Part shown: piece after piece, positions 1 to 35,931 of the stretch
Numbering within the stretch: the stretch's first letter is position 1
How the letters are laid out: every line of letters begins with the position of its first letter
NCBI GenBank assembly: GCA_020725145.1
Contig: DYFO01000022.1
Location: forward strand, 1 to 35,931
Source: Symbiobacterium thermophilum
GTDB taxonomy: Bacteria; Bacillota; Sulfobacillia; UBA995
Length of the DNA stretch: 35,931 bases
Reading direction: 5' to 3'
Translations under genes and position numbers: made by a program
Notes under the pieces: generated by a model
Database searches by the model: none
What the model was told of the DNA's origin: nothing
What the model saw: the letters and a program-made list of their open reading frames with translations, nothing else

Positions 1-58
1 TTTGTCTGAGTGAGCCAATGTCCCTTCGGCTACATTTTAGCTGAGTGATCGCGCTGTA

Positions 59-87
59 TTGACAGGCGGCAGGGGTTTTGCTACTCT
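59..87 (+). promoter_or_regulatory. Putative sigma-A promoter for the flagellar operon
   Basis: TTGACA (59-64), 17-nt spacer, TACTCT (82-87); just upstream of the riboswitch-like element and flgB. Confidence 0.6.
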
Positions 88-113
88 GGTGTGGTTACCC
101 CCAGACTTGACAG

Positions 114-189
114 ATTCCGACAAACACCTCCCCACCGCCGGGTGGGAGGTAAAGCGATGGCCCTTTTGGGTCAGCCGGGCTGCCGGAGT
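114..189 (+). ncRNA. Cyclic-di-GMP-I (GEMM-I)-like riboswitch aptamer, compact variant
   Basis: ATTCCG/CGGAGT closing stem (114-119/184-189), GACAAAC motif, hairpin CCTCCCCACC-GCCG-GGTGGGAGG, AAAGC motif, short hairpin GGCCC-TTTT-GGGTC, then AGCCGGGCTGCCGG, which resembles the conserved 3' GEMM-I segment; located in the 5' leader of a flagellar operon. Confidence 0.7.
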
Positions 190-228
190 TAAGCCCAACC
201 GCCCCTGGGCGCTCACCCGTTCTGGCAC

Positions 229-251
229 CCCGCTGCGAAGCGGGATGTTTT
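229..251 (+). terminator. Possible riboswitch expression-platform hairpin (intrinsic terminator-like)
   Basis: CCCGCT-GCGA-AGCGGG stem-loop followed by ATGTTTT; U-tract is weak. Confidence 0.4.
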
Positions 252-270
252 GGCAAAGGCGGGAGGCGGC

Positions 271-684
271 ATGGGGTTTTTGTCTACCAGGGGCATAGAG
301 GCGCTCGAGTGGGGACTGCGGGTTACGGGGCTTAGGCAGGCGGCGACGGCACAGAACCTCGCCAACCTGAGCACTCCGGGCTACAAGCGGGTGACGGTGA
401 CCTTTGACCGGCCCTGGCGTGACGCGCTCGAAGGGGCGGAGCGCGGTCTTTCGCCGGTCGTCACCCACCCCTTGCACCTCGGGCCAGGCGCGTCGGCCGG
501 CTACCCTGCTCCTCGTCTACAAAGCGAGCTACACACCTCGGCCCGGCCCGACGGCAACAACGTCGACCTGGAATACGAACTTGCCACGCTCTCGGAGAAC
601 ACCCTGCACCATCAGGCACTCCTCCGCCAGCTCAACCAGCGTCTGGCGGCACTGCGCCTTGCGGTAACCGAAGGCAGGAAGTAA
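271..684 (+). CDS. flgB: Flagellar basal-body rod protein FlgB
   Basis: ATG after GGGAGG; GLRVTGLRQAATAQNLANLSTPGYKR rod-protein N-terminal motif; precedes flgC. Confidence 0.9.
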   Translation: MGFLSTRGIEALEWGLRVTGLRQAATAQNLANLSTPGYKRVTVTFDRPWRDALEGAERGLSPVVTHPLHLGPGASAGYPAPRLQSELHTSARPDGNNVDLEYELATLSENTLHHQALLRQLNQRLAALRLAVTEGRK

Positions 685-704
685 TGCGGGGAGGGATACC
701 GGTG

Positions 705-1154
705 ATGAGGATCTTCAAGATCCTGGAGACGAGCGCCTCGGCGCTGACCGCCGAGCGGCTGCGCCTGGAGCTGATCGCCAGTAACCTGGCCAACCTCAAC
801 ACCACGCGTACTCCCGCCGGTGAGCCCTACCGGCGTCTGGTGCCCGTCTTCGCGCCCCGCGGAACGGCGTCGCCCTTCGCGGCGGCACTGGCCTGGCTCA
901 GGCGAGCTCCTGCCGAGCCCGGTCACGGGGTGGCGGTCACGGCGGTGGTGGCGGATCCGGCCGCCTTCCCGTTGCGGCACGACCCGACACACCCCGATGC
1001 CGACCCGGACGGCTACGTGCGGCTGCCCAACGTGGATGTGGTCGCCGAGATGGTCGACCTGATGGCGGCGACTCGGGCCTACGAGGCCAACGCCGCGGTC
1101 GCCAGCGCCACGCGCACGCTTGCCCAGCGGGCGCTGGAAATAGGCAGGCAGTGA
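705..1154 (+). CDS. flgC: Flagellar basal-body rod protein FlgC
   Basis: RIFKILETSASALTAERLRLELIASNLANLNTTRT and C-terminal NVDVVAEMVDLMAATRAYEAN; alternative ATG at 684. Confidence 0.92.
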   Translation: MRIFKILETSASALTAERLRLELIASNLANLNTTRTPAGEPYRRLVPVFAPRGTASPFAAALAWLRRAPAEPGHGVAVTAVVADPAAFPLRHDPTHPDADPDGYVRLPNVDVVAEMVDLMAATRAYEANAAVASATRTLAQRALEIGRQ

Positions 1155-1158
1155 GGAG

Positions 1159-1473
1159 GTGTCCGGCTTGAACATCACCCGCATAACCGCGGTCCCCGCG
1201 ACCGCGGCGAACGGCACGACACCCGCGGCCTCGCGGACGCCGCAGGCGGCGGGCACGGCTTTTGCCAACTGCCTGCGGGAGATCGCCACGGCGGTGAACG
1301 CCCAGCAGCTCAAGGCGGATGCCACGGCCGCCGCCCTGGCCACCGGTCAGGCCGAGGACCTGCACGAAGTGATCCTGGAGGCGGAGAAGGCCAACCTGAG
1401 CCTTGAGCTTCTGATCCAGCTCCGAAACCGCGCCCTCGAGGCCTACCAGGAGATAATGCGCATGCCCGTATAG
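1159..1473 (+). CDS. fliE: Flagellar hook-basal body protein FliE
   Basis: C-terminal LHEVILEAEKANLSLELLIQLRNRALEAYQEIMRMPV; between flgC and fliF; GTG start. Confidence 0.92.
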   Translation: MSGLNITRITAVPATAANGTTPAASRTPQAAGTAFANCLREIATAVNAQQLKADATAAALATGQAEDLHEVILEAEKANLSLELLIQLRNRALEAYQEIMRMPV

Positions 1474-1501
1474 CCCGCCACGACGGTCGGGGTGGTCTTG
1501 A

Positions 1502-3031
1502 GTGGAACGGTTCCGCGAGCTTGTACAGGATGCCAACTTTCGCCGGCGGATGCTGCTGGCCGGCGCCGCCGTGCTGGTGCTGGCGCTGGTGACGGCGGGC
1601 ATCATGGTGCTGACCCGCCCGCCCATGGTTCCCCTGTTCACGGGGCTTGCCCTGGAGGATGCCGCCGCCATCGTCGACCGCCTGGCCGAAGCGGGTATTC
1701 CCTACCAGGTGGGCGGACGCGGCGACAGCGTCCTCGTGCCGGCCTCGCGGCTTCACGAAACCCGCCTGATGATCGCGCGGGCCGGACTCCCCACCGGAGG
1801 CGTGGTGGGCCTGGAGTCCTTCGCCGGCGGCGGCTGGAACTCGACCGACCTCGAGCGGCAGGTGAGGTTGGTGCAGGCGTTACAGGGTGAACTGACGCGC
1901 ACCATCTTGAAGGTCCAGGGCGTGGCGGCCGCGCGCGTGCACCTGGTGCTGCCCCGCGAGAGCATCTTCGCCGGGCAGTCGCGGCCGGCGGCCGCCGCGG
2001 TGCTGGTGCAGCTCAAGCCGGGCCACAGCCTGGGCCGCGACCAGGTCGCGGCCGTCGTCCATCTGGTCGCCGGCGCCGTTCCCGACCTTTCGCCTGACCG
2101 GGTAACCGTGATCGACGGCAAAGGGCGCCTGCTCACCAACGGCAACGGCAGCACCGGGTCACAGAACCAGGCCGACCTCCGCGAACAGGTGGAGACGCGT
2201 CTGGCGTCCGAACTGCGCGGCCTGCTCGAGCAGGTGCTCGGACCGGGGAACGCCCTGGTGGCGGTGCGCGCCGAGGTCAACTTCGACCAGCGCGAGACCG
2301 AGCAGGTCATCATGGAGCCCGCCGGCGCTCCGCTGCTTCGCAGCGTGCAGGAGGTGCACGAAACTTACCGGGGCTCGGGCTCGCCACCGTCGGGAGGCCC
2401 CACCGGAACGGCGTCCAACCTGCCGGGAGCGTCGGTGCCCGTGTACGCCTCAGGAACGGCGACCACCCCCGACTCCGAGTACGAGCGGGTGGAGCGGCTG
2501 GCCAACTACGAGCTCAACCAGACGATCGAGCGCGTGGTGACCGCCCCCGGCGTCATCACCCGTCTGAGCGCGGCGGTGGTGATCAACCGCAACCTCACCG
2601 CCGCCGAGGAGGAGACCCTGCGCAACCTGGCCGGGGCCGCCCTGGGACTGGACCCCGGCCGCGGCGATTCACTGGTAGTCAGCGGCATACCCTTTGACAG
2701 CTCGCTGCTGGACGAGCTCCTGAACGGCCTGCCCGAGCCGGCGCCCACCCAAAGCTGGTGGTACCTCGCAGCGGCCGGCGGTGCCGCGCTGCTCGTGGCA
2801 GGACTGTGCTGGCTGGTCGTAGCCCGACTGGGGCGTCCGCGGCGGCGCCGGCAACGGCCGGCTTCCACGCCGGCGCCTGAGCCGGTGGCTCCGGGAACCC
2901 ACCTGCCCGGCACGGCGCCGGTCCTGGGGGCGTCGGGGGACCGGGCCGGGTGGTCGGACCTGATCGACCTGGCTCGCAACAAGCCCGAGGTAGTGGCCCG
3001 CATCTTGAGGACCTGGATCGCGGACAACTGA
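1502..3031 (+). CDS. fliF: Flagellar MS-ring protein FliF
   Basis: N-terminal TM, PLFTGLALEDAAAIVDRLAEAGIPYQV, YscJ/FliF-type domains, C-terminal TM; GTG start. Confidence 0.95.
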   Translation: MERFRELVQDANFRRRMLLAGAAVLVLALVTAGIMVLTRPPMVPLFTGLALEDAAAIVDRLAEAGIPYQVGGRGDSVLVPASRLHETRLMIARAGLPTGGVVGLESFAGGGWNSTDLERQVRLVQALQGELTRTILKVQGVAAARVHLVLPRESIFAGQSRPAAAAVLVQLKPGHSLGRDQVAAVVHLVAGAVPDLSPDRVTVIDGKGRLLTNGNGSTGSQNQADLREQVETRLASELRGLLEQVLGPGNALVAVRAEVNFDQRETEQVIMEPAGAPLLRSVQEVHETYRGSGSPPSGGPTGTASNLPGASVPVYASGTATTPDSEYERVERLANYELNQTIERVVTAPGVITRLSAAVVINRNLTAAEEETLRNLAGAALGLDPGRGDSLVVSGIPFDSSLLDELLNGLPEPAPTQSWWYLAAAGGAALLVAGLCWLVVARLGRPRRRRQRPASTPAPEPVAPGTHLPGTAPVLGASGDRAGWSDLIDLARNKPEVVARILRTWIADN

Positions 3032-3053
3032 ACTGACCCGGGAGGGAATCGCG

Positions 3054-4142
3054 GTGACCGACCGCTTCACGAACGCAGCAGTGGCGCCGGCGCAGGCAAG
3101 CCCGCCGCGACTGCCGCCACGCGAGATGCCGGGACGCCAGCCCGAACTCAGCGGGCGAGAGAAGGCGGCGGCGGTTCTGGTGGCCCTGGGAGTGGAACTT
3201 GCCTCCCGGGTGTTGCGCCACCTGACGGAGGCCGACATCGAAGCGGTGATGGTGGAGGTGGCCAACGCGGGCAGGTTCCCCGCGGACATCCAGCTTTCGG
3301 CAGTGCGCGAGTTTCTGGAGACGGCGGTGGCCCACGAGTACTACCAGCAGGGAGGACTCGAGTACGCGCGCTCGGCGCTGGAGAAAGCCCTCGGCCCGCA
3401 ACGGGCCGGCGACATCATGCAGCGTCTGCTCGCCTCCACTCAGGTCAGACCGTTTGCCTTCGCCCGCCGCTCCGATCCCTCCTTCCTTGCGGGCTTCCTG
3501 CAGAACGAGCACCCGCAGACCATCGCCCTGGTGCTGGCGCACCTTCTGCCGGAGCAGGCCGCCTCGATCCTGGGCCAGCTGCCTCCGGAGGTGCGCACGG
3601 ACGTGGCCCGCCGGGTGGCCCTGATGGACCGGGCCTCACCGGAGATGGTGCGCGAGGTGGAGCGCGTGCTCGAACGCAAGGTGGCCACCAACGCCCTCCT
3701 GGAAGACACCCGGGCGGGAGGGTTGCGCGCGCTGGTGCAGATCCTCAACCGCGTGGACCGTGCCACCGAAAAGAGCATCATCGAAACCCTGGCCGCCCGG
3801 GATCCCGATTTGGCCGAGCAGATCAAAAAGCAGCTCTTCGTGTTCGAGGACATCGTCAACCTGGACAACCGCTCGCTGCAGCGGGTGCTGCGCGAGGTTG
3901 ACCTCTCGCGCGAGCTGCCGCTGGCGCTGAAGGTGGCCAGCGAGGAACTCAAGGCCAAGATCGCGCAGAACCTCTCCGAGCGCGCCGCGCAGAACCTGAA
4001 CGAGGACATGGCCTTCCTGGGTCCTGTGCGCCTGCGCGAGGTCGAAGAGGCGCAACAGCGCATCGTGGCCATCGTCCGGCGCCTGGATGAGGAAGGCGAG
4101 ATCATTCTCTCCCGCGGAGGAGGCGAGGACATTGTCGTCTAG
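3054..4142 (+). CDS. fliG: Flagellar motor switch protein FliG
   Basis: EHPQTIALVLAHLLPEQAASILGQLP, LFVFEDIVNLDNRSLQRVLREVD, C-terminal GGGEDIVV. Confidence 0.95.
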   Translation: MTDRFTNAAVAPAQASPPRLPPREMPGRQPELSGREKAAAVLVALGVELASRVLRHLTEADIEAVMVEVANAGRFPADIQLSAVREFLETAVAHEYYQQGGLEYARSALEKALGPQRAGDIMQRLLASTQVRPFAFARRSDPSFLAGFLQNEHPQTIALVLAHLLPEQAASILGQLPPEVRTDVARRVALMDRASPEMVREVERVLERKVATNALLEDTRAGGLRALVQILNRVDRATEKSIIETLAARDPDLAEQIKKQLFVFEDIVNLDNRSLQRVLREVDLSRELPLALKVASEELKAKIAQNLSERAAQNLNEDMAFLGPVRLREVEEAQQRIVAIVRRLDEEGEIILSRGGGEDIVV

Positions 4143-4836
4143 CCGGAGCTTTCTGCCGCTGGGCAGGCAGACGGTCACAGGCAGGGAAACGACGGCCGCG
4201 GACTGGCGGCCGGGCCGGCTCCACCCGGCTCCCGTGCACCGCCCGGCCTCCTCGACGCCTGACACGCGGCGGGCCGCGGACGCCGACCGTGAACAGGCCT
4301 ACCTGGACGGCTACGCCGCAGGGATGGCCGCCTGCCGCGAGGAGCTCGAAGCCGAGCGCAGGCGGCTGGCCGAGGACCGCGCGGCCCTGGAGCGGGCGAG
4401 GATCGAGCTTGAGGCACTCCGCCAGCACGAGAAGCTGGCTCTGGAACAGCAGCGGGCCACGCTTCTGCGTCAGTTGCAGCTGGAAACGGTGGAGCTGGCG
4501 GTGGCCCTGGCCGAGCGCCTGCTGCGCGCGGAGTTGCGGCTGGCCCCCGATACCGTGATCCGGGTCGCCCGCGAGGCTCTGGGTGAGCTGGACGGCTCCT
4601 CCGCCGTCCGCCTGAAGGTCTGCCCGCAGGACGCGGCCACCTTGCGCGAGGCGGCGCAGGGTCTTGCCCATGAGACGGGTGTGGCCGAGCTGGAGATCAT
4701 CCCCCAGCCCCATCTGGAGCCCGGAGAGGTCGAGGTGGAGACGAGTTCGGGCGGTCTTGACGGACGCTGGGCCTGCCAGCTCGCAAGGCTCCGCCGCGCC
4801 CTTCACCGCGCGGTCGCGGGGGAGGAAGGGCCATGA
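4132..4836 (+). CDS. fliH: Flagellar assembly protein FliH
   Basis: Between fliG and fliI; coiled-coil region with ELAVALAERLLRAELRLAPDTVIRVAREAL; probable TTG start at 4132 after GGAGG. Confidence 0.8.
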   Translation: MSSSRSFLPLGRQTVTGRETTAADWRPGRLHPAPVHRPASSTPDTRRAADADREQAYLDGYAAGMAACREELEAERRRLAEDRAALERARIELEALRQHEKLALEQQRATLLRQLQLETVELAVALAERLLRAELRLAPDTVIRVAREALGELDGSSAVRLKVCPQDAATLREAAQGLAHETGVAELEIIPQPHLEPGEVEVETSSGGLDGRWACQLARLRRALHRAVAGEEGP

Positions 4837-6155
4837 GGCGACTGCTTCCACCGCAGCTTGAGGAAACCGTCAGGCGAGCACCGCTGTTCACCTGCAGGGG
4901 AAGGGTCACCCGCGTGGTGGGACTCACGCTGGAGTCCGCCGGCCCGCGTGCCCTGCTCGGTGAGCTCTGCCACATCCACCGTACGGGCAACGGAACCCTG
5001 CTGGCCGAGGTGACCGGCTTCCGCGACGGCCGCACGCTGCTGACCCCGCTTGGGGATCCCGCCGGAGTGGGACCCGGGGCGCCGGTGGAGGCCACGGGAA
5101 CGGTGCTGGGGGTTGCGGTGGGGCCGGGGCTGCTGGGACGGGTGCTCGACGGGCTGGGTAAGCCCATCGACGGTGGGGGACCGATCGATGCCGCCGCCTG
5201 GCGTCCCCTTGATTTCCCGGCTCCACCGGCTATGGAGCGGGCTCCCATAAGCCATCCCCTGCCCACGGGAGTGAAGGCCATCGACGGCGTGCTCACCTGC
5301 GGGCGTGGCCAGCGCGTGGGCATCTTCGCCGGCAGCGGGGTCGGCAAGAGCACCCTCCTCGGGATGATGGCCCGCTTCACCGCGGCGGAGGTGAACGTGA
5401 TCGGCCTGATCGGCGAGCGCGGCCGCGAGGTCCGCCAGTTCCTGGAGCGTGACCTGCGCGAGGAGGGCAGGAGGCGTTCGGTGGTGGTGGCCGCCACCTC
5501 CGACCAGCCCGCACTGGTACGCATCAAGGCGGCCATGACCGCCACCGCCATCGCCGAGTATTTCCGTGACCAGGGCAAGCACGTGCTGCTGGTGATGGAC
5601 TCGCTGACGCGGTTCGCCATGGCCCAACGGGAGGTCGGCCTGGCCAACGGCGAACCGCCGACCGCCCGCGGCTACACGCCTTCCGTCTTCTCGCTGCTGC
5701 CCCGCCTGCTGGAGAGGGCGGGATGCTCGCGCACCGGGAGCATCACCGGGTTTTACACCGTGCTGGTCGAGGGAGACGACGTCAACGAGCCGGTAGCCGA
5801 CGCCCTGCGGGCCATCCTCGACGGTCACATCGTGCTGTCCCGCGACCTGGCGGCGCGCGGGCACTACCCGCCGGTGGACGTGCTGGCCAGCGTGAGCCGG
5901 TTGATGGCCGACGTCGTGGACGAGCCGGCCCTGCGGGCCGCGAGCCTGCTGCGCCGGGTACTGGCCACCTACCGCGATGCCGAGGACCTCATCAACATCG
6001 GCGCCTACGCCCCGGGACAGAACCCCGACATCGATCACGCCTGCCGTTACATCGGCCGCGTGCGGCGGTTCCTCCGACAGGATCGCGACGAGCCGGCCGC
6101 TTTTGAGAGCACGCAGCGTGACCTGCTGTCACTTTTCGAAGAGGAGGTGAGCTAG
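4833..6155 (+). CDS. fliI: Flagellar export ATPase FliI
   Basis: Walker A GSGVGKST, IGERGREVRQFLERDL, VMDSLTRFAMAQREVGLANGEPPTARGYTPSVFSLLPRLLERAG. Confidence 0.97.
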   Translation: MRRLLPPQLEETVRRAPLFTCRGRVTRVVGLTLESAGPRALLGELCHIHRTGNGTLLAEVTGFRDGRTLLTPLGDPAGVGPGAPVEATGTVLGVAVGPGLLGRVLDGLGKPIDGGGPIDAAAWRPLDFPAPPAMERAPISHPLPTGVKAIDGVLTCGRGQRVGIFAGSGVGKSTLLGMMARFTAAEVNVIGLIGERGREVRQFLERDLREEGRRRSVVVAATSDQPALVRIKAAMTATAIAEYFRDQGKHVLLVMDSLTRFAMAQREVGLANGEPPTARGYTPSVFSLLPRLLERAGCSRTGSITGFYTVLVEGDDVNEPVADALRAILDGHIVLSRDLAARGHYPPVDVLASVSRLMADVVDEPALRAASLLRRVLATYRDAEDLINIGAYAPGQNPDIDHACRYIGRVRRFLRQDRDEPAAFESTQRDLLSLFEEEVS

Positions 6156-6156
6156 C

Positions 6157-6621
6157 TTGCCCGGCCGACGTTTCCGCCTGGAAAGGCTGCTGCGGCTGAC
6201 GCGCATGCGCGAACGGCAATGTATGCTCGCACTGGGCCTGGCCCGGCGCCAAGAGGCCGCCGCCCGCGACCAGGTGCACGAGGCCCTCGCCCGGAGGGGG
6301 CTCTTGGTGGCGGCGATGCGTGAGGCCGCCGCCTCCCCCGAACCGACGGAGCTTGCATCCGCCGGCGCCGCGCTCGCGTGGGCCAGTCGCAGGGTTGTCG
6401 AGCATCGGCAGGAACTCGAGGAAAGGCAGGCAGTGGCCGCCGCACGCCTGGCCGAGCTGGTCGAAGCCGGTCGCGGCCGTCGGAGCTTGGAGCGCCTCGC
6501 GGAGCAGCACCTGGCGGCGCAAGAGAGCCTGCGCCGCCAGGTGCTGCTCCGCGAGGCGGACGAGCACGCACAACGTGGGTCACGCGACCCGCTGTCAAAG
6601 GAGGAAGACCGCGGGAAATGA
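6157..6621 (+). CDS. fliJ: Flagellar FliJ-like chaperone
   Basis: FRLERLLRLTRMRERQ N-terminus, all-helical, follows fliI; TTG start. Confidence 0.75.
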   Translation: MPGRRFRLERLLRLTRMRERQCMLALGLARRQEAAARDQVHEALARRGLLVAAMREAAASPEPTELASAGAALAWASRRVVEHRQELEERQAVAAARLAELVEAGRGRRSLERLAEQHLAAQESLRRQVLLREADEHAQRGSRDPLSKEEDRGK

Positions 6622-7820
6622 CGAGTCCGGTGGCAATCCACAGGCCGGGCGGGTCCGGGTGGGACGGTTCGACACCGCCGGAGGCAAGACGAACCGATCA
6701 ACGTCTGGGTGAGGCGGCTGACTGGTTCGAGGCGCTGGTGCTGTTGCTCTGGACCGTTCACGGGCACTACCGGGGGGCGGAGTTGCCCGGGCACCTGACC
6801 GGGAGCATCCAGGCGAGCCCGCCGGCCGAAGCCACACAGGGGGGAAAGCTGCACCGCGCACGCCTGCCGGACTGTCCTGCTCCCGCGTATGAGGGCCGGC
6901 CCGGGGAGACGGAGCCCGATGGCTCCCTTCCCGGGCCTGCTTCCCCATCGCCGGTCGCGGACCGTGCGCTCGCCTTCTTCGCAGGCTCCGACGCGCCACC
7001 CGACCTGCCGCCGGTGACCGGACCGGTTCCGGCGCCGTCGCCCGCGTTCACGCCGGTTGCCCAAGGCCCACCTTCGGTGACCCCGCGACCTCCGCTGCCC
7101 GATGCGCAGGCGGTCACCCCCCAGCCCGATATCCCGCAAGCGGTGGCGATGCCGGAGGTTCCGGACGCCCAGGTGCCCCAAGCGCCCCGGGAGCATGTGC
7201 CGGAGAAGACGCCGGCAACACCGCGGGTCGCGGTGCCCGACGTGCCGGCGGCTCCGGCCGCACGCCTTCCGCGTCCCACGCCGGAAGCTTCGCCTGCTGC
7301 TGATCGGCGACGCCTTCATACGCTCCAGGCATCGGGGGAACACGCCGCGGTGGGCGATCCGGCGCCTTCCTCTTCGCCGATCCCGGAGGGAACGTCACCA
7401 AGCGTCGCGGCGAAAGGCGACCCCTCGGTGCTCAGGGCACGGGCCGAGGAGGCCTGGGAGGCCTTGCAGGCCCGGGTTACCGATCTTCAGGAGACACGAC
7501 AGACCATCCGTGTCGCGCTCAAGCCCCGCGAGCTCGGTCCGGTCAGCCTTCAGGTCAAGCTCGAGCGGGGCACGGCCCAGGCGCTGTTCGAGGTGGTTGA
7601 CCATCGGGCGGAACAGCTGCTCACCGGACGTGAAGGGGACATGCGACAGGCGCTGCAGGAGTGGGGGATTCCCCTGGGGGCGGTGGACGTCCGGGTGGGC
7701 ACCGGGGGGCACGGCAAGGGCCAGCCCCAAGATCTCCCCGAACCTCCCGTCCCCGGCGACCCGGCACCACCCCGCGGACGATCGGCAAGACGCCGGGGTC
7801 TGCTGGACTGCCGGGTATAG
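6618..7820 (+). CDS. fliK: Flagellar hook-length control protein FliK
   Basis: Pro-rich N-terminal region; C-terminal Flg_hook-type IRVALKPRELGPVSLQVKLERGTAQALFEVVDHRAEQLL; ATGA overlap with fliJ. Confidence 0.85.
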   Translation: MTSPVAIHRPGGSGWDGSTPPEARRTDQRLGEAADWFEALVLLLWTVHGHYRGAELPGHLTGSIQASPPAEATQGGKLHRARLPDCPAPAYEGRPGETEPDGSLPGPASPSPVADRALAFFAGSDAPPDLPPVTGPVPAPSPAFTPVAQGPPSVTPRPPLPDAQAVTPQPDIPQAVAMPEVPDAQVPQAPREHVPEKTPATPRVAVPDVPAAPAARLPRPTPEASPAADRRRLHTLQASGEHAAVGDPAPSSSPIPEGTSPSVAAKGDPSVLRARAEEAWEALQARVTDLQETRQTIRVALKPRELGPVSLQVKLERGTAQALFEVVDHRAEQLLTGREGDMRQALQEWGIPLGAVDVRVGTGGHGKGQPQDLPEPPVPGDPAPPRGRSARRRGLLDCRV

Positions 7821-7835
7821 AAAGGAGGCCTTGTC

Positions 7836-8222
7836 ATGGACCGTGTTACGGGTCTCGGTGAAACCGGAAAGCTCATCGGCCGGGAGCAGCTCCTCAAGTT
7901 GATGGTGGCGCAGCTGCAGCACCAGAACCCGCTGGCCCCGGTGAGCAGCCAGGAGTTCTTCGGCCAGCTCACCCAGCTGCTCATGGTGGAGTCGCTGGAG
8001 AACCTGCGAAGCCAGATGGAAAGGCTCACCCCCCAGCTCAGTCCCCAGGCCTCCGCCCTGGCAACCCTGGTCAACCTGGTCGGCCGCACGGTGGAGGTGG
8101 ACGCTCCCGGCGGCCCGCTGCAACTGCGCGTGGACGGCTTGCAGTGGTCCGAAGGCACCTGGTTCCTGGTAAGCAACGGTCGGAAGCTGGATCCCGCCCT
8201 GGTCACCGGGCTGGCCGAATAA
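7836..8222 (+). CDS. flgD: Flagellar hook assembly scaffold FlgD
   Basis: QLLKLMVAQLQHQNPLAPVSSQEFFGQLTQLLMVESLENL. Confidence 0.93.
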   Translation: MDRVTGLGETGKLIGREQLLKLMVAQLQHQNPLAPVSSQEFFGQLTQLLMVESLENLRSQMERLTPQLSPQASALATLVNLVGRTVEVDAPGGPLQLRVDGLQWSEGTWFLVSNGRKLDPALVTGLAE

Positions 8223-8242
8223 CCGAAAGGGAGGTAACCGAC

Positions 8243-9037
8243 ATGTTGAGATCCCTGTTCGCGGCGGTTTCGGGTCTCAGGACCCACCAGTTGAGGATGG
8301 ACGTGGTCGGTCACAACCTCGCCAACGTCAACTCCGTGGCCTACAAGGCCAGCCGGGCGTCCTTCCGGGAGCTGTTCAGCCAGACGTTGCGGGGTGGGGC
8401 GGCACCCACCGGCACGCGCGGCGGTGTCAACCCCCAGCAGATCGGTCTGGGGACCAGCCTGGGCGCCGTCGACGGCATCCACACGCAAGGCGCGCTGCAA
8501 GCCACGGGACGGGTCCGCGACCTGGCCGTGGAAGGCGAGGGCTTCTTTGTCCTCGTTAGCGGCACCGAGGTGTACTACACGCGCACCGGCAGCTTCGTTC
8601 AGGACGCCGCCGGCGTGCTGGTCGACCCGGCCACCGGTCTGACCGTGCGGGCGGTAGGCGGCGGGACGATCACCGTACCCGGCAACGTCCATCACCTTTC
8701 CATCGACCGCAGTGGCAACGTGGTGGGAGTGGACGACGGCGGCAATCTCGTTCCCCTGGGTCAGATAGCCCTGGCCACCTTCCCCAACCCCGAGGGGCTG
8801 CTTCGCGTCGGCAACAGCCTTTACACGGTGTCCGCCAACTCCGGCGCCCCGTCGGTGGGCGCGCCCCAGACAGGAGGCCGGGGGGCCATCGCCTCCGGCG
8901 CCCTGGAGATGTCCAACGTGGACCTGGCCCTGGAATTCGCGGACATGATCGTCACCCAGCGCGGATTCCAGGCCAACAGCCGCGTGATATCGGCATCCGA
9001 CGAGATGCTGCAGGAACTGGCAAACCTCAGGAGATGA
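8243..9037 (+). CDS. flgE: Flagellar hook protein FlgE (short, Bacillota-like size)
   Basis: MLRSLFAAVSGLRTHQLRMDVVGHNLANVNSVAYKASRASF and EMSNVDLALEFADMIVTQRGFQANSRVISASDEMLQELANL; GGGAGG RBS. Confidence 0.9.
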   Translation: MLRSLFAAVSGLRTHQLRMDVVGHNLANVNSVAYKASRASFRELFSQTLRGGAAPTGTRGGVNPQQIGLGTSLGAVDGIHTQGALQATGRVRDLAVEGEGFFVLVSGTEVYYTRTGSFVQDAAGVLVDPATGLTVRAVGGGTITVPGNVHHLSIDRSGNVVGVDDGGNLVPLGQIALATFPNPEGLLRVGNSLYTVSANSGAPSVGAPQTGGRGAIASGALEMSNVDLALEFADMIVTQRGFQANSRVISASDEMLQELANLRR

Positions 9038-9041
9038 TGGC

Positions 9042-9245
9042 ATGTTGCGGCTGACCCGTTTGAACGGCAGCGAGCTCGTGGTCAACGCCGAGATCATCGA
9101 GCTCGTGGAGGCCAGCCCCGACACCGTGGTCACCCTCACGACCGGCCGCAAGCTGGTGGTGTCCGAGCCGGTCGACGAGGTGGTCCGCCGGGTCATCGAG
9201 TACCGCCGGGCGCTACGACACCGGCCCAAGGAGGAAACCGGTTGA
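9042..9245 (+). CDS. flbD: FlbD/SwrD-family flagellar protein
   Basis: 67 aa, LTRLNGSELVVNAEIIELVEASPDTVVTLTTGRKLVV; between flgE and motA. Confidence 0.9.
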   Translation: MLRLTRLNGSELVVNAEIIELVEASPDTVVTLTTGRKLVVSEPVDEVVRRVIEYRRALRHRPKEETG

Positions 9246-9246
9246 C

Positions 9247-10059
9247 ATGGATGCGGGCTCCATCCTCGGCATCGTGGCCGGAATCGCTCTCTTGTCGTAT
9301 GCGATCGGCGCCGACGGTGGACTCGGTGCCTTCTGGAACCTGCCCGCGGTGATGATCACGCTGGGCGGCACCATCGCGGCCACGCTTATCAACTACCGTC
9401 TCGGCCAGGTACTGGGCAGCTTCGCGGTCGTCAAGAACGTGTTCTTCAGCCGCCGGATGAGTGCCCCCGAGGTCATCAGTCTGATGGTCGACTACGCCAC
9501 CCGGGCGCGGCGGGAGGGCCTGCTCGCCCTGGACCGCGAGCTGGCAGAAGTCCCCGACCCCTTCCTGGCGCGCGGGCTGCAGCTGGTGGTGGACGGCACC
9601 GACTCCGAGCTGACGCGGGCCATCCTGGAGACCGACCTTTACTCGCTGGAACAACGCCACCGCGCCGGCCAGAGCATCTTCGACACCATGGGCAGCCTGG
9701 CTCCTTCCTTCGGCCTGGTCGGCACCTTGATCGGCCTGATCAAGATGCTACGCACGCTGCACGACCCCTCGAGCATCGGGCCGGGCATGTCGGTGGCCTT
9801 GCTGACCACCTTCTACGGGACGCTGTTCGCCTTCCTGATCTGCATTCCCCTCGCGGGCAAACTGCGGGTTTGCCATGAGGAGGAATGGCACGTCAAGCAG
9901 ATCATGATCGAGGGGCTGCTTGCCATTCAGGCCGGCCACAACCCCCGGCTGGTGGAGCAAAAGCTCCGCGCCTACCTGTCGCCGAGGGTGCAGCGGGCCA
10001 TGGACCGGCGGGCGGCGGCCGAACAGCAGACGGTCGTTGAGGAGGCCGAGGTGGGATGA
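9247..10059 (+). CDS. motA: Flagellar stator protein MotA
   Basis: GSLAPSFGLVGTLIGLIKMLRTLHDPSSIGPGMSVALLTTFYGTLFA. Confidence 0.95.
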   Translation: MDAGSILGIVAGIALLSYAIGADGGLGAFWNLPAVMITLGGTIAATLINYRLGQVLGSFAVVKNVFFSRRMSAPEVISLMVDYATRARREGLLALDRELAEVPDPFLARGLQLVVDGTDSELTRAILETDLYSLEQRHRAGQSIFDTMGSLAPSFGLVGTLIGLIKMLRTLHDPSSIGPGMSVALLTTFYGTLFAFLICIPLAGKLRVCHEEEWHVKQIMIEGLLAIQAGHNPRLVEQKLRAYLSPRVQRAMDRRAAAEQQTVVEEAEVG

Positions 10060-10805
10060 GGAGGAGGCGTGAGGGCAACTCCGGCCCGCAGGGCGCACCG
10101 TTCTGGATGTCCAGCTACGGGGACCTGGTCACCCAGATCCTGATCTTCTTCGTCCTGCTCTACAGCATCTCGGTACTGGACGTCCAGCGGTTCGCCTCGG
10201 CGTTGTCATCCATCCAGCAGTCACTTGGCCTTCCACCGGGTATCATCGAAGAACCTCCCCCGCGGTTCGACCCCGGTCCGGGCGAACAGGAGGTCAACCT
10301 CGACGAGCTTGTGATGGAACGCGACCTGGCGCAACTTCTCGAAGTATACCGGTTGCTGCAGCAGGAACTCGGGCACAGCCATCAGGTGGACCTTGTGCTG
10401 CAGGACCGTGGCATCGTGATCCGCTTCTCCGACCACGTCTTCTTCGACACCGGTCGCGCCGACCTGCGGCCCGATGCTTGCCGGGCCCTTGATGAGCTCA
10501 GCGGGGTTCTCCTGACCATACCCAACGACGTCCGGGTGGAAGGACATACCGACTCCCGCCCCATCAGCACGCTCGTTTACCCTTCCAACTGGGAGCTTTC
10601 CACCGCACGGGCCACCGCGGTGGTCCGTTACCTGGTCGAGGACAAAGGCATGGACCCCTTCCGGCTCTCGGCGGCGGGCTACGGGGAGTACCGGCCGGTA
10701 GCCGACAACACCACCGCCGAAGGCATGGCCCGCAACCGGCGGGTCGACGTGGTGGTGCTCCGATTGGGTCTGAGCGCGGCGGAACCCCGGCCAACAACGG
10801 AGTGA
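10056..10805 (+). CDS. motB: Flagellar stator protein MotB (OmpA-like)
   Basis: WMSSYGDLVTQILIFFVLLYSIS TM/plug region; OmpA motif EGHTDSRPIS...NWELSTARATAVVRYLV...NRRVDVVV. Confidence 0.95.
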   Translation: MRRRREGNSGPQGAPFWMSSYGDLVTQILIFFVLLYSISVLDVQRFASALSSIQQSLGLPPGIIEEPPPRFDPGPGEQEVNLDELVMERDLAQLLEVYRLLQQELGHSHQVDLVLQDRGIVIRFSDHVFFDTGRADLRPDACRALDELSGVLLTIPNDVRVEGHTDSRPISTLVYPSNWELSTARATAVVRYLVEDKGMDPFRLSAAGYGEYRPVADNTTAEGMARNRRVDVVVLRLGLSAAEPRPTTE

Positions 10806-10807
10806 GG

Positions 10808-11752
10808 ATGATGAACCAGCAAACGCCGACCCGGACGTTCGACTTCCGCCGGCCCGACAAGTTCTCCAAGGAGCAACTGCGGACGCTGGCCGTGCTCCAC
10901 GAACACGTGGCCCGTCGCTGGACCTCCCACTGGCTGGCCGTGTTCCGTCTTCCTTCCCAGGTCACCGTAAACCGCGTGGAGCAGGCGACCTACGACGAGT
11001 TCGTCCGGCGCGAGGGAGAGGCCGGCGTGTTGGGGGTTTTGGCCCTGCCGCCCCTGCGCGGAGAGGCCATCCTGGCGATGGACGGCCGCCTGGCCTTGTC
11101 CTTCATCGACCGCCTGTTCGGAGGGCCGGGCCAGGGGACGACACCCGCGCGCACGCTCACCGACGTGGAGCGGGCGGCGCTTGCGCACGTGTTGCAGGAT
11201 CTCGTGGACGTGCTGGCCGAGGGCTGGAGCGGCTTGCTGGAGGTACAGCCCCGCGTGCTTCGGGTTGAGGACAACCCCCTGTTCGTGCAGACGCTGGCGG
11301 GCAGCGAAGCGGCGGCGGTGGTAAGCTTCCACGCCACCCTGGGCACCGAGGAAGGCTGGGTCGCGCTCTTTTTGCCCTACTTCATGCTGGAGCCGTTGCT
11401 GCCGCGGCTGAACACGCAGGCCTGGGCAGGTCGCTACCGGCACGCCGGCGAGGAGCCCGAGGAGCACGTGCACGAGCGCCTGCTGCAGGCGCCCGTCACC
11501 CTGTCGGTGGTGCTGGGTAAGGTGAAGCTGCCGCTACGCAAGGTGCTGGCACTGGAGCCCGGGGAGATCCTGCACCTTGACACGGGAGTGGACGATCTCT
11601 TGCCGCTGGTGGTAGAGGGCAAGCCACTGTTCATGGGGCGGGCAGGGCGGTACGGGCAACGCCTGGCCTTCCGTATCGAGGGCCAGCCCCAACGGGAGGA
11701 ACCGGAAGATGACGGACAAGACGAATCGTACTCAGACCCGGTCGGCGGCTGA
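10808..11752 (+). CDS. fliM: Flagellar motor switch protein FliM, N-terminally short
   Basis: FDFRRPDKFSKEQLRTLAVLHEHVARRWTSHW; middle and SpoA domains; GTG alternative at 10802. Confidence 0.92.
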   Translation: MMNQQTPTRTFDFRRPDKFSKEQLRTLAVLHEHVARRWTSHWLAVFRLPSQVTVNRVEQATYDEFVRREGEAGVLGVLALPPLRGEAILAMDGRLALSFIDRLFGGPGQGTTPARTLTDVERAALAHVLQDLVDVLAEGWSGLLEVQPRVLRVEDNPLFVQTLAGSEAAAVVSFHATLGTEEGWVALFLPYFMLEPLLPRLNTQAWAGRYRHAGEEPEEHVHERLLQAPVTLSVVLGKVKLPLRKVLALEPGEILHLDTGVDDLLPLVVEGKPLFMGRAGRYGQRLAFRIEGQPQREEPEDDGQDESYSDPVGG

Positions 11753-12038
11753 ACGACCGGACCGCGACGAGCCCGGCCTGGACGTCCTCCTGGACGTGCC
11801 GCTGGAGATCACGGTGGAGCTGGGGCGCACGCGCCGCCTGCTGGAGGATGTACTCAAGCTCTCCTCGGGATCGGTCATCCAGCTCGACCGGCTGGCGGGC
11901 GAGGCGGTCGACATCCTGATCAACGGTGAGCTGGTGGCCAAGGGAGAAGTGCTGGTCATCGACGAGCACTTCGGAGTGCGGGTCACCGAGCTGGTACAGC
12001 GGGGGGATCGCTCCCGCATCCCGGGAAGGAGGGCCTGA
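11709..12038 (+). CDS. fliN: Flagellar motor switch protein FliN (short, SpoA domain only)
   Basis: LLDVPLEITVELGRTRRLLEDVLKLSSGSVIQLDRLAGEAVDILINGELVAKGEVLVIDEHFGVRVTEL. Confidence 0.96.
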   Translation: MTDKTNRTQTRSAAERPDRDEPGLDVLLDVPLEITVELGRTRRLLEDVLKLSSGSVIQLDRLAGEAVDILINGELVAKGEVLVIDEHFGVRVTELVQRGDRSRIPGRRA

Positions 12039-12040
12039 CG

Positions 12041-12424
12041 GTGGCCGATGCAGGCGCCGGTGTGCTGCTCCAGCTAGGCACGATGGCCGGAGGCTCCCTG
12101 ATCCTGGCGCTCGGCGTGGGAGTGGGGTTGCGGCTTCTCCGGCGCGACGGACGGACCGCCGCCGGCAAGGCGCTGACGCTGGTGGGAACGCTCTCGCTGG
12201 GGCCGGGCAAGACCGTTCATCTGGTGAACGTCCTGGGCGGGCTATACCTTCTGGGCGCCGCAGAGCGGTCGCTGGTGCTGCTGGGCCGGGTGCCCGAGGA
12301 GCACGCTGCCGCCTACCTGCGGGCGGAGATGGAACGGGGTCGCGGGGCTTCCCGGCGCCGCCGTCCCGATTTTCGCGCCGAACTCTCTCGCGCTCTGGGG
12401 AAGGACGGGGACCATGCGGGCTAG
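12041..12424 (+). CDS. fliO: Flagellar biosynthetic protein FliO
   Basis: Single TM then TLSLGPGKTVHLVNVLGGLYLLGAAERSLVLLG; between fliN and fliP; GTG start. Confidence 0.85.
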   Translation: MADAGAGVLLQLGTMAGGSLILALGVGVGLRLLRRDGRTAAGKALTLVGTLSLGPGKTVHLVNVLGGLYLLGAAERSLVLLGRVPEEHAAAYLRAEMERGRGASRRRRPDFRAELSRALGKDGDHAG

Positions 12425-13169
12425 CCGAGCCGTCGTCAGGCTCGCCGCCCTGGTGGCCTTCGCCGCCGCCGGGCTGGCCCCGTTGCCAGGGCAGTCGGTG
12501 CTGAGCGACCTTGACACGCTGCTGGGCCGCGCCGGGCTGGATCACGTGTCACCGGCGCTCGAGGTGCTGCTACTGCTCACGCTGCTGGCGGTGGCACCCA
12601 CCCTGCTGGTGCTCACCACCTCGTTCACCCGCGTGATCGTGGTGCTGAGTTTCCTGCGCAGCGCCATCGCCACCCAGAACGTCCCTCCCAATCAGGTGCT
12701 GGTCGCGCTGGCCTTGTTCTTGACCTTCTTCATCATGGCTCCCGTGTTCCAGACGATCGGCCAGGAGGCGCTCACCCCCTTCCTGGCGGGCACCATCGGC
12801 GAGGTCGAGTTCTGGGAGCGCGCGGCCACCCCGGTCCGCCAGTTCATGTTGCGTCAGACACGCGAGGCCGATCTGGCGCTGTTCATGGGGATGGCCGGTA
12901 TGGCAGAGGTCGACTCCCCCGAACACATCCCGCTTTACGTGTTGGTCCCGGCCTTCGCCATCAGCGAGCTGAAAACCGCGTTCCAGATAGGCTTTCTGCT
13001 CTTTCTGCCTTTCTTGGTGCTGGACATGGTGGTCGCCAGCTCGCTCATGGCGATGGGGATGTTCATGATCCCGCCGATGATGGTGTCTTTGCCCTTCAAG
13101 CTCTTGCTCTTCGTCACGGTTGACGGCTGGCACCTGGTGGTGCAATCGCTTTTGACTAGCTTCCGCTGA
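12414..13169 (+). CDS. fliP: Flagellar biosynthetic protein FliP
   Basis: TTSFTRVIVVLSFLRSAIATQNVPPNQVLVALALFLTFFIMAPV; PAFAISELKTAFQIGFLLFLPFLVLDMVVASSLMAMGMFMIPPMMVSLPFKLLLFV. Confidence 0.97.
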   Translation: MRASRAVVRLAALVAFAAAGLAPLPGQSVLSDLDTLLGRAGLDHVSPALEVLLLLTLLAVAPTLLVLTTSFTRVIVVLSFLRSAIATQNVPPNQVLVALALFLTFFIMAPVFQTIGQEALTPFLAGTIGEVEFWERAATPVRQFMLRQTREADLALFMGMAGMAEVDSPEHIPLYVLVPAFAISELKTAFQIGFLLFLPFLVLDMVVASSLMAMGMFMIPPMMVSLPFKLLLFVTVDGWHLVVQSLLTSFR

Positions 13170-13184
13170 GAGAGGTGACGGGCA

Positions 13185-13454
13185 CTGCCCGAGGGACTGG
13201 TGTTACGGCTGGCCCAGGAAACACTGCGCACCGTGCTGCTGGTGGCCGGACCCATGCTGGCCCTGAGCCTGTTGGTAGGCCTCATCGTCAGCATCTTGCA
13301 GGCGGCCACGCAGATCCAGGAGCAGACGCTCAGCTTTGTACCAAAACTGCTGGCGGTGGGCGCCGCCCTGCTCCTGTTCGGCTCCTGGATGCTCAGGACG
13401 CTGGTGGAGTTCTGTCACGCGGTGCTCGGGTCGCTCCCGGAGGTGATCCGCTAG
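13185..13454 (+). CDS. fliQ: Flagellar biosynthetic protein FliQ
   Basis: LAQETLRTVLLVAGPMLALSLLVGLIVSILQAATQIQEQTLSFVPKL; start either CTG 13185 (GAGAGGTG upstream) or GTG 13200. Confidence 0.9.
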   Translation: MPEGLVLRLAQETLRTVLLVAGPMLALSLLVGLIVSILQAATQIQEQTLSFVPKLLAVGAALLLFGSWMLRTLVEFCHAVLGSLPEVIR

Positions 13455-13455
13455 C

Positions 13456-14226
13456 ATGGCCTGGGCCTGGCCCTACGCCGAGTTTTCGCTGCGCCTGGTG
13501 CTCGTGAGCATCAGGGTGGGGACCATCTTCGCCTTCAGTCCCTACTTCGGCGGCCCCTTCGTTCCGGGCCGCGTGCGCCTGGGCCTCGCGCTGGCGATCT
13601 CGCTGGCGATGGCTTCCGTGCATCCCGAACCGGTGCCCGACGCCGGCGAGGCGCCGGCACTGGCCCTGGCGGTGCTAGGCGAGGTGGGCACGGGAGTGCT
13701 GCTGGGCCTGGGGCTGTCGCTCGCCTTCTACTCCGCCGAGCTGGCCGGGTCGGTAGTCGACTACCAGCTGGGTCTGGGGTTTGCGGTGGTGGCCGACCCG
13801 AGCCAGCCCGCTCCCACCCCGCTGCTCGGCCGGCTGTACTACTTCGTGGCCCTGGCGGTGTTCGTGGCCCTCGCGGGCGATCGCGCCTTCCTCACCGCGT
13901 TGTGGGCCAGTTTCCGGGTGCTGCCGGCCGGTCGGGCCGTGCTCACCGACGGGGCGGTACACGTGCTGGCCGCCCGCGCCGCCGCCGCCCTTGTGCTGGG
14001 CGTCCAGTTGGCCGCCCCCGTGCTGGCCGCTCTTTGCCTTACCGACATCCTGCTGGGCATGGTCGCCCGTACCATGCCCCAGCTTAACCCGTTTTTCGTG
14101 GGCCTGCCGGTCAAGACAGGGGCCGGGTTGGTCGTGCTCATCGGCGCGCTCCCGGCGCTCGTAGCCGTGCTACGCCTGGCCTTCGGCGGCATGGCCGACT
14201 CCTTGATCGGGCTGCTTAGGCCCTGA
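13456..14226 (+). CDS. fliR: Flagellar biosynthetic protein FliR
   Basis: RVGTIFAFSPYFGGPFVPGRVRLGLALAISLAM; YSAELAGSVVDYQLGLGFAVVADP; PQLNPFFVGLPVKTGAGL. Confidence 0.95.
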   Translation: MAWAWPYAEFSLRLVLVSIRVGTIFAFSPYFGGPFVPGRVRLGLALAISLAMASVHPEPVPDAGEAPALALAVLGEVGTGVLLGLGLSLAFYSAELAGSVVDYQLGLGFAVVADPSQPAPTPLLGRLYYFVALAVFVALAGDRAFLTALWASFRVLPAGRAVLTDGAVHVLAARAAAALVLGVQLAAPVLAALCLTDILLGMVARTMPQLNPFFVGLPVKTGAGLVVLIGALPALVAVLRLAFGGMADSLIGLLRP

Positions 14227-14247
14227 CCGGCCGGAGGAGGCAGCAAC

Positions 14248-15306
14248 GTGTCAGGCGAGGACACGCAGGAGCGTAAAGAAGAGCCAACACCGCGCCGGCG
14301 CCAGGAGGCCCGGAGGCGCGGCCGGGTGCTGCGCAGCCCCGAGGTGACGGCGCTGGCGGTGCTGACGGTGGCCGGCACCGTTCTCAGGTTGACGGTGGGG
14401 GCTACCGGCGCCCGCCTTGCGCACCTGGCCTACCTCGCCTGGCACCAGCTGCCCGGGCCCGATCCCGAGCTGGGACCCTTGGGCCGGCAGGCGGCACTCG
14501 TCGTCGGCGCGGGCCTGCTGCCGCTTCTCCTGGCGGCATCGCTCACCGCCGCGGGCACCGGACTGGCGCAGACGGGCGGGATGGTGGCCCCCGCGCTGCT
14601 CGCCCCCGACCTCGGCCGGTTGAACCCACTGTCGGGTCTCGGGCGCATGCTGTCGCGTCACGGTCTTCTGGAGTTGGGCAAGAACCTGCTGAAAGTGGGG
14701 ACCGCCGTCTGGCTGGGGTGGTCGGTGGTTGCCGCCCGCCTGCCCGACCTGGCCGCCGTGGCCCGGGCCGACCCGCTCACCGCCGCCGCCCAGGTGGGAC
14801 GCTGGGGATGGAGTCTTGGGTCCCGCATGTTGCTGGTGCTAGGGGTCCTGGCAGCCGTGGACTACGCCTACCAGCGCCAGGAGCATGAAAAGTCCTTGCG
14901 CATGACCAGGAGGGAGCTACGCGAGGAGCTCAAGGATACCGAGGGCCCTCCCCAGGCCCGTGCCCGGCGCCAGGAAGCGGCACGCACCTTGCGCGGCCGC
15001 CGCATGCGGACGGCGGTGGCGGGCGCCGACGTGGTGGTGGCCAACCCCGATCATTACGCGGTGGCGCTACGGTACCGGGCAAGGATCGACCCGGCCCCCG
15101 TGGTGGTGGCCAGGGGCAAGGGCAGGCTGGCGCTGCTGATCACCGGGGTGGCGAGGCGGGTGGGAGTACCGGTGGTGCACAACCGCTGGCTGGCGCGGGC
15201 GCTTTACTACGGGGTCAGGGTGGACAGCCCCATTCCCGGACGGCTTTACCAGGCGGTGGCAGCGGTGATGGCCTACGTCTACCAGCTCAGGGGGTGGCAG
15301 GCTTGA
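14248..15306 (+). CDS. flhB: Flagellar biosynthetic protein FlhB
   Basis: EDTQERKEEPTPRRRQEARRRGRVLRSPEV; RRELREELKDTEGPPQARARRQ; NPDHYAVALRYR; C-terminal PVVHNRWLARALYYGV. Confidence 0.95.
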   Translation: MSGEDTQERKEEPTPRRRQEARRRGRVLRSPEVTALAVLTVAGTVLRLTVGATGARLAHLAYLAWHQLPGPDPELGPLGRQAALVVGAGLLPLLLAASLTAAGTGLAQTGGMVAPALLAPDLGRLNPLSGLGRMLSRHGLLELGKNLLKVGTAVWLGWSVVAARLPDLAAVARADPLTAAAQVGRWGWSLGSRMLLVLGVLAAVDYAYQRQEHEKSLRMTRRELREELKDTEGPPQARARRQEAARTLRGRRMRTAVAGADVVVANPDHYAVALRYRARIDPAPVVVARGKGRLALLITGVARRVGVPVVHNRWLARALYYGVRVDSPIPGRLYQAVAAVMAYVYQLRGWQA

Positions 15307-17318
15307 ATCGCTTCGCCGATGTGGCCTTGGCAGGCGCGGTGGCGGCGGTGGTGCTGGCCATGGTGCTGCCGCTCCCCGCCGCGCTCTTGGACCTTCTGCT
15401 CTCTTTAAACCTTTCGCTTTCGCTGGTGATCCTGTTCACCTCGATCTACACCCGTGAGCCCCTGGAGTTCTCCGCCCTTCCGTCGCTTCTGCTCATCACC
15501 ACCCTGTTCCGCCTGGCCCTCAACGTGTCGGCGACCCGCCTCATCCTGCTCCAGGGCTACGCGGGGGCGGTGATCGAGAGCTTCGGGCGGTTCGTGGTGG
15601 GCGGCAACGCGCTGGTGGGCTTCGTTGTCTTTCTGATCATCGTGATCATCCAGTTCGTGGTGATCACCCGTGGGGCCGAACGCGTGGCGGAGGTGGCCGC
15701 CCGCTTCACGCTGGACGCCATGCCGGGCAAGCAGCTGGCCATCGACGCCGACCTGAACGCCGGCATCATCGGCGAGGAAGAGGCCCGCCGCCGCCGCGGT
15801 GCCATCCAGCGCGAGGCCGACTTTTACGGGGCGATGGACGGCGCCGCCAAGTTCGTCAAGGGTGACGCGGTGGCCGGCGTGGTCATCGTGGTCATCGATC
15901 TGGTAGGGGGATTCGTAGTAGGCATGGTGCAGCGGGGCCTGACCTTCCAGCAGGCCCTGGCCACCTACTCACTGCTCACGGTGGGTGACGGCCTGGTAAC
16001 GCAGATACCGGCCTTGCTGATCTCCACCGCCACCGGTTTCGTGGTAACGCGGGCGGCCGGCGAGAGCGACCTCGGCCGGGACATCACCTCCCAGCTCGCC
16101 CGCAATCCCCGGGTGCTGGCACTGGCGGCCGCCGCGCTGGCCCTGCTGGGTCTGGTGCCCGGCTTGCCCACGCTGCCCTTCCTGGTGCTGGCGGCCGTCT
16201 CCTTCGCCCTGGCCATGGGGCTCGGACGCCCGCCGGCCGCTACCGCCCCACAACCCTCGCTACCTCCTGCCGCCCCGGAGGACGTGCTCTCGCTCATCGA
16301 CCTCGACCCCCTGGAGATCGAACTCGGCTACGGGCTGTTGCCGCTGGCCGACCCCGCACAAGGAGGAGACCTTCTGGACCGCGTCGCCCAGGTGCGACGG
16401 CAGGCGGCGATGGAGCTGGGGATCACGGTGCCTCCGATACGCATTCGCGACAACCTGGCCCTCGGCCCGCACGCCTACTGCATTCGTCTGCGGTCGGTGC
16501 CCGTGGGTCAGGGCGAGATCCCTCCCGGGCGGTGCCTGGCCATCGGTCCCGAGGGACTCGCCCCTCCCGAGGAGGGCGAGGCCACCCGGGATCCCGCCTT
16601 CGGGTTGCCGGCCTGGTGGGTGGCTCGCCCCGCCGCGGCCAGGGCGGAAGCCACGGGTTATACGGTGGTGGAGCCTTCGGCCGTGTTGGCCACCCACCTT
16701 TCGGAGGTGGTCCGGCGGCACGCTCCCGAGCTGTTCGGGCGGCAGGAGCTGCAAGGGCTGGTGGAACACCTGCGGCAGCGTTATCCGGCCCTGGTTGACG
16801 ACCTCCTGCCTCACCGTCTGTCGCTGGGCGAGGTGCTGCGCGTGCTGCAGAACCTGCTCAGGGAGGGTATCCCCTTGCGCGATCCCGTGGGCATCTTCGA
16901 GGCCTTGGCCGACGCGGCGGGCCAAAGCCGCGACCCCGAGGTCCTGACCGGCTGGGTCAGGCGTCGCCTCAAACGGCAGTTGAAGGTGCATTATGGTCTT
17001 GACCGCCCGCGCCGTGTGGTCACCGTGGATCCCGAAGCGGAGCAGCGCATCCTGGAGTGCATCGCCCCCGGGGACGACGGCCCCATTATCCGCCTGGACC
17101 CCGCCAGTCTGCGCGCCTTCCAGGCCGCCTTGCGCTCCGCGCTCTCGCGCCTGGATCCCGAGGGCAACCCTCCCTTGATCCTGTGTTCAGGCCCCGTGCG
17201 CGCCGCGGTGCGACGGCTTTCGGAGGCGGTCCTGCCCGGCGCGGCGGTGCTGGCCTACGAGGAACTGGACGCCGGGGCGAAGGTGGAAGCGGTTGGCACC
17301 GTGGGGTGGTCGGCGTGA
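15294..17318 (+). CDS. flhA: Flagellar biosynthesis export gate protein FlhA
   Basis: Multi-TM N-terminus LEFSALPSLLLITTLFRLALNVSATRLIL; AERVAEVAARFTLDAMPGKQLAIDADLNAGIIGEEEARRRR; TTG 15303 is an alternative start. Confidence 0.96.
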   Translation: MAGLNRFADVALAGAVAAVVLAMVLPLPAALLDLLLSLNLSLSLVILFTSIYTREPLEFSALPSLLLITTLFRLALNVSATRLILLQGYAGAVIESFGRFVVGGNALVGFVVFLIIVIIQFVVITRGAERVAEVAARFTLDAMPGKQLAIDADLNAGIIGEEEARRRRGAIQREADFYGAMDGAAKFVKGDAVAGVVIVVIDLVGGFVVGMVQRGLTFQQALATYSLLTVGDGLVTQIPALLISTATGFVVTRAAGESDLGRDITSQLARNPRVLALAAAALALLGLVPGLPTLPFLVLAAVSFALAMGLGRPPAATAPQPSLPPAAPEDVLSLIDLDPLEIELGYGLLPLADPAQGGDLLDRVAQVRRQAAMELGITVPPIRIRDNLALGPHAYCIRLRSVPVGQGEIPPGRCLAIGPEGLAPPEEGEATRDPAFGLPAWWVARPAAARAEATGYTVVEPSAVLATHLSEVVRRHAPELFGRQELQGLVEHLRQRYPALVDDLLPHRLSLGEVLRVLQNLLREGIPLRDPVGIFEALADAAGQSRDPEVLTGWVRRRLKRQLKVHYGLDRPRRVVTVDPEAEQRILECIAPGDDGPIIRLDPASLRAFQAALRSALSRLDPEGNPPLILCSGPVRAAVRRLSEAVLPGAAVLAYEELDAGAKVEAVGTVGWSA

Positions 17319-18004
17319 GCGGCCGTGACCTGCCGGGAGAGGAGGTCCGGGGAACACCCCGTGTGGTGAGCGGTGATCACCTCGAGTTGGTGGTGCAGGA
17401 AGCCCGCCGGGGATGGCAACGCTACCCGGCGGTGGTGCTCACCGCCGACGACGAACGCTTCTGGGTGGAACTGGCGGTCAGGACCCCGCCTTCGCCCGGG
17501 CTTCGACCCGGTCTGCCGGTGCTTTGCCGCCTGCGAAGCCAAACCGCCATCCTGGCCTGGACCTCGTTGGTGCTCGAAGCGGGTCGAGGGCGTCTGACGC
17601 TCTCGCTGCCGGCCAACCACCGAAGGCTGCAGCGGCGCCTGCATGCCCGGGTGGACACGGCGGTGCCGGTAACCTTCGTGGCGCTGCAGGATCCGGACAG
17701 CCACGAGGCAAGGGGTGTGACCGCCGACCTCGGGGGAGGAGGTCTGAGCCTGCTCACCTTCCACCCCCTGGAGCCGGGATGCCGACTGCAACTTGCGATC
17801 GGGCTCAAACCCCGCACGGTGGAGGCGGAGGGCAGGGTCGTCCGCGTGATACACCCTCCCGCGCCGGCGGAGCCCGGCTGCTACGGAATAGAGTTCACCC
17901 GGCTGGCCCAAAGCGCCCAGGACGCCATCTACCGCCACGTTTTCGCCGAACAGGCTCTCCAGCGCCGGATGGGTCTTATGCCGCGAGGAGGGAGGCGCCG
18001 ATGA
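17315..18004 (+). CDS. PilZ-domain c-di-GMP-binding protein (YcgR-like)
   Basis: YcgR-like N-terminal half, RRLHARVDTAVPV and DLGGGGLSL PilZ-type motifs; GTG start overlaps flhA stop. Confidence 0.75.
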   Translation: MSGRDLPGEEVRGTPRVVSGDHLELVVQEARRGWQRYPAVVLTADDERFWVELAVRTPPSPGLRPGLPVLCRLRSQTAILAWTSLVLEAGRGRLTLSLPANHRRLQRRLHARVDTAVPVTFVALQDPDSHEARGVTADLGGGGLSLLTFHPLEPGCRLQLAIGLKPRTVEAEGRVVRVIHPPAPAEPGCYGIEFTRLAQSAQDAIYRHVFAEQALQRRMGLMPRGGRRR

Positions 18005-18792
18005 ACGGTACGAGCGCGGCTTCCGACAAGTTGTGGCAGGCTTACCGGGAAGGAGGGCGGCGGGAGGACCGCAACCGCCTGCTCCTGAGCTACCTGCCGC
18101 TGGTCAAGCACGTCACCTCGCGGCTGGCCGCCTGCCTGCCCGCGAGCGTTCCCGTGGAAGACCTGCATGGCTGGGGGATCTTCGGGTTGATGGACGCGCT
18201 GGAACGTTACGACGCCGGTCGCGGGGTCCGTTTCGAGACCTACGCCGTCTCCCGCATCCGCGGGGCGGTGCTCGACGGCCTGCGTAGCCTGGACTGGGCT
18301 CCCCGCTCGGTACGGCGACGTGCCCGCGAGATCGAGCAAGCCTACCGCCGTGTGGAGGCAAGAGTCGGGCGCCCCGCCGAGGAGGAAGAGGTCGCCGCCG
18401 AGCTTGAGATCACCGTCCGCCAGCTGCACTTGTGGCTGCAGGAAGTGGAAGGAACGGTGGTGCTGTCCTTGCAGGACGTGCTGGGCTCGGCCCAGGAACC
18501 GGGGGAGGAAGGGCTGCTCGCGGGAGATCTGGTCGCCGACCCCGCGATCCCCGACCCCGCGGACCGGCTGGCCGCCGCCGAACTTGCCCGAGAGGTGGCG
18601 CACGCCATCGACGCCTTGCCGGAGCGCGAGCGCCTGGTGATCACCCTGCTTTACTACGAGGAGCTGCGCCCCAAGGAGGTGGCGGCGGTGATGGGGGTTT
18701 CCCCGTCTCGCATCTCCCAGCTCCACGCCCAGGCCCTGCTGCGCCTCAAGCGTGCGCTGGCCCCGCTGGCCGCGGAGGATGACGAGCCGTGA
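18001..18792 (+). CDS. fliA: RNA polymerase sigma factor for flagellar operon, FliA/SigD/WhiG family
   Basis: NRLLLSYLPLVKHVTSRLAACLPASVPVEDLHGWGIFGLMDALERYD...FETYAVSRIRGAVLDGLRSLDWAPRSVRRRAREIEQA; region 4 VAAVMGVSPSRISQLHAQALLRLK. Confidence 0.96.
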   Translation: MNGTSAASDKLWQAYREGGRREDRNRLLLSYLPLVKHVTSRLAACLPASVPVEDLHGWGIFGLMDALERYDAGRGVRFETYAVSRIRGAVLDGLRSLDWAPRSVRRRAREIEQAYRRVEARVGRPAEEEEVAAELEITVRQLHLWLQEVEGTVVLSLQDVLGSAQEPGEEGLLAGDLVADPAIPDPADRLAAAELAREVAHAIDALPERERLVITLLYYEELRPKEVAAVMGVSPSRISQLHAQALLRLKRALAPLAAEDDEP

Positions 18793-19094
18793 ACCCCCGT
18801 CCCATTGACTGGCAGGCCGTCCTCGGGCTGCGCGGGCGCCCTGCACCCGAGGAGGCGCGCGCCGTCGCGGCGCTACCAGCGCTGGGAAAGCTGGTCAAAT
18901 CGGCGGCCGAGGAACACAAGGCCGGGCAAGATGCCCCGTCCCGGAAGAAGCGCCCCGCCGACCGGGGCAGACGGGAACCACCGCGGGACGCTGGCGGCGA
19001 CAGTACCCGCCGCGAACCCCGGCCCACCAGGGGCCACCCCTACAAGGGGGTCTTGCTCGACGTGCTCATCGGCCGCGGAGGTGAACGTGAATGA
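18789..19094 (+). CDS. Uncharacterised 101-aa basic protein within flagellar operon
   Basis: ORF with ATGA-type overlaps to neighbours; MNPRPIDWQAVLGLRG...GHPYKGVLLDVLIGRG; no recognised family. Confidence 0.6.
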   Translation: MNPRPIDWQAVLGLRGRPAPEEARAVAALPALGKLVKSAAEEHKAGQDAPSRKKRPADRGRREPPRDAGGDSTRREPRPTRGHPYKGVLLDVLIGRGGERE

Positions 19095-19816
19095 GAGGGA
19101 TCTACCTTGCCGCCGCCGGCCTACAGGCCGGCCAGGCGCGTGCAGGCGCCGCCGGCCGCGCCTTGGCCAACCTGCAGACTCCCGGACATCCGGTTGAGGG
19201 AACGCTGGTGGCCGTGTCCTGGGCCGACCTTTACTGCCTGCAGGGCGGTGCCCGGGGAGTGCCGGTCGGACCCGGACCGGGTCCGGTGTGGACCACGGCC
19301 ACCCGGGTCGCCGCAGGCGTCATGCGCGCCACCGGGATCAGCACCGACCTCGCCATCGAGGGACCGGGTTTTTTCGTGCTGGCCGACGCACAGGGTGAAG
19401 TGCTAACCCGTAACGGGGCCTTTGGACTGGACGCCGAGGGGTTCCTGGTGGGAGCGGGAGGCAGGCGTGTGCTGGGGACGGCCGGTCCCATCCGGGCGAC
19501 CGGGGGCGAGCTTGCGGTCCTGGCCGACGGCGAGGTGCGGGTGGGTGGTGCCACCGTGGGGCGGCTGCGCCTGGAGTTCTTCGACGGACCCCTGCCCCCC
19601 GCGCTGCCGGGAGGGGTCATCCCGCGACCCCCGGATGCGGTACCCGCCCCGGGTGCCCGCATCCACCAGGGCAGCCTGGAGTTCAGCGGCCGCGACCTCG
19701 TCGAGGAAGTGGTGGACATCTTGACCGCCTTGCGGTCCTACGAAGCCGCCCAGCGCGCGGCGCGGGCGCACGACGAGACGGCACGGCGACTGCTGGAGGC
19801 CCTGGGCAACCTTTGA
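19091..19816 (+). CDS. Flagellar basal-body rod protein, FlgF/FlgG family (copy 1)
   Basis: MRGIYLAAAGLQAGQARAGAAGRALANLQTPG; TDLAIEGPGFFVLADAQGEVLTRNGAFGLDAEGFLV; C-terminal EEVVDILTALRSYEAAQRA. Confidence 0.85.
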   Translation: MRGIYLAAAGLQAGQARAGAAGRALANLQTPGHPVEGTLVAVSWADLYCLQGGARGVPVGPGPGPVWTTATRVAAGVMRATGISTDLAIEGPGFFVLADAQGEVLTRNGAFGLDAEGFLVGAGGRRVLGTAGPIRATGGELAVLADGEVRVGGATVGRLRLEFFDGPLPPALPGGVIPRPPDAVPAPGARIHQGSLEFSGRDLVEEVVDILTALRSYEAAQRAARAHDETARRLLEALGNL

Positions 19817-19831
19817 GGGAGGTGACGGAAG

Positions 19832-20527
19832 ATGACCGAAGCCATCTGGGGAGCCGCCCGGGCGCTGGGAGCGTACGCGATCGCCCTGGACGTGGTGGCC
19901 GGTAACCTGGCCAACCTGTCCACCCCGGGCTTTTCGCCCCAGCGCACGCTCTTTGCGGAGCTGCTGGGTGAGCTGACAACGCGGCCGCCCGGCTATCTCG
20001 GCACCCCGGGTAGCCTGCTGGAGCCCTTGATCGACCGCCCCGAACGCCAGGGGAGCCCGGTGGCCACCGGCCGCAGGGGCGACTGGGCCATCGTCGGGCG
20101 AGGTTACTTCGTGCTGCGCCTCGGGGACGGCCGGACCGCCTACTCACGCAACGGCGCCTTCACCCTCGACGCCGGGGGCAGATTGGTCGGTCCCGGCGGG
20201 GCGTGGGTGCTCCGTGACGGGACGGGCGGCCCCGAGCCGCTGGAAGCGGGGCGCGAGGATGCCGTGCCCGCCGTGCGGGCGTTCGCCAATCCCGCGGGCC
20301 TGTTCCACCTGGGAGCAGGGCTTTATCTGGCCACCGAGAGCTCGGGCCCGCCCCAGCCCGCTCCCGACTCGCGGGTGCTGCCCGGCCACCTGGAGATGGG
20401 CGGGACCGACCTGGCGGTGGAGATGGCGGCCTTGATGGCGGCGCAGCGCGCCTTCCAGCTGGTGGTCCGCAGCCTGGACGCTCAGGACCAGATGCTGGCC
20501 TTGGCCAATCGGCTCCGGGACGGCTAA
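19832..20527 (+). CDS. Flagellar basal-body rod protein, FlgG/FlgF family (copy 2)
   Basis: DVVAGNLANLSTPGFSPQ; WAIVGRGYFVLRLGDGRTAYSRNGAFTLDAGGRLV; VEMAALMAAQRAFQLVVRSLDAQDQMLALANRL. Confidence 0.85.
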   Translation: MTEAIWGAARALGAYAIALDVVAGNLANLSTPGFSPQRTLFAELLGELTTRPPGYLGTPGSLLEPLIDRPERQGSPVATGRRGDWAIVGRGYFVLRLGDGRTAYSRNGAFTLDAGGRLVGPGGAWVLRDGTGGPEPLEAGREDAVPAVRAFANPAGLFHLGAGLYLATESSGPPQPAPDSRVLPGHLEMGGTDLAVEMAALMAAQRAFQLVVRSLDAQDQMLALANRLRDG

Positions 20528-20551
20528 AGCTCGGGCGATGGCGGCCGATAA
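20525..20551 (+). promoter_or_regulatory. Predicted sigma-28 (FliA/SigD) promoter for flgM-flgN-flgK-flgL
   Basis: TAAA (20525-20528) N15 GCCGATAA (20544-20551), perfect match to the sigma-28 consensus, 37 nt before flgM ATG. Confidence 0.85.
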
Positions 20552-20588
20552 GGAGAACGGGAGACTGCCTGGAGGAGGAATTATCATC

Positions 20589-20882
20589 ATGAAGGTTAAC
20601 CAGACGGGCCTGGACCAGGTGCGTCCGGCCGACCGCAAGGCGGCCGGCAAGCTCGAAGGCACCTCCGGAGCCCGCTCCCCCGAGGCCGGGGGCAAGGGCA
20701 GGGACCGCGTGGAGTGGTCGGCTACCGCGCAGGAGGCGGTCCGACGTCTGCAGGACCTGCCCGAGGTCCGGACGGAGCGCGTGGCGGCCATCACCCGTCG
20801 GGTACGCGAGGGCTCCTATCACGTGCCCGCCGACGAGGTTGCCCGCAAACTCATCGACTTCTTCCGGCGGGATCGCCCGTGA
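20589..20882 (+). CDS. flgM: Anti-sigma-28 factor FlgM
   Basis: RVEWSATAQEAVRRLQDLPEVRTERVAAITRRVREGSYHVPADEVARKLIDFF; preceded by GGAGGAGG. Confidence 0.9.
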   Translation: MKVNQTGLDQVRPADRKAAGKLEGTSGARSPEAGGKGRDRVEWSATAQEAVRRLQDLPEVRTERVAAITRRVREGSYHVPADEVARKLIDFFRRDRP

Positions 20883-21196
20883 CCACGGGCGAACTCCTGG
20901 TGGGCCTGGCCCAAGCCACCGAGCGGCTGATCGGGGCCCTCCTCGCAGGCGACGTCTCCCGCGTCGAAGCCGCAACGGCGAGCCAGCAGGACTGGCTCCG
21001 TCGCTTGGAGGGGGTCGCCGCCTCACCCGTTACCGGCGACCCCCCCGCCCCCGATGACGCCTGCGCCGTCGGTGAGCTTCGCCGCCGGCTCGAACAGGCG
21101 GCCCGGCTCGCGGCCCAGGGTCTGGCCATCTCCCGCCGGCTGGCGGGAACCGTCTCCGAGACCGAACTCGCCTACCGGGGGAGGTGGGCGCGGTGA
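20879..21196 (+). CDS. flgN: FlgN-like flagellar export chaperone
   Basis: 105 aa helical protein between flgM and flgK, GTG start overlapping flgM stop. Confidence 0.7.
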   Translation: MTTGELLVGLAQATERLIGALLAGDVSRVEAATASQQDWLRRLEGVAASPVTGDPPAPDDACAVGELRRRLEQAARLAAQGLAISRRLAGTVSETELAYRGRWAR

Positions 21197-22578
21197 GCGG
21201 CTTCTCCACGTTGGAGCTGGGCCTACGCAGCCTGCGGGCCCAGGTCATGGTCTCCGGAGTCATCGCCCATAACATCGCCAACAGCCGCTCCCCCGGCTAC
21301 TCGCGTCAGGTGGCCGATCTGCGCCCCCCTCCCTCTTTGCGCCTTTCCGCGCTGGGACGCACGCTCAGTCTGGGCACGGGGGTTTTCGTGTCCGGGGTGC
21401 GAAGGCAGCGCGAGGAGTTCCTGGACCGCCTGTGTCGCCTGCATCTGGCCGACCACCAGCGCTGGGAAACCCAACGTCACACCATGGACCTGGTGGAACT
21501 GGCCTTCGCCGAACCGGTCGGCTTCGGACCCCGCCAGGCGTGCCTGCGCCTGTGGGACGCCTTTCAGGAGCTGGCCGCCGAACCCGAAAGCGGCCCCGTG
21601 CGGGCGGCGGTGCGCGAGGAAGCCGCTTCGCTCGCGTCCAACCTGGCGGGGCTGGCCCGCCAGCTCGGGGCCTTGCGCGCCGACCGTCTGGCAACCGCCG
21701 AAGCCTGTGTGCAGGAGATCAACCATCTCGCGCGGCAGATCGCCGCTTTGAACCGCGACCTGCGTCTGGCCGCCCTGCACGGCACGCAGGCCAACGACCT
21801 CGAAGACCGCCGCGACCTCCTGCTCGACCGGCTCGCCGCCCTGGCCGCGGCGGACTCCGCGCCCGCCGGCGACGGCACCACCACCGTAAGCATCAACGGC
21901 GTGGTGCTGGTCGCCGGTGACACCGTGGCCGAGCTGCGCGTCGACGTGGGCGGGGGGACGCTTAGCATCCTCGACCCCCACGGCGCGCCCGTCGAGCCGC
22001 CCTCGGGCGAGCTTGCCGCCCTGCGCGAGCTTCACGACAGCGTCCTGCCTTCCCACCAGGCCCTGCTGGACGGCTTCGCACGCCGGCTGGCGGACGCCCT
22101 CAACTCCGTCCACCGTGCCGGCTACGGTCTTGACGGATCGTCCGGCCTGGATCTCTTCCGGTACGATGAACCCTCGCCCGCGCTGACCTTGCGGCTGGCC
22201 CCCGAGGTGGCCGCCGATCCCACGCGGCTGGCCGCGTCCAGCGGCGGGGCCGAAGGCGACGGCCTCCAGGCACTCGCGATGGCCCGCGTGCTGACTTCCC
22301 CCAACTTCGACGGCATGGGAGCCTCGGAGTTCTGGGCGGCCGCCATCGGCAAGCTAGGCCTGGAGGTGGAGCAGACCGCCCGGCGGCTGGAAAACACCGC
22401 GCTGCTGGCCGAGCAGGCCCAGATGCAGCGGGCACGCGTGTCCGGCGTGAACCTGGACGAGGAGACGGTGGAACTCGTGCGCTGCCAGCATGCCTACGCG
22501 GCGGCCGCCCGGCTTATCAGCGTGGCCGACGAGATGCTGGAACAGCTGCTCAACCGCACCGGCCGCGTGGGCCGCTAG
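21184..22578 (+). CDS. flgK: Flagellar hook-associated protein 1 FlgK
   Basis: LELGLRSLRAQVMVSGVIAHNIANSRSPGYSRQV; LNRDLRLAALHGTQANDLEDRRDLLLDRLA; GVNLDEETVELVRCQHAYAAAARLISVADEML; alternative GTG 21193. Confidence 0.93.
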   Translation: MGAVSGFSTLELGLRSLRAQVMVSGVIAHNIANSRSPGYSRQVADLRPPPSLRLSALGRTLSLGTGVFVSGVRRQREEFLDRLCRLHLADHQRWETQRHTMDLVELAFAEPVGFGPRQACLRLWDAFQELAAEPESGPVRAAVREEAASLASNLAGLARQLGALRADRLATAEACVQEINHLARQIAALNRDLRLAALHGTQANDLEDRRDLLLDRLAALAAADSAPAGDGTTTVSINGVVLVAGDTVAELRVDVGGGTLSILDPHGAPVEPPSGELAALRELHDSVLPSHQALLDGFARRLADALNSVHRAGYGLDGSSGLDLFRYDEPSPALTLRLAPEVAADPTRLAASSGGAEGDGLQALAMARVLTSPNFDGMGASEFWAAAIGKLGLEVEQTARRLENTALLAEQAQMQRARVSGVNLDEETVELVRCQHAYAAAARLISVADEMLEQLLNRTGRVGR

Positions 22579-22591
22579 GGAGGGAGAGACG

Positions 22592-23479
22592 ATGCGGGTA
22601 GCCGACAGCACGCTCAGCCAGCAGGTGGTGACCACCCTGCGGCGCTGCCGTCAGGAGATGGCCGAGCTGCAGGTGCAGCTGGCGTCGGGCAGACGGTTCT
22701 CCCGCCCTTCGGAGCTGCCACGCGCGGCCGCCCGCGCCCTGATGCTCCACAACGATCTCGACACACTGGAGCGGTACCGCGCGAGCGTGGACTACGCCGG
22801 CTCACGTCTGGCGGTGGTGGAAGCGGCGCTGGGGACCCTCACCGAGCTATTGCAGGATTGCCTGGAGCTCGCCCTGGCGGGCGCCAACGGCTCGCTGACC
22901 GCCGACGATCGCCTGCGTCTGGCCGCCGAGGCCGAGCAAATCCTTGACGGCACGCTCGAGCTGGCCAACAGCTCCTGGACGGGCCGTTACCTCTTCGCCG
23001 GCCACCGCACCTCGACTCCCGCGTTCGAACGTGTGTCCCTCCCGGAGGGCTACGCCTTCGTCTATCAAGGCGACCAGGGCAAACTGGAGCGCGAGGTGGC
23101 TCCCGGACAGGTGGCGCTTTTGAATCTTCCCGGCGACGCCGTTTTCCTTCACCCGCTTGAGGCCATCGAGGAACTGCGGCGCGGCCTGGCGGCCAACGAC
23201 CAGCAGGCAACCACGCAGGCGCTGGCCTCGCTGCACTCCGCTCTCGAGCAGTGTCTCCATCACCGGGCAGCCCTGGGCGTGCGCGTGAGCCACCTTGAGC
23301 TCAGGGGGAACCGCCTGCAGGACATGACCCACGCCTGCCGTGAGGCGCTGGCCCGCGAGGAAGACGTCGACTTCGCCCTGGCCGCCTCCGCCCTGCGTGC
23401 CCGCGAGATCGCCTACCAGTCCTCCCTGGCGGTCGGCGCCCGTCTCCTGCAGGCGTCGCTACTGGATCACCTGCGGTAG
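22592..23479 (+). CDS. flgL: Flagellar hook-associated protein 3 FlgL
   Basis: MRVADSTLSQQVVTTLRRCRQEMAELQVQLASGRRFSRPSE; NSSWTGRYLFAGHRTSTPAF. Confidence 0.93.
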   Translation: MRVADSTLSQQVVTTLRRCRQEMAELQVQLASGRRFSRPSELPRAAARALMLHNDLDTLERYRASVDYAGSRLAVVEAALGTLTELLQDCLELALAGANGSLTADDRLRLAAEAEQILDGTLELANSSWTGRYLFAGHRTSTPAFERVSLPEGYAFVYQGDQGKLEREVAPGQVALLNLPGDAVFLHPLEAIEELRRGLAANDQQATTQALASLHSALEQCLHHRAALGVRVSHLELRGNRLQDMTHACREALAREEDVDFALAASALRAREIAYQSSLAVGARLLQASLLDHLR

Positions 23480-23916
23480 CGCGGCATAAGAAAGCCGGTC
23501 CGCGCGGCGTATTCCTGCCACCGCCGGCCGAAGGCCCGCTGCAGCGCCTGGTCCTCCAGGCGTGCCCGCCAGATCATCGCCGGCAAGAAGAGCCCGACCA
23601 CCGCCGCCAGCGCAAGCCAGCTGCGACCCCGCAGCGCTACTCCCGCCAGGGCAATCGCGAACCCCAGGTAGACAGGGTGCCGGACCCAGCGGTAGGGTCC
23701 TTGGTCCACCAGGCGCCCCCGCGGCTCGATCGTCCCCAGCACCGCGCGTCCCATGCACCACGCAGCCCAAGCCGTCAGACCCATTCCCGCTGTCACCACC
23801 GCGTAGCCGGCCACCAGGGCGGTTTCCCGGGAAAGTGGGATGCGCGGTCCCCCGAAGAGGCCGAGCATCACCACTGCCGCCGCCCCCACGTAGGCAGCTA
23901 CCGCCAGGCTCTTCAA
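23467..23916 (-). CDS. Isoprenylcysteine carboxyl methyltransferase (ICMT)-family membrane protein
   Basis: LVDQGPYRWVRHPVYLGFAIALAGVALRGRSW...EDQALQRAFGRRWQEYAART; probable TTG start overlapping the RNase D stop. Confidence 0.75.
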   Translation of the reverse strand: MKSLAVAAYVGAAAVVMLGLFGGPRIPLSRETALVAGYAVVTAGMGLTAWAAWCMGRAVLGTIEPRGRLVDQGPYRWVRHPVYLGFAIALAGVALRGRSWLALAAVVGLFLPAMIWRARLEDQALQRAFGRRWQEYAARTGFLMPRYRR

Positions 23917-25088
23917 GTCCCTTCCCTCCAGGGCACCAGCCGGAGTTGACCGTCCACCAGGGCCAGCGCCGTCCTTCCCTCCACCAGTTCCAGGAGATCC
24001 TGCCCCACCAAAGAGCGCCGCCAGCCCTGCAGCACCCGCGGGAGCTCGTCGCGATCCCCCCGTCGCCAGCGCACGAGATCCGACAGGTCCTCGCGCGTGG
24101 CCAAGAGTGACGGGGTTATCCCCTCCTCCTCGGCCCGCCGTCGTACCCAGCTTGACAGGAAGTCGGTGCCGGTGCGCTCCACAGGATCCTCCTGCGGCGA
24201 CTCGGCAGGCCGCGGCCACCTCTCCCGGGGACATCCCCGCCCCCGCTCCACGGCGGCAAGGATGGCGGGCAGGTACCGCTTCAGTTGCCCCGAAGTCATG
24301 CCCCTGACCCTGCCCACGCCCTCGGCGTCGCGGGGGGCCTGCTGGGCCAGGGCGACGAGCGCGGCGTCGCGCATCACATAGGCCGCCGGCACGTTCGCCC
24401 GCCTCGCCTCCTCCTCGCGCCAGGCCGCCAGCTCGCGCAACACCGCCAGCTGCCGGGGCCGAAGACGGCGGACACCGTCGACCTTTTCCCAGGGTTCGCC
24501 CGAGGGGCCGGCCAGGCTCCGCTCCCGCATGAGCGCACATTCCTCCTCGCACCAGGCCAGCCTTCCCTTGCGCTCAAGCTCGGCCCGCAACGCGTCGTAA
24601 AGCGGCACCAGATACCTTGCGTCATCGCGGGCGTACCGGAGTTGCTGGAGGCTTAGCGGCCGCCTGGCCCACTCGCTGAAGCCGCTGCCTCCTTCCAGCC
24701 TCACCCCCAGCACCGCCTGGACCAGCCGGCTGTAGGCGATCTGGCCGTAGCCGAGAAAAGCCGCCGCCACCTGGGTGTCGAATACCCGTGCAGGTGCCAG
24801 GCCGAGGTGTCGGGCCAGCAACGGAAGGTCCTGCCCCCCCGCGTGCAGGATCACCGTGCATTCCGGCCGGCCAAGTGCCCTGCCCAAGGGAGCAAGGTCG
24901 TCCAGCGCGAGGGGGTCCACCAGCGCCTCCCCCTCCCTCCAGGCCAGGCTGACCAGGCACAATAGCGGCCGGTAGGTGCGCTCGGAGACGAACTCGGTGT
25001 CAAGCCCCACCACCGTCTCACCCGCCAGCCTTCCGGCCAGCCGCTCGAGTTCGCGAGGGTCGGTCAGCAGTGCCGGGACCTGGTTCAC
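23913..25088 (-). CDS. rnd: Ribonuclease D-like 3'-5' exonuclease with HRDC-like C-terminus
   Basis: VVGLDTEFVSERTYRPLLCLVSLA; LHAGGQDLPLLARHLGLAPARVFDTQVAAAFLGYG; YARDDARYLVPLYDAL. Confidence 0.88.
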   Translation of the reverse strand: MNQVPALLTDPRELERLAGRLAGETVVGLDTEFVSERTYRPLLCLVSLAWREGEALVDPLALDDLAPLGRALGRPECTVILHAGGQDLPLLARHLGLAPARVFDTQVAAAFLGYGQIAYSRLVQAVLGVRLEGGSGFSEWARRPLSLQQLRYARDDARYLVPLYDALRAELERKGRLAWCEEECALMRERSLAGPSGEPWEKVDGVRRLRPRQLAVLRELAAWREEEARRANVPAAYVMRDAALVALAQQAPRDAEGVGRVRGMTSGQLKRYLPAILAAVERGRGCPRERWPRPAESPQEDPVERTGTDFLSSWVRRRAEEEGITPSLLATREDLSDLVRWRRGDRDELPRVLQGWRRSLVGQDLLELVEGRTALALVDGQLRLVPWREGT

Positions 25089-25882
25089 CTCGCTTCCCCG
25101 GCCAGCTCACGTAGCCGCCCGGCCACCACACCCAGGAGCTTCACCCTCCGGACGAGGTCGCTCGACCGCAGGATCTTTCCCAGCTCGTACAGGGCCGCAC
25201 CGTAGCGTCCCACCTCCAGCGAGCGGAAGGGACGGTCCGCCGCGACCAGCGCCGTCCTTACCGGCCCGGTCAACACCGCCTGCAGCTCGTCCGGTTTGCT
25301 TCCGAACACGGCGAAGAGCCGGTCGAACTCCGGGTCACCGGTGGAAGCTTCCTTCCCGTGTTCGCGCCCCCTGAGTACCGCACGCGGAACCACCGTGAAC
25401 CCGCGCAGCTTGGCCTGGCAGTAAACGGCCAGGCGGGTGCCTTCGGGGGAACCCAGGTGCGCGGCCAGCGCCGCGCTCGCCTCTGGCCCGTAGCCGAGGT
25501 CGTAGGCGCGGGGCAGCCTGACCACCGCCACCATGCCCTCGCAGCGGCCGATGATCGCCGGGAACCCCCCACCCATGCGGCGGCGGAAGTTCTCGGGGTC
25601 CACCCCCCGCGACAGTCCGGTGAAAAGCGGTTCATCCGCCTGCGCCTGCTCGTTCTCCAGCACCGTCCATCCCAGTTGCCCGGCAGCCTGCCCAAGCGCC
25701 CGCGCGTGAAGACGGTGCAGCAGCGCCTGCGCCAGGAAGTACAGCACCGCGCCTGCCGCCACCGCGGCCAGCACCCATCTTCCCGGATACCTCGGGGATA
25801 GCACCACGCCGGCGAGCGCGCCGGCAACGGTCAGCACCGCAACCGCCACCGCCACCCGCCTCTCGGTCGTCACGAAGGCCAC
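25085..25882 (-). CDS. Uncharacterised membrane protein with two N-terminal TM segments
   Basis: N-terminal VAVAVAVLTVAGALAGVVL and WVLAAVAAGAVLYFLAQALL; soluble C-terminal region somewhat DUF3137-like; ATGA overlap with rnd. Confidence 0.6.
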   Translation of the reverse strand: MAFVTTERRVAVAVAVLTVAGALAGVVLSPRYPGRWVLAAVAAGAVLYFLAQALLHRLHARALGQAAGQLGWTVLENEQAQADEPLFTGLSRGVDPENFRRRMGGGFPAIIGRCEGMVAVVRLPRAYDLGYGPEASAALAAHLGSPEGTRLAVYCQAKLRGFTVVPRAVLRGREHGKEASTGDPEFDRLFAVFGSKPDELQAVLTGPVRTALVAADRPFRSLEVGRYGAALYELGKILRSSDLVRRVKLLGVVAGRLRELAGEAR

Positions 25883-25889
25883 CTTCCCT

Positions 25890-26792
25890 TCAGAAGCTCA
25901 CTCCATAGCCGTCCAGCATCCGCTTGGGAATCAGCATGCGGGCGGTCTTCAGCGGATCGACCACCTGGCTCACCTGCGTGTGGCCGGCGCACGAGAGCAA
26001 AAGACCGATCTCCTCCAGGCCCAGCGGCAGCCGCTCGCGCAGGAAGGTCACCATGTGGTCCAGGGCGAGCGCGACCGCCCGGTCGAGGTCTTCCGCGGAG
26101 GCCACCGTCATCCACGCCTCGGCCGTCTCCACCACCGGCGAGGGCAGGGTGCGCCCCCGCACCAGATCCACCTTCACCGTCACGCGGCCGGGCACCTCCA
26201 CGCCGCAGATCACCACCTCGCCGTCCCCCATGGCCGCATGCAGGTCACCCAGCACCAGTAGCGCGCCGGGCACGTACACCGGCAGGTACACCCGTGAGCC
26301 GACGCCGATGGTGCGGGTGTCGAGGTTGCCGCCGTGGCTTCCCGGCGTGCCGCAGGGCACCTCACCTTCCCCCGGAGCGGTGCCGATAACGCCGACCATG
26401 GGCTCCAGCGGCACACGCACGCGGTCGTTGAAGATCACGGCCCCTTCGCGGATGGGAAAAAAGCGCACCGTCTGCCGCTTGAGCAGGTGGGCCAGCGCTC
26501 CCATGCCGGGCAAGGTGACCATCAACCCGCGGTCGGCCACCTCGATGTCGAGGATCTCCACGATCAGGGTGTCGCCCGGCCGGCTCCCTCTCACCTCGAG
26601 GGGACCGGTGGCCGGGTTCACCGTCTCCCAGCTCACCCGCTCGAGGTCGTCTTCCGCCCGCACCTGGTTGGAGAAGCAGTCTTGGGTCGAGAAGACCACC
26701 GTGTCCCCCGGCTCGGCCGAGGCCACCGGGGGATGGGTGGCGCTCATGCTGTAGACGACCTGCGTGTCGGGGATCACCACACGTCCGCCCAT
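25890..26792 (-). CDS. Acetamidase/formamidase family protein
   Basis: GDTVVFSTQDCFSNQV; GPLEVRGSRPGDTLIVEILDIEV; GTAPGEGEVPCGTPGSHGGNLDTRTIGVGSRVYLPVYVPGALLVLGDLHAAMGDGEV; RBS AAGGAGG before ATG. Confidence 0.92.
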   Translation of the reverse strand: MGGRVVIPDTQVVYSMSATHPPVASAEPGDTVVFSTQDCFSNQVRAEDDLERVSWETVNPATGPLEVRGSRPGDTLIVEILDIEVADRGLMVTLPGMGALAHLLKRQTVRFFPIREGAVIFNDRVRVPLEPMVGVIGTAPGEGEVPCGTPGSHGGNLDTRTIGVGSRVYLPVYVPGALLVLGDLHAAMGDGEVVICGVEVPGRVTVKVDLVRGRTLPSPVVETAEAWMTVASAEDLDRAVALALDHMVTFLRERLPLGLEEIGLLLSCAGHTQVSQVVDPLKTARMLIPKRMLDGYGVSF

Positions 26793-26878
26793 CGCCAAAC
26801 TCCTCCTTCCCGCCCCAGGTACTCTTCTTGCGGGCTCCGACAACTCCTTCAATCAGGCCCCCTCGGGTAAGGATCCCC

Positions 26879-27097
26879 GGCCTGGACACCGACAAGCGCC
26901 TGTACCCGTTGCTCCTTCCCGACTGCATCCGCCTGCTCGGGAAGCCGTTCCGGGGCCCCGACCGCTTCACCGTCGGATCGTACGTCTACCTTAACGCAAG
27001 CCGGGGAACCATCGGCCGCTTCCGGGGCAGAGAGAGAATAACCGAAGACGACAAGCCCGTCCACGAGCTGTGTTACGCGGGAGGCCTGCTGGGCTGG
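26879..27097 (+). pseudogene. Possible DUF5680-like gene remnant
   Basis: SYVYLNASRGTIGRFRGRERITEDDKPVHELCYAGGLLG resembles the Y-x-Y...F-x-G-x-E...P-V-x-x-x-x-Y-x-G pattern; no convincing start, and the frame runs on into low-complexity sequence. Confidence 0.4.
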
Positions 27098-27400
27098 CGC
27101 GAGGCCGGAGTCTACGACCGTTTTCCGCACACAACCGGGCGCAAGTCGTCTCCCGTCTATGACCAGCGCGCCATCGTACCCTCTTGTTGTCCCCGCCGCA
27201 GCATCACCGTTATCGCTCGAAAGGACATGGACCCCTCCTCCCAAGCGGTCCCCACAGCCCTTGCCTCCCAAATGCCGTTCCTGTGGTCGGACACCCAGAC
27301 AGGATATCCCATCCCGGCGCCCGTGGTGGTTTCAAAAAGTTTCGTCAGCCCGTCACTCCCTGTCGGTCAGCTGGTGTAAAATCGAAGGGGGTTGTCCAGA

Positions 27401-30097
27401 ATGTGGTGTCGCTGGGAGGGGCAGGACTCCGCGGGCCCGCGACCGCAACCGCCTGCCTGGCTCGTGCTCTGGGGCAAGCGAGGGAAGGGGAACGATCCAT
27501 CCTGGCATCCCCTCGCCTGCCACCTCGTGGACGTGATGATGGTGGCGCGTTGCCTGTGGCAGCATGCCCTGCCGCGGCGGTTGCGGGAACGCATCGCCGC
27601 CGGACTCGGTCTTGCCACGGACGCCGCAGGCTACTGGGTTTCGCTCTGGGCCTCACTTCACGACATCGGAAAGGCTTCGCCCGGGTTTCAGGGCGCCTGG
27701 CCACCTGCCCGTCTGGCGCTGGAAGGCTACGGTCTTGATTTCCCATCGCCGCAAGGGTCCCCCGTCCCCCACCCCCTGGTGACCGCGGCTGTGTTGCCCA
27801 ACCTGCTCAAAGAAACGGGGCTTGCCCAACGGGCCGCGCTGAGGCTGAGCGGAGTGGTAGCGGGACATCACGGAACCTTTCCCCGTGCCGACGCCTGGGT
27901 GGACCTCGGCTCGCACTCGCTGGGCGGCCCGCCCTGGACCGCCGTTCGAAGGGAGCTGTGGAGTCACTTGCTGGCGGTGGCCGGCCCGGCCCCTGAGGCG
28001 GCGCGCCTGGCCTCTTTGTCCGATCACGCCCTGCTCCTGCTGTTGGCGGGCCTGACCTGTGTTTCCGACTGGATCGGGTCGATGCAGGAGAGCTTCCCGC
28101 CCGCGGGGCACGTGTCCGAGCTGGACCGCTACGCCGGTGCCGCGCTGCGCCAGGCCGAGAAAGCCCTTGATCGTCTGGGCTGGTCGGGCTGGGTGCCACG
28201 GCCGGCGGTCGCCTTCTCCAAGGTCTTCGACTTCTCGCCCAACCAGTTGCAGGAGGTGGCGATAAGGCTCGGCGACGAGAACCGGCCCGGCCTGGTCATC
28301 GTGGAAGCCCCCATGGGGACGGGCAAGACGGAGGCGGCCTTCTGGCTCAGCGATGCCTGGCAGGTCGGGACCGGGCTCGGCGGGACATACATAGCACTGC
28401 CCACCGAGGCTACCAGCAACCAGATGTTCGGCCGCTTCCGGGAGTTTTTGTCACGGCGCTTTGCCGGTGACCGGGTGAACCTGCACCTCGTCCACGGGCA
28501 CGCACCGCTTGCCTCCGACTATCGCGAGCTCAGAGTGCTTTCCGCCGCCGAAGACCATGAGGCAGGCGTGGTGGCCGAGGAGTGGTTCGTCCCCCGCAAG
28601 CGGGCGCTGCTCGCCCCCTTTGGGGTGGGAACGGTGGACCAGAGCCTGCTTACCGTCCTGCGCATCAGGCACGGTTTCCTCCGCCTTTTCGGCCTGGCCG
28701 CCAAGACGGTCGTCGTCGACGAGGCCCACGCCTACGACACCTACATGTCGACCTTGCTTGACCGCCTGCTGGCCTGGCTCGGGGCGGCCGGCGCCCCGGT
28801 CATCGTGCTCTCGGCCACCTTGCCCCGGAGTCGCCGATCCCAGTTGCTGGCCGCCTACCTCGGCAAGGAGGCACCACTACCCCCGACGCCGTATCCGCGG
28901 GTGACCTGGGCCTGGGACGGGCGCGCCGGGTGCGTGGCGCTGGAGCCCCCGCCTTCGACGGAAGTACGTCTGGAGCGGGTGGGCTCCGACCCTGACGCGA
29001 TCGCCCGGCGGCTGGCCCGGGCACTCGAGGATGGCGGGTGCGCCGTATGGATCTGCAACACCGTCGGCCGTGCTCAGAAGGCCTACCGGGCGCTCGCCGC
29101 GCTCGAAGCCCCGGGCCTCGACGTGGACCTCTTCCACGCACTCTACCCCTATGCGGATCGTACGAAACGTGAGCAACGTGCGCTCGCCCGCTTCGCCAGG
29201 CGTGCCGACCGGCCCTTCCGGGCGGTGCTGGTCGCCACGCAGGTGGTGGAGCAGAGCCTGGACCTGGATTTCGACCTCATGGTCACCGACCTCGCGCCGG
29301 TCGACCTCCTGTTCCAGCGGCTGGGCCGCCTCCACCGCCACCCCGAAACGCTTCGACCCCCGAAGCTCACCTCCCCGGAGTTGTGGCTCACCCTCTCCCC
29401 GGACCCGGCCGTCCTGCCTGACTTCACGGCGACCTCGCCGGTCTACGACGAGTACCTGCTGCTCAGATCGTGGCTGGCGCTGGCCGGACGTGCGTCGCTG
29501 AAGGTGCCCGACGACATCGAGCCTCTCGTCCAGGAGGTGTACGATGCCCCACCCCCTTCCGGCCTGCAGGGGGAGTTGGCGCAGCGGCTACAGGCGGCCC
29601 GCGACCGCATGCGGGCGGCCCACGACGAGCAGGCGCAGCAGGCCACCTGCAGGCTGATCGGGCATCCCTCGTACCCCGACAACATCCTCGAAGCCTTCAC
29701 GGTGGACCTCGATGAGGAGGATCCGAATGCCCACGTGGCGTTCCAGGCCCTTACCCGCCTGGGCCCCCCGAACGTGTCGCTGGTGTGCCTGCATGCCGTG
29801 AACGGGCAGCCCTCACTCACGCCCGATGGCTCGGAGCCTGTGGACCTCGAACGCACGCCTTCCCTGGCCACGGTGGAGCAGCTGCTGGGCCGATCGCTAC
29901 GGCTTGCGCACCGCGCCCTGGCCCCTCGCTTCCTTGAGCAGCCCGTCCCCCCGGGCTGGCGGAAGTCGCCATTTCTACGTCACCACCGTTGCGCGCTTTT
30001 TAGAGGCGGGCGCTGCCACACGGGCGACTGGGAGCTGGAGCTTGACCCCGAACTCGGTCTGGTGATAAGGAGGCTGGACGGTGACGTACGGTTTTGA
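27401..30097 (+). CDS. cas3: CRISPR-associated helicase/nuclease Cas3 (HD + DExD/H, type I-E)
   Basis: HD motif SLHDIGKASPGFQ, AGHHGTFP, Walker A APMGTGKTEAA, VVVDEAHAYDTYMSTLL, VATQVVEQSLDLDFDLMVTDLAPVDLLFQRLGRLHRH. Confidence 0.96.
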   Translation: MWCRWEGQDSAGPRPQPPAWLVLWGKRGKGNDPSWHPLACHLVDVMMVARCLWQHALPRRLRERIAAGLGLATDAAGYWVSLWASLHDIGKASPGFQGAWPPARLALEGYGLDFPSPQGSPVPHPLVTAAVLPNLLKETGLAQRAALRLSGVVAGHHGTFPRADAWVDLGSHSLGGPPWTAVRRELWSHLLAVAGPAPEAARLASLSDHALLLLLAGLTCVSDWIGSMQESFPPAGHVSELDRYAGAALRQAEKALDRLGWSGWVPRPAVAFSKVFDFSPNQLQEVAIRLGDENRPGLVIVEAPMGTGKTEAAFWLSDAWQVGTGLGGTYIALPTEATSNQMFGRFREFLSRRFAGDRVNLHLVHGHAPLASDYRELRVLSAAEDHEAGVVAEEWFVPRKRALLAPFGVGTVDQSLLTVLRIRHGFLRLFGLAAKTVVVDEAHAYDTYMSTLLDRLLAWLGAAGAPVIVLSATLPRSRRSQLLAAYLGKEAPLPPTPYPRVTWAWDGRAGCVALEPPPSTEVRLERVGSDPDAIARRLARALEDGGCAVWICNTVGRAQKAYRALAALEAPGLDVDLFHALYPYADRTKREQRALARFARRADRPFRAVLVATQVVEQSLDLDFDLMVTDLAPVDLLFQRLGRLHRHPETLRPPKLTSPELWLTLSPDPAVLPDFTATSPVYDEYLLLRSWLALAGRASLKVPDDIEPLVQEVYDAPPPSGLQGELAQRLQAARDRMRAAHDEQAQQATCRLIGHPSYPDNILEAFTVDLDEEDPNAHVAFQALTRLGPPNVSLVCLHAVNGQPSLTPDGSEPVDLERTPSLATVEQLLGRSLRLAHRALAPRFLEQPVPPGWRKSPFLRHHRCALFRGGRCHTGDWELELDPELGLVIRRLDGDVRF

Positions 30098-31619
30098 CCT
30101 GGTGAACGAGGGCTGGATCCCCTGCGTGATGCCGGACGGCCGTGTCCGGGAGCTGGGCCTGCTGCCAACCCTCGCGAACGCCCCCTCCATCCGCGAGCTG
30201 CACGACCCCTCGCCGCTGGTTACCGCTTCCCTGCACCGGCTGCTGCTGGCGGTGCTGCACCGGAACTTCGGCCCGCCCGATCTGGACGCATGGATCGAGT
30301 TGTGGGAGGCCGGCCGCTGGGATGCAAGCCGCCTTGAGGCTTATTTCGATCGCTGGCAAGACCGCTTCGACCTCTTGCACCCGGAGCGCCCGTTCTACCA
30401 GACGGCAGGCTTGCCCCACCAACCGGTCTCCATCGCCAAGCTCGCTCCCGAGCTTGCCTGCGCCAACAACCCTACCCTTTTCGACCACACCATGGACGGC
30501 TCACCCCCGGCCGTAGACTTGCCCGCGGCCGCGCGCCTGGTCGTCGCGTGCCAGGCTGCGGATCTGGGAGGACTGGTCAGCAGGCTGCCAGGAGAGCCGC
30601 CTTCTGCACCGGCCGCCCCCCTGGCCACAGGGGCCGTGGTCCTGTACCAGGGCAGCAACCTCTTCGAGACCCTCATGCTGAACCTGATCGTCTACAACTC
30701 CAGCGAACCCTGGGAGGCCGACCTGAGCGCCGATCGCCCGTCGTGGGAACAGGAAAGCCCGCCTTCGGAGCTGCGGACCGTCCCGGGTTACCTTGACTAC
30801 CTCACCTGGCAGAGCCGTCGCATTCTGCTTGTACCGGAGTCCCTCGATGGCCGGACGGTGGTACGCAGGGCAGTGCTAACGGCCGGTCGGCGACTGCCCG
30901 ACACCATGCCCGTGATGGACCCGCAGTTCGCCTTGCTGAAAAACCCCCGGAAGAAGCTGCGAGCGAAGGATCCTGCGTGGCTGGCCCTTCGTTTCCGGCC
31001 CGACCGCGCGCTCTGGCGGGACAGCACAGCCCTGCTCGCGGCGTCAAGCGACTACAACGTCCCTCCCCGTGCCCGCCGGTGGTTGGGCGAACTGGTGGCC
31101 CAGGGCTTCCTGGATCGAAGTGCGAGGTACCGGCTGGTGGTCGCCGGGTTGGGAAGCGAGCGGGCCAAGGTTCACTTCTGGCGCCAGGAGCGCATGCCGC
31201 TTCCTCTCGCCTACCTCGCGGACGCCGACCTCGTCGAGCTACTGAGAGGGTCGCTGAAGCTCGCCGAGAGGATCGGCTGGCTGCTACAACGCGCACTTGA
31301 GACGGCGACAGTGCCTGGCACCCGGCCCGACTCGCCCGGGGAACAGGCGCCGATCGCTGCCGGGCTCCTGCGTTACTGGTCGCTCCTGGAGATCCCCTAC
31401 TGGCACCTGATGGAGGACCTGCCGGTCGAGGCCGCCCACGCCCAGGCTGTCTGGGCCCGCACCTTACGCCAGGCCGCGCTGGAGGCCTTCGACCGCGCCC
31501 TGGAAGGGCTCCAACAGGGCCGGCTGTTGAAGGAGGTGACAGTGGCGCGAACGTGGCTGGAACGCGTCCTCGCAGCATCGATGAGACCGTACCGGGAGGT
31601 GGCCAATGAGACAGGATAA
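30081..31619 (+). CDS. casA: Type I-E Cascade large subunit CasA/Cse1 (Cas8e)
   Basis: FDLVNEGWIPCVMPDGRVRELGLLPTLANAPSIRELHDPSPLVTASLHRLLLAVLHR; follows cas3; GTG start. Confidence 0.93.
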   Translation: MTYGFDLVNEGWIPCVMPDGRVRELGLLPTLANAPSIRELHDPSPLVTASLHRLLLAVLHRNFGPPDLDAWIELWEAGRWDASRLEAYFDRWQDRFDLLHPERPFYQTAGLPHQPVSIAKLAPELACANNPTLFDHTMDGSPPAVDLPAAARLVVACQAADLGGLVSRLPGEPPSAPAAPLATGAVVLYQGSNLFETLMLNLIVYNSSEPWEADLSADRPSWEQESPPSELRTVPGYLDYLTWQSRRILLVPESLDGRTVVRRAVLTAGRRLPDTMPVMDPQFALLKNPRKKLRAKDPAWLALRFRPDRALWRDSTALLAASSDYNVPPRARRWLGELVAQGFLDRSARYRLVVAGLGSERAKVHFWRQERMPLPLAYLADADLVELLRGSLKLAERIGWLLQRALETATVPGTRPDSPGEQAPIAAGLLRYWSLLEIPYWHLMEDLPVEAAHAQAVWARTLRQAALEAFDRALEGLQQGRLLKEVTVARTWLERVLAASMRPYREVANETG

Positions 31620-32142
31620 GCGGGTACCGTTCGTCGAGTACCTCGAGAAGCTGCGTGACCAGGAGGACCGGGCGGCGCTGGCCGCCCTGCGGCGGGGGCT
31701 GGGCAGAACCCCGGCCGAGGCCGCCGAGATGCACCGGTACGTGGTCCCGTGGCTGCCGCCGGAGACGCGGCGCTGGGACGAGGACTGCCACTACCTGGTG
31801 GCCGCGCTGTTCGCCTCTCATCCCGCCCCGGGAGGTAGCGGCAGCATGGGTGACACGCTGGCCCGCGTTGCCCAGAAGGGTAACGCGGCCGCCGTCGAGC
31901 GCCGTTTCGTGGCCTTGCTGAAATCCCATCCCCAGGACCTGGCGGATCGCCTGCGCCACGTGGTGAGCCTCGCCCGTGCCCACGACGTCCCCGTGCACTG
32001 GCACCAGCTGTTCCGGGACGTTCGTGATTGGCAGCATCCGGCCCAGTACGTGCAGCGCAACTGGGCCCGCGATTTCTGGTCGGCCCTTGCGCCGCCGACG
32101 GTCGGCGAGGAGACCGAGCAAGTCCAGGCAAAGGAGGCATGA
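31606..32142 (+). CDS. casB: Type I-E Cascade small subunit CasB/Cse2
   Basis: FVEYLEKLRDQEDRAALAALRRGLGRTPAEAAEMHRYVVPWLP...ERRFVALLKSHPQDLADRLRHVVSLAR. Confidence 0.93.
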   Translation: MRQDKRVPFVEYLEKLRDQEDRAALAALRRGLGRTPAEAAEMHRYVVPWLPPETRRWDEDCHYLVAALFASHPAPGGSGSMGDTLARVAQKGNAAAVERRFVALLKSHPQDLADRLRHVVSLARAHDVPVHWHQLFRDVRDWQHPAQYVQRNWARDFWSALAPPTVGEETEQVQAKEA

Positions 32143-32145
32143 CCC

Positions 32146-33321
32146 ATGAAGATCGAGCTCCACATTCTCCAGAACTTCGCGCCGTCGTGCCTGAACCGGG
32201 ACGACGTCAACGCGCCCAAGGACTGCGAATTCGGAGGGGTACGGCGCGCCCGCATCTCCAGCCAGTGCCTCAAGCGTTCGGTCCGCGTCTACTGGACGCA
32301 GCACGGCGAGCTCGAAGGACACCGCGCCGTGCGCACCCGAAGGCTGGCTGCCCACGTGGCCGAACGGCTTGCGGCCCAGGGGCGCGACCCAGAGGAGGCC
32401 ACCCTCCTGTGCAGGTTCGCACTGGAGCGCGCCGGCCTCGGCATCACCCGGGACGGCACCACCGAGTACCTGCTCTTCCTCAGCGAGCGGGCCATGGACA
32501 CTCTGGCCGCGGCCATCACCGAGCACTGGGACACCCTGAACGCGGCATGCGCGGCCCAATCCGCCGGTAAGGAACCGGCCAAGTCCCGCAAACAGGACGA
32601 TTCCGCACTCCCCGCCGAGGTGCAGAGGGCGATCGAGGAGATCTTCTCCGGTCGCAAGGCTGTCGACCTCGCCCTCTTCGGCCGCATGGTCGCCGACGCG
32701 CCCGAACGCAACGTCGAGGCCGCCTGCCAGGTGGCTCACGCCATCTCGACCCACCGTGTCAATGCGGATCTGGACTTCTTCACGGCCCTGGACGACCTGC
32801 AGCCCCAGGGAGAACCGGGAGCGGGCATGATGGGCACCGTCGAGTTCAACTCCGCCTGCATGTACCGCTACGCCCTCCTGGACCTCGTTCAGCTCAAGAA
32901 CAACCTGGAGGGAGACGCCGAGCTCGCCCTCGAGGCAGCACTGGCATTCCTCAAAGCGTCGGTACAGGCCGTGCCATCCGGCAAGCAGAACAGCATGGCC
33001 GCCCACAACCCGCCCAGCCTGGTTATGGTGGTCATCCGCACCGCGGGTGTCCCCTGGTCGCTGGCCAACGCCTTCCAGCATCCGGTCACCGCCGGGACTC
33101 CCGACCAAGGCGGGCTGGTGGAGCAATCCATCCGGCGCCTCGACGCCTACTGGGGCAGGCTGCAGGCCGTCTACGGCACGACCGGCATTCAGACCTCTGT
33201 GGCCCTGACGGTGGAGGACGTGCCCCTGAGCCATGTCGGTCGCCGCGCCGCGAACCTGAAGGAACTTCTGAACGCGGTCCGTACGGCCGTTGAGGAGAAT
33301 CCGCAATGGCGGTCCTGCTGA
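32146..33321 (+). CDS. casC: Type I-E Cascade backbone Cas7/CasC/Cse4
   Basis: ELHILQNFAPSCLNRDDVNAPKDCEFGGVRRARISSQCLKRSVR; ALFGRMVADAPERNVEAACQVAHAISTHRVNADLDFFTALDDL. Confidence 0.96.
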   Translation: MKIELHILQNFAPSCLNRDDVNAPKDCEFGGVRRARISSQCLKRSVRVYWTQHGELEGHRAVRTRRLAAHVAERLAAQGRDPEEATLLCRFALERAGLGITRDGTTEYLLFLSERAMDTLAAAITEHWDTLNAACAAQSAGKEPAKSRKQDDSALPAEVQRAIEEIFSGRKAVDLALFGRMVADAPERNVEAACQVAHAISTHRVNADLDFFTALDDLQPQGEPGAGMMGTVEFNSACMYRYALLDLVQLKNNLEGDAELALEAALAFLKASVQAVPSGKQNSMAAHNPPSLVMVVIRTAGVPWSLANAFQHPVTAGTPDQGGLVEQSIRRLDAYWGRLQAVYGTTGIQTSVALTVEDVPLSHVGRRAANLKELLNAVRTAVEENPQWRSC

Positions 33322-34007
33322 TACGGCTCGCCGGTCCCATGCAGGCCTGGGGTGTGCACAGTCGCTTCACGGTGCGCGACACGGGCACGGAGCCTTCCAA
33401 GTCCGGCGTCGTCGGTCTGCTCTGCGCCGCCTGCGGGGTGAGCCGCTCCGACACCGCCCGTATCGCCGAGCTCGCCGCGCTACCGATGGGGGTGCGGGCG
33501 GACCGCGAAGGCAAACTGATGCGGGACTTCCACACGGCCGGCGGCGGAATGTGGCCCGGCTTGCGAAGCTACGGCGTGCGCCGGGCCTCGGGCGAACCCG
33601 GCGAGACCGTCACCTCCGAGCGCTACTACCTGGCCGACGCCGACTTCCTGGTGGCACTGGAAGGCCCTCGCCCACTGCTCGAACGACTGCACGCGGCACT
33701 GGCCTCCCCGGTCTGGCCTCTTTACCTCGGCCGCAAGGCCTTTGTTCCCGGAGAGCCGGTACGGTTACCCGACGGCCTGCGAGACGGCGACGTGCCCTCG
33801 GTTCTCCGCTCTTACCCCTGGCGCAAGCGCCCCCACGACTCGGATCCCGAAAGGCTGCGGCTGGTCCTGGAGTGCGCGGCCGACGAAGGGATCGCACGCC
33901 TGGACGTGCCGGTGTCGTTCGAGATCGGTTCCCGCCGCTACTCCCTCCGCTACGTCAGGACGGCGTGGGTGTCCACCGGGGAGCTCCCGCGGATGGAGGA
34001 GGTCTAG
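33306..34007 (+). CDS. casD: Type I-E Cas5/CasD
   Basis: LIRLAGPMQAWGVHSRFTVRDTGTEPSKSGVVGLLCAACG. Confidence 0.95.
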   Translation: MAVLLIRLAGPMQAWGVHSRFTVRDTGTEPSKSGVVGLLCAACGVSRSDTARIAELAALPMGVRADREGKLMRDFHTAGGGMWPGLRSYGVRRASGEPGETVTSERYYLADADFLVALEGPRPLLERLHAALASPVWPLYLGRKAFVPGEPVRLPDGLRDGDVPSVLRSYPWRKRPHDSDPERLRLVLECAADEGIARLDVPVSFEIGSRRYSLRYVRTAWVSTGELPRMEEV

Positions 34008-34010
34008 GAC

Positions 34011-34727
34011 ATGTTTCTCTCGCGCCTCATCCTGAACCCCCGCAACGGCCGAGTACGCAGGGATCTGGCAGACTGCGGCCAGATGCACCGGACGATCATG
34101 CGCGCCTTTCCTCCGACCGAACCGGGCGAATCTGCCCGCGCGAGCTTGGGCGTGCTCTACCGGGTCGATGCCGACCCGCAGGGGCGCCTTGTCCTCTACG
34201 TCCAGTCGCGTCAGTGCCCGGATTGGTCAGCCCTGGAACCGGGTTACCTCCTGCACCCGCCCGCCTGCAGACGCGTAGACCACGTGTACCAGGCGTTGAC
34301 ACCGGGCACCGTGTTGCGCTTCCGACTCCGGGCCAACCCCACCCGGAAGATCGACACCAAGAGCGGTGCCGACGGACGCCGCCGTCACGGACGGAGGGTC
34401 GAGCTCCGTACCGAGGCCGATCGCCTCGCCTGGCTAGAGCGGAAGGCTGAAGCTTCCGGTTTCGAGCTGGTTTCGGTGCGCGTCAGCACCTCCGTCCCCG
34501 ACGTGACCACGATCCCGCAGGGCAAGGTGGTGCGCACCTCTGGCTATTGCCACTGCGACACCCCGGAAGGGCGGATCTCGCATACCCTGACGCTCGCACC
34601 CGTCCTCTTCGAAGGGCATCTGCGGGTGGTGGAGGCCGAGCGGTTCCGCCGTGCCCTGGAGACGGGGATCGGACCCGGCAAGGCCTATGGCATGGGGCTG
34701 CTGTCGATAGCTCCGGCGGCCAGGTGA
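34011..34727 (+). CDS. casE: Type I-E crRNA endoribonuclease Cas6e/CasE/Cse3
   Basis: MFLSRLILNPRNGRVRRDLADCGQMHRTIMRAFP; C-terminal FRRALETGIGPGKAYGMGLLSIAP (G-rich RAMP loop). Confidence 0.95.
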   Translation: MFLSRLILNPRNGRVRRDLADCGQMHRTIMRAFPPTEPGESARASLGVLYRVDADPQGRLVLYVQSRQCPDWSALEPGYLLHPPACRRVDHVYQALTPGTVLRFRLRANPTRKIDTKSGADGRRRHGRRVELRTEADRLAWLERKAEASGFELVSVRVSTSVPDVTTIPQGKVVRTSGYCHCDTPEGRISHTLTLAPVLFEGHLRVVEAERFRRALETGIGPGKAYGMGLLSIAPAAR

Positions 34728-34733
34728 GGGAAC

Positions 34734-35699
34734 GTGCAAAACCTTCACCTCTTGCCGAAGTTCCGTGACGGCTGGAGCTATCTGTACGTGGAGCACTGCA
34801 AGGTCGACCGGGACGACAAGGCGATCATCGTCCACCAGGCCGACGGCAGCGTTCCCGTGCCCTGTGCAACGCTTGCGCTGCTCATGCTGGGGCCGGGATC
34901 TACCATAACTCACGCTGCCGTCCGCGTCCTTGCGGAAAGCGGGTGCACCGTGCTCTGGTCAGGTGAGGAAGGCGTTCGCTTCTACGCGCAGGGACTGGGC
35001 GAGACCCGAAAGGCCCATCGGCTGCTTCACCAGGCCCGCTGCTATGCGGATACAGAGCTTCGCCTCCAAGTGGTCAGGCGTCTCTACCAGCTGCGCTTCC
35101 CGGAGCCGCTCGATCCTTGCGCCACCCTGCAGGAAATCCGCGGCATGGAAGGCATCCGGGTTCGGGAGGCTTACTCCCGCGCCAGCCGCGAAACCGGCGT
35201 GGAATGGAAGGGTCGTTTGTACCGACGCGATCGCTGGTCGTCTGCAGACCCGGTCAACCGTGCCCTCTCCGCAGCCAACAGCTGCCTGTACGGGATCTGC
35301 CACGCCGCCATACTCTCGGTGGGCTACTCGCCTGCCCTGGGTTTCATCCACACCGGGAAGATGTTATCGTTCGTTTACGACGTGGCCGATCTTTACAAGA
35401 CCGAAATCACCATCCCCATAGCCTTCCAGGCGGCGGCCCAGGGCCAGTCCGCGTTGGAGAGCAGGGTTCGGCATCGCTGTCGCGATCTGTTCCACCAAAC
35501 CCGTCTCCTCGCCCGCATCGTGCCGGATATCGACTACGCGCTGGGCGTTCGGAGCCAGGGCGAGACCACCGACCCCGACTTCGAAGAGGATGAAGCTGCC
35601 CCCGGCGATCTCTGGGATCCGGATCTCGGCACCGTGCGCGGAGGGGTGAATTTCGGGGATCAAAGGGAGGGTGGGACGGATGGTCGTGATGATCCTTGA
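34734..35699 (+). CDS. cas1: Type I-E CRISPR integrase Cas1
   Basis: LHLLPKFRDGWSYLYVEHCKVDRDDKAIIVHQADGSVPVPCATLALLMLGPGSTITHAAVRVLAESGCTVLWSGEEGVRFYAQG; GFIHTGKMLSFVYDVADLYK. Confidence 0.97.
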   Translation: MQNLHLLPKFRDGWSYLYVEHCKVDRDDKAIIVHQADGSVPVPCATLALLMLGPGSTITHAAVRVLAESGCTVLWSGEEGVRFYAQGLGETRKAHRLLHQARCYADTELRLQVVRRLYQLRFPEPLDPCATLQEIRGMEGIRVREAYSRASRETGVEWKGRLYRRDRWSSADPVNRALSAANSCLYGICHAAILSVGYSPALGFIHTGKMLSFVYDVADLYKTEITIPIAFQAAAQGQSALESRVRHRCRDLFHQTRLLARIVPDIDYALGVRSQGETTDPDFEEDEAAPGDLWDPDLGTVRGGVNFGDQREGGTDGRDDP

Positions 35700-35931
35700 G
35701 AACGTCCCTACCGGCCTTCGTGGGGAGCTCACCCGCTGGATGCTGGAGCCCCGTGCAGGCACCTTCGTCGGGACGCTGTCTGCGCGTGTCCGCGATCTGC
35801 TCTGGCACAAGGTGTGCTCGGGTTCAGAGACGGGAGGTTGCACCCTCATCTACAGCTCGAACACCGAGCAGGGGTTCCGCATCAGGGTCTGGGGACACAC
35901 CCGAAGGACCATTGCCGACTTTGACGGACTG
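35680..35931 (+). CDS. cas2: Type I-E Cas2 (truncated by window end)
   Basis: My translation: MVVMILENVPTGLRGELTRWMLEPRAGTFVGTLSARVRDLLWHKVCSGSETGGCTLIYSSNTEQGFRIRVWGHTRRTIADFDGL; no stop before the edge; RBS GGGAGGG. Confidence 0.93.
   Translation, partial: MVVMILENVPTGLRGELTRWMLEPRAGTFVGTLSARVRDLLWHKVCSGSETGGCTLIYSSNTEQGFRIRVWGHTRRTIADFDGL

Follow-up and report, generated by a model that had tools for sequence, protein, structure and literature searches.

Organization of the locus

The window, the whole stretch of 35,931 nucleotides that was analysed, is an entire contig of a draft genome (2.07 Mb, 94.5% complete) and carries a flagellar operon of ~23 kb that reaches about 23.5 kb. Beginning with the ATG of flgB at 271, the operon comprises flgB, flgC, fliF, fliG, fliH, fliI, fliK, flgD, a hook/rod gene, motA and motB, and then fliM, fliP, fliR, flhB, flhA, a sigma factor, two rod genes, flgK and a flagellin-type gene. 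The last of these (22490–23479) has both the N- and C-terminal flagellin domains and adjoins flgK at the operon end; it may be FlgL rather than a flagellin. The sigma-factor ORF (17413–18792) has about 220 residues before the sigma-70 regions, reflecting either a misplaced start or an N-terminal extension. Downstream of the flagellar operon, in the same orientation, lies a type I-E-like CRISPR-Cas cassette with Cas3, Cse1, CT1975-like and Cas1 (27392–35699).

The operon is preceded by a leader that begins 58 bases from the contig end (Table 1). It contains the motifs ATTCCG (114–119), GACAAAC (119–125), GGTAAAGC (148–155), AGCCGGGCTGCCGG (173–186) and CGGAGT (184–189), which belong to a GEMM-I-like element spanning 113–190, and, further downstream, the hairpin CCCGCT-GCGA-AGCGGG (229–244) followed by ATGTTTT. 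An earlier note on this DNA had listed the promoter, these leader motifs and the hairpin before flgB, and every element was found in its place; the features that it had named as atypical are likewise present, namely, a GCCG loop (137–140) and a short middle hairpin, GGCCC-TTTT-GGGTC (159–172). The TTGACA element of the promoter does not vary among the four leaders of the family (the window and its relatives G001, G002 and G003), and their −10 regions align; the lack of a call at 59–87 in a generic promoter scan is attributed to the weak −10.

Table 1. Features of the leader and the first gene of the flagellar operon (window coordinates; position labels such as A47 follow Vc2)
Feature	Position	Strand	Details
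Sigma-A-type promoter	59–87	+	TTGACA 59–64, TACTCT 82–87, spacer 17 nt
P1 5' strand GATTCCG	113–119	+	Pairs with CGGAGTT 184–190; 7-bp P1 in predicted three-way junction
Remodelled core	120–130	+	ACAAACACCTC replaces ATAAGGGCAAA of the relatives; 4/11 identical
Fused P1b and P2 hairpin	126–150	+	~10 bp, one-base bulge, GCCG loop; fold −17.5 kcal/mol
Possible mini-ORF MALLGQPGCRS*	145–192	+	ORF 157–192, GGAGGT 145–150; window only
C44/G45/C46 positions	148–150	+	G148 at C44, G149 at G45, U150 at C46 (R1 alignment)
AAAGC	151–155	+	5/5 identical in all relatives; A151 = A47
P3	153–181	+	Basal AGC/GCU kept; distal part cut to UUUU-capped stem
Aptamer 3' strand CAGCCGGGCTGCCGG, proposed antiterminator 5' strand	172–186	+	Duplex with 222–235, −20.9 kcal/mol
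Expression platform	174–252	+	79/79 identical to G001
C183 = C92	183	+	Rfam and R1 alignments
Stem GCCCA/TGGGC, loop ACCGCCCC	193–210	+	Folds; no variation in stem or loop among the four leaders
Antiterminator 3' strand CTGGCACCCCGCTG	222–235	+	Overlaps terminator 5' arm
Intrinsic terminator CCCGCTGCGAAGCGGG and T-rich tail	229–250	+	Hairpin 229–244; called by terminator scan
flgB, first gene of the operon	271–684	+	Pfam PF00460; orthologs begin MGxL at the same place

Homology to c-di-GMP-I aptamers

At gathering thresholds, Rfam gave no matches in the window. In a relaxed search, the best match was to c-di-GMP-I (RF01051) at 109–187; it scored 17.2 bits, where the gathering score is 35. A significant score with this model had been named in the earlier note as support for its claim, and the leader falls short of it. 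A search at the DNA level through 41 related genomes recovered the leaders of the other three family members, all of them uncultured Firmicutes/Clostridiales-type genomes (UBA995, UBA8125 and Ess09-15). The G001, G002 and G003 leaders lie before flgB and score 62, 73.5 and 73.7 bits with the c-di-GMP-I clan, and in each the aptamer is followed by an expression platform nearly identical to that of the window. The model that scores these relatives best (62–74 bits) is c-di-GMP-I-GGC (RF03167); membership of this type was rejected for the relatives and the window alike, because position 47 is A rather than G in both.

A model (R1) was then built from 24 GEMM-I aptamers with the window left out: the three relatives, 20 aptamers from other families of the class that lie just 5' of flgB, and a single additional copy from the class (G004), taken irrespective of its neighbouring gene. 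It matched the window at 116–188 with 23.6 bits (E = 1e-4; the next match in the window has 11.5 bits), and this was the best match in the whole genome (E = 0.006). The score is weak by itself, since up to 20 bits are reached by chance in the coding sequences of related genomes; one 20-bit match, in G005, was discarded as a GEMM copy as it lies in a tsaD-like coding region. The fold energy of the leader is not beyond chance either (z = −1.25 versus shuffles), and it is the comparison with relatives, not folding, that lifts the leader above chance. Judged by its position and its alignment with these relatives, the window leader is securely homologous to their c-di-GMP-I aptamers, albeit at 17–24 bits versus 62–97 in the orthologs.

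Intact GEMM-I elements before flgB are well known and common in the class: the c-di-GMP-I clan is matched in 136 of 154 class genomes, and GEMM-I lies just upstream of flgC loci in most of the 30 inspected. The form in the window is derived and divergent, and it turned up a single time. No other GEMM copy in the window genome rose above chance, and a search with a model of the window's own form (R2) across 154 class and 300 phylum genomes retrieved nothing beyond chance except the canonical G002 leader and a single canonical GEMM-I, leaving it as a single known sequence. We have, therefore, filed it as a variant, not a member, of c-di-GMP-I (RF01051). Like the members, it lies before flgB, has the P1/P2/P3 three-way junction, AAAGC, A47, C92 and the 3' strand AGCCGGGCTGCCGG, and is demonstrably homologous to intact copies in its own family; unlike them, it is below the gathering score and has lost the GCAAA/CGC core, C44, the GNRA loop and the long P3.

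The expression platform is conserved

The platform comprises the aptamer 3' strand, a stem-loop with the invariant ACCGCCCC loop, and the terminator. Its identity to the G001 platform holds between different genera, in which 56% of the four-fold degenerate sites in nine operon genes differ (582/1042). Constraint from a coding region was rejected as an explanation: full nucleotide identity contrasts with this synonymous divergence, and indels put the relatives out of frame with one another. Other platforms of the class differ in sequence, and a pattern scan for this one found only the three relatives among the genome contigs and no match in viral contigs. The segment is far more constrained than the terminator platforms of the class, and such near-identity is in itself unusual.

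In design, the platform combines an intrinsic terminator with a competing predicted antiterminator that shares the aptamer 3' strand. Both structures form in folds of all four family leaders; for nascent transcripts, the antiterminator is the minimum-energy structure of three leaders, and in the window it lies within roughly 1 kcal/mol of the minimum. Its duplex energy is no better than that of shuffled GC-rich sequence (p about 0.35–0.45), so the case for the antiterminator pairing is made by conservation and position, which suggest that the two strands would pair as proposed. In one fold only, the ACCGCCCC loop pairs with the flgB Shine–Dalgarno sequence GGCGGG (258–263), a possible extra layer; the sequences involved are invariant.

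Changes within the aptamer

We assigned the Vc2 numbers to the alignment columns ourselves, using the Rfam alignment and the sequence context published for Vc2. Identity to the relatives is high in the 5' strand of P1 (6/7 with G002 and G003) and in the upper P2 stem at 131–146 (13–14/16), and low in distal P3 (5–9/18). In the 24 related aptamers, the helices covary (eight pairs change on both sides, a number that none of 500 shuffles reached), and the motifs GCAAA and CGCAAA, together with the P1b pairs G21–C46 and C22–G45, are invariant. The window has ACCTC for GCAAA and GGTAAA for CGCAAA: in an ungapped alignment with G002 (CCGATAAGGGCAAACCCACC versus CCGACAAACACCTCCCCACC), GGGCAAA becomes ACACCTC, and on the 3' side of the core GGCGC becomes AGGT. 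Measured by the earlier note's other criterion, conserved pocket bases, the window is changed at core positions in which none of the 24 related aptamers varies.

In the predicted structure, P1b now consists of A126–U150 and C127–G149 and joins P2 through the new pairs C128–G148 and U129–A147 and a bulged C; as A126 corresponds to G21, the G21–C46 pair survives as A–U. The C44–G83 interhelical pair is lost, with G148 at the C44 position (a G under both alignments) and G174 kept, and there is neither a GNRA tetraloop nor a P3 receptor, the loop being GCCG and distal P3 being shortened. Position 20 is C125 in the homology-based alignment and G119 in the Rfam alignment. A47 and C92 are kept; the former stacks on the ligand and the latter makes a Watson–Crick contact to it.

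Mutant data from characterized riboswitches bear on these changes. The C44–G83 interhelical pairing is described as universal among GEMM riboswitches (PMC4744006), and mutation of G20 in Vc2 carries a 30,000-fold cost according to a figure cited in that paper. In Cd1, disruption of C35–G79, the equivalent of C44–G83, or of the tetraloop abolished binding, and replacing G11, which corresponds to position 20, by A or C made little difference (PMC9262584). Taken with the lost pair and tetraloop, the Vc2 and Cd1 data make it likely that the window aptamer would lack canonical c-di-GMP binding.

The candidate ligands

Specificity for cGAMP in GEMM-I requires A at position 20, a base that points to a GEMM-I of the cGAMP or promiscuous type, and Ser at the selectivity position of a GGDEF domain marks the Hypr cGAMP synthases. 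The window shares its architecture with the GEMM-Ib 3',3'-cGAMP riboswitches; unlike them, it has no A at position 20 in either register (C125 or G119), and none of the seven GGDEF domains in the draft genome (94.5% complete) has Ser, this position being D, N or missing. On these grounds we rejected cGAMP, which the earlier note had kept as a candidate ligand. Several GGDEF proteins with GGEEF/GGDEF motifs are encoded in the window genome; c-di-GMP is, therefore, presumably made.

Elsewhere in the survey, two canonical-looking GEMM-I elements with A, not G, at position 20 were observed: the flgB leader of G026 (L084:2402–2492, minus strand; AAAAGCAAAC), which precedes a flagellar operon, and an element in G019 (L106:1504–1577; AAUAGCAAAC). 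Several GGDEF domains of the family (L008, L016, L010, L011 and L013) have N for D at the guanine-selectivity position (GHPAGN and similar).

A probably eroded sensor with a preserved terminator

Of the earlier proposal of a c-di-GMP-I-like riboswitch, a GEMM-I-derived leader with a terminator before a flagellar operon has stood; a working minimal member of the class, responsive to c-di-GMP or cGAMP, finds no support. GEMM-I OFF switches before flgB are known from Clostridium difficile (PMC3649979, PMC9262584, PMC11477304), and the window leader is the positional ortholog of the transcriptional switch of this kind that the rest of its family has at this place. It resembles Cd1/Cdi1_3 of the C. 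difficile flgB operon (PMC3649979, PMC9262584) in its transcriptional OFF design, in the type of operon and in the terminator and antiterminator built from the aptamer 3' strand, although in the window these are predicted; unlike Cd1, which binds c-di-GMP, it lacks the C44–G83-type pair and the tetraloop, both of which are needed in Cd1. In the relatives, c-di-GMP would stabilize the aptamer and hold the 172–186 strand inside it, leaving the terminator arm free, so that transcription stops; in the absence of ligand, this strand would pair with 222–235 and transcription would run into the flagellar operon.

The window leader descends from the same ancestor as these switches, its sequence has changed in the core and its platform is conserved. 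Our preferred reading, which we hold to be rather probable, is that it is what remains of a c-di-GMP-I OFF switch, recently remodelled and probably blind to c-di-GMP, with the terminator and antiterminator preserved. The binding core would have been rewritten in the window lineage, with P1b and P2 merging into a single uninterrupted hairpin and with loss of the GCAAA/CGC core, the C44–G83 pair and the tetraloop–receptor contact, while P1, the upper P2 stem, the base of P3, A47, C92 and the whole terminator/antiterminator were retained. Most likely, the result would be an attenuator that still divides transcripts between readthrough and termination and makes no canonical response to c-di-GMP; in its simplest form, its setting would be constant, irrespective of c-di-GMP. 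The concentration of changes in the core and distal P3, with the scaffold nearly intact, fits recent loss or remodelling of the sensor, not long neutral decay. Against blindness, an unused platform should eventually drift and yet it has not, which calls for either recent loss or retained use; A47, C92 and G21–C46 (as A–U), which a functional pocket would require, are still there; and in Cd1 an A or C in place of G11 made no great difference (PMC9262584). Additionally, the antiterminator duplex energy, no better than that of shuffles, and the single sequence of this form count against the reading as a whole.

Alternatively, as the earlier note supposed, the leader may be a divergent but working c-di-GMP-I aptamer, in which the core forms non-canonically and still binds c-di-GMP. 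The Rfam register would serve it, with G119 as G20, A120–U150 and C121–G149 as P1b, and CAAAC kept: G20, A47 and C92 are then all in place and G21–C46 becomes A–U, and the frozen platform and the preserved P1, upper P2 and P3 base are also as expected. However, this register requires G119 to leave P1, and A126–C128 to give up their pairs with G148–U150 in the −17.5 kcal/mol hairpin; C44 is a G in either alignment, the GNRA loop and receptor are absent, and the scores are far below those of the orthologs. We regard a working aptamer of this kind as unlikely.

The frozen terminator/antiterminator might, instead, have acquired a new input, either another ligand (in a C20/A47/C92 pocket) or translation of a mini-ORF, and the strong constraint on the platform would suit both. 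The mini-ORF (GGAGGT-AAAGCG-ATG, 11 codons) overlaps P3 and ends just past the antiterminator strand, and both it and its Shine–Dalgarno sequence were created by the same mutations that changed the core; a ribosome on 157–192 would cover the antiterminator strand, favouring termination. The window has GGAGGT-N6-ATG, and a TAA just past the antiterminator strand; the strict pattern GGAGGT-N4-8-ATG occurs in 0.2% of shuffles, a figure for a pattern chosen post hoc. We give the mini-ORF little weight because it was noticed afterwards and its Shine–Dalgarno sequence is buried, fully paired, in P2; moreover, it is absent from the relatives. For any new input, there is one sequence to consider and no similar aptamer in the 154 class or 300 phylum genomes, and we think such a re-purposing improbable. 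A misassembly of the aptamer or a mixture of strains is very improbable: the contig starts at base 1 of the window, close to the leader, but the changes are structured (new complementary arms within an intact scaffold), unlike a simple junction, the promoter, P1 and platform are colinear with those of the relatives, and the genome holds no second copy.

If the preferred reading of an eroded sensor is true, the leader would be a natural case of a switch that has lost or changed its sensor while the sequence of its actuator stayed frozen. One could use it to test directly how a riboswitch decays or takes on a new input, and whether flagellar expression in the window lineage has escaped control by c-di-GMP.
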